A stretch of DNA of 56,769 nt, from assembly GCA_017882905.1 (NCBI GenBank), contig JADGOO010000196.1, positions 1 through 56,769 of the forward strand, in the 5' to 3' direction. Both the position numbers and the translations under genes were made by a program. This stretch comes from Acidimicrobiia bacterium (GTDB lineage Bacteria; Actinomycetota; Acidimicrobiia; IMCC26256; PALSA-610). The notes under the pieces are model-generated. The model worked only from the letters and a program-made list of their open reading frames with translations. It did not search any database and had not been told where the DNA came from. Positions within the stretch are counted from its first letter, which is position 1. Each line of letters starts with the position of its first letter. This document shows, piece by piece, positions 1 through 56,769 of this stretch.

Positions 1-73
1 CACGGTGGGCGGCAACAGCCCGCAGCTGCTCGTGAACGAGATGGCAACCCGCATCGTCAAGGGCGACTGCGAT
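1..73 (+). repeat. Partial duplicate of a thiolase-gene segment
   Basis: These 73 bases match positions 690-762, inside the thiolase-like gene downstream, with one difference (acc for agc in the same codon position). Similarity stops abruptly after 'gcgactgcgat', and the sequence then passes into an unrelated coding tail in another frame. The thiolase frame is not continued, so this copy encodes nothing complete. It could be a genuine partial duplication, a truncated paralogue, or an assembly artefact at a contig end. The sequence alone cannot decide between these. Confidence 0.8.
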
Positions 74-75
74 CG

Positions 76-243
76 ATCGCCGAGACGATCCGCCGCTCCG
101 AGTTCGCCGGTGTCGGTGAGATCGAAGCGTGCCGCCCGTGCCCGTTCCGCTCGATCTGCCCCGACAGCGCCGCGCCCGGCGAACCCTCCTGGCCCGCCCT
201 CACCATCAATCCGACCGGCAGCCCGGAGGCGACCCAACCGTAA
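76..243 (+). pseudogene. 3' fragment of a PD-(D/E)XK nuclease-type Fe-S protein
   Basis: Reading from 76 to the TAA at 241-243 gives about 55 residues with a cysteine cluster C-x2-C-x5-C in 'EACRPCPFRSICPD', preceded by 'EFAGVGEI'. This pattern closes the 4Fe-4S cluster at the C-terminus of RecB/AddB/Cas4-type exonuclease domains, which are often fused to UvrD-like helicases. Everything upstream is replaced by the thiolase duplicate in a different frame, so the gene is truncated here either biologically or by assembly. The nuclease assignment rests on the cysteine motif alone. It could instead be the true end of a neighbouring helicase-nuclease gene lying outside the window. Confidence 0.4.
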
Positions 244-252
244 GCGCGCGGT

Positions 253-417
253 GGCGAAGGCAGCCCGGGAGCGACGAAGGAGCGACACGGGGGACAAGCC
301 ACTCGCCGCGGTAGGCGAAGCCGTCGCAAAAGACACGGGCGAAGGCAGCCCGGGAGCGACGAAGGAGCGACACGGGGGACAAGCCACTCGCCGCGGTAGG
401 CGAAGCCGTCGCAGAAG
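253..417 (+). repeat. Two-copy tandem repeat, 85-bp period
   Basis: An 80-bp unit beginning 'ggcgaaggcagcccggg' occurs at 253-332 and again at 338-417 with essentially one mismatch and a 5-bp joint. It sits between the nuclease-like tail (stop at 243) and the thiolase start at 436. It has no credible coding content or ribosome binding site. The rest of 244-435 holds nothing else that I recognise. Confidence 0.85.
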
Positions 418-435
418 AACGTAGCGTCCGGCGTC

Positions 436-1692
436 GTGGCAGTGGATCCGCGAGCCCCCGTGATCGCGGGTGTCGGTCAGGTGGAGCAACGTGTCGACGC
501 GCACCTGGCGCGGCCGCCGATCGCGTTGTTCGCCGACGCGGCGCGCCGGGCTGACGACGACGCGGGTGGCGGCTTGCTGGCTCGTACCGACGTGGTCGCG
601 GGTGTGCACATCGTGTCGTGGCCGGTGGCTGATCCGGGCGCCGCGGTGGCGCGCGAGCTCGGCCTCGACGCGCGTCACACGGTGGCGAGCACGGTGGGCG
701 GCAACAGCCCGCAGCTGCTCGTGAACGAGATGGCAGCCCGCATCGTCAAGGGCGACTGCGATGTCGTGCTCGTGGGTGCGGCCGAGTCGATGCATGCCCG
801 GTGGCGCGCGCGGCGCGAGCCACGAGTGCATCTCGACTGGCCCGATTACGGGTCGGTGCCGTGCTCCGACGTTCTCGGCGACGATCGTGCGCCGAACAAT
901 CCGGTGGAGCTCGCGCATGGCGCGCTCGCACCGTTGCACGTGTACCCGCTGCTCGAAACGGCGTTGCGGGCGGCCGCCGAACGCGACGTCGACGACCATC
1001 AGCGTCACATCGGGGCTCTGTGGTCGCACTTCGCGTCGGTCGCCGCGGCGAATCCGCACGCGTGGAGCCGTCAGGCGTACTCGCCCGAGGAGATCGCGTG
1101 GCCCGGGCCCGACAACCGGATGGTCGTAGCGCCGTACACGAAGCGGATGTGCGCCAACATCGACGTGGATCAGGGCGCCGCGTTGCTGCTCTGTTCGTAC
1201 GAAGCGGCGCGTGCGGCGGGTGTGCCCGACGATCGTCTCGTGTTCCTGCACGCGGGCGCCGACGCGCACGACCACTGGTTCGTCACGGAGCGCCCGTCGC
1301 TGGCGCGCTCGATTGCGATCGGCGCGTGCGTGAACGGCGCGTTGGGCGCGTCGGGCCTCACCGTCGACGATGTCGCCCGCTTCGACCTCTACTCGTGCTT
1401 CCCGTCGGCAGTGCAGCTGGCGATGGCGTCGATCGGGATCGCGGGCCCGGCCGGGGGCGACAGCCGGCCGCTCACGGTCACTGGCGGCCTGGCGTTCGCG
1501 GGTGGTCCCGTGAACAACTACGCCACCCATGGCATCGCGGCCATGGTCGAAGCGCTGCGCGCCGACCCCGGCAGCGTCGGCGTGACCACCGCCTTGGGTT
1601 GGTACGCCACGAAGCACTCGGCAGGCGTGTGGTCGACCGATCCCCCATCCGATGGATACCGGCGGGTCGATCCTGCCGTCACTCAAGCATAG
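436..1692 (+). CDS. Thiolase-like (acetyl-CoA acetyltransferase superfamily) protein
   Basis: This 418-residue protein has the thiolase fold signature of the SCP-x/TLP1-like branch: an N-terminal 'VIAGVGQ', 'VGGNSPQ' where true thiolases carry the nucleophilic cysteine, 'DLYSCFPSAVQ', and C-terminal 'NNYATHGIAAM' and 'GWYATKHSAGVWS'. The active-site cysteine region reads GGNS, so classical thiolysis by an acyl-Cys intermediate looks doubtful, as in other thiolase-like proteins. Its role is probably in acyl-CoA or sterol side-chain metabolism (inference). The start is GTG at 436. The gene ends with TAG at 1690-1692, and the same frame continues immediately as a separate 83-residue reading frame that resembles the additional C-terminal domain of this family. 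The usual product is about 500 residues, so this gene appears split or nonsense-mutated. Confidence 0.85.
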   Translation: MAVDPRAPVIAGVGQVEQRVDAHLARPPIALFADAARRADDDAGGGLLARTDVVAGVHIVSWPVADPGAAVARELGLDARHTVASTVGGNSPQLLVNEMAARIVKGDCDVVLVGAAESMHARWRARREPRVHLDWPDYGSVPCSDVLGDDRAPNNPVELAHGALAPLHVYPLLETALRAAAERDVDDHQRHIGALWSHFASVAAANPHAWSRQAYSPEEIAWPGPDNRMVVAPYTKRMCANIDVDQGAALLLCSYEAARAAGVPDDRLVFLHAGADAHDHWFVTERPSLARSIAIGACVNGALGASGLTVDDVARFDLYSCFPSAVQLAMASIGIAGPAGGDSRPLTVTGGLAFAGGPVNNYATHGIAAMVEALRADPGSVGVTTALGWYATKHSAGVWSTDPPSDGYRRVDPAVTQA

Positions 1693-1944
1693 GTGGATGC
1701 CGTGGCGTCATGCGCGGTGGTCGAGAGCTACGACGGGACAGCTGAGGTGGAAGCGACGGCGGTGGTGATGGAACGCCACGGCGAACCTTCGCACGCGATC
1801 CTCGTGGTGCGCACGCCGTCCGGCGCGCGCACCATGGCGGTCGCACGAGACCAAGACATCGCAGCATCGATGGTGCGCGAAGCGTGGGAAGGCCGCCCCG
1901 TGACGCTGCGGCGCAATGATGACGTGAACGAGCTCGTGGCATGA
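1693..1944 (+). CDS. Detached C-terminal OB-like domain of thiolase-like protein
   Basis: The 83 codons begin with GTG directly after the TAG of the thiolase-like gene, in the same frame. The sequence ('AVVESYDGTAEVEATAVVMERHGEP', in two parts around residues 8-32, then 'VRTPSGARTMAVA') resembles the additional C-terminal domain (TLP1_add_C type) that closes full-length thiolase-like type 1 proteins. I see no Shine-Dalgarno sequence of its own inside the preceding codons, so translation would need restart at the GTG or readthrough of the TAG. The stop overlaps the next ATG (ATGA, 1941-1944), so a three-gene coupled transcript is likely. If the TAG is a sequencing error, this and the previous entry are one gene of about 502 codons. 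Confidence 0.65.
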   Translation: MDAVASCAVVESYDGTAEVEATAVVMERHGEPSHAILVVRTPSGARTMAVARDQDIAASMVREAWEGRPVTLRRNDDVNELVA

Positions 1945-2324
1945 CGACATCGCGAAGCACGATCTTGTTGCGCGGCTTCACGAAGCACTGCCCCCGGTGT
2001 GGCTCCGGCCACTTGTTCAAGGGCTACTTCTCGATGGTGCCCGACTGCCCGCGCTGCGGTCTGCACTTCGAGCGCGAGTCGGGCTATTGGGCCGGCGCGC
2101 TGGCGATCAACTTCGTGTGCAGCTTCGGATTGATCATCGTGGTGTTGATCGCGCTGTTGGTCGCGACCTTGCCCGATGTGAACCCAGTGCTCCTGCTCGG
2201 CGTGCTGTTGCCGGTGGCGATCCTGGGGCCGATGGTCTGGTATCCGCACTCGAAGACGCTGTGGGTTGCGATCGACCGGGCGTTCTTGCAACGGCTCGGA
2301 CTCGAAGCCCGACCCGACGAATAG
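1941..2324 (+). CDS. DUF983 family membrane protein
   Basis: The 127-residue protein has a zinc-ribbon-like N-terminus with two cysteine pairs ('CPRCGSGHLF' and 'CPRCGLHF', residues about 17-45) followed by two hydrophobic segments (roughly 50-78 and 85-105). This is the architecture and usual length of DUF983 proteins. They are small inner-membrane proteins of unknown function, sometimes near cytochrome oxidase assembly genes. The ATG at 1941 overlaps the stop of the upstream gene by four bases, indicating translational coupling. A strong hairpin follows 40 bases after the stop. Confidence 0.85.
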   Translation: MTTSRSTILLRGFTKHCPRCGSGHLFKGYFSMVPDCPRCGLHFERESGYWAGALAINFVCSFGLIIVVLIALLVATLPDVNPVLLLGVLLPVAILGPMVWYPHSKTLWVAIDRAFLQRLGLEARPDE

Positions 2325-2326
2325 AC

Positions 2327-2403
2327 CGCGACACGCGCAACCGGCGCGACACGCGCAACCGGCGCGGCCATCTCTCATCCAGTGAGAGATGGCCACGCCG
2401 GTT
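2327..2403. terminator. 18-bp tandem duplication plus long bidirectional hairpin
   Basis: After the DUF983 stop an 18-bp unit (cgcgacacgcgcaaccgg) is repeated exactly twice at 2327-2362. It runs into an inverted repeat: arms 2357-2377 and 2383-2403 are complementary over 21 bp with one mismatch, around a 5-base loop. The inner 12 bp (ggccatctctca) are perfect. Lying between convergent genes (DUF983 on +, glnB on -), it most likely terminates transcription from both sides. A U-tract is absent, as is common in high-GC actinobacteria. Confidence 0.85.
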
Positions 2404-2419
2404 GGTGCTTGGCGGGGGG

Positions 2420-4413
<1,994 letters not shown>

Positions 4414-4600
4414 GCGGCGAACGGTACGAAGGTGCGGTGAACCGACTGTGTGTCATGGATTACGGCTCCGAGACCGCAGCATGACTACAACCTGACAGCG
4501 AGACTCTGCTTCTCCGACGCTCAGTTGCCGCGCAGGATGCGATACACGCTGTTCACGCGAGCCGTCCGCTTCCTGCAACACGGCCGCGGATCCTGGAATC

Positions 4601-4855
4601 GTGACCGCGACTGCGGGCGACGATGCCCGCGACGACCTCGTCGACGCGCGGGAGATCGCGCGACGACTCCAGCTCGTGTCGCATCGCACCGTGCTCGATT
4701 GGCGACTGCATCACGCGTTCCCCCACCCGGTCACGCGGCGCGGCGCATACCTGTGGCGATGGTCCGACGTGGCGCTCTGGCGCGCGACGCCGGGAGCGGC
4801 AGCACTGCTCGCGCACGCGCAACACGCCGCGCTGCGCAATCCCGACGACGCGTGA
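4601..4855 (+). CDS. Small AlpA/MerR-like helix-turn-helix protein
   Basis: The 84-residue protein reads 'DLVDAREIARRLQLVSHRTVLDWRLHHAFPHPVTRRGAYLWRW', best read in two pieces: an 'ARE-IARRL' recognition helix near residues 16-35, and a wing ending 'YLWRWSDVALW'. This layout is typical of AlpA/excisionase-type winged HTH proteins that read a site name and then a polar C-terminus. Its target is unknown. The start is GTG at 4601, divergent from amtB, which allows but does not prove a role there. No integrase or phage gene is close, so an excisionase role is unlikely. Confidence 0.65.
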   Translation: MTATAGDDARDDLVDAREIARRLQLVSHRTVLDWRLHHAFPHPVTRRGAYLWRWSDVALWRATPGAAALLAHAQHAALRNPDDA

Positions 4856-4867
4856 CGACGCACAACG

Positions 4868-4883
4868 GCGCGCGTCCGCGCGC
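4868..4883. terminator. Short GC hairpin between convergent genes
   Basis: A near-perfect inverted repeat (gcgcgcg, 2-base loop, cgcgcgc) lies between the stop of the HTH gene (4855) and the stop of the lipoprotein gene (4893). Its position suggests a bidirectional terminator, but it is short and made only of G and C. Confidence 0.4.
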
Positions 4884-4892
4884 GTCGGGAGC

Positions 4893-6935
4893 TCAGCGCG
4901 TATTGCCCGTGTGCCCGATCGAGTAGCGACCGGGCTGCGGCCACACGCACAGGCCGTGCGGACCGGAACCGACACGGATGCGCGCGATCAGATGGCCATC
5001 GACGGTGGAGAGTGCGTACACCTCACCGTTGTAGCGACCGCTCAGCCACAGCACCTTGCCGTCGGCCGACACGCCACCCATGTCGGGGCTTCCGCCAGGG
5101 ATCGACCAACGAGCGACGATCTGTTGCGTGGCGAAGTCGATCACGCTGATCGAACCGTCGCCGCGATTCGTGACGTAGAGCAACCGCGCATCGCGACTCG
5201 GGTACAAGCCGTGCGCGCCGTTGCCCGTGGGCATGAGACGCTCGACGGTGAACGTGCTCGCGTTGACGAGCCACACGCCGTTCGAGTTCATGTCGGCGAC
5301 GTAGAACGTTCGTCCATCGGGCGACAGCTTCACGTCTTGGGGACGACTGCCCGCGTGCAGCGTCAGCACGCTCACGACCGAGCGGTGCACGATGTCGAGC
5401 ACGAGCATCTGGCCTGAGAACTCGCAGCTCGCCAGCGCGTGGGTTCCGTCGGCGGTGAAGTCCAGGTGGTCGACACCACTGCACGGCGCAGTGACCGACT
5501 GCTGGAGCGCCATCGTGTGCGGATCACGAAAATCGAGCCGGTGCAGACGCTCGGCGACCACGATCGCCGAGTGCCCATCGGGCGTGAAGTAGAGGTTGTA
5601 CGGGTCATCGACCGGGATGTCGGGGCCCGACCGGCGACCGGTGCGCGGATCGATCGGCGTGAGCGAGTTACCCCGATCGTTGTCGACGTAGAGCGTCCGC
5701 ATGTCCCAGGAGGGCGTGACGTGCTGGGGCAGGGTTCCGACCGCGAAGTGGTCGATGACTCGCATCGTGGTGGGGTCGATCACATCCACCGTGTTCGACA
5801 TGCTGTTCGGCACGTAGACGAGCGATCGCTCCCCGCGCACTGCCGCGCTCATGTCGCCGACGCCAGTGTGCGAGTACACGTTGCCGTCGAACGAAGCCGG
5901 CGTTGCCGTAGGGACGACTTCGATTGCACCGACGATGCCCGTACGCCCCGACGCGGCTCGGCCGCCGATCGCGATCACGCGAGATCCGTCGGTCGCCAAC
6001 GAGAGATCGCTGCGCGCCACGGAGAGCTGCCCAACGGCGCGCAACGTGTTCGTCTTCGTGTCGAGTGCGAGGATCGAGCTCGACAGCGCCGAGGACGATG
6101 TGCCGTGGCCACCGGCCAGGATCATGTGCCCGTCGAGGTTCGCGGCCGCCGCGTGCGAGATCGGCGAAGGCAGCTGGGCGACGCGCGTGACGCGGCCGGT
6201 GGTCACATCGACGCGCAGTACGTCGCTCGAAGCATCGGCCGATTGCGTGGAGCCGCCGAAGACGTACACCGCCGTGCCGTCGCTCGCGACGGCGGCGTAG
6301 CGGAGCGGTTGGGGCAGGTGCGCCACGACACGGGGTGCGCTGCCCGGGCGGTACGCGACAACGGTGTCGAGCCACTTCTGCCCGTCGTAACCACCGACGA
6401 CGTAGGCCGTGTCACCGACCGTTGTTGCGGCGCTGTCGCTCGAGGCCGCCGGGAGCGTCGACACCCTCGTGGCGTTCCCGTTCGCATCGACACGCCAGAT
6501 CGCGTCGAGCTGATTGGTGCCGTCGCCACCGCCGAACACGTACAACGCGCCACCGATGGAGGCCGCCGCCGCGTCATGCTGGCGGACCGGGAACGCTGTG
6601 ACGTTGTGGATCGCCGAGCCGGAGACGATGAACGCACGGTTCGTCGACCCCGACGCGTCGATCCCGGCGAGCGCGAGCACGCCACCCGTGACCGGACCCG
6701 ACGAGACGTCTTCCACCGGATGACTGAGCTCTGCGATCTGCACCTCGTGCAGAGCGAGCACCGCCGGGACCGTCGTCTTGGGCGCTGCCGCGGTGGTCTG
6801 GCTCGGCGCACGCGTCGTGCTCGATGTGCGATTGACAGCGGGCTTCGACGATGAACAAGCACCGAGCGTCAGCGCGAACGCTGCGCCTGCAGCGCCGAGC
6901 ACGCAGACGGGAGACCGCCGTCTCCGCTGCGCCAT
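4893..6935 (-). CDS. Lipoprotein with kelch and YVTN beta-propeller repeats
   Basis: From ATG 6935 the product is 680 residues: a basic N-terminus, a hydrophobic signal and the lipobox 'LTLGAC' (lipidated Cys27), then a Ser/Thr/Ala/Pro-rich linker. Residues about 60-340 contain kelch-like units ('GGALYVFGGGDG', 'DTAYVVGGYDG', 'TAVYVFGGS'). Residues about 350-680 contain YVTN-type units ('LVYVPNSMSNTVDVID', 'RLLYVTNRGDGSISVID'). It is therefore probably an extracytoplasmic lipoprotein with two beta-propellers, a scaffold for binding proteins or glycans rather than an obvious enzyme. An upstream in-frame start at 7115 would bury the signal peptide and was rejected. It is divergent from the GT87 gene. 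Confidence 0.85.
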   Translation of the reverse strand: MAQRRRRSPVCVLGAAGAAFALTLGACSSSKPAVNRTSSTTRAPSQTTAAAPKTTVPAVLALHEVQIAELSHPVEDVSSGPVTGGVLALAGIDASGSTNRAFIVSGSAIHNVTAFPVRQHDAAAASIGGALYVFGGGDGTNQLDAIWRVDANGNATRVSTLPAASSDSAATTVGDTAYVVGGYDGQKWLDTVVAYRPGSAPRVVAHLPQPLRYAAVASDGTAVYVFGGSTQSADASSDVLRVDVTTGRVTRVAQLPSPISHAAAANLDGHMILAGGHGTSSSALSSSILALDTKTNTLRAVGQLSVARSDLSLATDGSRVIAIGGRAASGRTGIVGAIEVVPTATPASFDGNVYSHTGVGDMSAAVRGERSLVYVPNSMSNTVDVIDPTTMRVIDHFAVGTLPQHVTPSWDMRTLYVDNDRGNSLTPIDPRTGRRSGPDIPVDDPYNLYFTPDGHSAIVVAERLHRLDFRDPHTMALQQSVTAPCSGVDHLDFTADGTHALASCEFSGQMLVLDIVHRSVVSVLTLHAGSRPQDVKLSPDGRTFYVADMNSNGVWLVNASTFTVERLMPTGNGAHGLYPSRDARLLYVTNRGDGSISVIDFATQQIVARWSIPGGSPDMGGVSADGKVLWLSGRYNGEVYALSTVDGHLIARIRVGSGPHGLCVWPQPGRYSIGHTGNTR

Positions 6936-7093
6936 GTTCGAGATCCTACGGCGTGACGACTCGGCGGATGATCGCCCCGCGGTCAAGCCGCGGCAAACTG
7001 CATTTCGTCGGCTGGACACGGGGATCCGTCTTACCCGCGCCCGGCCCGAGCGAACGAGCCGGAGCGGCGTCCAAGGGCATACTGGTTGTTCCG

Positions 7094-8551
7094 ATGTCCA
7101 GCTCTGCGCCTGCACCGCGCCTCGTCGCCGTCGACACCTCCCTCGTCGCCGCGGCCGCCATCACGTCGGTCGTGGTCGTGGTCGGCAACGTGCGCGGCGC
7201 GGCCGGCGGGGTGCTCATTGCAGCCGGGAGCGCCGTCGCGCTCTACATCGGCGTGCGGCGCCGCGAGCTCGCGGTCTCCGCCCGCGTGCTCGGCGCCGTG
7301 TTCGTAGTGCTCGCGGTCGTGGCGATCTGGCGCGCGCCGCTCGGCTCGCACGACATGTGGTCGTACGCGATGTACGGCCGCATCCTTGAGCACTATCACG
7401 CCAACCCGTACCACGTGCTGCCGGCACACTTCGCGCACGATCCCGTACTGCGCATGGTCGGCACCGGGTGGCGGCACACCGTGTGCGTGTACGGACCGCT
7501 CTTCCTCGGCGTTGCGGCGGGCGTGAGCCGGCTCGGCGGCACGCACCTCCTCGCGCTGCGCATGGGATTCCAGATACCTGTTGCTCTTGCCGTGCTGATC
7601 TCGCTGTGGGTCGTGGCGCGCGGCGGCGCCCGCCGCCAGAGCGTGGCGCTCGTCGGCCTGCAACCCGTGTTGTGGTGCTCGATCGTGAACGGTGGCCACA
7701 ACGACGTGTACGTGGGGCTCGCCACCGTGGTGGCGCTCGGGCTCCTCCGGCGCGAACGACCGACGCAGGCCGGCGCCGTGCTCGCCGTCGGTGCACTCGT
7801 GAAGCTCACCACGCTGCTCGTGCTGCCAGTCGTGTTGGTCGTCATCCTCCTGCGGTACGGCATGCGCGCCACGCTGCGCACGATCGCCACCGTCGGGGCG
7901 ATTCTCGTTGCCGGGCTCGCCGTGGAGCCCGGTTCCGTGACCGCCGCAGCCAACGTCACGGCAGGCGTGATCACGCGCGCCTCGTTGTGGCGGCTGATCG
8001 TCGACGCCGGCTTCATCCGGTCGCATCCGGCCTCGACCGTGGCGCTCGGCGTGGTCGCGGTGATGACCGCCCTGATCACCCTCGCAGTGCTGCTGCGGCG
8101 GCCGATCGATCTCGGCTCGGCGGCCACGCTCGCCGTCGTCTCGTTCGCGGTGCTCGGCAGCTACGTGCTGCCGTGGTACATCGCGTGGAGCCTCCCCGTG
8201 GCGGCGCTCGCGGCGCGCCGCGACGTACGCGCCCTGGTCGCCGTGCAAGCGGCGCTGCTCGGCATCGCCTACCAGGTGGGCAACGGGCGGGCCGCCGATC
8301 GTGCGCTCGGCGGCACACTCACCACGGTTCTGCCGGTGCTCACCGCCGCCACGCTGATCGTGATCACCGTCGTCGTGCTGGTGCGGTCAGGCGTGACCCG
8401 CGAAGACGAGGCTGAACACGGTGGTCGGGGTGGCATTGAGCAGCAGCCGTCCGCCCTCGGCTTCCGCGAGCGAACGAGCGAGCGCGAGACCGATGCCGCG
8501 CCGAGGGTCGTCGCCACTGCGCCGCGCAAAGACGAGCTGGGTGTCTCCTGA
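7094..8551 (+). CDS. GT87-type polyprenyl-phosphate mannosyltransferase
   Basis: The ATG at 7094 gives 485 residues with about ten to twelve hydrophobic segments. Early in the protein is 'GSHDMWSYAMYGRIL', with 'NPYHVLPAHF' after it, and 'GSYVLPWYIAWSLPVAALA' lies near the end. This pattern matches GT-C fold, polyprenol-phosphate-mannose-dependent alpha-mannosyltransferases (GT87, MptA/MptB/PimE relatives), which act in the membrane on lipoglycan precursors. The aspartate in the first loop would be catalytic. The last roughly 50 codons, after the final helix, run antisense through the 3' end of the histidine kinase gene and look non-native, so a lost stop codon near 8400 is possible. The longer frame starting at 6851 is an artefact overlapping the lipoprotein gene. 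Confidence 0.8.
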   Translation: MSSSAPAPRLVAVDTSLVAAAAITSVVVVVGNVRGAAGGVLIAAGSAVALYIGVRRRELAVSARVLGAVFVVLAVVAIWRAPLGSHDMWSYAMYGRILEHYHANPYHVLPAHFAHDPVLRMVGTGWRHTVCVYGPLFLGVAAGVSRLGGTHLLALRMGFQIPVALAVLISLWVVARGGARRQSVALVGLQPVLWCSIVNGGHNDVYVGLATVVALGLLRRERPTQAGAVLAVGALVKLTTLLVLPVVLVVILLRYGMRATLRTIATVGAILVAGLAVEPGSVTAAANVTAGVITRASLWRLIVDAGFIRSHPASTVALGVVAVMTALITLAVLLRRPIDLGSAATLAVVSFAVLGSYVLPWYIAWSLPVAALAARRDVRALVAVQAALLGIAYQVGNGRAADRALGGTLTTVLPVLTAATLIVITVVVLVRSGVTREDEAEHGGRGGIEQQPSALGFRERTSERETDAAPRVVATAPRKDELGVS

Positions 8552-9664
8552 CATCGACGTGCCGTCGTCCGCCACGTCGATCGCGAGGCCTTCGCCCAGC
8601 TCACGCACCGTCACTCGCACCTGACCCGTGCCATGCTCAACGGCGTTGTCGAGCAACACCGTGAGGATCTGGCGAACCGCCGCCGTCGACGCGTGCACTT
8701 CCGGGAGATGCGGCGCAACGGACACGGCGAGGTCTCGACCAGCCGCGACCAGCCGCCGGCGCTCGCGCGCGTCGAGCTCGTCGACGAGGCTCTGCACAGC
8801 GAGCGGACCGCGCTCGGTGTGCGTGTCACGAGCCAACGCGAGCAGCTCTTCCACCGTGTGGTCGAGACGATCGGCTTGCGCCAACGCCTCGCGCAGCACC
8901 GACTCGTCGAGCCGGTGCGTGAGCTCGGCCGATTCGAGCGTGACCTTCAGCGCGGTGATCGGCGTGCGCAGCTGGTGCGACACATCCGCGCTGAACGCCC
9001 GCTCGCGTTGCAACGCCGCACCGAGCCGTTCGGCCGTGGTGGCCAGCGCGGCCGCGACCGTGTCGATCTCCGCAACGCCACACGGAGGCTCGTGCGCCGT
9101 GAAGTCACCATCTCCGATCACGCGAGCTGTTGCGGCCAACCGTCGCAACGGAGCGCTGAGCCGGCCGGCCAGCAACCATGCGATCAATGCCGCGAGCCCG
9201 ATGGCGGCGAGCGCGAGCAACGCGATGAACAACCAGGCGCGCCGCACCCGACGGAACACCTCCGTCTGGCTCGAACCGGCCCGCACCGAGCCGATGATCT
9301 GCTCGTTCGCGTCGACCGGCACGGCCACGGCCAGGTGCGCGCCGCGAACCTCGGCAACCTTGCCGGTGCGCACCGAGATGAGCGGACGCTCGAGCTGCAC
9401 CGGCCCGTCGCCCGCGACCCGTCGACCCTGCGGGTCGTAGACGGCGAGGTGGATATCACGGCCGGCCGAGTGCAACACGATGTCGGCGCCGTCGCGCAGC
9501 GACGTGGTGGAGACGTCACGCTCGGCTCGGGTTGCCGCCCGTTCCAGCTCGCCGAGCTCGTTGGTGACGGCCGTGCCGCGCACGACGACAGCGAGCGGGA
9601 TCGCGAACGTCATCACGGCGACAAAGGCGACGACCAACGTGGTCGTCAGCAGCCGTCGCCTCAC
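8387..9664 (-). CDS. Two-component sensor histidine kinase
   Basis: The 425-residue kinase has membrane segments at about 8-30 and 143-170 with an extracytoplasmic sensor loop between. A HAMP linker follows, then a HisKA box 'FSADVSHQLRTPITALK' with the phospho-accepting histidine. The ATPase domain shows an N-box 'LLDNAVEHG', a G1 'DVADDG' and a G2 'RGIGLALARSLAEAEGG'. The gene overlaps the response regulator by four bases (9661-9664), so the two are translationally coupled. Nothing in the sequence identifies the signal. Its 3' end overlaps the convergent glycosyltransferase frame by 165 bases. Confidence 0.93.
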   Translation of the reverse strand: MRRRLLTTTLVVAFVAVMTFAIPLAVVVRGTAVTNELGELERAATRAERDVSTTSLRDGADIVLHSAGRDIHLAVYDPQGRRVAGDGPVQLERPLISVRTGKVAEVRGAHLAVAVPVDANEQIIGSVRAGSSQTEVFRRVRRAWLFIALLALAAIGLAALIAWLLAGRLSAPLRRLAATARVIGDGDFTAHEPPCGVAEIDTVAAALATTAERLGAALQRERAFSADVSHQLRTPITALKVTLESAELTHRLDESVLREALAQADRLDHTVEELLALARDTHTERGPLAVQSLVDELDARERRRLVAAGRDLAVSVAPHLPEVHASTAAVRQILTVLLDNAVEHGTGQVRVTVRELGEGLAIDVADDGTSMSGDTQLVFARRSGDDPRRGIGLALARSLAEAEGGRLLLNATPTTVFSLVFAGHA

Positions 9665-10341
9665 GGATCGAACCGGTATCCGACGTGGCGCAGCGTGGTG
9701 ATCGAAGCGCTCGACGCGGCGATCTTCTTCCTGAGCACCGACATGTGCATGTCGAGCGTCTTGGTCGAGCCGAACCAGTGCTCGTCCCAGACCTTCTCCA
9801 TGATCTTCTCGCGCGTCACAACCTGGCCCGACTGCTGCACCAACAACGCGAGCAGGTCGAACTCCTTGGGCCGCAGATCGATCTCATCACCGTTGATGAA
9901 CACGCGGCGAGCGCCGGCATCGACAGTGAGATCGCCCACCGTGACCCGACCATCAGCCGGCGCGGGTGGCTCCGCATCGCGGCGCAGGAGCGCTCGGACG
10001 CGAGCGAGCAGCTCCGCGAGGCGGAACGGCTTGACGACGTAGTCGTCGGCACCAGCGTCGAGTCCGACCACCACATCGATCTCTTCGCGTCGAGCAGTGA
10101 GGATCATCACCCTGGTGGCGGGGCTGCGCGTGCGCACGGCCCGGCACACGTCGACACCGTCGACGTCGGGCAGGCCGAGGTCGAGGATCACGAGGTCGGG
10201 GTGCTCTTGGCCGACACGCTCGATCGCTTCGCGCCCGCTCGCACTCCACTCGGCCGTGAGGCCCGTGGCCACGAGCGCAGCGACGAGTCCGCGAGCGATC
10301 ACTTCGTCGTCTTCGACCACGAGAACGCACTCTTTGCGCAC
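9661..10341 (-). CDS. OmpR/PhoB-family response regulator
   Basis: The protein is 226 residues. The receiver domain (1-120) has the acidic pair 'EDD' at 10-12, the phospho-acceptor Asp54 in 'VILDLGLPDVDG', and the conserved Lys in 'YVVKPF'. The C-terminal winged helix (about 130-226) contains 'LRPKEFDLLALL' and 'TLDMHMSVLRKKI', the DNA-reading elements of the OmpR class. It is the first gene of a two-gene operon with the kinase and starts 50 bases from the divergent redoxin gene, which it could regulate. That link is positional only. Confidence 0.95.
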   Translation of the reverse strand: MRKECVLVVEDDEVIARGLVAALVATGLTAEWSASGREAIERVGQEHPDLVILDLGLPDVDGVDVCRAVRTRSPATRVMILTARREEIDVVVGLDAGADDYVVKPFRLAELLARVRALLRRDAEPPAPADGRVTVGDLTVDAGARRVFINGDEIDLRPKEFDLLALLVQQSGQVVTREKIMEKVWDEHWFGSTKTLDMHMSVLRKKIAASSASITTLRHVGYRFDP

Positions 10342-10391
10342 GTGCGGAGGCTACTTGCCGTCGCGCCGGATCTGTCTGCGAGACTGGCGCC

Positions 10392-11462
10392 ATGTTGCTC
10401 GATGAGCTCGTGGTCGACACCGACTCTTTCACCGCCCGTACCGGCTGGACGCTCAAGCCCGAAGGCGCGTGCAAGGGCGAGGTCTGCGTACCCCTCCCCG
10501 ACTCGGCGCGGCCCGACTCCGGGCACGTCGACGTGCGCGTGGTCGCCGATCGTCTTGGCATGCCGCTCGTGCACGACGCGGCCCACTCGCTGTGGGCCCT
10601 TGGTCCCGAATCGTCGGTGACAGGACGCGCGCTCTCCACCGCCGTCGCACCCGAGCTCGTGCTGCCCGACATCGACGGCAATCCCTTCGCACTGTCGAGC
10701 CTGCGCGGGCAGAAGGTGCTGCTCGTCGCCTGGGCGTCATGGTGAGGATGCCGCTTCGACCTGCCCGTGTGGCAGGAGCTGCGCACCGAGCTGCATCCGC
10801 GCGGTCTCGAGATCGTGACCGTCGCTCTCGACGTCGACCCTGAGCAGGCCCGGCCGTTCATCGAACCGGTTGGCGCCACACATCCTTCGCTCGTCGATCG
10901 CACGCACCTGCTCGACGAGCGGTTCGGCGTGGTGAACGTGCCGAACGGCGTGTGGATCGACGAGAACGGTGTCATCGTGCGGCCGGTCGAACCGGCGCAC
11001 CCGGGTCGCAATCCGGTCACAGACTCGTTCCGCTCGATCGACATCACCACACTTCCGCCCGAAGTGGCCGAGGTGCTCGTGGAGGCGCGCAAGATCCGCA
11101 CCGAACCCGACCTCTACGTGGCGATGCTGCGCGACTGGGTCGAGCGCGGCGCCGCGAGCCCATACGCGCTCACTCCCGACGAAGTCGTGCGGCGATCGCG
11201 ACCTCGCGACGTGGCGCGGGCGCGCGCCGCGGCGCACTTCGAGCTCGGCGAGCACCTGCACCGCGCGGGTGAGCACGACGCCGCGATCCCGCACTGGCGC
11301 GCAGCGCATCGCGACGATCCCGACAACTGGACCTACAAGCGCAATGCGTGGAACTTTGAGGACCCCGGGCGCCAGGGCCACACCGACGCGTACGACAGCT
11401 CCTGGTATGAAGACGTGAAGGCACTCGGCGCCGAGAACTACTACCCGCCGATCGAACCGTGA
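10392..11462 (+). CDS. Probable selenocysteine-containing redoxin (WAxxUGC type)
   Basis: One open frame runs from ATG 10392 to TGA 11460-11462, interrupted only by TGA at 10743-10745, giving 356 residues if that UGA is decoded. Before it is 'LVLPDIDGNPFALSSLRG' and 'VLLVAWASW'; after it, 'GCRFDLPVWQEL', 'LEIVTVALD' and 'VNVPNGVWID' (cis-Pro loop of a thioredoxin fold). The UGA therefore sits exactly where a TlpA/ResA-like redoxin places its first active-site cysteine: WASW-U118-G-C120-R. A hairpin of bSECIS type follows. The N-terminal 85 residues are a separate region with a CxxxxC; the C-terminus (about 275-320) contains a TPR-like helix pair. It is probably a thiol/selenol oxidoreductase. 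From memory, a ResA-like family with a WAxxUGC motif is named in protein databases, which supports Sec. A simple nonsense mutation is the alternative. Confidence 0.82.
10746..10783 (+). promoter_or_regulatory. Candidate bacterial SECIS element
   Basis: Immediately 3' of the in-frame TGA (10743-10745), bases 10760-10765 (cctgcc) pair perfectly with 10771-10776 (ggcagg) around the 5-base loop cgtgt. A short lower helix (10752-10754 with 10781-10783) can extend it. The loop carries G in its second position, and 21 bases separate the UGA from that G. Both fit the published bSECIS consensus (apical-loop G in the first two positions, about 16-37 nt from UGA). The hairpin also encodes the conserved 'DLPVWQE', so some complementarity could be incidental. 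Confidence 0.7.
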
Positions 11463-11486
11463 GCGCCTCAGGCGGAGCGCCGCCGA

Positions 11487-12389
11487 TCACTTCCTCAGGG
11501 TCGACTCGATCGCCTTGACCGCCGGATCAGCGCAGGTTGCTGCAGGCTGATCGTGGGTGAGCGTGCACACCTCCGCGGTGATGCCGTTCGCGGCACCGAC
11601 GACAGCCTGGGTGACCGGGTTGTTCGCATCGGCGAGCGCGGCTGCGATCTGGTCGTGCGTGAGGCCTTGCAGCACACCCGCGTCGTACGTCGGCGAGATC
11701 AACGCGTAGCGGCCGTCCAAGTACATGAACGGGAACCCGGTTCCGGGATCGAACTGGCTCCAGATCGCCTGTTGCGCAGGGGTCGGGTTCTCGAGCGACT
11801 TGTAGTACCTGCCACTCGGCTCGTTCGTGGTCACCTCGACCGGCGTGAAGTCGATCACGGAGCTCACGTAGTGCGATCCGTAGAACGAGAACGTTGCGGT
11901 GTTCGGCAACGTGTCGATCGCCGACGAATGCGTGATCGCGAGGTTCGAGAACGTCCCGAATCGTGCGAGCGCGTTGACGATCGACCAACGCTCCGCCGCG
12001 CAGTACGGACAGAACTCGGCTCCGATGAACAACAGCGCCGGCTTACCGGTGGCCGGAGTGCCTCCCTTGATCGGCGGCGGGACCTGGGCCGTGCCGAGAC
12101 CGACCGAATCGATCACTGCGGTCGGCACCGAGGTGACCTTCGCGACCAGCGCCGCGGGCGCGGGCTTGCGCCCGAGGTTGGCGGTATCGGTGACCGTGAG
12201 CTTCTTCGCGCTGCCCCCCGACACGATCGCCGCGATCAGAGCGGCACCGATGGCGAGCGCCAGCACCATCGCGATCCACCACGTGGCCGCCTTCGGCCGA
12301 CGCCGCAGCGGGTCGGGACGGCGCGCGGGCGGCCGACGATTCGCAGGCTTGCGCTTCGCCGACGCGCCTTGACGGGACTTCGAACTCAC
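11487..12389 (-). CDS. DUF929-like thioredoxin-fold membrane-anchored protein
   Basis: From GTG 12389 the product is 300 residues. A Lys/Arg/Pro-rich cytoplasmic N-terminus (1-35) and one membrane anchor (about 37-58) precede an extracytoplasmic domain with 'PALLFIGAEFCPYCAAERW', a CPYC redox motif in a thioredoxin-like setting. The family (DUF929) is found in archaea and actinobacteria. The CPYC motif suggests a DsbA-like or disulfide-handling role outside the membrane. The GTG start overlaps the stop of the DsbB-like gene (GTGA), so the two are co-translated; DsbB would reoxidise this protein's cysteines (inference). The longer frame back to 12629 is a shadow of dsbB. Confidence 0.85.
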   Translation of the reverse strand: MSSKSRQGASAKRKPANRRPPARRPDPLRRRPKAATWWIAMVLALAIGAALIAAIVSGGSAKKLTVTDTANLGRKPAPAALVAKVTSVPTAVIDSVGLGTAQVPPPIKGGTPATGKPALLFIGAEFCPYCAAERWSIVNALARFGTFSNLAITHSSAIDTLPNTATFSFYGSHYVSSVIDFTPVEVTTNEPSGRYYKSLENPTPAQQAIWSQFDPGTGFPFMYLDGRYALISPTYDAGVLQGLTHDQIAAALADANNPVTQAVVGAANGITAEVCTLTHDQPAATCADPAVKAIESTLRK

Positions 12390-12943
12390 CGGGAACCTTC
12401 TTCGTCGGGGGCTTGCAGCCATGCGGCGAGCGCCAACATCGTGGCGATGAAGGCGAGCGCGGCGAGATCCATGAGCGGCAGTGACACGAAGCCGAACTCC
12501 CACACGTAGCGCGTCGAGCACGGCACGGTGGCCGAGCAGAACGACTGTTGGCTCGGGAACGCCTGGAGCTGCGTGTGGTACACGGCGATCACGATCCCGA
12601 TCAACGTGGGCGGAAGCGCGTAGCGCCACACGCCACCGTCACGACGGACCGCCGCGACGAGCAGCACGACGCTCAGCGGGTACACGCAGATCCGTTGGTA
12701 CCAGCACAGCTCGCACGGCGTGAAGTGCGCGCCGAGGGAGTAATAGAGACTCCCGGCCGTGGTGACCGCGGCCACCACCCAAGCCAGCCACAGCGAGTTG
12801 CGCGCCACGTCGCCGACCAGCATCGCGGCGCCGCCCTCCGGCTTCAGGCGCGCCGCCACGATCAAGACGACGACGGCGATCGTCGCCGCGATCGTGACCA
12901 GGGTCAGCGTCGCGAAGAACCGAGAGAACGCAGCGGTGCTCAA
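12386..12943 (-). CDS. DsbB/BdbC-family disulfide oxidoreductase
   Basis: The 185-residue protein has four or five membrane helices. The quinone-side cysteine pair is in 'FTPCELCWYQRICVYPL' and the second pair in 'SFCSATVPCSTRYVW', followed by 'FVSLPLMDLAALAF'. This is the DsbB/BdbC layout, which passes electrons from a DsbA-like protein to the respiratory quinone pool. The usual length is 140-180. The start is TTG at 12943 with TAGCGT about eight bases upstream, so a leaderless transcript is possible. It is translationally coupled to the CPYC protein downstream. The pair converges with the redoxin gene, making 10.4-12.9 kb a thiol-redox island. Confidence 0.9.
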   Translation of the reverse strand: MSTAAFSRFFATLTLVTIAATIAVVVLIVAARLKPEGGAAMLVGDVARNSLWLAWVVAAVTTAGSLYYSLGAHFTPCELCWYQRICVYPLSVVLLVAAVRRDGGVWRYALPPTLIGIVIAVYHTQLQAFPSQQSFCSATVPCSTRYVWEFGFVSLPLMDLAALAFIATMLALAAWLQAPDEEGSR

Positions 12944-13042
12944 CGACCCGAACGCTACGACGCCACTCGCGATTGGTGGGCACCGGACTCTCCGGGGCCC
13001 ATATCGGGCGAATCTACCGTCGTCTTCGGGCGCATCTGCCGG

Positions 13043-14092
13043 TCAGACGTCGAGCGATGCAGCCAGGTCGCACAACGGCAGCACGCGCAAGGCGTCGCTG
13101 AACATGTCGGGATCGAGGCCGTTCTTCACGAAGGCGAACGAGATCCCCGTGGCCGGGTCGGCCCAGGCGACCTGGCAGTGCGCACCGGCATGACCGAAGG
13201 CGGCCGGCGAACAGCCGGAACCGAACATCGCGTAGCGGAACTGGTGCAGCCCGTCGTCACCGGCCAGCACGAGGCCGAGCGTTCGGTTCGCCGGAACGTG
13301 CATCAGCGGATCTTCGAACCGGCAGCGCACGTTGGTCTTCGCGTCATCGAGGACAGCGTCGTCCCACAGATCGTTCGGGTTGGCGAGCACGGCTTGATAG
13401 AACGCGGCCATCGAAGCCGCCGTCATGATGCCCCCGCCGCCCGGCACGCCGACTTCGCGTACTGCGGGCTCGTCGAGGCGCAGCAAGTCGAGCGATTCGT
13501 CGGGCTGCGGATCGCCGACTCGCACACAGTCGATGACATCGCCTTGCTGGGCATTAGGGATGCCGAGCAACCGTGGGAGGCCGAGCGGCGCGCTGACCCT
13601 TGCTTCGAGCGCGTCGCGAAAGTCGATTCCCGTAGCGGCCTCGATGAGCTGCGCCAGCACCCAGTGCGCCGAGAGCGCGTGGTACTCGAAGCGAGTGCCC
13701 GGCTCCCACTCGAGCTCCCACTGCGCGAAGCGGGCCACACGCCGTTGCGGATCGGCGCCGTCGAGCGGATCGATGGTGGCGTTCGGGAAGCCCGCGGTGT
13801 GCAGCATCACCTGCTCGACGGTGACGATGCCCTTGTCATGGCCGGCGAACTCGGGCACGTACTCAGCGACTCGTCGAGTCGGGTCGATCCGACCCTCGGC
13901 GATGAGCAGCCACATCATCGACGCCACGATGGGCTTCGTGGCGGAGAACACGCAGAAGCGGGTGTCGTCGTCGGCGCCGAACGTCTCGTACGCGAGCAGC
14001 TTGCCATCGCGCGCCACCGCGAGCTGACACGCCGGCGTGACACCCGCCGTCACGAGACGGTGAGCGCGACCGATCAGCTCGTCGAGGCTCAT
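13043..14092 (-). CDS. Serine hydrolase, beta-lactamase/esterase class C family
   Basis: The 349-residue protein starts at ATG 14092 ('MSLDELIGRAHRLV'). It shows the SxxK nucleophile motif 'FSATKPIVASMMW' (residues about 48-60), a Tyr motif 'FEYHALSAHWVLAQLIE', and a late 'AFGHAGAHCQVAW' corresponding to the HxG/KTG region. These place it among class C beta-lactamase-related esterases and EstB-like or LACTB-type peptidases. No signal peptide is present, so it is probably a cytoplasmic esterase; the substrate is unknown. An upstream frame to 14314 runs over the divergent methyltransferase and was not used. Confidence 0.88.
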   Translation of the reverse strand: MSLDELIGRAHRLVTAGVTPACQLAVARDGKLLAYETFGADDDTRFCVFSATKPIVASMMWLLIAEGRIDPTRRVAEYVPEFAGHDKGIVTVEQVMLHTAGFPNATIDPLDGADPQRRVARFAQWELEWEPGTRFEYHALSAHWVLAQLIEAATGIDFRDALEARVSAPLGLPRLLGIPNAQQGDVIDCVRVGDPQPDESLDLLRLDEPAVREVGVPGGGGIMTAASMAAFYQAVLANPNDLWDDAVLDDAKTNVRCRFEDPLMHVPANRTLGLVLAGDDGLHQFRYAMFGSGCSPAAFGHAGAHCQVAWADPATGISFAFVKNGLDPDMFSDALRVLPLCDLAASLDV

Positions 14093-14185
14093 GGCGGGAG
14101 TGTCGCGCGGCGGCCCGCGTGCGGTCGACCGACGGGCGCTGGAACGGAACCCTCGGCGACGACGCGGACCCGCGAGACTTCGATC

Positions 14186-14878
14186 ATGGCTCAGTGGTGG
14201 ATCGACGAGCTCGCGCATGCGGGCGCCGAGCATCTCGACCCGGGTTACGTCGCCGGATACGACCGCAAGTCGGGCGTGGACCCGAGCCAAGACGTGGAGC
14301 GCTTGGTACGGCACGGGCTCGACGCCGACGCGACGGTCATCGAGCTCGGCGCAGGCACGGGCGCGCTCACCCTCGCGCTGGCGCCCATCTGCCGCCGCGT
14401 GATCGCCGTCGACGTGTCGCCCGCGATGATCGCCGCCCTACGGGATCGCGTCGCCGAACGCGGCCACCACAACGTGAAGGTGGTCGAAGCCGGCTTTCTC
14501 TCCTACGAGCACACCGAACGGCCGGTCGACTTCGTCGTGTCCCGCAACGCTCTGCACCACCTCCCCGACTTCTGGAAGGGCATCGCGCTCCAGAGAGTGG
14601 CCACCCTCCTGCGCCCGGGTGGCATCCTCAGGCTGCGCGATCTGGTGTTCGACTTCGAGCCGTGCGAGGTGGACGAGCGCATCGACGCGTGGATCGCCGA
14701 CGCGGTCGACGACCCGGCCGTCGGGTGGACGGCGAGCGAGCTCGCCGAGCACGTGCGCACCGAGTTCAGCACCTACAGCTGGCTGCTCGAAGCGATGCTC
14801 ACGCGCACCGGCTTCGAGATTCTCGACCGAGAGTTCGCTCGCGCCGCGTATGGCGCCTACACGTGCCGCCGCGGCTGA
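14186..14878 (+). CDS. Class I SAM-dependent methyltransferase
   Basis: The 230-residue protein starts at ATG 14186. Motif I is 'TVIELGAGTGALTLALAP' (about 50-67), followed by 'VIAVDVSPAMIAALRDR', 'VVSRNALHHLPDFWKG' and 'LLRPGGILRLRDLVFDFE'. This is the UbiE/Methyltransf_11 type fold, with no clue to the substrate. It is divergent from the serine hydrolase with 93 bases between. The long reading frame ending at the same stop and beginning at 12548 is an artefact of GC-rich antisense sequence. Confidence 0.88.
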   Translation: MAQWWIDELAHAGAEHLDPGYVAGYDRKSGVDPSQDVERLVRHGLDADATVIELGAGTGALTLALAPICRRVIAVDVSPAMIAALRDRVAERGHHNVKVVEAGFLSYEHTERPVDFVVSRNALHHLPDFWKGIALQRVATLLRPGGILRLRDLVFDFEPCEVDERIDAWIADAVDDPAVGWTASELAEHVRTEFSTYSWLLEAMLTRTGFEILDREFARAAYGAYTCRRG

Positions 14879-14890
14879 TGCTCGGTACGA

Positions 14891-15016
14891 CTACTTCTCC
14901 CAGCTTCGCCGCACCTGCTTCTGCGCGTCTTGTTTGGCGTGCTTCGCGGCGCGTTTCTCCTTCAGCGTTCTGCTCGGCTTCTTGGGCTCGCTCGACGGGG
15001 TCGACTTGTTTGCCAT
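14891..15016 (-). CDS. 41-residue highly basic small protein
   Basis: A short frame on the minus strand, ATG 15014-15016 to TAG 14891-14893, encodes a Lys/Arg-rich peptide with 'MANKSTPSSEPKKPSRTLKE' at its start, 'KRAAKHAKQDAQKQV' in the middle and 'RRSWEK' at the end. The 'RTLKEKRAAKxAK' pattern recurs in tiny conserved actinobacterial proteins (from memory), probably nucleic-acid or ribosome associated. Third-base GC is high throughout, consistent with coding. The gene is below usual length cut-offs and converges with the methyltransferase 12 bases away. Its function is unknown. Confidence 0.7.
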   Translation of the reverse strand: MANKSTPSSEPKKPSRTLKEKRAAKHAKQDAQKQVRRSWEK

Positions 15017-15093
15017 GCGCTCACAGTACGACGGCCACCGCCCGGCTCGAAGCGGCGGGAAGATCGTGACCTCCGCGTGGGTTGCCGGGTCGA

Positions 15094-16224
15094 ATGACTG
15101 ATCACGGACAGACAGCTCATCCCCCGCTCTCGGTGCTCGAGCTCGTTCCGGTGGGCCAGGGCTCCACGCCCGCGCTGGCGCTCGCCGGCGCCGTCGATCT
15201 GGCTCGCCTGGCCGAGCGGCTCGGGTACCGGCGCCTCTGGGTGGCGGAGCACCACAACATGCCCGGGATCGCGAGCTCGTCGCCCGCCGTGCTCATCGCC
15301 CACCTGGCCGCGTCGACCAGCACGATCCGCGTCGGCGCAGGCGGCGTGATGCTGCCCAACCACGCGGCGCTCGTGGTCGCCGAGCAGTTCGGGATGCTCG
15401 AAGCGCTCCACCCCGGACGCATCGATCTCGGCCTCGGACGCGCCCCCGGGACCGACGCCGTCACGGCCGCCGCGCTGCGCCGCAGCCCGTCGCTCGCCGC
15501 CGACGAGTTCCCCGAGCAGCTGCGCGACCTCTTCTTGTACTTCGACGGCAACCACCCGCAGATCACGGCCGTGCCCGGTCGTGGCTACCGACCCGCAGTA
15601 TGGATGCTCGGTTCGAGCGACTTCAGCGCCCAGGTCGCCGGCGCGCTCGGTCTACCGTTCTCGTTCGCGCACCACTTCGCATCGCACAACACCGTGGCCG
15701 CGTTGGAGATCTACCGCGCGGCGTTCCGGCCGTCGGCCGTGCTCGAGCAGCCGTATGCGATGATCGGCGTTCCGGTGATCTGTGCCGAGACCGAAGCACG
15801 CGCGCGCTGGCTCTCGGGCCCGAGCGCGCTCTCGTTCGTCCGCCTCCGCCAAGGACGCCCGACCCAGCTCCCCACACCCGAGGAAGCCGCTGAGCACGTG
15901 TTCACGCCGATGGAGCGCGAGATCGTGCGCAGCTGGACGGCGCCCCTGATCCGCGGCGAACCCACGCACGTGCGCACGGAGCTCGAAGCACTCGCCTCGC
16001 GTACGGGTGCCGATGAGCTGATGATCACCACCATGATCCACGGACCGGGCGACCGGCTCCGCTCCTACGAGCTGCTCGCCGCGGCCTGGGGAAGCAGCGC
16101 CGACACGAACGTTGTCGAAACCGATGGGTCTGCCCCCACCGAGCCTCTGACGCGCCCCGGCGCGGTTGCGCCGAAGCGCTCGGCGACGGAAGGCTGCGCT
16201 CGGGAGGTCGATCCAGATGCGTGA
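15094..16224 (+). CDS. LLM-class flavin-dependent oxidoreductase
   Basis: The 376-residue luciferase-like monooxygenase has '[17 protein letters not shown]' (strand-loop with the flavin-site histidines), '[23 protein letters not shown]', '[16 protein letters not shown]' and 'PFSFAHHFA', typical of the MsnO8/YhbW subgroup. It uses FMNH2 or F420H2; the cofactor cannot be told from sequence inspection. The ATG at 15094 was preferred to TTG 15082. The stop lies inside the first codons of the following SDR gene (8-base overlap), so both enzymes are expressed together and may act on the same carbonyl or alcohol substrate. Confidence 0.88.
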
Positions 16225-17182
16225 CGTTGCGGGACGAATCGCCGTGGTGACGGGTGGCGGGTCAGGGATGGGACGTGAGCTCGTTCATCAGCTCGCGGCG
16301 GCGGGCTGCCATGTCGCGACCTGTGATGTCGACGACGCCGCGCTCTCGGAGACCAAGATGCGCGCCGACGCGTCGGCGGGCCCGGGCGTCCTGGTCACGA
16401 CGTTCGTGGCCGACGTCTCCGACGAGACCCAGGTGATCGCCTTCCGCGACTTCGTGGGTTCGACGCATCGGACCGATCACATCAACCTGCTGTTCAACAA
16501 CGCGGGAATCGGCGGGGGCGGGAGCTTCGTGCTCGATGCGCGCGCCGAGTGGGACGCGACGTTCGGGGTGTGCTGGGGTGGCGTGTACGCATGCACCCGT
16601 GCGTTCATGCCGATGCTGCTCGCGGCCACGGAAGGGCACGTGGTGAACACGAGCAGCGTGAACGGCTTCTGGGCTTCGCTCGGCCCGGGCATCGCGCACA
16701 CTGCGTACAGCGCAGCCAAGTTCGCGGTGAAGGGCTTCACGGAGGCACTCATCACCGACTTCCGCCTCAATGCACCGCATCTGCAGGCCTCGGTCGTGAT
16801 GCCCGGCCACATCGGGACGTCGATCGTGCTGAACTCGTCCCGCTACTTCGGTCGGGCACCGAAGGATCTCACCGAGGAGCAAGTCGGTCAGATCCGCGAA
16901 CGGCTCGCCCGGCAGGGCATCGACGCGAGCGGCGCGTCCGACGAGGACATCCGCCAGGGCGCGCAAGCGCAGGCCGAGCAGTTCCGCGACGGTGCACCCA
17001 TGACCGCGGCCGATGCGGCGGCCGTGATCCTCGACGGCGTTCGCAACGACCGCTGGCGCATCCTCGTGGGCGGCGACGCCGAAGTGCTCGACCGGTTCGT
17101 GCGCGAGACGCCCGAAGAGGCCTACGAGCCCGACTTCCTGCGGCGCCTGCACGCAGCCGGTGCATTCGGCCTCATGCCCTGA
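16217..17182 (+). CDS. Short-chain dehydrogenase/reductase
   Basis: The 321-residue SDR has an NAD(P)-binding '[11 protein letters not shown]', then '[11 protein letters not shown]', the catalytic Ser in 'VNTSSVNG', and the YxxxK motif in '[12 protein letters not shown]'. It is longer than the minimal 250 residues, with a C-terminal extension (about 215-321) containing '[16 protein letters not shown]', as in Rv-type SDRs of mycobacteria. The acidic residue in '[10 protein letters not shown]' after strand 2 favours NAD(H). It overlaps the LLM oxidoreductase by eight bases, indicating an operon. Confidence 0.9.
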
Positions 17183-17309
17183 GCCGAAGGCAGGACCTCC
17201 GACCCGACTTCGGCGCGCTTCACCGCGCGCTGCTGCACTGCTCACCTCCCGTTCACCCAACTGATGTTGATGTGGTTCGAGACACGACAGCAGGAACGAG
17301 GAGCGCACT

Positions 17310-17842
17310 GTGCACAAGACCCGAACCTCTCGATCACTCGCGATCGGCGCGTTGATGGCGTTCGCCGCGACTGCGGCTACTACTGGACGGCTTCACTCGA
17401 TCCCACCGGCCGCGCCGTCTTGTCACTGAGCGACGTGTATCCCGCCTTCTATCCAGGGACGTACTCCGTCACCGCGACGTACTCGGGTGACGCGAGCTAC
17501 AACCCTTCGACGACGGCCGCACCACTCCTGCAGACGCTCGTCGGAATCTCCGCGCCGCCGGTGACGACGGTGTCGGCGAACGCCAAGGGCCTACCGGTGT
17601 TCAGTCCGCGTTCGTTCACGTTGAGCTCGATCAACCCGGTCGGCTGCAACGTGACGATCTTCAACAACACGCCGAGCGCCCTCGCGCTCGCGTACGGCAC
17701 CCCGGGCACGTGGAAGCGCCTCCCGGGCAACGGGATCGCGCCGGGTGCCTACGGCAGCATCGGAGTCGGGTTGGCCCAGTACACGGGCTACTTCACAACC
17801 ACGGCGAACACCGCGAGCTACGTCGCGATCCACTGCCAGTAG
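17310..17842 (+). pseudogene. Frameshifted secreted Ig-like (Big_3-type) protein
   Basis: GTG 17310 has an AGGAG box upstream and encodes a clear Sec signal ('KTRTSRSLAIGALMAFAATAA'), but that frame stops within 20 codons. In a different frame, from about 17375 onwards, the sequence continues as the second half of an Ig-like repeat ('TASLDPTGRAVLSLS', 'GTYSVTATYSGDASYNPS') followed by a beta-rich domain ending in a cysteine near the TAG at 17840. The first half of the Ig-like domain is missing, so an internal deletion plus frameshift best explains it. Annotating the second frame from an ATG at 17264 would lose the signal peptide and add unrelated residues. Confidence 0.65.
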
Positions 17843-17866
17843 CAGGCCAGCGTGCAGCCGGCTCGC

Positions 17867-18673
17867 CTACAGGTTTGCTCCGTGCATCTGATCGCAGGCA
17901 CGGGTTTGGCCGGGTGCGAGCTGGCCGCTGCCGATGCCTTCGAGCGCGGCGAACGGCCCGCACGGGTTCGGCCGGATCCACACGTGCATCATCACGTTGG
18001 GGTGGAACTTCACGAGCGGCGCGTTGCACGTGCCGTCGGCATTCGTAAGGCCCGCGACCTGTGGTGCCGGCATCGTGTTGGTGAAGCACAGGTCGTCGTG
18101 GATGTGGAACTGCACGAGCTTGCCGCCCACGTCGGGAAGGTTCGCGAAGGTGAACTGCTTCGGGAGCATGAACATCACGGCTTCGAGCGTGCGCTTCCCG
18201 GTCGCCTGATCGACGTGGTACACGAGCGCTTCGGGCTTGTGCGGGTCGAACCACGTGCTGTCGTCGATCCAGTCCCAGTGAATCCAGTGCTCGTCACCCG
18301 TGAGCGCGTCGCCGATCGGGTGGAAACCCTCCTTGGCCGCGGTCGCCGTGCTCGCCCAGTGCGGCAGCACCTCGATCGTCTCGCGCAGGAGCGCTTCGGC
18401 ACGCTTCTGCTCGCGCACCGTCACTCCGGGAACACCGCCGAGGTCGATCTTCGTCGGGTCGATCGTGCCGTCGGCCAACACCGCGAGCGGGTGCGGCGGG
18501 ATCACCGCCGGCTTCATGTGTGCCATCTGCGCGGCCGTCATCCCGTCGGGATAGGTGCTCGGTGGCGTGGTCGTGCTCGGCGCACTGCTCTTCGAGAGCG
18601 CCGACGTACCGCACGCGGCACCAGCAATCACCGCCAGCGTGCCGATCGCGAGCATCCGCATCGAGCGCATCAC
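17867..18673 (-). CDS. Uncharacterised conserved lipoprotein, His/Trp rich
   Basis: The 268-residue protein has a lipoprotein signal ('MLAIGTLAVIAGAACGTS', lipobox AGAAC), then a Ser/Thr/Pro linker. The mature domain has clustered aromatics and histidines: 'GDEHWIHWDWIDDSTWFDP', 'LVQFHIHDDLCFTN', 'KFHPNVMMHVWIRPNPCGPF' and a closing 'ACDQMHG'. Four late cysteines could form two disulfides. I do not recognise a named family; the His/Asp pattern could bind a metal, but this is speculation. The start is GTG 18673 or the adjacent ATG 18670. It is divergent from the conserved gene at 18830. Confidence 0.75.
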   Translation of the reverse strand: MMRSMRMLAIGTLAVIAGAACGTSALSKSSAPSTTTPPSTYPDGMTAAQMAHMKPAVIPPHPLAVLADGTIDPTKIDLGGVPGVTVREQKRAEALLRETIEVLPHWASTATAAKEGFHPIGDALTGDEHWIHWDWIDDSTWFDPHKPEALVYHVDQATGKRTLEAVMFMLPKQFTFANLPDVGGKLVQFHIHDDLCFTNTMPAPQVAGLTNADGTCNAPLVKFHPNVMMHVWIRPNPCGPFAALEGIGSGQLAPGQTRACDQMHGANL

Positions 18674-18829
18674 AGTCCCCCGGGTCGTGTGCGCCGAGCG
18701 TACCCGCCAGCCTCCTCCAGTGGCGACGGCGTGTTACATCTGTCCGACCTGATCCGTCATGGGTTCGGCGATCCACTTCATCGATGTCGGATCGCCGCCG
18801 GTCCCGACCCCACCAGAAAGGCGTCTGCT

Positions 18830-19234
18830 GTGCTTGGCCGCAAGGACTACACCCCCGAAGAGCTCGATCACGCCCAGGCCGCCGTTGCTCAGCAGCTGGC
18901 GTCGTTCAAGAAGCTCGCCAAGGCCGCGGCTCCGGCTCTCGCCGCGTTCGAGAACGTGTTCTTCAACAACATGGTGCTCGTGCTCGATCGCTACTTCGTG
19001 CACCGCGTGCGCAACGTCACGGGCAAGGACGGCAACCCGCTGAACGAGGTGGAGCTGCTCACCGATTCGATCATGAACAACGGCGGCGTGTTCCAGGGCA
19101 ACAACGTCATCAAGTACGTGCCCGAGAAGTCGGTGCTGCAGCTCGCGGTCGGCGACAGGATCAACCTCACCGCCGCCGACTTCGAACGCCTCGCCGCGGC
19201 GTTCTTCGACGACCTGAAGCGCAAGTTCCTCTAG
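18830..19234 (+). CDS. Conserved hypothetical protein
   Basis: The 134-residue soluble protein starts at GTG 18830 with an AGAAAGG box about eight bases upstream. Its N-terminal half is helical ('DYTPEELDHAQAAVAQQL', 'FKKLAKAAAPALAAFENVF'), with 'HRVRNVTGKDGNPLNEVELL' in the middle and a basic C-terminus 'FFDDLKRKFL'. It looks like a small conserved actinobacterial family without a known role; no catalytic motif is visible. A hairpin overlapping the stop codon follows. Confidence 0.7.
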   Translation: MLGRKDYTPEELDHAQAAVAQQLASFKKLAKAAAPALAAFENVFFNNMVLVLDRYFVHRVRNVTGKDGNPLNEVELLTDSIMNNGGVFQGNNVIKYVPEKSVLQLAVGDRINLTAADFERLAAAFFDDLKRKFL

Positions 19235-19248
19235 CGCGGCCGCGCGCT
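19233..19248. terminator. Hairpin between convergent genes
   Basis: agcgcg and cgcgct pair across a 4-base loop (gccg) immediately after the coding end of the hypothetical gene and just before the stop of the phosphoesterase on the other strand. The location fits a bidirectional terminator; the stem is only six base pairs. Confidence 0.5.
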
Positions 19249-19252
19249 ACTC

Positions 19253-20686
19253 CTAGGGATGCGTCGGGAGGATCTCCGGTGCTCGCGGCGTCTGCGTGAA
19301 GTCGAAGTCGGCCACGAGGTCGCCGAGCTGCGTCGCGTTCTCGCGCACATCAGGACGTGAGTCGGGACGACCGTCGGTCTTCGGGTCGATGCGCGCGCTC
19401 CCGAGGAAGTCGTCCTCGATGAACTTCAGGTACGCGTCCTGGCTCAGCGTCTGATGATCGATGAAGCCGCGCCGAGCGTAGGGGCTGATCACGATGCCGG
19501 GGACACGCAGGCCGTAGCCATTCACATCGACCACGGGCGGGACAACATGGTCGTAGAAGCCGCCCCAATCGTCCCACGTCAAGAAGATCGCGGTGCTGTT
19601 CCAGTCGGGGCTCTGCATCACCGCGTTGACCACGCGCGTGACCCATGCCTGGCCGGCGTTGATGCTCGACGGCGGGTGCTCGCTGTCGGGACCGCTCGGG
19701 ATCACCCACGACACCGAAGGAAGCGTTCCGCTGCGCGCCTGGTCGAAGAACTTGGTGGAGTCCTGCACGTTGTTCGTCTGACCGTCGTTGTGCACGGTGG
19801 TGAACCACGGCAGTGGGTTGAAGATGCCCGGCGTGCTCGCCGACTGCTTCACCGCCTGGCAGGCAACCTGGTCGTTCTCGCAGTCGGGTTCGGTGCCCTT
19901 GGTGACGTAATAGCCCCAGGAGACCTTGTTCTTGTACATCAGGTACGTGAGATCGGTCCACGCGTAGTTGGGTGCCGTGGGCGTCTCGCCGTGCAGCTTG
20001 GCGTAGTCGGGCGGGTAGTCGGGGTTCTTCAGCTCGCTCACGCAGCTCATCGGGTCGTTCGCCTTCGAGCACTTCGCCGACCAGCCCGACACCAAGAACA
20101 GGTGCTGGGGAAGGCTCCACGACTTGTTCGGTTCGAACAGATGGTCCTGCAGCACGAAGTCGTGCGCGTACTTCCAGTAGTTCGGGATCTCGGTGGCGTC
20201 GTGATACCCCATCACGTTGCGCGGCGAGCCACCGTTGCACGCCGGATCATTGTTACCGACGCACGACTTCGGCTGGATCTCGGCCGACTTGACGAAGCCG
20301 TTCATCTTGCCCTTGTTGATGTCGACGTTGGCGACGTACACGCTGTGCGGCCCGCCCTGGTTCACGTCGGACGTGTCGTGGAACGGCTTGACGCAGTCAC
20401 CGGCCTTCGGGTCGGGCACGCACGTCGTGAAGCTCCCCGACGCGTCGCGCGGCAAGCCGTTGGCGCCCGGGAACGTGCCGAAGTAGCTGTCGAAGGATCG
20501 GTTCTCCTGTTCGATCACCACGATGTGCTTGATCTTGTTGATCCCCGCATGGCTCACCGTGGTGTTCGCGGTCCCGCCACCACCTTTGGAACCCGACGAG
20601 CCACAGCCCATCAGGGCGATCAGCATCGCCACGACGGTGAACACCAGCGGTCGGCTCGTTCGGGGCCCGGCATGTGGGTGCAGCAT
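19253..20686 (-). CDS. Phospholipase C/acid phosphatase-like phosphoesterase lipoprotein
   Basis: From ATG 20686 the protein is 477 residues with a lipoprotein signal ('[18 protein letters not shown]', Cys28). The catalytic domain opens with '[20 protein letters not shown]' (metal and nucleophile region of the phosphoesterase/PLC family). It continues with '[17 protein letters not shown]', '[18 protein letters not shown]' and '[18 protein letters not shown]', then '[17 protein letters not shown]'. These are the metal-binding motifs of AcpA/PLC-type enzymes that hydrolyse phosphodiesters or phosphomonoesters outside the cell. A start at 20758 would place 24 residues before the signal and was rejected. 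Confidence 0.9.
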
Positions 20687-20732
20687 GGCCAGCGAACTTA
20701 GGGCCGAGATCGACGATCGGGGCATCGGGCTC

Positions 20733-22028
20733 TCAAGAGAGCGCAATCCGCACAGCACTCCAGGTGAGGCCGCCGTCGACCGTCCGTTCGATGCCCCGCA
20801 CGCTCCCGGTGTCGGTGATCGCCCACGCCGTGGACACGCTCACCGCATAGAGCTGGTCGATCGGCCCGCCCCCCGGCGCGGCAACGCGCGCCCAGTGCGC
20901 GCCGCCATCGCGGCTCGTGAGCACCTCGGTACGCGTCGCCGCCCACCAATGGGTCGCGTCGACCACTGACGCCGCGAACCCGCGCGCGGGAAGTGACACC
21001 GCGCTCCACGTGACGCCACGGTCGTGTGTCACTTCGAGGAACGCGCCGAACGTGACTGGCCCGTTCACGACGGCCGCGCCGAAGTCGCCGAAGAACTTGG
21101 GCGGCGCCATCTCGTAGCCGCTGTCGGCGGGGAAGCCATTGGGCGTCGGCACGTGAACGAGGTTCCAGGTTCGGCCCGCGTCGTTCGTGCTCCACAATGC
21201 CGGGACGCCTCCAGCGCACGCCATGGCGGCAAACCCACGCGTGGAGCTTGCGAACGTGAGGCCCAGCTTGTCGCAGCCCGTATCGAAGGCGCCGGGCGTG
21301 CCGGGTGACGTCTGGTCGACGGAGCCGCTGTACGACATCCGCAGCCAGTGCGCTCCGCCATCGGTCGTGCGCAGCACCGTGGCGGCCTCCGATCCGAGCG
21401 CGCCCCCCTCGGTGTCCTCGACCCAACCGTCGGTCGAGTTCACGAAGCTGAAGTACTGGACGTCACACGAACCCGACCTGAACCCGGCCGATGATTGCCA
21501 GTGCACGCCGCCGTCGACGGTGCGCAGCACGACGGGGATGCAACCGGATCCCTGTGTGGCGAGCCATGCGTGCCGCGCGTCGAGCGCGAACAGGCCGATC
21601 ACCGACCCCTTCACATCTCGAGGCGTTGCGTCGGTCCAGTGCGCGCCGCCATCGGTCGTGCGCGCGAGCGCGACGCGCGGATCGACTGATGCGACCCACG
21701 CCACGGCGGGCGAGATGAACGCCTCGTACTGCGGCACCGGCCCGGAGGCGGCCGGCACGCTCGTCACCGTTGCACTGGTCGACGTCGTGGTCGACGACAA
21801 CACGATCGGCGCCGTCGTGGGCTCCGGTTGGTCGACAGTGTGGATGCTCCCCGGATGACCACCGGGTCGAGCCACGACCGCGATCCCCGCGATGAGCAGC
21901 GTCGCGACCGCGAAGCCACCCCTGCGCACGCGGGCGCGCCGTCGCCCGCGCGCCACGATCGCCGTCGGATCGATCGGTTCCGCCGCGTCGACCGCGCGGC
22001 GAATCTCACTCGAGAAGTCATCGCTCAT
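20733..22028 (-). CDS. Membrane-anchored BNR/Ycf48-like beta-propeller protein
   Basis: The 431-residue protein has a short cytoplasmic N-terminus ('[20 protein letters not shown]', then a basic patch), one membrane helix ('[17 protein letters not shown]', about 37-53), a Thr/Ser linker, and five or six Asp-box units ('[12 protein letters not shown]', '[11 protein letters not shown]', '[11 protein letters not shown]', '[12 protein letters not shown]', '[12 protein letters not shown]'). It overlaps the preceding ECF sigma gene by 11 bases. The layout, with a short inside tail, one helix and an outside sensor propeller next to a sigma factor, suggests an anti-sigma or sensor partner, although no zinc-binding anti-sigma motif is present. 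Confidence 0.85.
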
Positions 22029-22479
22029 CGTTCACCGCCAAACCGTCGCGCAGACGCGCGAGCGCGCGTTCGAGGTGGGTCTGCACGGTGCTCGAGGAGA
22101 CTGCGAGCAGCTCCGCCACTTCGGCGTGCGTCCATCCGTAGCCGTGCACCAGAACGACCACAGTGCGTTGCGACACCGACAGGCCGCGCAGCAAGTCGGA
22201 CAGCTTCGGTTCGACGACGGCTTCCGCGGCGCCCCACCGTTCGACGAGCGAGCGCGAGCGCCGCGACCGCGTGCGGCTCTGACCGACGCGGAACAAGTAG
22301 CCGAGCGGGTTGGTGAGGTTGGCGATCTGTGGCCAGTGCTCGTAGCCGTAGAGCAGCGCCTCCTGCACGGCGTCGGCTCCTCTCTCGGTGCCGTAGGCCG
22401 CAACGAGCGCGCGCCGGAGCCGCGGCTCCGCTTCACCGCAGAAGGCGATGAACCGCTCGTCTCGTTCCGCTCGTCGCAA
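22018..22479 (-). CDS. ECF sigma factor (SigE-like group)
   Basis: This compact 153-residue sigma-70 family protein has region 2 around 'AYGTERGADAVQEALLYGYEHW' (split at residues 28-49) and region 4 'LSVSQRTVVVLVHGYGWTHAEVAELLAVSSSTVQTHLERALARL', whose helix-turn-helix is 'HAEVAELLAVSSSTV'. The start is TTG 22479 preceded by AGAGGTG. It is translationally linked to the propeller protein that probably controls it. Its promoter specificity cannot be read from the sequence. Confidence 0.88.
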   Translation of the reverse strand: MRRAERDERFIAFCGEAEPRLRRALVAAYGTERGADAVQEALLYGYEHWPQIANLTNPLGYLFRVGQSRTRSRRSRSLVERWGAAEAVVEPKLSDLLRGLSVSQRTVVVLVHGYGWTHAEVAELLAVSSSTVQTHLERALARLRDGLAVNDER

Positions 22480-22564
22480 TGCGCACCTCTAACCGGTAGA
22501 GCGCCGAGGCGCCGCTTCACACGACAGCGCGCCATGCCTCGCCGCATACCCGCTCGCCCGGCCC

Positions 22565-22594
22565 GGGACAAGAAGCTGACCGGAACCGTAGAGT
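22565..22594 (+). promoter_or_regulatory. Candidate promoter of a leaderless transcript
   Basis: GGGACA (22565-22570) and TAGAGT (22589-22594) are spaced by 18 bases. The -10-like hexamer ends seven bases before the ATG at 22602, with no Shine-Dalgarno in between. This is the geometry of leaderless mRNAs that are common in actinobacteria. Confidence 0.4.
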
Positions 22595-22601
22595 TCCGCC
22601 G

Positions 22602-23399
22602 ATGAGCGACGCCGCGAGCCCCTCGATCGATCACCTCGAGGCCACCTGGGCCTCGCTCACCGAGCTCCTGTCGAGCTTGTCGGATGCCGAGTGGAAGACC
22701 CCGACCGGTTGTCCTGGCTGGAACGTGCAGGACAACGTGACACACCTCGTCGACTACGAGGCGCGTGCCCTCGGTCGGCCCGCGCCCGCTCACGAGCCCC
22801 GCGATCTCTCGCACACCAAGAACGCGCTCGGCCAGAGCAACGAGATCGGCGTCGACCATCGCCGAGACTGGTCGGGCGAACAGGTGCTGGCCGAGCTCTC
22901 GGAGGTGACCTCGGCCCGCCTCGCGCAGCTGCACACCTTGCGGCCCGCCGATCTCGCACGCGAGATGGTCACGCCCGCCGGTCCCGGAACGCTCGCCGAC
23001 ATGCTGACGTTGCGCGTCATGGACACGTGGTCACACGAACAAGACATTCGCCGCGCGGTGCGGAGGCCGGGCCACGAGACCGGGCCTGCCGCGACCGAGG
23101 CGGTCACCTACTTCGCCCGCTTTCTCCCACTGGTGGTCGGCAAGCGAGCCGCCGCGCCCGACGGCAGCACCGTGGTGTTCGACATCGGTGCCGTGCATCA
23201 CTGCGCGGTCGAGGTCGTCGCCGGGCGGGCCCGCTTCACCGACGCCGACCCCGCGCCCCCCACCGTCGCACTGTCGATGCCAGTGTCCACGTTCGCGGCG
23301 CTCGTAGGCGGTCGCTCCGACGCGCCCGACGACGTGGTGGTGCAGGGCGACGTGGCGCTCGGCCGCGCGATCGTGGCCCAGCTCGGCTTCATGCCCTAG
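22602..23399 (+). CDS. Mycothiol-dependent maleylpyruvate isomerase-family (DinB-like) protein
   Basis: The 265-residue protein has the four-helix DinB/MDMPI N-terminal fold: 'LSSLSDAEWKTPTGCPGWNV', the metal-ligand histidine in 'NVTHLVDYE', and the second in 'VMDTWSHEQDIRRAV'. It ends with an SCP2-like C-terminal domain (about 165-265, 'VALSMPVSTFAALVGGR'). Members use a divalent metal and mycothiol for isomerase, transferase or detoxification reactions. This supports an actinobacterial host. The substrate is unknown. The gene is divergent from the sigma operon. Confidence 0.85.
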   Translation: MSDAASPSIDHLEATWASLTELLSSLSDAEWKTPTGCPGWNVQDNVTHLVDYEARALGRPAPAHEPRDLSHTKNALGQSNEIGVDHRRDWSGEQVLAELSEVTSARLAQLHTLRPADLAREMVTPAGPGTLADMLTLRVMDTWSHEQDIRRAVRRPGHETGPAATEAVTYFARFLPLVVGKRAAAPDGSTVVFDIGAVHHCAVEVVAGRARFTDADPAPPTVALSMPVSTFAALVGGRSDAPDDVVVQGDVALGRAIVAQLGFMP

Positions 23400-23469
23400 C
23401 CACCCGCGCGCTCGTGAACCGCCGCCTTGCGCCGATGAGAACTGCATCGGATCGAGGAGGTCGGCGCTC

Positions 23470-24591
23470 GTGGTCGCGAAGGTTGCCCGGTCCATGCCCG
23501 TACCGCAGGTGGACGACGATCTGCCACTGCTGTACCGCATGCTCGCCGACCAGACGGCGGCACCGGCGATCTACCAACCCACGCACTACTGGGCCGCGTA
23601 CGAACCGCACGTGATCGCAGCGTTGCGCGCCGGCCTGCACGACTTCCGCCGCCGCCCCGACGCCGCACTCTCGACATTCGGCGCCACCGACGAGCCGCCC
23701 ACGATGCTGAGCTCGATCACCGGTGTGCCGCCGGAGCATGCCGCGACCGTGTCCGAGCTCGTCGAGACACTGAACCGTGCGCTGGCCGATGGAGACCAGG
23801 TCTTGCCCTACCTGCTGCGCGTGGCCGACGTGTTCGAGCTCGCGTACTCGTTCTGCCGCGAGCAGTCGAGGCGCGCGGCTTCTGTCGCGTCGATCGACGA
23901 GCTCGACGTGTCGCGGGTCGGCAACCCGTACGGGTTCGATCGCGACGGGCACTTCCTCACGAACGCGGCGCTCTACTACTACATGCGCTACGCGTTCGTG
24001 GCCGAACACGTGGATCTGCGAGACGTCGACGTGGTGGTGGAGCTCGGCTCGGGCTCGGGCAAGCAGGTCGAGGTGCTGAAGCGTCTGCACCCACATCTCA
24101 CGTTCGTGCTCGCCGACCTGGCGCCGCAGCTCTATGTGGCGGAACGGTTCCTGCGCGCCGCATTGCCGGCTGACGCGATCCCTTACGACGACACGCGCGG
24201 CGATGGTGTGCTCGATCTCGAGCCGGGCAAGATCCACTTCGTGGGGCCGGCACGCGTCGAAGACCTGAACCCGAACGGAACCGTGCTGTTCTGGAACGCG
24301 GCGAGCTTCGGCGAGATGGAACCGGATGTGGTGGCCCACTACGCCAAGGTGGTGTCACCGATCGCCGACTGGCTGTACCTCTGCGAGTGCTTCACCGGCA
24401 AGGAGCGCGTGCAAGCGGGCCGGACCGGCGGTGTGCTCGAGCCAGTCGTCTGGTCGCACTACACCGACTCGTTCTGTGAGCATGCGCTCGTGGAGCGGCG
24501 CCCGGCCCACACTGGCCATGCGCCGCTCGTGGAGGGGGCCTGCTCCTACGACGACACCTTCTGGACCCGCCGCGCCGCGATCACGCCTTGA
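23470..24591 (+). CDS. Putative sugar O-methyltransferase
   Basis: The 373-residue protein is preceded by GGAGG nine bases before GTG 23470. A helical N-terminal region (to about 170) leads to a SAM-binding domain with 'DVVVELGSGSGKQVEVLKRL' (motif I), 'LTFVLADLAPQLYVAERFL' and 'NPNGTVLFWNAASFGEMEP'. The layout matches the TIGR04371-type sugar O-methyltransferase family that decorates surface glycans. An ATG at 23494 is an alternative start. The stop overlaps the convergent TetR gene by 11 bases. Confidence 0.78.
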   Translation: MVAKVARSMPVPQVDDDLPLLYRMLADQTAAPAIYQPTHYWAAYEPHVIAALRAGLHDFRRRPDAALSTFGATDEPPTMLSSITGVPPEHAATVSELVETLNRALADGDQVLPYLLRVADVFELAYSFCREQSRRAASVASIDELDVSRVGNPYGFDRDGHFLTNAALYYYMRYAFVAEHVDLRDVDVVVELGSGSGKQVEVLKRLHPHLTFVLADLAPQLYVAERFLRAALPADAIPYDDTRGDGVLDLEPGKIHFVGPARVEDLNPNGTVLFWNAASFGEMEPDVVAHYAKVVSPIADWLYLCECFTGKERVQAGRTGGVLEPVVWSHYTDSFCEHALVERRPAHTGHAPLVEGACSYDDTFWTRRAAITP

Positions 24592-25231
24592 CCAGCGCGC
24601 CGACGAGCGCGGCCGCGATGAAGCTCCCGTAGCGCTTCGCCGACCAGCCGCGCTCGATCACGAGCAGCTCGTACAGCTCGGGAGCGTGATACGTGAACAG
24701 GATGTCGCGCGTCTCGCCCGGCTTCGTCGCGAGGCGTCCGGTCTCGGCGAGGTTCGCGGCGAAGAGCTTCATCGCGCCCAGCGTCTCGCGTCGCGTCTGC
24801 GCCCACACGTCGGCCGCGCCCGCGTCGGCGGCCGCGGCGTCGCGCGCCAAGAGCTGCACGGGCGCGACGCGCGGCATCACCCGGGCCAGGTGGTCGGCGT
24901 ACAGCTTGATCTTCTGCTCGGGGCTCGCCGCAGCGATGACCTGGTGGATCACGTCGCGCTCAGCCATCGGCACCGGCTCGTCGTCACCGGCCACGGAGAC
25001 GTCGAACAGCGCCTTGAGCAACCCGGCTTTGCCGGCGAACGCCTTGTAGACCGTCTCGACCGAGACATCGGCGTCGGTGGCGATCTGGGCGACCGTCGTG
25101 GCCGCGAAGCCGTGCTGCAGGAACCGCCGCCGGGCCGCCTGCAGGATCTTGGCCAGAGCCTCGTTCGCCTGGGCCCGGCGCCGGCTCGAGTCGTAGCGCC
25201 GCTTCGGCGGGGGCTTGACCGCATCGCTCAT
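24581..25231 (-). CDS. TetR-family transcriptional regulator
   Basis: The 216-residue regulator (ATG 25231, GGAG about 10 bases upstream; an ATG at 25240 is too close to that site) has an N-terminal HTH 'AARRRFLQHGFAATTVAQIA' followed by 'VSVETVYKAFAGKAGLLKAL', and a helical ligand-binding C-domain. It is divergent from the flavin monooxygenase gene, with two inverted repeats in the 76-base gap, so it probably represses both. The ligand is presumably an aromatic or polycyclic substrate of that enzyme (inference). Confidence 0.9.
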   Translation of the reverse strand: MSDAVKPPPKRRYDSSRRRAQANEALAKILQAARRRFLQHGFAATTVAQIATDADVSVETVYKAFAGKAGLLKALFDVSVAGDDEPVPMAERDVIHQVIAAASPEQKIKLYADHLARVMPRVAPVQLLARDAAAADAGAADVWAQTRRETLGAMKLFAANLAETGRLATKPGETRDILFTYHAPELYELLVIERGWSAKRYGSFIAAALVGALVKA

Positions 25232-25238
25232 TCGATAC

Positions 25239-25272
25239 ATACTCCAGTATTAGATACTGCTTACGGTATCTA
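25239..25272. promoter_or_regulatory. Two adjacent inverted repeats, likely TetR operators
   Basis: ATACT-cc-AGTAT lies at 25239-25250. Directly beside it, TAGATAC-N8-GTATCTA (25251-25272) has perfect 7-bp arms. This AT-rich island stands out in GC-rich DNA and fills the divergent gap between the tetR start and the monooxygenase start at 25308. Confidence 0.65.
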
Positions 25273-25307
25273 TTGCCAACACGATACCTGGTCCCTGGAG
25301 ATGTTCG

Positions 25308-26510
25308 ATGCACACACCCACCGTCACCGCCCCGCCGTCGACCCTGCCCGATCGCTGCGCCGCGCTCGGCGCCGCGCGCGCCCTGGCGCCTGAGCTTGCG
25401 GCCCGCGCCCCCGAAGCCGAAGCGCTCGGCACGATGCCCCCCGACCTCGTGGCCCGCACTCGCGAGACCGGCCTGTTCCGAGCCTTGCAGCCACGCGCCC
25501 TCGGCGGCTCCGAGCTCGAACCGGCAGCATTCATCGAGATGATCGAGGAGCTCTCGCGGGCCGATGGATCGGCCGGCTGGACGATCACGATCGGCGCGGG
25601 CGCGCCGGCGTTCGCGGCATGGCTCGACCCGACTGTGGCACTCGAGCTGTTCAGCGACGCGGCCGACTTCACCTCGGCCACGGTCTTCGCGCCCACCGGC
25701 CGCGCGGTTCCAGCCGGCGACGGCACGTTCACCGTCGAGGGCCGCTGGCCGTTCGCCAGTGGGTGTCGTCATGCCGAGTGGCTGCTCGCCGGCCTGTTCG
25801 TCTTCGACGGCGATGCGCCTCGGATGCTTCCCGAGCGCGGCCCCGACTGGCGACTTGCGTTCTTCCCCCGTGCCGACGCCGAGATCATCGACAACTGGGA
25901 CGTCATGGGGCTGCGGGCAACCGGCAGCAACGACTTCACGGTGCATGGCCTGCGCGTGCGTGAAGAGCACGTGATCAGCCCATTCTTCGAAGCCGCTCGT
26001 CACGACGGTCCGCTGTGGCGGCTCCCCTTCTTCACGCTCGCCGGAGTCGCCCTCGTCGGCGTGCCGCTCGGCATCGGGCGGCGAGCCCTCGACGAGCTCG
26101 CCGAGCTCGCGACGACCAAGGTGCGCGGTGGCACGTTCGAACCGCTCGCGCACGACGCAACCGTGCAGGTCGAGTTCGCACGCGCCGAGGGCGGGCTGCA
26201 GTCGGCGCGTGCGTTCGTGTTCGATGCCCTCGGCGCCGTGTGGGAGGCGGCGTGTCGCGGCGACGTTCCGACCGTCGAGGAGCGATCCCGGTTCCAGCTC
26301 GCCGCGCAGGAAGCGATGCGGGCGGCGGTGAAGGCCACCGACGTGGCGCTCAGCCTTGCCGGCGCAAGCGCAGTGCGCACGACGCATCCCTTGCAGCGCT
26401 GCTTCCGCGACCTGCACACCGCGAACCAGCACGCCTACTTCAGCCCGGCCGCACTGAAGCGCTACGCGAACACGCGATTCGGCCTGCCGCAACCCACGTT
26501 CATGCTCTGA
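25308..26510 (+). CDS. Flavin-dependent monooxygenase, acyl-CoA dehydrogenase fold
   Basis: The 400-residue protein has the acyl-CoA dehydrogenase fold of two-component (group D) flavin monooxygenases such as HsaA: 'MPPDLVARTRETGLFRALQP', 'SRADGSAGWTITIGAG', 'GRWPFASGCRHAEWLLAG', 'VMGLRATGSNDFTVHG' and a type-2 C-domain with 'RTTHPLQRCFRDLHTANQH'. The late histidines replace the dehydrogenase catalytic glutamate. It would take reduced flavin from a separate reductase, which is not present nearby, and hydroxylate an aromatic or polycyclic substrate. It is divergent from, and probably controlled by, the TetR protein. Confidence 0.85.
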   Translation: MHTPTVTAPPSTLPDRCAALGAARALAPELAARAPEAEALGTMPPDLVARTRETGLFRALQPRALGGSELEPAAFIEMIEELSRADGSAGWTITIGAGAPAFAAWLDPTVALELFSDAADFTSATVFAPTGRAVPAGDGTFTVEGRWPFASGCRHAEWLLAGLFVFDGDAPRMLPERGPDWRLAFFPRADAEIIDNWDVMGLRATGSNDFTVHGLRVREEHVISPFFEAARHDGPLWRLPFFTLAGVALVGVPLGIGRRALDELAELATTKVRGGTFEPLAHDATVQVEFARAEGGLQSARAFVFDALGAVWEAACRGDVPTVEERSRFQLAAQEAMRAAVKATDVALSLAGASAVRTTHPLQRCFRDLHTANQHAYFSPAALKRYANTRFGLPQPTFML

Positions 26511-26583
26511 TCGCGGCGGGCGCGCGACGCGCCGGCGTGGGGTGCACCGCAACGCTGTTCGCCCTCGCGACATAGAAAGAGAT

Positions 26584-27135
26584 GTGAGACCCGACGCGCG
26601 ATCCGACGCCGATCTGCTGGCGCTGTCTCGTACCCAGCCCGCCCTGTTCGGCGAGATCTACGACCGGCACGCAACGGCCGTGTACCGCTACCTGGCCCGA
26701 CGCGTGGGCGCCGCGACGGCTGAAGACCTCCTCGGTGAGGTCTTCGCCGCCGCGGTGACGGCGCGGTTGCGCGTGCAGCCCCACGTGAGCGGATCAGCGC
26801 TGCCGTGGCTCTACGGCATCGCCGGCAACGCCGTACGGTCGCACCTCCGGCGATCGTCGGCTCCGGTCGTGCTCGACGAATCCGCGGTCGTCGACTGGGA
26901 TGCCGTCGACGCCCGACTCGACGCAGTCGCGTGCCGGAGTCAGCTGCGCATCGCGCTCGCCGCCCTCACCGACGCGGAGTGCGAGCTGCTCCTCCTCGTC
27001 GCGTGGGAGGGCCTCACACCGACCGAAGCGGCCGAGGCGCTCGGCCTGAGTGCTGTGGCGGCGCGCAGCCGGCTGCATCGCGCTCGCACCCGCGCCCAAG
27101 CCGCACTCGACGACATGACTCGTATCCCGCTGTGA
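26584..27135 (+). CDS. ECF sigma factor
   Basis: The 183-residue protein starts at GTG 26584 just after an AAAGAGA box; an upstream frame to 26542 lacks an RBS. Region 2 is 'LFGEIYDRHATAVYRYLARR' plus 'AEDLLGEVFAAAV', and region 4 is 'LTPTEAAEALGLSAVAARSR'. The stop lies 11 bases before the next gene's ATG. It pairs with the membrane protein downstream. It resembles Streptomyces-type ECF factors that lack a zinc anti-sigma partner. Confidence 0.88.
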   Translation: MRPDARSDADLLALSRTQPALFGEIYDRHATAVYRYLARRVGAATAEDLLGEVFAAAVTARLRVQPHVSGSALPWLYGIAGNAVRSHLRRSSAPVVLDESAVVDWDAVDARLDAVACRSQLRIALAALTDAECELLLLVAWEGLTPTEAAEALGLSAVAARSRLHRARTRAQAALDDMTRIPL

Positions 27136-27146
27136 AGGAGAACCCG

Positions 27147-28019
27147 ATGGCGCTCGAGACCTTGATGCACGACACCGCGACGGTCGACGACCCCACACCG
27201 ACGACGCTCGCAGTCGGACGCGCCGCGCTCGAAGCTGCGCTCAGCCCCGCAGCAACACAGCAGAACCACGCCGTCATCACGCGCCGCCGGCGGCCGCGCG
27301 CGCGGCGTTGGGCCGTGGCGACGAGCATCGCGGCTGCGGTGACCGGCGGTCTGCTCCTCGGCCCCACGTTCAACCTGCTCGGCAGTCGATCCGGCGCGAG
27401 TGCAGACGCGGCGCCGGTGTTGCTGCGCGCCGGCGTCGCCGCCGGCGCGCAGCCCGGTGGATGGCCGAACGCCGAGTACTGGCACTCGGTCGCCACGATC
27501 GAGCCCGGTACGACGAGCGCGAGCTATCAGCGCCAGATCTGGATCGGCCACCACAACAGCGGCGTGCTCGAAGACCCGAGCGTCGATTCGGGAGCCCTGG
27601 CACTCGGCGTGGCCGCGTTCCCTGCAGGCGCTCGCGGGCTCAGCTGGGACCAGCTCTACGGGTTGCCCACCGAATCGCACGCGCTGGAGACCGCGCTGCG
27701 GGCCGGCATCCACGGCGCCGGACCCGACGACGACTCGGAGCTGTACACGATCGTCGGTGACCTGTTGCGCGAGAGCCCGGCGCCGCCCGCGCTGCGCGAG
27801 GCCTTGTGGGAGGTCGCGGCGCGCATCCCCGGCGTATCGCTGATCGGCACGGTCACCGACGGCGCAGGACGGCAGGGTGTAGCCGTGCAACGCGGCGGGC
27901 TGCGCTACGTGCTCGACCCCAGTGACGGACGCCTGCTCGAGGAAGTGGACGGCGGGCTGCGCACGACCTACATCGAACAAGGTCCTGCGACCAGCGCGCC
28001 GGCCGCGACGAGCAGGTAG
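27147..28019 (+). CDS. CU044_5270-like membrane protein paired with sigma factor
   Basis: The 290-residue product starts at ATG 27147 with AAGGAG six bases upstream. The N-terminal 55 residues are cytoplasmic with a basic stretch (about 50-60), then a single helix 'WAVATSIAAAVTGGLLLG'. The extracytoplasmic part includes 'PNAEYWHSVATIEPG', 'WDQLYGLPTESHALETAL', 'LREALWEVAARIPGVSLIG' and 'RYVLDPSDGRLLEEV'. This matches the CU044_5270 family (tentative), which usually follows an ECF sigma gene and is thought to sense the cell surface and restrain the sigma factor. No catalytic motif is visible. Confidence 0.75.
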   Translation: MALETLMHDTATVDDPTPTTLAVGRAALEAALSPAATQQNHAVITRRRRPRARRWAVATSIAAAVTGGLLLGPTFNLLGSRSGASADAAPVLLRAGVAAGAQPGGWPNAEYWHSVATIEPGTTSASYQRQIWIGHHNSGVLEDPSVDSGALALGVAAFPAGARGLSWDQLYGLPTESHALETALRAGIHGAGPDDDSELYTIVGDLLRESPAPPALREALWEVAARIPGVSLIGTVTDGAGRQGVAVQRGGLRYVLDPSDGRLLEEVDGGLRTTYIEQGPATSAPAATSR

Positions 28020-28043
28020 TGCAACGCCGCCGGGCGGGACCGC

Positions 28044-28877
28044 TCAGGTGGCGTCGGGTTGCGCGTCGAGCGCGGCGGCAAGTTCGTCGGCTTCGGCTGA
28101 GGCCTTGTCGCTGTGCTCGCGCGCGGCGTCGAGCTCTCGGCGGGCGCGTTCGAGCTCGTCACCCAAGTGGTCGACCCGTTCCTGGGCCTGCGCGGTGCGG
28201 GCCTCGGCGTGCGTGACTGCGGTGCGCAGCTTCGTCAGCCTCCGCTCGAGCTCGGCGCGCTCGGCCGCGAGCGCCCGCTCTCGTTCCCGCTCGATCTCCC
28301 GAGCGTCGTCTCGCTCGGTCTCCGACTCGAGCTCCTCGCCATCGGAGACCCCCGCGCCACGATCGGGCGCGGTCGGGACCAGGGTGAGACCGAACGCGTC
28401 GGGAAAGCCCCCGCCCGGCACTTCGTGCACGAGCCGCCCCGCCCGGAGCTGGTCGGCGACGTCGGCGTCGGTGCTCGCCGCCCGCAAGGTGGCCGCGATC
28501 TCGGCTCGGAACTTCTCGTTCGCGCGCGCACCGAGGATCGCTGCGGCCGCCTCGATCGCAGTGTCGAGCCCCTCGCGATGGGCGCGCATCGCACCGCGCA
28601 ACCCTTCGCCCTTCGACGAGCCCGCACCGGTCTGCGCGACCAGCAGCTCCTTGCTCCGAGCGAGCAGCGCATCGACCTGATCGAGATGGTGGCGGGCGAG
28701 CTGGTTGAGTGCCCACGCCGACGTGCTCGGGCGGCGCGCGGCTTGCAGCACGCGCAACGCGTCCTTGTCACCCGCCGTACGAAGCTGCGCTATCAGGCGT
28801 TTGCGCGTCGCGACGAACTCGCCCGGTTCCACGCCGTACAGCTCGTCGAGTGCGGCATCGAGCGGTCCGTCCGGCAC
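28044..28877 (-). CDS. Coiled-coil hypothetical protein
   Basis: From GTG 28877 the protein is 277 residues. Its N-terminal domain reads 'LYGVEPGEFVATRKRLIAQL', 'LRVLQAARRPSTSAWALNQL', a pattern I know only from uncharacterised actinobacterial proteins. The C-terminal third (about 190-277) is a charged Glu/Arg/Ala coiled coil with 'REIERERERALAAERAELER' repeats. No enzyme motif is seen. The longer frame to 28928 comes too close to the divergent pirin promoter, so I prefer the GTG. It is convergent with the sigma-partner gene. Confidence 0.7.
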   Translation of the reverse strand: MPDGPLDAALDELYGVEPGEFVATRKRLIAQLRTAGDKDALRVLQAARRPSTSAWALNQLARHHLDQVDALLARSKELLVAQTGAGSSKGEGLRGAMRAHREGLDTAIEAAAAILGARANEKFRAEIAATLRAASTDADVADQLRAGRLVHEVPGGGFPDAFGLTLVPTAPDRGAGVSDGEELESETERDDAREIERERERALAAERAELERRLTKLRTAVTHAEARTAQAQERVDHLGDELERARRELDAAREHSDKASAEADELAAALDAQPDAT

Positions 28878-28941
28878 ACCGTCAGCGTAGGTGGAGGCTC
28901 GCGCTCGTCCGACGCCGTTCGGCACCACGGCGAGGGCTCCC

Positions 28942-28953
28942 TAACCTTGCGGC
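28942..28953 (+). promoter_or_regulatory. Candidate -10 element of a leaderless pirin transcript
   Basis: TAACCT at 28942-28947 lies six bases before the ATG at 28954, and no Shine-Dalgarno is present in between. A matching -35 is not obvious. Confidence 0.35.
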
Positions 28954-29985
28954 ATGGACGACCCCGTACTCGAGACCGCTCCGCTCGGCGCGCAATGGGC
29001 CACGATCGACCCGTTCCTCTTCTGCGTGCACCACGTCGACATGTATCCGGCCGGCAACGACACGATGGGGCCGGCCGCGTCGCTCGCCGCACGCGAGCTG
29101 GGGATGGACTTCGAGGGTGTCGACGGTTGGCGCATGTACCACGGCACGACGGTGCCCGGGTTCCCGCAACATCCGCACCGCGGTTTCGAGACCGTGACGT
29201 TCGTGCGCCGTGGCTTCGTCGACCACTCGGATTCGCTGGGCGCCACCGCGCGCTTCGGGCGCGGCGACGTGCAATGGCTCACCGCGGGCAAGGGCATCGT
29301 GCACTGCGAGATGTTCCCCCTTGTCGAGCGCGACGAGGGCAACCCGCTCGAGCTCTTCCAGATCTGGCTGAACCTGCCGGCCGCCGACAAGATGGTCGAG
29401 CCGTACTTCACGATGCTGTGGAACGAAGACCTGCCGCGTCACGTCGCCACCGATGACGAAGGCCGCACCACGACCGTCACCGTCATCGCGGGCGAGCTCG
29501 CGGGTCTGCGTCCGCCTCCCCCACCGCCCGATTCGTGGGCGTCGCGCGCCGAGGCCGACGTGGCGATCTGGCATCTCGTGCTCGAGCCGGGTGCGCAGTG
29601 GCAGCTGCCGCCCGCCGCCGGGCCCGACACAGTCCGGGTGCTCTACGTGTTCGAGGGCGACGCCCGCGTCGGCGAGCACGATGCCGGGGCAGCGACAGGA
29701 GTGCATCTCCGCGCCGACCGCGAGGTCGCCATCACGGCCGGCCGTCGTGGCGCCGAGGCACTCGTCCTGCAAGGGCGCCCGATCGGCGAACCCGTCGCGC
29801 AGTACGGACCGTTCGTGATGAACGATCGCGTCGGCATCGACCAAGCCTTCGTCGACTACCGCGCCACCGGCTTCGGTGGATGGCCATGGCCGCACGACGA
29901 TCCGGTGCACCCGCGCGACGCCGACCGCTTCGCCATCGATGCCCACGGACGTTCGCTCAGCCCCGCGGAGACGACCTCGCGCTGA
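28954..29985 (+). CDS. Pirin family protein
   Basis: The 343-residue bicupin has the iron-site motif 'FPQHPHRGFETVTFVRRG' and the later 'WLTAGKGIVHCEMFP' (His and Glu ligands) in the N-terminal cupin, and a pirin-C-type second cupin (about 190-320) ending 'GPFVMNDRVGIDQAFVDY'. Some pirins show quercetin 2,3-dioxygenase activity and others act as redox-sensing regulators; the sequence does not decide which. It runs somewhat longer than the usual 230-320 residues. It stands as a single gene between divergent and co-directional neighbours. Confidence 0.9.
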   Translation: MDDPVLETAPLGAQWATIDPFLFCVHHVDMYPAGNDTMGPAASLAARELGMDFEGVDGWRMYHGTTVPGFPQHPHRGFETVTFVRRGFVDHSDSLGATARFGRGDVQWLTAGKGIVHCEMFPLVERDEGNPLELFQIWLNLPAADKMVEPYFTMLWNEDLPRHVATDDEGRTTTVTVIAGELAGLRPPPPPPDSWASRAEADVAIWHLVLEPGAQWQLPPAAGPDTVRVLYVFEGDARVGEHDAGAATGVHLRADREVAITAGRRGAEALVLQGRPIGEPVAQYGPFVMNDRVGIDQAFVDYRATGFGGWPWPHDDPVHPRDADRFAIDAHGRSLSPAETTSR

Positions 29986-30104
29986 AGCGCCCGTCGCTTC
30001 GTGGGTGAGCGGGTACGGAAGTGCGTGGCAGGCCGGCGCATCCGTATCCTCGCCGCCGACTCGACGTGGAGCCGCGGCGAGCCCCGATGCAACGAGAGGT
30101 GACG

Positions 30105-32033
30105 ATGCGCAACCGCCACGCCGGCGAGCCGTTCACGACGTCCGACGACGACATCGCCGCGGCGCTGCTCGACGTGAGCATCCCCACGCTCATGCTCTCG
30201 CTCGTGCACATCACGGGCGATCCGGAGCTGATCCGCGGGCGCCTCAAGCCCGCCGGGCTGTTCCTCAACGAGGTGCAGGGCTACATGAGCGAAGACGACA
30301 AGGCCGAGGTGCGCGCCCTCGCCCTCGACATCATCCGCGACTACCGCGACCGCGGCTGCCCGGAGCCCGCGCCGATCGCGCCACAGCTGCTCCACGAGAT
30401 GATGTCGTGGCTCGTCGTGGAAGACGTGCCCGACGAGTACGTGCCCATGCTGATGGAGGAGATGGAGCTCGACGGCGCCGACGCCCGCCAGGTGGCTGCG
30501 CCGGCCGACATCGCCGCCCGCGAAGCGTTCCCCGTCGTGGTGATCGGCTGCGGGCAGTCGGGCCTGCTCGCTGGCATCCGGTTGCAGGAAGCCGGCATCC
30601 CGTTCACCATCGTCGAGAAGAACTCGGGCGTCGGCGGCACGTGGTGGGAGAACTCGTACCCCGGTGCCCGCGTCGACGTCGGCAACCACTTCTACTGCTA
30701 CAGCTTCGAACCGAGCGACCACTGGACCGAGTTCTTCGCCCAGCAACCCGAGCTGCAGGCGTACTTCCAAGGCGTGATGGAGAAGTACGGCATCGACAAG
30801 CACATCCGCTGGGAGACCGAAGTCATCAGCACCCGATGGGACGACGCGTCGAGCACCTGGAAGGTGCAGGCGCGCGCCGCCGACGGCTCCGTCGAGACGC
30901 TCACCGCCCGAGCAGTCATCTCCGCCGTCGGGCAGCTGAACCGGCCGAACATCCCGGAGATCGCAGGCCAAGAAACGTTCGCGGGGCCGTCGTTCCACTC
31001 CGCTCGTTGGGATCACGACCTCGATCTCGCGGGCAAGCGCGTGGCGATGATCGGCGCCGGTGCGAGCGGCTTCCAGATCGCGCCCGCAATCGCCGGCGAA
31101 GTGCAGCAGCTCACCGTGTTCCAACGCACCGCGCAGTGGATGTTCCCGAACCCCAACTACCACGCAGCCGTCGGTCCGGGCGTGCGCTGGGCGCTCCGGC
31201 ACCTCCCCTTCTACGGACGCTGGTACCGCTTCCTCATCTTCTGGCCGGGTTGCGACAAGGGCTTGCAAGCGGCGCGGGTCGACCCCGATTACCCCGACCA
31301 GCAGCGCGCGGTCAGCGAGACGAACGAGCTGACGCGCCAGATGTTCACCGACTGGATCACGAGCCAGGTCGGCGACGATCCCGAGCTGATCGCGAAGGTC
31401 GTGCCCGACTATCCGGCAACTGGGAAGCGAACGCTGCAGGACAACGGCAGCTGGTTGCGCACGCTCACACGCGACAACGTGGAGCTCGTTCGCACCGGCA
31501 TCGATCACATCGAGCCCGATGCGATCGTGACGGTCGACGGCGAGCGCTACGAGTGCGATGTGATCGTGTACGCGACAGGCTTCCACGCGAACCGGGTGCT
31601 GTGGCCGATGGAGATCACCGGTCGTGACGGCACCGATCTGCGCACGCTGTGGGGTGAACGTCCGGCCGCGTACTTGGGGATCACGATTCCCGGCTTCCCG
31701 AACTTCTTCTGCATGTACGGACCAGGCACCAACCTCGCGCACGGCGGCAGCTTGATCTTCCACTCCGAATGCCAGATGCGCTACATCTCGCAATGTCTCG
31801 ACGCGCTCATCGATGGTGGCCATCGTTCGATGGAACCGCGCCAGGACAAGTACGAGGAATGGCACGCACGCTCACAAGCCGAGATCCGCAAGCTCGTGTG
31901 GAGCCAGCCTTCGGTGAAGCACTCGTTCTTCAAGAATGCGTACGGCGAGATCCACGTACTGAGCCCGTGGCGCATCGTCGACTACTGGACCTGGACGAAG
32001 ACCCCGGAGCCGACCGACTTCGTCTTCTCCTGA
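30105..32033 (+). CDS. Baeyer-Villiger monooxygenase (4-hydroxyacetophenone monooxygenase-like)
   Basis: The 642-residue flavoprotein starts at ATG 30105 with AGAGGTG upstream. A helical extension of about 140 residues precedes the FAD-binding 'VVVIGCGQSGLLAG'. The BVMO fingerprint appears as 'FAGPSFHSARWD' (FxGxxxHxxxW), then the NADPH-binding 'VAMIGAGASGFQIAP' and 'DVIVYATGFHANRVLWP'. Length and extension match HAPMO-type type I BVMOs, which insert oxygen next to a ketone carbonyl to give an ester using NADPH and O2. It leads the oxygenase cluster but is separated from the P450 genes by a gene on the other strand. The 669-residue antisense frame is a shadow. Confidence 0.93.
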   Translation: MRNRHAGEPFTTSDDDIAAALLDVSIPTLMLSLVHITGDPELIRGRLKPAGLFLNEVQGYMSEDDKAEVRALALDIIRDYRDRGCPEPAPIAPQLLHEMMSWLVVEDVPDEYVPMLMEEMELDGADARQVAAPADIAAREAFPVVVIGCGQSGLLAGIRLQEAGIPFTIVEKNSGVGGTWWENSYPGARVDVGNHFYCYSFEPSDHWTEFFAQQPELQAYFQGVMEKYGIDKHIRWETEVISTRWDDASSTWKVQARAADGSVETLTARAVISAVGQLNRPNIPEIAGQETFAGPSFHSARWDHDLDLAGKRVAMIGAGASGFQIAPAIAGEVQQLTVFQRTAQWMFPNPNYHAAVGPGVRWALRHLPFYGRWYRFLIFWPGCDKGLQAARVDPDYPDQQRAVSETNELTRQMFTDWITSQVGDDPELIAKVVPDYPATGKRTLQDNGSWLRTLTRDNVELVRTGIDHIEPDAIVTVDGERYECDVIVYATGFHANRVLWPMEITGRDGTDLRTLWGERPAAYLGITIPGFPNFFCMYGPGTNLAHGGSLIFHSECQMRYISQCLDALIDGGHRSMEPRQDKYEEWHARSQAEIRKLVWSQPSVKHSFFKNAYGEIHVLSPWRIVDYWTWTKTPEPTDFVFS

Positions 32034-32063
32034 CGACGAGGTTCGGCGCGCGTCGTCGGTCCG

Positions 32064-33119
32064 TCAACCGCCCACAGCATCGGCGGCTGCGATCCGCGCC
32101 GCGAGCAGGTCGAGGATCGGGTTGTCCTCGATCGGGAACGGGCTCGCCAATCCTGCTCCGAGATGCAGGTAGCCGATCCGCGCCATGATCGCTGTACTGC
32201 GGGTCACTGCGAGGATCTCGTACCACTCGAGGTCGTGGAGTATCCGGCCGCTGAGCGCTTCGTACTGCGCGATCGTGCCGTCGCGGTCGGGAAAGCCGGC
32301 AAGCTGCCGACCGAGCATGGATCGCATCGTGGCTTCGAGCGTGATGAACCAGGCGACATCGTGTTCCGCTGCACCGATCGACGCCATGTCCCAGTCGAGC
32401 ACGGCGCGCGGCATCAGGTCGTCGCCGAAGATCGCGTTGCCGAAGCGAACATCGCCCCAGAGCAGCACGGGCTCCGATTCGGTGACCGGCTGGTGGGCCC
32501 GGCACCACTCGAGCGCGTCGACGAGCTCGCGAACCGGCGCGCCGCCGCTCGACCATTCGAGGTAGTCGGCCCAGAAGTCGAGCTCGGCTGCGTTGTCGCG
32601 CACAGGGACACCGGCCGCCGCGCTCAGATCGGCACGGTGCGTGGCCGCAATGGCGCCTATGAACGCCTCGTAGACCTGGCCGCGTTCGGCCTCGGTGAGT
32701 GAGTGCAACCACGGGTCGAGGGCCGCGACCTCGCCAAGCACGTGGCCGTGCACTCGCGGCATCACCATGAACGGAACGCCGAGCCACGAGACTTCGGAGA
32801 CCAGCTCCGGCATCGCGATCGCCACCCCAGCGGCCGCCGCCGCCATCTGCGCGATCGTCTGCTGCGCGAGGTCGTAGTCGCGAAATGTGCCCACGGTCGG
32901 CGGGGCGAGACGCACCACGAGCTCGTACTTCTGCTCGCCGCGCGCATCGCCATCGGTTCCCGACGCGGCGAGATCGACGAGAACCGTCTCGCTCGAATAT
33001 CCGATCGACGGATGCTCGGCGTGGACCACGCGCACGTTGTCGGAGCCGGTGCGCGCCGCGAACCAGGCTGCGAGCGCGCCGGCCACGACGAGCGGATCAC
33101 GATGTGTCAGGAGCGCCAT
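32064..33119 (-). CDS. Aminoglycoside phosphotransferase-fold (APH/ACAD10-like) kinase
   Basis: The 351-residue protein has the protein-kinase-like APH fold: 'KYELVVRLAPP' (lysine region), 'WLGVPFMVMPRVHGHVLGE', the catalytic-loop equivalent 'PVLLWGDVRFGNAIFG' (WGD instead of HGD) and the metal-binding 'AVLDWDMASIG'. Such proteins in actinobacteria sit among lipid and steroid catabolic genes, where ACAD10/11-like kinases phosphorylate hydroxy-acyl groups. They are not antibiotic resistance genes as such. It is divergent from the lipocalin-like gene across an operator-like site. Confidence 0.87.
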   Translation of the reverse strand: MALLTHRDPLVVAGALAAWFAARTGSDNVRVVHAEHPSIGYSSETVLVDLAASGTDGDARGEQKYELVVRLAPPTVGTFRDYDLAQQTIAQMAAAAAGVAIAMPELVSEVSWLGVPFMVMPRVHGHVLGEVAALDPWLHSLTEAERGQVYEAFIGAIAATHRADLSAAAGVPVRDNAAELDFWADYLEWSSGGAPVRELVDALEWCRAHQPVTESEPVLLWGDVRFGNAIFGDDLMPRAVLDWDMASIGAAEHDVAWFITLEATMRSMLGRQLAGFPDRDGTIAQYEALSGRILHDLEWYEILAVTRSTAIMARIGYLHLGAGLASPFPIEDNPILDLLAARIAAADAVGG

Positions 33120-33137
33120 GCCAACCTCGTGAGTAGA

Positions 33138-33163
33138 TTTACACTCATGGCGCTACATGTAAA
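33138..33163. promoter_or_regulatory. TetR-type operator candidate, copy 1
   Basis: TTTACA (33138-33143) and TGTAAA (33158-33163) form an inverted repeat with 14 bases between. The site lies in the 71-base divergent gap of the APH-like and lipocalin-like genes. The pattern TTACAC-N13-TGTAAAG recurs at 37837-37861, beside the cluster's TetR gene. A TTTACA hexamer could also act as the -35 of the rightward promoter. Confidence 0.6.
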
Positions 33164-33190
33164 GTCCGCCGGCCGCCGGGCCAGCGCTTC

Positions 33191-34351
33191 ATGACCGAGC
33201 TCGGGCCCCTCGGGCCGCTCGACGAGCTGCTCGCCCACCAGATCGTCGATACCTTCGCGACCGTCTCCCAGTCGGATCGATCGTGGACCGAGAAGATCTG
33301 TGCGATGGCTGCGGCGAGCGACGGTTCGCTCGCACTCGGGTTCGGGCTCGGCAAGTACCCGAACCGCGGCGTGATGGACGCCTACGCCGGCGTGTCGCGC
33401 GGTACCGAGCAATGGACGGTGCGCGCGAGCCGCGAGCTCGGCGCCGACGGCGACACCACCGTGGTCGGTCCGATCCACTACGAGGTGCTCGAACCGATGC
33501 GGTGCATCCGCTTCGCACTCGATGCCAACGACGTGCAGCCCGTCTCATTCGAGTGGATCTTCGAGGGTGTGGTGCCGGCCGTGCTGGAGAACCACGAGGT
33601 GCACCGCGCCCGCGACGGCCGGCGCATCGACGCCGACATCGCGCGCTACCACCACATCGGCGCCGCGCACGGTTGGATGGATGTCGACGGCCACCGCACC
33701 GATTTCACCGACGAGCGCTGGGTCTCGACTCGCGACCACTCGTGGGGTGTCCGCTACCAGGTCGGTGTTCCGATCACCGACATCGCCCCCGCGCCGGTTC
33801 CGACGAACGTGGCTACGACGGTCATCTGGTCGCCGATCCTGATGACACGCGCCGATGGCACGCGCTACGGCCTGCACACCTATTACCAACGCCACGCGTT
33901 CGGCGACTGGCAGCGCATCGAGCTGCAAGGTGGCTTCGAGCATCCCGACGGCCGGCGCGAGCCATATGGCGCGCTCGTTCCCGAGCTCGAGGTCGACCCG
34001 GTCAACCGACGGTTGCGTGGCGGCGTGTTGCACGCCACCATGCACGACGGCACGGCTCGCGATCTCACGATCACCGCACTCTCCGCCACCGGATTCCACC
34101 TCGGCGCCGGCCTGTACTTCGGCTTCGACGGCCATTGGCACGGCGAGTGGCGCGGCCGGCAGCACGTCGATGGTGAGCACATCGCCGACTGCACCACGTT
34201 CGAGCAGGCGCGCCGCCTGCACCAGCTGCGCGATTGCATTGTGCGTGTCGACGACCCGGTCGGCGGTGGGGTCGGCGTCGGCAACCTGCAGAGCATCTTC
34301 GCAGGACCCCAACCCGACCTCGGCCTCGACGAGCAATCGTCGTTCATGTGA
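33191..34351 (+). CDS. Lipocalin-like (AttH/hydratase-type) protein of oxygenase cluster
   Basis: The 386-residue protein has two beta-rich halves. Notable stretches are 'FEWIFEGVVPAVLENHEVHR', 'GAAHGWMDVDGHRTDFTDER', 'WVSTRDHSWGVRYQVG' and a repeat-like second half. The 'RDHSWGVR' motif occurs in AttH/tocopherol-cyclase-like double lipocalins and in uncharacterised actinobacterial proteins next to P450 and acyl-CoA genes. It has no signal peptide. A role in binding or transforming the hydrophobic substrate of the pathway is plausible but unproven. It is the first gene of a tight three-gene run (23- and 2-base gaps) with the P450 and the acyl-CoA ligase. Confidence 0.72.
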   Translation: MTELGPLGPLDELLAHQIVDTFATVSQSDRSWTEKICAMAAASDGSLALGFGLGKYPNRGVMDAYAGVSRGTEQWTVRASRELGADGDTTVVGPIHYEVLEPMRCIRFALDANDVQPVSFEWIFEGVVPAVLENHEVHRARDGRRIDADIARYHHIGAAHGWMDVDGHRTDFTDERWVSTRDHSWGVRYQVGVPITDIAPAPVPTNVATTVIWSPILMTRADGTRYGLHTYYQRHAFGDWQRIELQGGFEHPDGRREPYGALVPELEVDPVNRRLRGGVLHATMHDGTARDLTITALSATGFHLGAGLYFGFDGHWHGEWRGRQHVDGEHIADCTTFEQARRLHQLRDCIVRVDDPVGGGVGVGNLQSIFAGPQPDLGLDEQSSFM

Positions 34352-34374
34352 ACGGCGCGATGAACGAGGAGCCC

Positions 34375-35559
34375 ATGTCCGACCTTCCCGCCGACCCCAC
34401 GGTTCCCGGCTACTACCTGCGCGCCGACTACTACGAGCTGCTGGCCGACCTGCGGCGCGACGCGCCGATCCACGAGTTCGCACCCGGCATGCGGACAGTC
34501 GCACGCTACGACGACATCCGCAAGATCAGTCGCGATCCGGCGCGGTTCTGCTCGTCGATGGGTGCGCTCGTCAACGACCCGATGCGCACCTGGGAACGGC
34601 CCACCAAGGCACCGTCGATCCTGCACATGGATCCGCCCGATCACGTGGGCTTCCGCAAGCTCGTGAACCGCGAGTTCACGCCGCGCGCGATTGCCGATCT
34701 CGAACCGCGCATTCGCGAGCTCGCACGCGCCGCGCTCGACCGGACGCCCGACACGGGCGTGTTCGACTTCGTCGACCTGGTTGCCGCGCCGTTCCCGCTG
34801 ATGGTCATCGCGGAGCTGCTCGGCATCCCCGACGGTGACCGACCCGACTTCCGGCGCTGGTCCGACGCGACCATCGAGGCCACCGACAAGCCGCCCGAGG
34901 AGACTGCGGCCGCAACGGGCGAGCTCTTCAGGTACCTCATCGAGCACATCGCCGCCAAGACAGCCGACCCCGGCGACGACGTGGTGTCGATCCTCGTGGC
35001 CGCCGAGGTCGACGGCCGTTCCCTCGACCGCGACGAGCTGCTGATCTTCTTGCTCGCGCTGCTCGTGGCCGGCAACGAGACGACGCGCACACTCATCTCC
35101 GGCGGCGCGCTCACACTGTTCGAGCATCCCGATCAGCGCGCCGAGCTCGTCGCCGATCCGACGCTCATCCCGGCCGCCGTCGAGGAGTGCCTCCGCTGGG
35201 TCACGCCCATCCAGGCGTTCGCCCGCACGGTCACCGCCGACACGGTCGTCGGTGGTGTCGAGGTCAAAGCGCTCGACTATCTCGTGATGCTCTACGCGTC
35301 GGGCAATCGAGACGAGGCGGCGTTCGGGCCCACGGCCAACGTGTTCGACATCCGGCGCGACACGAACCCCCCGCATCTTGCGTTCGGCTTCGGCGAGCAC
35401 CTGTGTCTGGGCGCCGCGCTCGCGCGCATGGAGGCTCGCATCCTGTTCGAGGAGATGCTCGCGCGTCACCCGGGCTATGTCGTCGACGGTGAACCGCAGT
35501 GGGTGGCGTCGAGCCTCGTACGCGGGATGCACTCGATGCCGGTCGCCTGGGCCCCGTAG
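34375..35559 (+). CDS. Cytochrome P450
   Basis: The 394-residue soluble bacterial P450 starts at ATG 34375 after GAGGAG. It has the I-helix oxygen-activation motif 'LLVAGNETTRTLISGG', the ExxR motif in 'AVEECLRWVTPIQAFAR', and the heme-binding loop 'LAFGFGEHLCLGAALAR' with the thiolate ligand near Cys344. It resembles CYP families that hydroxylate steroids, terpenes or fatty acids (CYP125/142/123-like in general form). No ferredoxin gene is adjacent, so electrons must come from elsewhere. It lies between the lipocalin-like and ligase genes in one transcript. Confidence 0.94.
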   Translation: MSDLPADPTVPGYYLRADYYELLADLRRDAPIHEFAPGMRTVARYDDIRKISRDPARFCSSMGALVNDPMRTWERPTKAPSILHMDPPDHVGFRKLVNREFTPRAIADLEPRIRELARAALDRTPDTGVFDFVDLVAAPFPLMVIAELLGIPDGDRPDFRRWSDATIEATDKPPEETAAATGELFRYLIEHIAAKTADPGDDVVSILVAAEVDGRSLDRDELLIFLLALLVAGNETTRTLISGGALTLFEHPDQRAELVADPTLIPAAVEECLRWVTPIQAFARTVTADTVVGGVEVKALDYLVMLYASGNRDEAAFGPTANVFDIRRDTNPPHLAFGFGEHLCLGAALARMEARILFEEMLARHPGYVVDGEPQWVASSLVRGMHSMPVAWAP

Positions 35560-35561
35560 TC

Positions 35562-37223
35562 GTGAGCGCGCCCAGCACCTTCGCCGAGCTCGTGCTCAGC
35601 CGAGCCGACGACGACACCACCGGGCTGCTGTACGAAGACGAACGATGGTCGTGGCGCGAGGTGGTCGCCGAAGCGCGTGTACGCGCCGAGCTGCTCGTGC
35701 GGGCGCGCCGTCCCGGCCCGTTCCATGTGGGCGTGCTGCTCGAGAACGTGCCGGAGTTCATGTTCGTGTTCATGGGCGCCGGCCTCGTCGGCGCCGCGGT
35801 CGTTGGCATCAACCCGACGCGCCGCGGCGCCGAGCTCGCCCGCGACATCAACCACACCGATTGCCAGCTGATCGTGACCGACGGCTCGATGCGGCCGCTG
35901 CTCGACGGCATCGCGCTCGATGTCACGCCCGACCGCATCCTCGACATCGACGGACAGGAGTACCGCAGGGCACTCGACGTCGCAGCCGAGTCGGCCGGCG
36001 GCGACAGCATTGTCGCCCTCACCTCACCAGATCCCGACACGCTGCTCGCACTGCTGTTCACATCGGGTTCCACGGGTGCACCGAAGGCCGTGCGAATGAC
36101 GCAGGGCCGCGCCGCACGCGTGGTTGCCAACGCGCTGTTCTCGCCCGACGACGTGCTGTATTGCGCGATGCCCCTCTACCACGGCAACGCGCTCAACGCG
36201 AACCTCTTCCCGGCGCTGCGCTCCGGCGCAACGATCGCGCTGCGCCGCAAGTTCTCGGCCTCGGGGTTCCTGCCCGACGCGCGGCGCTACGGCGTCACGT
36301 TCTTCAACACCGTCGGTCGAGCGTTGAACCACATCCTGTCCACGCCCCCGACCGACGACGACCGCAATCACTCGATCAAGTACGTGCTCGGTCCCGAGTC
36401 GGCACCGGCCGACGTGCGTGCGTTCCGCAAGCGCTTCGGCCCACCCGTGATCGAGGGCTACGGCTCGAGCGAGAACGCGATCATCCTCGTACCGGACCCG
36501 GCGCTGCCGAAGGGCTCGCTCGGCCGCCCGCTCGAGGGCATCGACGTGGTGATCCTCGATCCGATGACGGCCGTGGAGAAGGCCCGAGCGCGATTCGACG
36601 AGCACGGCCGGTTGCTCAACGCCGGCGAGGCGATCGGCGAGCTCGTGAGCCGCAACGCAACGGCGCGCTTCGAGGGCTACTACAACAATCCCGAAGCCGA
36701 CGCGGAGCGCACCCGCAACGGCTGGTACTGGTCGGGCGATCTCGGCTATTGCGACGAAGCCGGCGTGTTCTGGTTCGCGGGGCGCAACGCCGACTGGCTC
36801 CGGGTCGACGGCGAGAACTTCGCCGCGGCACCGATCGAGCGCATTCTGGCGCGGTTCCCCGGCGCCGATGGCGTGGCCGTGTATGCCGTGCCCGACAGCC
36901 GGACGGGTGATCAGGTGATGGGCGCGATCGAGATGCTCGCCGGTACCGCGTTCGATCCCGATGCCTTTGCCACCTTCCTCGACGAGCAGCGTGATCTCGG
37001 CACCAAGTGGGCGCCGCGATATGTGCGCGTCATCGAATCGCTGCCGGTGGGAGCCACGAACAAGATCGACAAGCGGCCGCTTCGGGCGCAGCGGTGGGAC
37101 ACCTCGGATCCGGTCTACTGGCGCGCGCCGCGCGCCGCCGCGTACGTGCGCTTCACGGTCGCCGACGCGCAGGCGCTGCGCGCCGAGTTCGACCACAACG
37201 GCCGCGCCAACTTGCTCGTCTGA
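35562..37223 (+). CDS. Acyl-CoA synthetase (FadD/AMP-binding family)
   Basis: The 553-residue adenylate-forming enzyme starts at GTG 35562, two bases after the P450 stop. It contains the P-loop 'LLFTSGSTGAPKAVRMTQG', 'VIEGYGSSENAI', 'GWYWSGDLGYCDEAGVFWFAGRN' (in two motifs, YWSGDLG and AGRN), and the C-terminal 'NKIDKRPLRAQRW' with the catalytic lysine. It resembles FadD17/FadD-type ligases that activate long-chain or cyclic carboxylic acids with CoA. In context it would prime the acid produced by the BVMO/P450 steps for beta-oxidation (inference). The nearby TetR gene is convergent. Confidence 0.92.
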   Translation: MSAPSTFAELVLSRADDDTTGLLYEDERWSWREVVAEARVRAELLVRARRPGPFHVGVLLENVPEFMFVFMGAGLVGAAVVGINPTRRGAELARDINHTDCQLIVTDGSMRPLLDGIALDVTPDRILDIDGQEYRRALDVAAESAGGDSIVALTSPDPDTLLALLFTSGSTGAPKAVRMTQGRAARVVANALFSPDDVLYCAMPLYHGNALNANLFPALRSGATIALRRKFSASGFLPDARRYGVTFFNTVGRALNHILSTPPTDDDRNHSIKYVLGPESAPADVRAFRKRFGPPVIEGYGSSENAIILVPDPALPKGSLGRPLEGIDVVILDPMTAVEKARARFDEHGRLLNAGEAIGELVSRNATARFEGYYNNPEADAERTRNGWYWSGDLGYCDEAGVFWFAGRNADWLRVDGENFAAAPIERILARFPGADGVAVYAVPDSRTGDQVMGAIEMLAGTAFDPDAFATFLDEQRDLGTKWAPRYVRVIESLPVGATNKIDKRPLRAQRWDTSDPVYWRAPRAAAYVRFTVADAQALRAEFDHNGRANLLV

Positions 37224-37250
37224 CCGGGATGGCGGCGCGGCCGGCCGGCG

Positions 37251-37826
37251 TCAACCCGTGGCCCGCATCGTCGAGCGGCGCGGCAATCCGGCGAAGCTGC
37301 GCAGGTTGGCGAGCAGCACGTCGGGATCGGGATGGGGCACGAGGTAGTGCGAGTACGCCACCCGCAAGCAGAGCTCGGCCGCCTGCTCGCTCGACAGGTG
37401 ACCGCTGCGCACCGCCGGTACCTGTTGCAGCGCGTCGCCGAGCAGGCGCGCCAGCGCGTCGATCTGGATCGGGAGCGCGCGGGCGAGCGACTGCAGCGCG
37501 AACTGCGGGTCGGCACCGATCGGATCCGGACCCATCAGACCATCGAGGTAGTTCACGAGATACCGAAGCGCGGCATCGAGCCTCCGGGCCGGGCTTCGAT
37601 GCCCCTCGATCACCGCGCGCAGGCCGCGATCGAACTGCTCTTGCTCATAGCCCGCGATGGCAGCCAGGAGATCTGCCTTCGTGGGGAACCACCGGTAGAG
37701 CGTTGGACGAGAAACTCCCGCCGCGACGGCGATCGCCGACAGCGTCAGCTTGCCCGGCCCACGCTCGCTGATCGCTTGCCTGGTTGCGGCAAGGATCGCT
37801 TCCCGACTCGTCGAGCTGCCCTGCAC
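37251..37826 (-). CDS. TetR-family regulator of the oxygenase cluster
   Basis: The 191-residue protein has an N-terminal HTH ('REAILAATRQAISERG', 'LSAIAVAAGVSRPTLYRWFP') and a helical ligand-binding domain with 'LDAALRYLVNYLDGLMG'. Its promoter region holds TTACA-N14-TGTAA, which matches the site upstream of the lipocalin-P450-FadD transcript, suggesting that it autoregulates and controls that cluster. It is convergent with the ligase gene 27 bases away and divergent from the BTAD regulator. Confidence 0.9.
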   Translation of the reverse strand: MQGSSTSREAILAATRQAISERGPGKLTLSAIAVAAGVSRPTLYRWFPTKADLLAAIAGYEQEQFDRGLRAVIEGHRSPARRLDAALRYLVNYLDGLMGPDPIGADPQFALQSLARALPIQIDALARLLGDALQQVPAVRSGHLSSEQAAELCLRVAYSHYLVPHPDPDVLLANLRSFAGLPRRSTMRATG

Positions 37827-37836
37827 GCCTCGACCA

Positions 37837-37861
37837 TTACACGTGCCCTGTGGGTTGTAAA
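37837..37861. promoter_or_regulatory. TetR-type operator candidate, copy 2
   Basis: TTACA (37837-37841) and TGTAA (37856-37860) are separated by 14 bases, and the following bases give TGTAAAG as in copy 1 at 33138. The site begins ten bases upstream of the tetR start codon and could also influence the divergent BTAD gene. Confidence 0.6.
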
Positions 37862-37921
37862 GCTGTCAGGTAGCCGGCTCGCCGGCGACGACTGCGCTCG
37901 AACGCTCCCGCGAGTGCGACA

Positions 37922-40900
37922 ATGCCCGCCGTGAGCACGCCGCGCGAGTCGATCACGAGCGTGCGGATCTTGGGCGGAGTGCACGCGGTCGCGGCCGATG
38001 GCTCACTCGTCGATCTGCCGAGCGCGAGCCAGCGCCGCCTGCTCGCAATCCTGGCGCTGCACGCGCCTCGCCGGTTGCGTTCCGAGTGGCTCGCTGACAC
38101 ATTGGAGATCTCTCCGGGGGCACTGCGCACATCGGTGTCGCGCGTGCGCGCCACGCTCGGTGCCGCGATGCTCGAGACGGCAAGCACCGGTTACGCGCTC
38201 GTCGGCGAGGTCGACGCCACTCGGTTCTGCGACGCCGTCGCCGCGGCCGCCGGCGCCGGCGACCGAGTGCGCGCCCTGCAGCTGGCGCTCGGTCTCTGGA
38301 ACGGCGCGCCCCTCGACGAGTTCTGCGGCGAGCGGTGGGCCGACGGCGACAGCGCGCGCCTCACCGAGATCCACGCGGGCACGGTCGACGATCTTGCCGA
38401 GGCGCTGGTCGACGCCCGTCAGGCGGCCGACGCAGTTGCGCAGCTCGAGAGCCAGATCGCCCGCTACCCGTATCGCGACCGCTCTCGAGGGCTCTTGATA
38501 CGGGCACTGTCGAGCTCCGGGCGCCAAGCCGACGCACTGCGCGCGTTCCAGCAGTACCGGGCAGTCCTCATCGAGGAGTTCGGCACCGATCCGTCGCCCG
38601 ACGTCGTGCGCATCGAACGGCGAATCGCAACCGGCTGGGATGGCGTCGCGGCGGCACCGGTCGCTCGCGCCGTGACCGGCGCGGCGGCGACTCGGCCCGC
38701 CTTCGACATCCCGCTTCCGTCTTCGCTCATGCACCAAGAAGGGTTCGTGGGTCGCCACGAGGCCATGAAGACGCTCGCAAACGAGCTCGACCGAGCCTCG
38801 GAGTCGGGCTTGCGATGCGTGTTGATCGGAGGCGAGGCCGGCATTGGCAAGACTGCGCTGTTGGCCGCGTTCGCCGCGGAGCTCATGTCGTCGGCCACGG
38901 CCACGGTGGCCTACGGGCGTTGCGACGAGACCGGCGCTGCGCTTCAGCCGTTCCGGACCGTCCTCGCCGCATGCGTCGAGCACGCACCGACCGACATGCT
39001 GACCGAACACGTCGCGCGGCACGGCGGCGAGCTCGGCCGCATCTGTCCGTCGCTCGCCTTGCGAGTGACGACCACACCATCGGCGACCGCTTCCGACGAC
39101 GCGACCGAGCGGTACCTCGCGTTCGAAGCAGCTTCCGACCTGCTCCGCCGAATCGCATCGCCACGGCCTTTGGTGGTGATGCTCGACGATCTGCAGTGGG
39201 CCGAACCGACGGCACTCCTGTTGCTCCGCCACCTTGCCCACGCACTCGCCGATGCGCCGGTGCTGCTCGTGCTGAGTCGACGCGACGCCGGCGAGGCGGA
39301 ATCAGAAGCGCTGCGACTCGCATTGGCCGACGTCGCCCGCACTGACGCGCGCCGTCTCGACCTGCTCGGACTCGAAGATCACGAGCTCGGCGACCTGGTC
39401 TCAGTCAGTGTGCGCGGCGCTCACGGACGCGCCGAGGCTGTCGTCGCCGCGCTGCACACGCAGACGGCAGGAAATCCGCTCTACGCCTCGCAGCTGATCC
39501 GCCACTGGTCCGAGACGAGCTTCGACCCAACGGTCGTTCCACCGAGTCTGCGCGACGTCGTGTGGAGCCGCATCAACGCCATCGGCGACGACGCGACCGA
39601 CGTCCTCATGGCGGCGTCGGTCCTCGGCGTGGATTTCGACGAAGCCGTGCTGCTCGACATGCTCGATCTCCCGGAATCGACCGTGATCGACACGCTCGAC
39701 GCGGCCGAGCGCAACGGGCTCCTGATCGACGCAGGGTCGGTTCGCAGATCGCTGCGCTTCGTCCACGCGCTCATCGCAAGTGCGCTGTACACCGAGCTCG
39801 GAAGCTCTCGACGAGCCCGGCTCCACGGGCTCGCGGCCCATGCGCTCGAGAACGGCGTCGACGAGCTGCCGCCAAGCATCGTGGTCCAGCTCGCGCGCCA
39901 CTGCGCGCTCGCCGGCCGGCCGGCCGAGGCTCTGAGCTGGTCCACCCGCGCCGGCGATCACGCGCTCGACCATCTCGCGCCCACCGAAGCCGCGCAGCAC
40001 TATCGGGTGGCGCTCGACCTCGCGATCGCGCTCGACCGACCCGACGCCGTGCAGGCTGATCTACTCGTGCGCCTCGGGGACGCGCAGCACCGCTGCGGCG
40101 ACAGCGAGGTGCACGCCACGCTCGCCGAGGGCGCGCGCCTCGCGCAACGCAGCGGGGCGCACGACGCACTCGTGCGGGCGGTGTTCGCGGCCGACCGCGG
40201 CTTCATGCGCGTCGACAACAGTGCGCCGGAGTACTTGGCGACCATCGAAGCGGCGATCGCGGTCACTGAACGCACCGACGTGCCCACGTACGCGCGCCTG
40301 CGCGCACTGCTTGCGCGCAGCCTCGTGTTCACGCCCGACGCGGCGCGGCGGCTCGCCGCCGCGCACGAGGCACTCGATCTCGCGACCGAGCACGGCGACC
40401 CCACGCTGCTCGCGCAGGTTGCGCCGGCAGTGCTGTATGCGCTGTGGGGTCCTGGGCGCCGTGCGCTGCGATCACGCGTGGCCGCGGCCGCGACTCACGC
40501 CGCCGAGAGCACGGGCGACCCGAGGCTCCAGTTCGGCGCGCACCTCGCGGCCTACAACGCGGCAGTGGAATCGGCCGACCACGTGGTCGCGGCGCGCAGC
40601 CAGGCCCGGATGCGAGCGATCGCTCAGGCCATCGGCGAACCTCACCTGCGGTGGACGATCGGCCTGCACGACACGTTCGACACCATGATGGCCGGCCGGC
40701 TCGACGAGGCAGAAGCCATCGCCACGGCAACCCTCGACCTCGGCATGCAGATCGGGGAGCGCGACGCGTTCACCTTCTTCGCGGGGGAGCTCTTCGTGAT
40801 CGGCACGTTCGCCGGGCGCCACGAAGAGCTGCTGCCTCTCGTGGAACAAGCCGCGCGCGAAAGCCCGAGCGTCATCCCGTTCACCCTCGGCTATGCGATC

Positions 40901-41401
40901 GTCTGCGCTGCGATCGGACGGGTCGAAGTCGCTCGCGAGATCCTGAGCGAAGGGCTGGCGAACCGGTTCAGCGAGATCTCGGTCGACAACATGTGGATGA
41001 CCTCGGTGATCGGATACGCAGTGCTCGCCGTCGAGCTCGGCGATGCCGAGACGGCGGCCTACCTGCTCCCGCTCATCGAGCCCTTCTCCGACGAGGTCGC
41101 GTTCAACGGCGTGACCAGCCAAGGTCCCGTCGCCGCGTACGTGGGCAAGCTCGCATCGCTGCTCGGCGAGCACGACGTTGCCGAGGAGCGCCTCCGACTG
41201 GCACTCGACATCGCCACCTCGTTCGGTTGGATGTACCACCGGGCCACCACGCTGTTCGCGCTGGCGCAGGCCCGGTACCGCCGAAACGGCAGCCTCGACA
41301 GCGAATCGGAGGCGTGGCTCACCGAAGCGTCGGAGCTGTGCCGTGCGCGCGGCTTTCGCAACTGGATACCGCAGATCGACGCGCTCGCAGCTGCGCCGTG
41401 A
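37922..41401 (+). CDS. BTAD-domain transcriptional regulator with AAA-type ATPase
   Basis: The 1159-residue regulator has an N-terminal OmpR-like winged helix (about 13-95, 'LPSASQRRLLAILALHAPRR', 'LRTSVSRVRATLG') and a bacterial transcriptional activation domain (about 100-240, 'LLIRALSSSGRQADALRAFQ'). A STAND/AAA ATPase begins near 270 ('EGFVGRHEAMKTLANEL'), with Walker A 'GGEAGIGKTALL' (about 303) and Walker B 'VVMLDDLQWAEP' (about 418). A long TPR-like helical C-terminus runs from about 640. There is no C-terminal LuxR HTH. Such proteins are signal-responsive activators of secondary or lipid metabolism. The start is ATG 37922 or GTG 37931. Confidence 0.92.
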   Translation: MPAVSTPRESITSVRILGGVHAVAADGSLVDLPSASQRRLLAILALHAPRRLRSEWLADTLEISPGALRTSVSRVRATLGAAMLETASTGYALVGEVDATRFCDAVAAAAGAGDRVRALQLALGLWNGAPLDEFCGERWADGDSARLTEIHAGTVDDLAEALVDARQAADAVAQLESQIARYPYRDRSRGLLIRALSSSGRQADALRAFQQYRAVLIEEFGTDPSPDVVRIERRIATGWDGVAAAPVARAVTGAAATRPAFDIPLPSSLMHQEGFVGRHEAMKTLANELDRASESGLRCVLIGGEAGIGKTALLAAFAAELMSSATATVAYGRCDETGAALQPFRTVLAACVEHAPTDMLTEHVARHGGELGRICPSLALRVTTTPSATASDDATERYLAFEAASDLLRRIASPRPLVVMLDDLQWAEPTALLLLRHLAHALADAPVLLVLSRRDAGEAESEALRLALADVARTDARRLDLLGLEDHELGDLVSVSVRGAHGRAEAVVAALHTQTAGNPLYASQLIRHWSETSFDPTVVPPSLRDVVWSRINAIGDDATDVLMAASVLGVDFDEAVLLDMLDLPESTVIDTLDAAERNGLLIDAGSVRRSLRFVHALIASALYTELGSSRRARLHGLAAHALENGVDELPPSIVVQLARHCALAGRPAEALSWSTRAGDHALDHLAPTEAAQHYRVALDLAIALDRPDAVQADLLVRLGDAQHRCGDSEVHATLAEGARLAQRSGAHDALVRAVFAADRGFMRVDNSAPEYLATIEAAIAVTERTDVPTYARLRALLARSLVFTPDAARRLAAAHEALDLATEHGDPTLLAQVAPAVLYALWGPGRRALRSRVAAAATHAAESTGDPRLQFGAHLAAYNAAVESADHVVAARSQARMRAIAQAIGEPHLRWTIGLHDTFDTMMAGRLDEAEAIATATLDLGMQIGERDAFTFFAGELFVIGTFAGRHEELLPLVEQAARESPSVIPFTLGYAIVCAAIGRVEVAREILSEGLANRFSEISVDNMWMTSVIGYAVLAVELGDAETAAYLLPLIEPFSDEVAFNGVTSQGPVAAYVGKLASLLGEHDVAEERLRLALDIATSFGWMYHRATTLFALAQARYRRNGSLDSESEAWLTEASELCRARGFRNWIPQIDALAAAP

Positions 41402-41411
41402 CGCCAGTACG

Positions 41412-41672
41412 TCAGCCCTCGACGAGCACCTGCAGCGTCTCCTGGCGCACACCGTCGTGCTCCATGGCGGCAGCCGCCTGCGGCGAGCGGATTGCCTCCT
41501 CGTAGAGCTCCATGCTCGCGGCCTCCACGATAAGCCCGACACGGTTCGGCTGGATCGGGTCGACGAAGGTACGGGCCGTGATGCCGAGCGGACCGAAGAT
41601 CTCGTGACGCTTCGGCGATTTGAGCCAGTGGTCGACATCGTCGACCTCGTGAAAGATCAGGATCGTCCGCAT
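41412..41672 (-). CDS. Small dimeric alpha/beta-barrel-like hypothetical protein
   Basis: The 86-residue protein starts at ATG 41672 with GGAGG just upstream. It reads 'RTILIFHEVDDVDHWLKSP' at the start, 'VGLIVEAASMELYEEAI' in the middle and 'MEHDGVRQETLQVLVEG' at the end. Alternating strands and helices suggest a ferredoxin-like or ABM/YCII-type fold. No catalytic residue set is recognisable. It converges on the BTAD gene with only ten bases between. Function unknown. Confidence 0.75.
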   Translation of the reverse strand: MRTILIFHEVDDVDHWLKSPKRHEIFGPLGITARTFVDPIQPNRVGLIVEAASMELYEEAIRSPQAAAAMEHDGVRQETLQVLVEG

Positions 41673-41725
41673 CGCACCTCCTTCGGACTGCGCGACGATG
41701 CCCGGATCACCGCGTCAGTCGCGCG

Positions 41726-42598
41726 TCACCGCGCCTCGAGCCCGTTCGAGTGGGCACGGCTCACGGTGATGTCGCCGAACGCGGTGCGCGCCCGCACCTC
41801 GACCGTGTCCTCGCCGGCCTCGGGCTGCGCGACGTCGTCGAGGTTGTTCGCGACGCGGCCGAACTGCGTCTTCAGGTCGAGCCACGCCGCAACGCCCTCC
41901 GCCACGCCGATCTCGACGCGGCCGCGAGACGTTTCGGCGACGACCGCACCATGCGCCACGCCGTCGACATGGACGTCTCCGTTCGCGGTCTTCGCCATGA
42001 CGGCGGCCCGCGCCTGGTCGACGACGATGCTGCCGTTCGCCGACGTCGCCCGAAGCTCTCCGGTGACATCACCGATCCACGTGCTGCCGTTGGAGTTCTT
42101 GATGACTGCCGGCCCGTCGATGCTGTCGATGCGCACTGCGCCCGAGCTCGTGGTGACCTCGACGGTGCCGATGGCCTGCTCGACGGAGATGTCGCCGACG
42201 CTCGTCTTGAGCTGCAGCGCTCCGGCGCGCGCGATGTGGAAGTCGCCGGCGCTGGCCTTGAACGTGCAATCGCCGAGGCGCCCGGTGGACCGAAACGATG
42301 CGACGGCCGTGTCGCCCTGCACGGTGGATCCCGACGGCAGTTCGATGCGCACATCGATCGACTCTGCGCCACCCCAGAACGTGTGCTGGCGCCAGCCCTT
42401 CGGTCCTTTGATGAGCAGCTGACCGCCTGCGAACTCGACGCGCGTCTGCTGCGCGGCGGAGACGTCGGCCTTGCGCCCACTGTTGGTCGGTTGCACTTCG
42501 ACGACCGTGTCGGCCCGGTCACTCGCCTCGATCCGGATGTCGCCGACCGCGATCTCGACGCACACCGAGATGGGTTCAGGAGTGTCGAACGTGGGCAT
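41726..42598 (-). CDS. DUF4097-family beta-repeat protein
   Basis: The 290-residue protein (ATG 42598) consists of about ten short beta-turn repeats such as 'SVGDISVEQAIGTVEVTT', 'SSGAVRIDSIDGPAVIKN', 'ANGSIVVDQARAAVMAKT' and 'ANGDVHVDGVAHGAVVAE', the pattern of DUF4097 right-handed beta-solenoids, with no signal peptide or transmembrane helix. In actinobacteria such proteins commonly sit next to a small DNA-binding gene, as here (35 bases downstream of the RHH-like gene). The role is unknown, possibly in envelope stress. The longer frame to 42742 overlaps the neighbour and was rejected. Confidence 0.85.
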   Translation of the reverse strand: MPTFDTPEPISVCVEIAVGDIRIEASDRADTVVEVQPTNSGRKADVSAAQQTRVEFAGGQLLIKGPKGWRQHTFWGGAESIDVRIELPSGSTVQGDTAVASFRSTGRLGDCTFKASAGDFHIARAGALQLKTSVGDISVEQAIGTVEVTTSSGAVRIDSIDGPAVIKNSNGSTWIGDVTGELRATSANGSIVVDQARAAVMAKTANGDVHVDGVAHGAVVAETSRGRVEIGVAEGVAAWLDLKTQFGRVANNLDDVAQPEAGEDTVEVRARTAFGDITVSRAHSNGLEAR

Positions 42599-42633
42599 GG
42601 GGCCGTCCTTTCGATCCGTCGACGGGAACGCGC

Positions 42634-43176
42634 CTAGCGCGCCCACCCGGTGTATTGCTGCGTGCCTCGCGAGCCCTTGCGACCGGCGCGACGGCCGGGA
42701 TCGGCGCGTTCCACCGCCGCCGCGGCGGCGCGCACGAGCCACGTGTTGACCGAGAGGCCCTCGCCCGCGGCCGCCTGTTCCACTCGCGCCTTGAGGCTCT
42801 CCGGCATGCGCACGTTGATCCGCGCCACGCCGCCGTCATCGGTGTCGGAGGAGTCGAGCGGCGCCCCACCGGGCGTCGGCCGCACGTCGGGAATCTCGCC
42901 GGCGTCGTCGACTACCGCATCGGTCGCACGATCGGCCGGCGACGACACGGCGAACACGAGCTCGCCGCCACGGAGCCGCAGCTCCACTGAACCGGGCGCG
43001 AGCTCGCAGGTGATCTCCTCCGCCGCGAGGGCCAGCGCGTCTTGCAGCGCGAGTCGGATGGCGGCGTCGAGGGGCGCCACCAAGCGCTGCGCCAGCGCCC
43101 GAGCATCGTCGCCACCGGCCTCGGCGGCCGCGAGCAGCTGACGTTGGATGTCGTCGACGTACCGGCGAAGATCCAT
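42634..43176 (-). CDS. Ribbon-helix-helix-type DNA-binding protein (HicB/Arc-like C-terminus)
   Basis: The 180-residue protein has a helical N-terminal part, a beta-rich middle ('CELAPGSVELRLRGGELVFA'), a Pro/Asp linker, and a C-terminal RHH module 'VARINVRMPESLKARVEQAA' followed by 'GLSVNTWLVRAAAAAV' (about 117-155). The end is basic, 'RRAGRKGSRG'. RHH proteins bind palindromic operators as dimers. The start codon at 43174-43176 lies inside a triple half-site array, so autorepression is very likely. It is co-transcribed with the DUF4097 gene. It might be called an antitoxin, but no toxin gene follows. Confidence 0.82.
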   Translation of the reverse strand: MDLRRYVDDIQRQLLAAAEAGGDDARALAQRLVAPLDAAIRLALQDALALAAEEITCELAPGSVELRLRGGELVFAVSSPADRATDAVVDDAGEIPDVRPTPGGAPLDSSDTDDGGVARINVRMPESLKARVEQAAAGEGLSVNTWLVRAAAAAVERADPGRRAGRKGSRGTQQYTGWAR

Positions 43177-43206
43177 GATGCCATCATGGCATCATAATGA
43201 TGCCAT
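43175..43206. promoter_or_regulatory. Triple half-site operator over RHH gene start
   Basis: The 10-mer ATGATGCCAT occurs at 43175-43184 and 43197-43206, and its reverse complement ATGGCATCAT at 43186-43195, each separated by a single base (11-bp phasing). The first two form a perfect 21-bp palindrome that includes the start codon of the RHH gene; TTGACA on the minus strand (43208-43213) abuts the third. This is the expected shape of an RHH autoregulatory operator. Confidence 0.75.
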
Positions 43207-43249
43207 TGTCAAGCCATTCTGGCACCACTCGCCGGCGCGAGCCGGAATG

Positions 43250-43530
43250 TCACGAGTCCCGCTCCCGCTCGTCGTCGGGCAGCAGCTCGCGCGGGGAACG
43301 CGGCCCGGTGTAGCCCGCGGCGCCGATCACCTCCATCGGCCGTCCGCACCGGGGGCACCGCCCAATGCGATCGATGCTCCGTCGACGAGCACGCCAACGC
43401 TGCCTCGCAGCACCGTGCATCGAACCCACGCGTCGGGCACGTTCGTCTTCCACATCTGCGCGCACATCACCGGGATCAGCCCGACGGGCGTCGCGTCCCA
43501 CGCATTCGTGAGGAGGTTCGTGGGCACCAT
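43250..43530 (-). pseudogene. Probable frameshifted small gene
   Basis: Two minus-strand frames show coding-like third-base GC in succession: from ATG 43530 ('MVPTNLLTNAWDATPVGLIP', 'VPDAWVRCTVLRGSVGVLVD'), and then, shifted by one base around 43360-43390, a zinc-ribbon-like tail ('RCPRCGRPMEVIGAAGYTG') ending with TGA at 43250. Neither frame alone gives a sensible protein. A one-base indel in a small gene would explain both; I do not recognise the family. Alternatively these are two unrelated fragments. Confidence 0.35.
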
Positions 43531-43637
43531 CAGCTACTGACGCTTTCGACGGTGGGGATCGAGCTGCCAACGGGGTCGGCGCACGCCGGCCCCGTTGGCG
43601 CGTTCACACGCGGATGCCACAAGTCGGCGGCGGTTCC

Positions 43638-43649
43638 TACCATGACGGT
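43638..43649 (+). promoter_or_regulatory. Candidate -10 element of leaderless GNAT transcript
   Basis: TACCAT (43638-43643) is followed by six bases and then GTG 43650, with no Shine-Dalgarno. This supports the GTG as the start of the acetyltransferase rather than the upstream ATG at 43614. Confidence 0.4.
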
Positions 43650-44114
43650 GTGACGCCGACGCTTCGCCGTATGACTGACGCCGAGATCACGGAGTTCATC
43701 GTCGCTTCCCGCGCCGGCTACATCGCGCAACGGGTCGAGTCGGGCGACGACATCGCCGTCGCGGCACGCGAGGCCGATGAGCAATCGGCTGCGATGTTCC
43801 CAGATGGCCAGCCGGGGCCGGGTCATGCCCTGTACCGCGTCGAAGACGACGGTGAGCCGGTCGGCTCGTTGTGGATCGGCCCCGCCTCGCCGGACCAACC
43901 CGACTCGTGTTGGATCTGGGACATCGTCATCGACGAGGCCCACCGCGGGCGCGGTTTCGGCAAGGCCGCGATGCTGCTCGCCGAAGACGAGGCGCGCTCG
44001 AAGGGCGCAGCTGAGCTCGGGTTGAACGTCTTTGGGCACAACACCGTTGCTCGACGCCTGTACGAGAACCTCGGCTACGGGACCGTCTCGATGCGCATGT
44101 CGAAACCGTTGTGA
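43650..44114 (+). CDS. GNAT-family N-acetyltransferase
   Basis: The 154-residue protein has 'ALYRVEDDGEPVGSLWIG', 'CWIWDIVIDEAHRGRGFGKA' (the acetyl-CoA pyrophosphate loop RGRGFG) and 'LGLNVFGHNTVARRLYENLG', the hallmarks of RimI-like GNAT enzymes. The acceptor substrate (protein N-terminus, small amine or antibiotic) is not evident. It is the only intact gene in the first half of a region rich in broken genes. Confidence 0.88.
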   Translation: MTPTLRRMTDAEITEFIVASRAGYIAQRVESGDDIAVAAREADEQSAAMFPDGQPGPGHALYRVEDDGEPVGSLWIGPASPDQPDSCWIWDIVIDEAHRGRGFGKAAMLLAEDEARSKGAAELGLNVFGHNTVARRLYENLGYGTVSMRMSKPL

Positions 44115-44352
44115 CCCGCGCGCGAACCGCATGCGACCGGTCTCGAGCCGCCGTTGATCGTGTCGTAGTCGGAGCAGTCGCAGTCGCGGCCGGACCGTTG
44201 GGGACCATTTGCAGACGGCGGCCGCTCGACCTTGGCGGCAACGGCTGCGGACGACGTGCGGACGGCGCACCGCACAGTCGCTCCAGCACCCGGCCGCATG
44301 GCGCCGGGAGGGGAAGGCTTCCCGATGGGAGACCGCCACAACGGAGGCAGAC
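44115..44352. other. Non-coding or degenerate spacer
   Basis: No frame on either strand shows a start, RBS and coding-like third-base GC here. The right edge carries GGAGG (about 44344-44348), which serves the disrupted secreted gene at 44353. I see no structured RNA or repeat. Confidence 0.4.
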
Positions 44353-44592
44353 ATGCAACACAGTCACATGCGCATTCCATAGGTAAGGGTGGCGCTCGTC
44401 GCCACGGCCGCGGTGATCGCTGGCAGCGCTCTGGCGATGGTCGGGGCCTCGCCTGCCGGCGCCAAGTCGGGCGTCGCCGTGCACTGCGATGCCGGCGGCA
44501 ATCTGCAGAGCGCGATCGATGGGGCGGCAACCGGTCGAAGCAGCGACGCGCGGGGCGGCGATCCAAGCCGCCCCCGTTTCGTCGTGTCGTGA
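44353..44592 (+). pseudogene. Truncated secreted beta-helix-like protein with amber stop
   Basis: ATG 44353 has a strong GGAGG box. After nine codons the frame meets TAG, then continues in the same frame with a textbook signal peptide ('LVATAAVIAGSALAMVGASP', then AGA) and 'VAVHCDAGGNLQSAIDGAA'. The latter resembles the opening of right-handed beta-helix/pectate-lyase-like surface proteins ('LQ-AID-AA'). The rest of that domain is absent, and the frame ends after about 25 unrelated residues. It is therefore a 5' remnant with both a nonsense mutation and a lost body. Confidence 0.6.
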
Positions 44593-44648
44593 TCCACGAC
44601 CGGGTAGTTCCGGAGATCCGCTGGTGTCGGCGACTTCGTGAAGCGTTC

Positions 44649-45002
44649 CTATACCCAGCCGAGCTGTCGCAACCGCGTCGTGATGAGCTTCCGCACGAGG
44701 CGCTTGGGTAGCGGCTTGTCGATCGCGAAGTGCAGCGAACCCTTCGTCATGTCGTAGCGGGCCAGCTCGTCGGAAAGCGTAGGCAGCACCGAACCGCTGT
44801 GGGGCAAGTAGCTCAGATGACCTTTGAACGCAGCAAACCCGGCCACAGTCTTGCCATGGAGCTTGAATGCAGGAACTCCGTACGAGATGCACTGCTCAGC
44901 TTCGGGCACGACCTCGAGAATTGACCGTCGCAACGCCTCCAGCGTGCCTCGCTTCGGCTCATCAAGCGTCTCGAGATACCGATCGACGTCGCGCTCGGAC
45001 AT
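44649..45002 (-). CDS. DUF1801 family protein (YdhG-like)
   Basis: The 117-residue protein starts at ATG 45002 ('MSERDVDRYLETLDEPKRGT'). It shows 'LRRSILEVVPEAEQCISYGV', 'AFKLHGKTVAGFAAFKGHLS' and 'PHSGSVLPTLSDELARYD', the DUF1801 pattern. Relatives include the Bacillus iron-chaperone-like YdhG/FraI. The usual length is 110-130 residues. A longer start at 45041 adds 13 residues with no better RBS. Function in this organism unknown. Confidence 0.88.
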   Translation of the reverse strand: MSERDVDRYLETLDEPKRGTLEALRRSILEVVPEAEQCISYGVPAFKLHGKTVAGFAAFKGHLSYLPHSGSVLPTLSDELARYDMTKGSLHFAIDKPLPKRLVRKLITTRLRQLGWV

Positions 45003-45109
45003 GACTCGAGTCTCGCGCCCGCGCATCGGAGCTTCCGGCACTCGCGCCCGAGCGACAGCTCGGCGCTATGTAAGGCCGCAGGCGACAAGCCACAGCAGCA
45101 CCAGCGCGG

Positions 45110-45530
45110 CTAGGTGAGCGTGAGCGAAGCGCCGTCGGTCGCGAGCTTGCCGTTGACGTCGGTGACGCCACTCCACACGAGCAGTGCGGAGCCGGTCCAT
45201 GCGAAGGCCGTCGCTCGTCTGCCGGAGAGGTAGGTCGGCAGACGTCGAAGACCCGCGTCGTGGGGTTCCAGACCGCGCCATCGCGCAAGTAGCTGTCACC
45301 TTGGCACTCGGTACCGCCCCAGGTGACGAGCGCCGAGCCCGTCCACGCGTGCGCGCTCGCGCACGAACCTGCCGCGACGACGAACTCGTCGCCGGCGGTG
45401 ACTCAGGGGATGAACGGGTAGCCGTGCGTCACCGGCATTGGCAGAGCCGCTTGACCGCCGGTGATGAGGACTGACGTCGGATCCTTCCACAATCGCGGGG
45501 GCCGGTTGGTAACAAGAAGGTTGGGACGCG
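45110..45530 (-). pseudogene. Decayed kelch-like secreted protein
   Basis: Reading leftward from the end of the acyltransferase gene, one frame gives 'LITGGQAALPMPVTHGYPF', an in-frame TGA, 'VTAGDEFVVAAGSCASAHAW', 'TGSALVTWGGTECQGDSYL' and 'DGAVWNPTTRVFDVCRP'. It then shifts frame to 'SGRRATAFAWTGSALLVWSG' and ends with TAG at 45110-45112. 'AWTGSALLVWGG' and 'WNPTTRVF' are kelch-repeat phrases. One stop and one frameshift plus the missing 5' half mark a pseudogene. The gene at 4893 is another propeller protein, but I see no close match. Confidence 0.6.
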
Positions 45531-47462
45531 TCAACGCCGTGAGAGAAATGGGGCGAGCCAGCGGTACACGAGCGCGCCCGCGTCAGGCTCGAAGTGCACG
45601 CCGTCGTAGCGGAGCCGGACGCCGTTGATGGTGTTCGTGTAGCGATGGCGGGGAGCCGTGAACGCGTTGAGATCAGCGAGCTGCACCGCTTCGAGGTGTT
45701 GCGCCGCATACGCGCGCAGGAGCGCGTTCCAGTGGTCGATGCGCGCGGGATCGTCTTCCTCCCGGTGAACGCTCGGATCGACCGATGATGCAGCACGATC
45801 GTTGTAGGGGGCAGTGAGCAGGACCACGCGTCCGCCACGCGACCGCAGGACTCCCACGCCGCGGTCGAGCATGTCGATCAGGTAGTGGTCGCTCTCGAGC
45901 GAACCGGCGGCCAGAACCCTTCCGTTGAGCTTCAGGTCTTCGACAACCCAGACGTCGAAGACGACGATCGATACGTCGGGGTCGATCTGCGCGACCCACG
46001 TCTGCCATTGCTGGGTCCACGTCGCGCATTCGCTCGGCACGGGTTGCCAGATCCCGCCGTTGAGGAGCGCTCCGTTGGGCGCGAGGCCGCAGCCGAGCTG
46101 GCCGCGGTCCCAAAGGGCGCGGCCGTCCTGACTTGCGCCTCGCTGAAGGCCCCAGCCGAGCGTTTCGGCGACCGAGTCGCCGACGAGCAGCAGCCGCCGC
46201 GTTTGCACGAACGCCGGCGACGTCGAGCCGCTCGCGCCGACCGTCAGCTTTGTTGCGTCTGCCTGCGGCGAACTGAGCGCGACCGGATCCGGCGGAGGCG
46301 CGAACGGGAGCGCGGAGACCGACGGCGCAAGCACCATCGCAACGACCGCGAGCACGCTTGCCGATGGCGCGATCAGCAACACTCCCCGTCGTACGCGAAG
46401 CGACGCGCCGGTCATGGCTGGGCGCTCCACGAACGCCCACGACACGATCGCCAACGCGAATGTGATGCTGAGACGGACGGCCAGGAGAAGTACGGGGTGG
46501 AGGTGAGTCCGTTGCGCGTCGAACACGAGGTCGACGGGCCAGTGCCAGAGGTACAGGCCGTAGGAGATGCGACCGAGGACCTTCAGCGGCGCGACGCGCA
46601 GCGCGCGGTTCAGCGCGGTTCGACCCCCGCTCACCGCGCTCGCGATCACCGCCACCGTCGCGAGCGCGACGACGGTGTGACCGCCGCGATACATCGCGAT
46701 CGACGTCTCGCGGCCGTCGACGAAGAACCAACACAGGAGCAAGGCCGCGACGCCACCCAGCCATTGGACAATTGCCCGGCCGGCGTGGGCCGGTCGAACC
46801 GACACGTCGCCGAGTAGGACGCCGAGCGCCGCGCCGAGCAGCAACGCTTGCGCCCGCGTGTCCGTGCCGTAGTACACGCGAGACGGATCCAATCCCGGAT
46901 GGGCCAGCAGCGCCATCTCGACGGCTGAGAACAGCGCCCCCGTTGCGAACGCGACTGCAAGCCAGCTCTTGCGACCCTTCGTTGAGCGCATCAGTCCCGC
47001 AACGACAAACGGCCACACGAGGTAGAACTGCTCCTCGACGGCGAGCGACCATGCGTGCCGCAACGGCGAGGGCGCACCGAACTGAGCGAAGTAGCTCTGG
47101 TGCGCGAACACGAACCGCCAGTTCGCCACGTAGGCAACGGTTGCGATCCAGTCGCCGCGGAGCGATGCAACCTCCGACGGCGCGGCGACCAGCCGCGCGT
47201 AGAACACGATGCCGACCAGCAGCAACGCCAGCGCGGGCAGGAGGCGTCGTGCCCGGCGCCTCCAGAACGCGATGAGATCAACGCGGCCCGTTCGGGTGTG
47301 CTCGGACAGCAGCAGCGATGTGATCAGAAAGCCGCTGAGGACGAAGAACACGTCGACGCCGAGGTAGCCGCCCCGCAGCCAACCCGTGCCGCCGTGGTAG
47401 ATGAGCACCGCGACGACGGCGATGCCCCGAAGTCCGTCAAGTGCGGGAACCCGTCGCTTCAC
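45531..47462 (-). CDS. Acyltransferase 3/SGNH-domain O-acyltransferase (OafA/YrhL-like)
   Basis: The 643-residue protein has an acyltransferase-3 membrane domain of about ten helices (1-380: 'RRVPALDGLRGIAVVAVLIY', 'GVDVFFVLSGFLIT', 'HAWSLAVEEQFYLVWP', 'LGRISYGLYLWHWPV'). A periplasmic SGNH hydrolase-like domain follows (about 425-643) with 'LLLVGDSVAETLGWGL' (block I Ser) and 'LRYDGVHFEPDAG' (block V Asp-x-x-His). These enzymes move acyl groups, mostly acetyl, onto peptidoglycan, O-antigen or other glycans. The receptor is unknown; the GT87 and sugar methyltransferase genes elsewhere in the window also suggest surface-glycan work. Confidence 0.93.
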   Translation of the reverse strand: MKRRVPALDGLRGIAVVAVLIYHGGTGWLRGGYLGVDVFFVLSGFLITSLLLSEHTRTGRVDLIAFWRRRARRLLPALALLLVGIVFYARLVAAPSEVASLRGDWIATVAYVANWRFVFAHQSYFAQFGAPSPLRHAWSLAVEEQFYLVWPFVVAGLMRSTKGRKSWLAVAFATGALFSAVEMALLAHPGLDPSRVYYGTDTRAQALLLGAALGVLLGDVSVRPAHAGRAIVQWLGGVAALLLCWFFVDGRETSIAMYRGGHTVVALATVAVIASAVSGGRTALNRALRVAPLKVLGRISYGLYLWHWPVDLVFDAQRTHLHPVLLLAVRLSITFALAIVSWAFVERPAMTGASLRVRRGVLLIAPSASVLAVVAMVLAPSVSALPFAPPPDPVALSSPQADATKLTVGASGSTSPAFVQTRRLLLVGDSVAETLGWGLQRGASQDGRALWDRGQLGCGLAPNGALLNGGIWQPVPSECATWTQQWQTWVAQIDPDVSIVVFDVWVVEDLKLNGRVLAAGSLESDHYLIDMLDRGVGVLRSRGGRVVLLTAPYNDRAASSVDPSVHREEDDPARIDHWNALLRAYAAQHLEAVQLADLNAFTAPRHRYTNTINGVRLRYDGVHFEPDAGALVYRWLAPFLSRR

Positions 47463-47540
47463 GTTCGCCGATCGCCTTGCTTCGAATCGCTCGTCACGTA
47501 CCGTAAAGCAGCCGACGGGCAGCGTGCGCTCGTCGCCGGC

Positions 47541-49355
<1,815 letters not shown>

Positions 49356-49387
49356 GCCTCAGGCTACGGCCGCCCGCGCGCCGGTCG

Positions 49388-50134
49388 TCAGCCCAGCAGC
49401 GGAGGGCTCACCACTCGGAACTCGTTGTCGTCGGGGTCGGCCATGACCACCGCATCGACATCGCCCTGGCCGATGTCGAGTCGCGCCGCGCCGAGCGCAA
49501 CGAGGCGGTCCACCTCCGCTTGGCGATCACCGCGTTCGGGCGCGATGTCGAGATGCAGCCGGTTCTTCCCGAACTTCGGCATCAGCGGCGGACCACTCCA
49601 GGTGATGAGCGGACCGGTGCCGTCGGGCGCCCGGATCGCGGTCTCTTCGTTCTGATCCCAGACCAACGGCCATCCGAGCACCTCACTCCAGAAGACGCCG
49701 ACCCTGCGCGTGCCGTCGCAGTTGATCGCTCCGAGACGTTCGCAGCCGGCGAGAAAGGAGTTGCCCGGTGCGAGGATGCACATCTCGTTGCCTTCGGGGT
49801 CGGCGAGCACGTCATGGCCTTCCTCGGGGCGCTGACCGATGTCGATGCGGCGCCCGCCGATCTCGATCAGCCTCGCCAGCGATTCGCGCTGGTCGTCGAC
49901 CGACGTCGTGGTCAGATCAAGATGCATGCGGTTCTGGCCGGCCTTGTGTCCCTGAGCCCGAAGGAACACGATCCGGAATCTGGTGGCGTCGGTCGGCACG
50001 AGACCGACCGCATCACGCGTCTCGACGCCGATCTCCCAGTGCAGCGCCTCGGCCCAGAAGCGCGCGAGACCGATCGGATCGTTCGCATCGAAGCAGAGCG
50101 CGACGAGCCGCGACACCGTTGCTTCGGGCATCAT
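49388..50134 (-). CDS. Two-domain VOC (glyoxalase-fold) protein
   Basis: From ATG 50134 the product is 248 residues with two tandem glyoxalase/VOC modules: 'RLVALCFDANDPIGLARFWA' with 'GQNRMHLDLTTTSVDDQRES' and 'DPEGNEMCILAPGNSF' in the first, and 'RVGVFWSEVLGWPLVWDQNE' with 'KNRLHLDIAPERGD' and 'DPDDNEFRVVSPPL' in the second. The paired His and Glu residues suit a metal site. Many such 'glyoxalase-like domain' proteins in actinobacteria have no assigned substrate. A start at 50179 lacks an RBS. Confidence 0.87.
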   Translation of the reverse strand: MMPEATVSRLVALCFDANDPIGLARFWAEALHWEIGVETRDAVGLVPTDATRFRIVFLRAQGHKAGQNRMHLDLTTTSVDDQRESLARLIEIGGRRIDIGQRPEEGHDVLADPEGNEMCILAPGNSFLAGCERLGAINCDGTRRVGVFWSEVLGWPLVWDQNEETAIRAPDGTGPLITWSGPPLMPKFGKNRLHLDIAPERGDRQAEVDRLVALGAARLDIGQGDVDAVVMADPDDNEFRVVSPPLLG

Positions 50135-50243
50135 CCGATCTCCCGGGCCGTCGACATCGCGAGCAGTATCGCTCGCCACGCGCGCTCGCCTCGCCGGGAT
50201 TCGGCGGGCGCCACGCGGACCGACCGGCGGGCGGGCCGGCGGA

Positions 50244-50507
50244 TCAGCTTTCCGGAAGTGCCTCGAAGTTTCGCTTGGCGGCCTTGTACCAGCCCATCCC
50301 GGAGATCGGGTGCTTCCACCGGCCCTTCATCGCCTTCAGGGCGCCGGCGTGCGTGTCATCGCCACCCGCGACCATCTCCTTCAGGTGACGATCTTGGGCC
50401 TTGATGACCTCGTCGGCCGTCTCGCCCTGGAGCGGGTGGTCGCACGGCCCACCCAGCTGTTCGCATGTCATCGTCTTCACGTTGCTCACCGCCTTGTTCT
50501 CGGCCAC
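50244..50507 (-). CDS. Small conserved hypothetical protein with CEQLGGPCD motif
   Basis: The 87-residue soluble protein is marked by 'TMTCEQLGGPCDHPLQGETA', 'DEVIKAQDRHLKEMV' and 'MKGRWKHPISGMGWYKAAKR'. The CxxxxxxC pair and 'G-TADEVIKA' resemble the DUF1059-like group of tiny proteins that often sit near detoxification genes. No function is known. It is divergent from the TetR gene, whose operator lies about 30 bases upstream of its start. Confidence 0.75.
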   Translation of the reverse strand: MAENKAVSNVKTMTCEQLGGPCDHPLQGETADEVIKAQDRHLKEMVAGGDDTHAGALKAMKGRWKHPISGMGWYKAAKRNFEALPES

Positions 50508-50537
50508 GACCGCACCGGATGGCCGGGTCGTGGGATA

Positions 50538-50564
50538 GTTACACTCTCAAATCGAGAGTGATAC
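50538..50564. promoter_or_regulatory. TetR operator candidate
   Basis: CACTCTC (50542-50548) and GAGAGTG (50554-50560) pair perfectly around AAATC. The arms extend to 11 bp each with two mismatches (GTTACACTCTC/GAGAGTGATAC). The site lies 15 bases before the GTG of tetR at 50575 and in the 67-base divergent gap to the small protein gene. Confidence 0.6.
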
Positions 50565-50574
50565 TATCAAATTC

Positions 50575-51219
50575 GTGCCGGAGGATGTCAAGCGCGATCC
50601 GCCGACGCAGGGCGGTCGGGGGCAGGCCCGGACCCGCTTCGCTCGCCGAGCCGTCGTCACTGCAGCCCGCACGCTCTTCCTCGAACGCGGCTACGCCGGA
50701 ACGACCATCGACGGCATCAGCAGCCTCGCCGACGTGCCACCGGCAACCGTGTACCGGCTCTTCGCCTCGAAGCTCGGCATCCTGAAGGCGCTGCTCGACA
50801 CGGCGATCGCCGGCGACGATCAGCCGGTCGCCGTGCAAGAACGGCCGAACATCGCGCAGCTGTTTGGCGAGCCCGACCCGACCAAGCTCCTCGCGGGGTT
50901 CGCCGGCGTCACGACCGCGATCAACCAACGGACCAGCGACGTGTACCGCATCCTCGTCGGCGCCGCCGGTTCCGACCCCGCCGCGGCCGAGCTGCTCGAC
51001 GAGATCCAACAACAACGCGATCGCGGTCAAGGCGAGATCGCGCGCGCACTCGCTCGCGCCGGAACGCTACGCGCCGACCTGCAGGAAGACCGTGCAGTCG
51101 ACCTCATTCACGCGCTCATGTCTCCCGAGGTCTATCGACTCCTCGTCGTCGATCGACACTGGACGCCCGAGCAGTACGAGCACTGGCTCGCAACGACGCT
51201 CTTTCAACAGCTCGTGTGA
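50575..51219 (+). CDS. TetR-family transcriptional regulator
   Basis: The 214-residue protein has an HTH 'AVVTAARTLFLERGYAGTTI' plus 'LADVPPATVYRLFASKLGIL' and a C-terminal all-helical domain. It shares with the 24581 regulator the phrase 'AGDDxPV' after the HTH and a similar 'ELYxLLVxxRxW' close, so the two are likely paralogues. The start is GTG 50575 immediately after the operator palindrome, suggesting autorepression. It converges with a sulfotransferase gene (five bases apart). Confidence 0.9.
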   Translation: MPEDVKRDPPTQGGRGQARTRFARRAVVTAARTLFLERGYAGTTIDGISSLADVPPATVYRLFASKLGILKALLDTAIAGDDQPVAVQERPNIAQLFGEPDPTKLLAGFAGVTTAINQRTSDVYRILVGAAGSDPAAAELLDEIQQQRDRGQGEIARALARAGTLRADLQEDRAVDLIHALMSPEVYRLLVVDRHWTPEQYEHWLATTLFQQLV

Positions 51220-51223
51220 GCCG

Positions 51224-52159
51224 TCATGGCGCGACGGCGCCGCCGTTGTACACCCAGTCGAAGGCGACGGGGTCGGCGAGGATCGTGCGACCGATCGTGG
51301 CGATGGTCTCGGAGAACTGTGGCGTGACGCCGTCCTCGGCGCTCGCGCCGAGCTGACCCTTTCGGATCATGGCGCCGGGGTCGAGGATCTGCACGTCGGA
51401 GACGCTGCGCAGCTCGAACTTGTCTTCGTGCGCCTTCATCCACGGGAACGACGCGTGCTCGAGGATCTTCGGCCAGGTCTCGTCGGCAACGTCGAAACCG
51501 AGGAACCCGGCCATCCGACGGATTGTCGGCTCAGGCTCGCGCTTCAGGTCGGAGTAGTGGACGAGCAGCACGTTCGGTTCGTTGCGCAGCGCCCACCACG
51601 CGGCCGCGAACCCGAACACCATCGGCGCGAGCGCGTGGCTCCCCAGACCAGCGACGTAGGCCGCGAAGTCGGGACCGGCCAGCGCGGTGCGGTCGACGCC
51701 CCACAGATCGAACCAGGCATCGGAGTGGGACATGAGGAACGGGCGGAACGAGGCGAGTGCCTCATCGGGGTTGCGCACAACCACCATGTACCGCACGTCG
51801 AGGACCGCGCCGGCCGGTTGATACGGCAACGCGGGCGGCGCCGCGTGGCTCTTGAACGCACGACGCCGGTCGTTCGGCATCGCATCGAACTCGGCCACGA
51901 TGTCGTCGACGACGCTGTCGGGCCGGGGCAGGATCTCCGGCCACGGCACCTCGGCATAGATGTCGGCGAACGAGTCGTCGCCTCCGGATCGGAGCTGGTG
52001 AACGATGTTCATCGTCCACGTGGTCCCGCTCTTGGGCGGCACGGCAATCACGATGTCACCGTCGCGCCACGCCATCTTCTGCTGGATCTCGTCGTTGAGC
52101 CACGGCGGCGGTCCACCAGGCGCAGCGTCGTGTCCGACCTCTTGCGTCGATGCAGTCAT
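51224..52159 (-). CDS. Sulfotransferase family protein
   Basis: The 311-residue cytosolic-type sulfotransferase has the PAPS 5'-phosphosulfate loop 'IVIAVPPKSGTTWTMNIVHQ', a probable catalytic histidine in 'RAFKSHAAPPALPYQ', the 3'-phosphate-binding 'YMVVVRNPDEALASFRPF', and a C-terminal 'RKGQLGASAEDGVTP' (RKG motif of the PAPS site). It would transfer sulfate from PAPS to a hydroxyl of a small lipid, sterol or sugar. Sulfotransferases are abundant in mycobacteria and Acidimicrobiia. No other sulfation gene is nearby. Confidence 0.93.
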   Translation of the reverse strand: MTASTQEVGHDAAPGGPPPWLNDEIQQKMAWRDGDIVIAVPPKSGTTWTMNIVHQLRSGGDDSFADIYAEVPWPEILPRPDSVVDDIVAEFDAMPNDRRRAFKSHAAPPALPYQPAGAVLDVRYMVVVRNPDEALASFRPFLMSHSDAWFDLWGVDRTALAGPDFAAYVAGLGSHALAPMVFGFAAAWWALRNEPNVLLVHYSDLKREPEPTIRRMAGFLGFDVADETWPKILEHASFPWMKAHEDKFELRSVSDVQILDPGAMIRKGQLGASAEDGVTPQFSETIATIGRTILADPVAFDWVYNGGAVAP

Positions 52160-52399
52160 GGGCCAGATGGTGGCGAGTTCGCCGCGTCACTCGCGCATCA
52201 CCGCGATGAGGTCGCGTCGGCGGCTGGGTTGATCGGCGCTGCCCCGGCGGACGTGGCGTTGATCGCGTCCGTGTCGGCAGCCGCCGGTCTTGTAGCCGCG
52301 CAGTTCGGTCCCGCCGGCCGAGGTGCCAACGTCGTGATCGGCGAACGTGAGTACAGCGGAGGTCGTCGGCGACGAGGGGTGGGAGCGCCTGACCCATGA
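52160..52399 (+). pseudogene. 5' fragment of a class V aminotransferase-fold PLP enzyme
   Basis: In the frame from 52160 to the stop at 52397-52399 the sequence reads 'DGGEFAASLAHHRDEVASAA', 'GLIGAAPADVALIASVSAAA', 'GLVAAQFGPAGRGANVVIGE' and 'REYSGG'. The phrases 'LIGA-P-DVALI-SVSAA' and 'NVVI-EREYS' match the N-terminal third of NifS/isopenicillin-epimerase-like PLP enzymes. The rest, including the PLP lysine, is missing, and no start is present. It is a remnant abutting the sulfotransferase start. Bases 52400-52520 hold nothing I can assign. Confidence 0.5.
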
Positions 52400-52520
52400 C
52401 CCGCAGGTGCGTGGGGTCGAAGCCGTCCGGTGGGAGACCACATCGCTGGCCTCGCGTGACCGCGCCACGACTGCCGACCGTAGTGGTGGCTCAGGCCAGC
52501 GGGTGCGGCATCATGAATGC

Positions 52521-53039
52521 GTGTGGGAATCGCGTGACACTCAGCCCGACGAGCCGGGGTGGTGGCTCGCGTCGGACGGTCGCTGGTATCCCTCAGAGTC
52601 GTTGCAGCCTCCGTCCCCGCGACCGCGTTTCTTCGACAGCCAGGATCGGCCGAACGAGCTTGCACTCGGCGCGGTGTTCGCCGCCTCGGTCGGTGCCGCA
52701 TGGCTCGTCATCGGTTGGGACCTCTCGACTGTCGACGGTCACGGTCAGCCGTTGCACCACTCGTTTCCGCGCTCGACATGGATGTTCGTGGTGGGCGTCG
52801 CCGCGATCGTTGCGATTCACGCGTGGGCCGGCTGGGTGTATCCGCAGGGATGGAAGTGGATCGGCGCGGCTGGGACGCTCGGCGTCGAAGCTTGGTACCT
52901 GTGGCGCGGCTTCGCGGGCCGCGTGGACGGCGCGAACATGGCCGGTGCAGGCGCGGTGATGCTCCTGCCAGTCATCGTGTGCTTCACGGCGCTTCCTGCA
53001 TGGCTCGCATCGCACCGAGCCACCCGCATCACTACGTAG
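52521..53039 (+). CDS. DUF2510-motif small membrane protein
   Basis: From GTG 52521 the protein has 172 residues. The N-terminal 'DEPGWWLASDGRWYPSES' is the actinobacterial DUF2510 module (P-G-W-W-x-D-x-x-x-x-R-W-Y/W), a probable intracellular adhesion or recognition piece often fused to membrane domains. Four hydrophobic segments follow (about 45-65, 80-100, 110-130 and 145-165). The role is unknown. A longer frame from 52347 contains unrelated low-complexity residues and was not used. Confidence 0.78.
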   Translation: MWESRDTQPDEPGWWLASDGRWYPSESLQPPSPRPRFFDSQDRPNELALGAVFAASVGAAWLVIGWDLSTVDGHGQPLHHSFPRSTWMFVVGVAAIVAIHAWAGWVYPQGWKWIGAAGTLGVEAWYLWRGFAGRVDGANMAGAGAVMLLPVIVCFTALPAWLASHRATRITT

Positions 53040-53143
53040 CTTCGCACCGATCTGCCTTTGAGCACGGGCACCGTGTTGTCGGTGAGCGCAACACCTGCTC
53101 GAGCAGCAGGCGCTCGTTCGTCGAGCCAGCCATCTCGGCAGCT

Positions 53144-53162
53144 CGGCGCCGTCGAGCGGCGC
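53144..53162. terminator. Hairpin between convergent genes
   Basis: GGCGCCG, loop TCGAG, CGGCGCC: a perfect 7-bp GC stem lying between the membrane protein (stop 53039) and the methyltransferase on the other strand (stop 53202). A second, looser hairpin (gctgcc...ggcagc, about 53169-53189) follows. No other feature is seen in 53040-53201. Confidence 0.6.
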
Positions 53163-53201
53163 CTAACCGGCTGCCGGCGGCGCTGGCAGCTCTTGGTGCG
53201 G

Positions 53202-53981
53202 TCAGGTTGCGCGCTGGCCGACGCGCAGGACCGTGAGGTAGCGACGCGCGGCTCGGTCGTCCATGCGTGTGCGAATGCGTTCCGCGATCGCCTCAAGTAG
53301 CCGCTCGCGCGTGCGGGCTTCGATTCGCCGGTAGAGCGAGTTCGTGCGGAGGAGATCTGCGAAGCCGTCTCCGTCGAACCATTGCACTGTCGGATACCAG
53401 CGCACGACTGTCTCGCCGAACAACCCACCAGGGTCGATGTCTGGCCCCCACCCCGAGTCAGTCGCACGCACCTCGTCCTCGAGCGGCGGGTGCCCCCAGT
53501 CGGGGTTCCCCGGGGAGCACTGTTGGTGCAGATCTGCGGTCTCCGCGTACATCTCCGGCTCGCCGCTTCTGCGAACAACCACGTGGCCGACAAGCGCCAT
53601 CCATCCATCGGCCCGGACAACCTTGTGCGCTTTGGGCCAACCGAGCGATGGCTCGACCCAGTGCCACGACGACGCGGCCACGAGTGCGTCGAAAGTCCGG
53701 CCGTGATCGTCCCACTGCTCGAAGCTCGAGTTCTCGACGTCGACCGAAGGAAGGTGCGCGAGCCGCTGTCGCGCGATTGCCGCCATGGCAGGACCAGGCT
53801 CGACGGCCGTGACCGAACAGCCGAGCGCGGCGAGCGACCCGGTGGCCTGGCCGGTGCCACATCCGACCTCCACGACGCACGAGCCGTCGCCAATACCTGC
53901 GATTGAAGCCAAGTCGGCGAACAGCTCATCGGGGTAGTGCGGCCGCACGCGGTCGTACAGTTCGGGAACCTCGTTGAACAC
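53202..53981 (-). CDS. Class I SAM-dependent methyltransferase
   Basis: The GTG start at 53981 gives 259 residues opening 'FNEVPELYDRVRPHYPDELF', the standard beginning of a Methyltransf_11/25 subfamily. Motif I is 'CVVEVGCGTGQATGSLAALG', and it continues 'VTAVEPGPAMAAIARQRLAH' and 'FDALVAASSWHWVEP', typical of proteins whose post-motif is 'HWv-p'. The substrate is unknown. The much longer frame back to 54437 overlaps the divergent kinase gene and has non-coding composition. A lipoprotein-like 20-residue start in another frame at 54031 is probably chance. Confidence 0.85.
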   Translation of the reverse strand: MFNEVPELYDRVRPHYPDELFADLASIAGIGDGSCVVEVGCGTGQATGSLAALGCSVTAVEPGPAMAAIARQRLAHLPSVDVENSSFEQWDDHGRTFDALVAASSWHWVEPSLGWPKAHKVVRADGWMALVGHVVVRRSGEPEMYAETADLHQQCSPGNPDWGHPPLEDEVRATDSGWGPDIDPGGLFGETVVRWYPTVQWFDGDGFADLLRTNSLYRRIEARTRERLLEAIAERIRTRMDDRAARRYLTVLRVGQRAT

Positions 53982-54207
53982 GCAGCCAAGACGATGCCGA
54001 CCAGGGTCACCCACGCCACCAATCCTGACATGCGACGGTACTGATCGGCGTCGCCTCGACACGCCGAATCGAGCGCAATCGGCCCAACGCAATCGCAAGC
54101 GAGCCGCCCGACGATCAGCGCGGCGTTTGCGGGTGCGACGGGAGCCGAGGCCCCGCCCTACCGGATGTGGCCGGCGAAGGCTCCCTCGTACGTGCAACGC
54201 TGCCCAG
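53982..54207. other. Divergent intergenic region
   Basis: These 226 bases separate the methyltransferase and the P-loop kinase, which diverge. I find no convincing palindrome, tRNA or small gene in it. Both promoters must lie here. Confidence 0.4.
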
Positions 54208-54807
54208 ATGATTACCTCGTCGTCGATGGGACGCGTCGTAGTCCTGAATGGCTCATCGAGCGCGGGCAAGTCCACGCTCGCCGCCGTACTGCAAGCCACT
54301 TGGGCTCTCGCCGGCCACTGCTGGGTCATCTTCGCGTGGGACGACTTCGTGCCGCGTCTCCCGAATCGGTGGCGCGGCGTTCCCGGTGCTGTCGGCGATC
54401 GCTCAGCCGACGGATGTCGATACCGAATCAACCGCAAGCACCCGAACGTCGAAGCGCTGATCGAAGTCGGCCCGACCGGTCGACAGATGCTGCACGCCTA
54501 TCACCGGGCCATCGCCGCAGTGGCCCGTTCTGGCGTCAACGTCATCGTTGAGGAAGTCCTGATCAGCGAGTGGGAGCAGGAAGACTGGGCTGACGCGCTG
54601 GAGGGCATCGACGTCCGCTGGGTCGCCGTTCGATGCGACGTGGACATCGTCGAGCGGCGTGAGGTCGAGCGACGCGACCGATATCGCGGGTTGGCACGAG
54701 GCACAGCGAGGGTGACGCACCGCTACCCGAACTACGACATCGAAGTCGACACCACCTCGCTTGCCGCCGAAGCAGTCGCCGACCAGATCACTTCGCAGTT
54801 GACGTAA
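54208..54807 (+). CDS. Chloramphenicol phosphotransferase-like P-loop kinase
   Basis: The 199-residue protein has Walker A 'LNGSSSAGKSTLAAVLQA' (residues about 13-30), then 'WDDFVPRLPNRW', 'GVNVIVEEVLISEWEQEDW' (Asp/Glu-rich strand 3), 'VAVRCDVDIVERREVERRDR' (LID arginines) and 'DIEVDTTSLAAEAVADQI'. This is the arrangement of CPT/zeta-toxin-like small-molecule kinases, which phosphorylate hydroxyls of drugs or nucleosides. Drug resistance is only one possibility. The start is ATG 54208; ATG 54226 is an alternative. Confidence 0.82.
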   Translation: MITSSSMGRVVVLNGSSSAGKSTLAAVLQATWALAGHCWVIFAWDDFVPRLPNRWRGVPGAVGDRSADGCRYRINRKHPNVEALIEVGPTGRQMLHAYHRAIAAVARSGVNVIVEEVLISEWEQEDWADALEGIDVRWVAVRCDVDIVERREVERRDRYRGLARGTARVTHRYPNYDIEVDTTSLAAEAVADQITSQLT

Positions 54808-55025
54808 CCGCGGCGACCACCAAGTGCGCCCGACCTGCCGTTAGGGCTGGCTCGATGGAGGTGGAGTTCGGCCAAGCGGGTGTCGAGATCTCGTGCGATG
54901 AGTTCCTGGGTTCGCACCGCCTCGTCCGATGCGAGCCATTGCCTTCGACAACACCGATGAGTTCGTACCTCGCGAGCCGTCTTAGACATGAAGTGAGCCG
55001 CTGTACCTCAGAGCCGGAGTAGACG
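54808..55025. other. Intergenic, no certain gene
   Basis: A weak minus-strand frame (54989 leftward, 'ELIARDLDTRLAELHLHRA') runs into the kinase gene and lacks an RBS, so I do not call it. At its right end, GGAG at about 55014 serves the gene at 55026. Confidence 0.35.
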
Positions 55026-55322
55026 ATGACGACGATCGTGGTGCGTTACCAAACCAAGGCCGAACGGGCCGGCGAGAACCAGCAGCTGATCGAGGCGGTG
55101 TTCGCGGAGTTGGATGAGCTTCAGCCCGAGGGCTTCACGTACAAGGTCTTTCGGCTCGACGACGGCGTGAGCTTCGTTCACGTCATGATCGAACACGACA
55201 TCGAGCATCCCGACTCGCTGCAAGACTTGGCAGCGTTTCAGTCCTTCGTCGCGCACATCGATGAGCGGTGCGACGTCGTTCCCTTGGCGATGGGTGCAAC
55301 CATTGTTGGCGGCTACCGCTGA
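55026..55322 (+). CDS. Small conserved hypothetical protein, ferredoxin-like fold
   Basis: The 98-residue protein starts at ATG 55026 after GGAG and reads 'TTIVVRYQTKAERAGENQQL', 'LDELQPEGFTYKVFRLDDGV', 'SFVHVMIEHDIEHPDSLQDL' and 'AAFQSFVAHIDERC'. The alternation of strands and helices is that of dimeric alpha/beta-barrel (ABM-like) proteins, but the catalytic residues of monooxygenases are not evident. Function unknown. It is followed within 45 bases by a membrane-protein gene on the same strand. Confidence 0.72.
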   Translation: MTTIVVRYQTKAERAGENQQLIEAVFAELDELQPEGFTYKVFRLDDGVSFVHVMIEHDIEHPDSLQDLAAFQSFVAHIDERCDVVPLAMGATIVGGYR

Positions 55323-55344
55323 CCCCGGCGGAGTCCGCTCCACA

Positions 55345-55366
55345 CGACCATCGGGCATCATGCACT
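55345..55366 (+). repeat. Shared 22-nt upstream element, copy 1
   Basis: cgac[c/g]atcgggcatcatgcact occurs at 55345-55366 and again at 56138-56159 with one mismatch (17 identical bases at the 3' end). Both copies precede plus-strand genes. Copy 1 ends one base before the GTG at 55368; copy 2 is 54 bases before the ATG at 56214. Confidence 0.6.
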
Positions 55367-55367
55367 G

Positions 55368-56084
55368 GTGGACGATGGTTCGGCGAAGGGACCGGTGAGG
55401 GCCTTCGGCCGCGACATTGCTTGGAGCATTGGCGCGTGGAAGGTCGATCCGCGCCTCGCCGTGGCCGCGTTGTGCGTATCGGCAATCGACGTCGTGATCG
55501 TGGCGACCTCGACCACGCATTCCGCTCCCGGGATCGGCATCCAGATCGCCTGCATGGCGACGTGGGTGTGGTTGGCCGGGTTCCGCGGTGTCGAGCGACG
55601 TTGGTATGACCAGATCGGACTCGGCTTCCGCTACTCGTGGCGGACGATCCGCGAGGCCAAGGGTGATCTACGCAGCCGGTTTCTTCGCCTCGGCCTCGTG
55701 CTGATTCCCTTTGCGTTCTTGACGCTGCCGTTGCGAAACGCGTCGCCCGCCGTTCACTACGGCGTGCTGTTCGTGACCTGGGGCGTGATCGATGCCCTGC
55801 TCACGTTCGTCACGGTGCAGCTCGCGCTCGTGACAGACAGCGTGATCGACGCTCTGACAGAAGGACTCGCGCTCCTGCGCAGTGAGTGGCCCGCCTGCGC
55901 GATGTACGTGTTGGCGCCGCCGCTCGGGGTGCAGTTCCTGATCCGGGCCGGCGCAGGGTTCGGGACCGGGCCCAGAGTCGTCGCGACGATCCTCGTCGCG
56001 CCGCTCGCTCTTGCCTGTCGCGGCGCGACCGTGCGCTACTACGACCGCGAAGTGCGCATCCTCCCAGTCCACGCCGAGCGCTGA
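55368..56084 (+). CDS. Membrane protein of unknown function
   Basis: The 238-residue protein has five or six hydrophobic helices ('LAVAALCVSAIDVVIVATST', 'IGIQIACMATWVWLAGF', 'LRLGLVLIPFAFLTLPL', 'YGVLFVTWGVIDALLTFVTV', 'WPACAMYVLAPPLGVQFLI') and short basic loops. I recognise no family or catalytic motif. The start is GTG 55368 directly after a shared 22-nt element. A start further in, such as GTG near 55395, cannot be excluded because the element might be promoter DNA. Confidence 0.7.
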   Translation: MDDGSAKGPVRAFGRDIAWSIGAWKVDPRLAVAALCVSAIDVVIVATSTTHSAPGIGIQIACMATWVWLAGFRGVERRWYDQIGLGFRYSWRTIREAKGDLRSRFLRLGLVLIPFAFLTLPLRNASPAVHYGVLFVTWGVIDALLTFVTVQLALVTDSVIDALTEGLALLRSEWPACAMYVLAPPLGVQFLIRAGAGFGTGPRVVATILVAPLALACRGATVRYYDREVRILPVHAER

Positions 56085-56137
56085 CTGGCTTCACTCCACC
56101 ACTCCCGATCTGCCGTCCGGGCCGCTCGACGAACGAG

Positions 56138-56159
56138 CGACGATCGGGCATCATGCACT
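56138..56159 (+). repeat. Shared 22-nt upstream element, copy 2
   Basis: This is the second copy of the element described at 55345-55366. It lies in the 129-base gap before the methyltransferase start. No further copy was noticed in the window, although 'GGCATCATG-ATGC' just before GTG 52521 is partly similar. Confidence 0.55.
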
Positions 56160-56213
56160 CCCGCCAAGGAGTGCCTTCGCGTTCGGTGGGTGCATCCGAC
56201 AGCGGGAGGGCCG

Positions 56214-56769
56214 ATGCCGAGCGGCGACGAGATCCGAGAAGGTCAGCGAGCCACGTGGGCCGGGCTCTCCGCGGGCTGGGAGAAGTGGGACTCGGTCATC
56301 ATGGATCAGCTGGGCCCGGTCAGCGCCGCGATGATCGAGCGTCTCGACATCGCCGACGATCAGCAGCATCTCGACATCGCGGCGGGTACGGGTGAGCCGG
56401 GCCTGAGCATCGCGAGGCTGTCGCCGAAGGGACACGTCGTGCTGACCGACCTCGCAGCGGAGATGCTCGACGTAGCCGCGCGTCGAGCCAAGTCGCAAGG
56501 AGTCGCCAACATCGAGACGCAGGTGTGCAGCGCCGATGACCTGCCGTTCAACGACGCCACATTCGATAGCGTCTCGGTGCGCTTTGGGTACATGTTCTTC
56601 CCCGACCTGGCCAAGGCGACGGCCGAGTTCGCGCGCGTACTCGAGCCGGGCGGACGTCTCTGCGCGTCGGTATGGGTCAAGCCCGAGGAAAACCCGTGGA
56701 CGACGGTTGCCATGCAAGCAATCGCGACCGAGGCGGTGGTGACGCGACCCGACCCGGACGGGCCGAATA
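56214..56769 (+). CDS. Class I SAM-dependent methyltransferase, 3' end beyond window
   Basis: An open frame from ATG 56214 (GGGAGGG box about five bases upstream) runs off the window end after 185 codons. It contains 'ATWAGLSAGWEKWDSVIMDQ', motif I 'HLDIAAGTGEPGLSIARLSP', 'VVLTDLAAEMLDVAARRA', 'VCSADDLPFNDATFDSVSVR' and 'FARVLEPGGRLCASVWVKPE', a UbiE/COQ5-like methyltransferase domain. The C-terminal part, which usually sets the substrate, lies outside the window. It has not been truncated biologically as far as can be seen. Confidence 0.88.
   Translation, partial: MPSGDEIREGQRATWAGLSAGWEKWDSVIMDQLGPVSAAMIERLDIADDQQHLDIAAGTGEPGLSIARLSPKGHVVLTDLAAEMLDVAARRAKSQGVANIETQVCSADDLPFNDATFDSVSVRFGYMFFPDLAKATAEFARVLEPGGRLCASVWVKPEENPWTTVAMQAIATEAVVTRPDPDGPN

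Follow-up and report, generated by a model that had tools for sequence, protein, structure and literature searches.

A probable conserved operator of a TetR subfamily at both ends of a P450, kinase and Rv3169-family gene cluster in an Acidimicrobiia bacterium

The stretch of DNA analysed here (hereafter the window) comprises 56,769 nt of contig JADGOO010000196.1 of assembly GCA_017882905.1, from an Acidimicrobiia bacterium. It holds a cluster (Table 1) in which three close-packed genes, for an Rv3169-family protein, a cytochrome P450 and an acyl-CoA ligase, form an operon, with the ligase starting 2 bases past the stop of the P450. A gene for an APH-family kinase diverges from the first of these, the two starts lying 72 bases apart, and beyond the ligase a TetR-family gene diverges from one for a SARP/AfsR-type regulator that was absent from the first-pass annotation. 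A pattern scan of the window found TTACA-N14-TGTAA in two places only, one in each of these divergent gaps: site 1 reads TTACACTCATGGCGCTACATGTAA and site 2 reads TTACACGTGCCCTGTGGGTTGTAA. The arms TTACAC and TGTAAAG are identical between them and the 13-base spacer matches at one position only, so that the pair of TTACAC-N13-TGTAAAG sites first described here, with like arms and unlike spacers, is exact in the window. Site 1 ends 28 bases before the ATG of the operon (33191), which corrects an earlier figure of 71 bp, and starts 19 bases before the ATG of the divergent APH gene (33119); a possible promoter toward the operon, TTTACA (33138)-N16-TAAAGT, overlaps it. Site 2 lies upstream of both its neighbours, 10 bases from the GTG of the TetR gene (37826) and 61 bases from the ATG of the SARP-type gene (37922). 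The palindrome is present, then, in the TetR gene's own promoter as well as in the promoter of neighbouring genes.

Table 1. Genes and operator sites of the cluster, with positions in the window
Feature	Position	Strand	Evidence or setting
APH-family kinase, candidate tertiary-alcohol (25-hydroxysteroid-type) kinase	32064..33119	-	Pfam APH 79 bits
Operator 1	33139..33162		between APH and Rv3169-family gene; matrix score 24.1, best in window
Rv3169-family protein, 25-phosphosteroid-lyase-like, first operon gene	33191..34351	+	NF053593 349.6 bits
Cytochrome P450, CYP125-like, second operon gene	34345..35559 (reading frame; likely ATG ~34361)	+	Pfam p450
Acyl-CoA ligase, nearest CasI steroid-22-oyl-CoA synthetase / FadD17, third operon gene	35562..37223	+	NF052587 649.9 bits
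TetR-family regulator, 191 aa, probable repressor at both operators	37251..37826	-	Pfam TetR_N E=3.8e-15
Operator 2	37837..37860		between TetR and SARP-type gene; matrix score 19.1, second in window
SARP/AfsR-type regulator (BTAD + AAA), 1159 aa	37922..41401	+	divergent from TetR across operator 2

The predicted structure of the TetR-family protein is an ordinary TetR fold with an all-helical ligand domain, and against NCBIfam the protein reached no equivalog cut-off. The TetR-family proteins KstR and KstR2 repress steroid catabolism in actinobacteria; the former matches the protein of the window distantly, and an identity with it was rejected on a score of 26.9 bits against the NF033703 cut-off of 280 bits.

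The enzymes encoded beside it have recognisable relatives. The first operon gene had been labelled a lipocalin, a label that gives way to membership of the Rv3169 family, in which it scores more than twice the cut-off of 150 bits (Table 1); a profile of that family matches the 25-phosphosteroid lyase 9fzn at E=4.9e-78 over profile positions 4-364, near full length. A Foldseek search with the predicted structure likewise returned 9g2i and 9fzn (25-phosphosteroid lyase) as best matches at E of about 2e-18, on a model of modest confidence (pLDDT 65), the sequence match being independent of that model, and a mycobacterial member of the family encoded beside an APH gene matches the same lyase at E=2.4e-73. 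The APH-family kinase carries the catalytic motifs WGDxRxGN and DWDMA; its nearest solved structures are 9fsg, an APH-like protein (E=1.8e-31), and then Rv3168 (3ats, E=1.2e-23), the former being by inference from its size and neighbouring accession numbers the 25-hydroxysteroid kinase. As the Rv3169-family protein is related to 25-phosphosteroid lyase and stands alongside an APH kinase, the two may form a kinase-lyase pair that dehydrates tertiary alcohols. The P450 is closest among solved structures to CYP125MRCA (8vxi, E=2.7e-91), which we take to be a reconstructed ancestral CYP125. For the ligase, CasI is the nearest model and not a family to which it belongs, its score falling below the equivalog cut-off of 900 bits for NF052587. 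Taken together, the enzymes point to a pathway acting on the side chain of a steroid or of a similar isoprenoid. Three more relatives of the Rv3169 family, two of them above the family cut-off, are encoded elsewhere in the same genome (contigs C12, C97 and C213; loci L137, L138 and L140), and none of the three lies at an operator site.

It is the nature of the substrate that leaves most room for a different reading: the TetR may be the correct regulator of an operon that acts on a terpenoid, a branched lipid or a secondary metabolite rather than on steroids, which we consider not far short of an even chance. The steroid ring-hydroxylase domain KshA_C was not found in the genome by a domain search that had no strong positive control, so that complete sterol degradation is doubtful; the ligase lies under the CasI cut-off, the 25-hydroxysteroid kinase is promiscuous (PMC8449060), and a SARP-type regulator adjoins the cluster. 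Against this, the nearest named match is a steroid side-chain enzyme for the lyase, the P450 and the ligase, and a plausible one for the kinase.

The Baeyer-Villiger-type gene at 30021-32033, annotated as BVMO and at first counted within the regulon, was rejected as a member: it is convergent with the APH gene, the two ending head-on, no site with up to 3 mismatches was found upstream of it, and no homologue appeared in the related clusters tested.

Evidence for the regulator comes from comparison with other genomes. Six orthologs of the TetR, with identities of 71, 69, 55, 45, 40 and 39-40%, were examined within the same family and order, and a 14-spaced site was found in the loci of five of them (four exact, one with a single mismatch), where it stands at the promoter of the TetR, P450 or APH gene. 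A wider set of 80 loci, mostly from Mycobacteriaceae, was obtained by scanning genome contigs for the recognition-helix pattern; the DNA sites played no part in this choice, and the constancy of the recognition helix within the set is partly a matter of selection, since the pattern picked the loci. Exact arms occurred at a spacer of 14 only (36 of 36 in the 80-locus set and 5 of 5 in the Acidimicrobiia loci), and relaxed arms (TKACA/TGTMA) gave 167 sites at that spacer in the Mycobacteriaceae set, none of the other spacers from 0 to 30 giving more than two. Of 77 related loci, 55 have a site in the 1.5 kb that precedes the TetR gene, whereas spacers of 8-13 and 16-20 gave none there and a spacer of 15 gave one. 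By comparison, 25 loci from the same genome family whose TetR genes are of other kinds had no site at spacer 14. Within the locus stretches examined, no relaxed-arm site was found in five related loci (L040, L042, L058, L095 and L114). A matrix built from the sites of relatives, with the window left out, placed the two sites first and second in the window (Table 1); the third-best score was -1.7, and the top score across 30 simulated windows was 12.1. Because both conservation and matrix follow the relatives of the TetR, the sites are attributed to it and not to a neighbouring gene. On this comparative evidence, TTACA-N14-TGTAA is very probably a conserved operator of this TetR subfamily from Acidimicrobiia to Mycobacteriaceae. 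The initial claims that the two sites are operators of one regulator, that this regulator is the TetR at 37251 and that the divergent APH gene shares the control all gain support in the same way, from a site that accompanies the subfamily in genus after genus while its 14-base spacer stays invariant.

The logo of the relatives' sites widens the half-site to about GCKTKACAMTT, and beside a TetR ortholog in a different family of the class (L133, position 2067) the operator lies within a 16-base perfect inverted repeat, CCATACCTTTACATTC-N8-GAATGTAAAGGTATGG. The arrangement around the site varies. The genome with the 55% ortholog (G001, locus L035) has the same gene set together (TetR, P450, ligase, APH and Rv3169-family gene), with imperfect 13-spaced sites at 9423 and 10030, before the TetR gene and before a P450-led operon; their right arms are weakened, and they are possibly a variant of the operator. 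Elsewhere, a TetR and an Rv3169-family gene diverge from an APH gene across one site with 1 mismatch (L037); a site precedes an APH-TetR pair and a divergent CoA-transferase gene (L055); and in some loci of Mycolicibacterium (L080, L083 and L086) a distant lyase-kinase operon is preceded, at about 30 bases, by a site. Sites in mycobacterial genomes bunch in stretches of about 20 kb, with five to six TKACA-N14-TGTAA sites in each of two examples (G066 contig C23, 112288-132886, with six; G063 contig C1, 1198332-1219339), and P450, thioesterase, aldehyde dehydrogenase and CoA-transferase genes were seen in the related mycobacterial loci sampled. This clustering and gene content suggest a larger catabolic regulon in those organisms. 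Four mycobacterial loci (L052, L053, L065 and L087) have sites near 5867 and 5928, 60-61 bases apart, between divergent P450 and TetR genes, and a Frankia locus (L041) has two, at 5895 and 5955.

Two other accounts of the sites themselves can be set against these data. The first, that they are operators of another regulator such as the SARP-type protein at 37922, takes its appeal from the location of operator 2 in the TetR-SARP gap and seems very unlikely to us: the site is kept beside TetR orthologs in many genomes, when seven related loci were tested the SARP gene gave only weak matches (27-28%), in two of them, and the operators here are dyads, whereas SARP binding sites are usually direct repeats. 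The second, with marginally less to recommend it again, holds that the arms are the -35 and -10 elements of a promoter class (TTTACA-N16-TAAAGT) and no operator at all. Site 1 can indeed be read in this way in the direction of the operon, and a flanking AAAGCT is conserved in the logo, yet an overlap of operator and promoter is what is expected of a repressor, and the motif is a dyad with a fixed 14-base spacing. Its asymmetric form, moreover, faces the gene in L047 and faces away in L080, L083 and L086; it goes with a single TetR subfamily, loci with other TetRs lacking it; and a promoter class would not be expected just twice per genome.

The whole 4.36 Mb genome contains exactly these two sites, to which allowing up to 1 mismatch adds none, so that the pattern is not the common one that would have told against an operator in the original proposal. 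From the composition of the window, 0.0026 sites are expected in the window and 0.2 in the genome, an expectation that gives P=3e-6 for two or more in the window, and 100 shuffles of the window yielded none with the pattern. The notion that the sites are two AT-rich palindromes that arose by chance in GC-rich DNA is refuted by this rarity, by their uniqueness in the genome and by their conservation across genera. A candidate set of weaker sites in the window, with up to 3 mismatches, was rejected as being at chance level (22 found, 19.7 expected).

A search of the literature for the letters of the operator returned nothing relevant, and the nearest published system is that of Rv3167c, Rv3168 and Rv3169. 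In Mycobacterium tuberculosis, Rv3167c is a TetR-family autorepressor that controls Rv3168-Rv3169 via a palindrome in the divergent promoter, as established by EMSA and ITC, and both genes are strongly up in an Rv3167c deletion mutant (PMC5340868). The likeness is plain: a homologous pair of APH kinase and Rv3169-family protein under a TetR, with a palindrome in a divergent promoter. Mycobacterial loci of the Rv3167c type (L120-L125), however, carry a TetR at best weakly similar to that of the window and no TTACA-N14-TGTAA, and orthology with Rv3167c was rejected on account of this other TetR and of another dyad; the system of the window is therefore an analogue in its regulator and a homologue in two of its targets. 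In their APH-TetR gaps, L120-L124 share a candidate Rv3167c site, a conserved dyad read by eye as about ATWACGMTAC-N5-GTAKCGTWAT. The short stretches of L120-L125 that were examined yielded no homologue of either the P450 or the ligase.

Mce3R (9b7y) is the best PDB sequence match to the profile of the window's TetR (E=7e-17), over the DNA-binding regions only. Mce3R of M. tuberculosis reads 25-bp sites in pairs and has a lipid- and sterol-linked regulon; it has two TetR units in a single polypeptide, and its sites are asymmetric and reported as non-palindromic (PMC11667970). In this fusion and asymmetry it is unlike the TetR described here; the site pairs 60-61 bases apart noted above recall its paired sites. 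For the enzymes, the relevant precedent is a tertiary 25-alcohol that is phosphorylated and then loses its phosphate to give a C24 alkene (PMC8449060, PMC11061730), and the homologous lyase and APH-like kinase of the window suggest the same two-step ATP-dependent dehydration as in Sterolibacterium denitrificans. There, hydroxylation is molybdenum-dependent and anaerobic, and no candidate lyase gene lies near the kinase gene (PMC8449060), whereas in the window a P450 is part of the operon and the kinase and lyase genes share one operator.

On the basis of the two sites, of their being unique in the genome and of the link between them and the TetR subfamily, we infer a scheme of binding, repression, inducer, substrate and reaction order, which as a whole we hold with good confidence: a TetR that sits on both sites, represses the cluster and is released by a ligand, with enzymes that act together on a side chain. 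The TetR (37251-37826) would bind TTACA-N14-TGTAA at both ends of the cluster, as a dimer or a pair of dimers; the arm centres are 19 bases apart, which is long for one TetR dimer, so that the protein may bind as two dimers or as one wide dimer. At 37837-37860 it would repress the gene that encodes it; the divergent SARP-type gene is a possible further target by virtue of position only. At 33139-33162 it would cover the promoter region between the APH gene and the Rv3169-P450-ligase operon and repress both: bound to a 24-base dyad lying over the two divergent promoters, the protein would shut them off together. The TetR most likely represses itself, the operon and the APH gene. The TetR would be freed by its inducer, a small molecule that is probably a steroid or isoprenoid in hydroxylated or CoA-activated form, whereupon the P450 would hydroxylate a branched side chain, the APH kinase would phosphorylate the alcohol, the Rv3169-family lyase would eliminate the phosphate to leave an alkene, and the ligase would convert an acid to its CoA ester. 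A more general and tentative proposal, to which we give slightly less than even credence, is that in aerobes the ATP-dependent dehydration of tertiary alcohols is under the control of this actinobacterial TetR subfamily, which reads TTACA-N14-TGTAA, and is carried out by an APH-type kinase and an Rv3169-type lyase that share one divergent operator.

The operator is well supported and the biochemical role is a proposal; between them, they provide an operator code for a TetR subfamily that extends from Acidimicrobiia to Mycobacteriaceae, together with a hypothesis on the function of the Rv3169 family and its APH partner, both of them groups of proteins that are poorly understood. If the hypothesis is true, then by the same reasoning the Rv3168-Rv3169 pair of M. 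tuberculosis, which the virulence-linked repressor Rv3167c targets directly, would act as kinase and lyase in this manner, and because a repressor linked to exit from the host cell controls this homologous pair, a biochemical role for Rv3168 and Rv3169 becomes testable.
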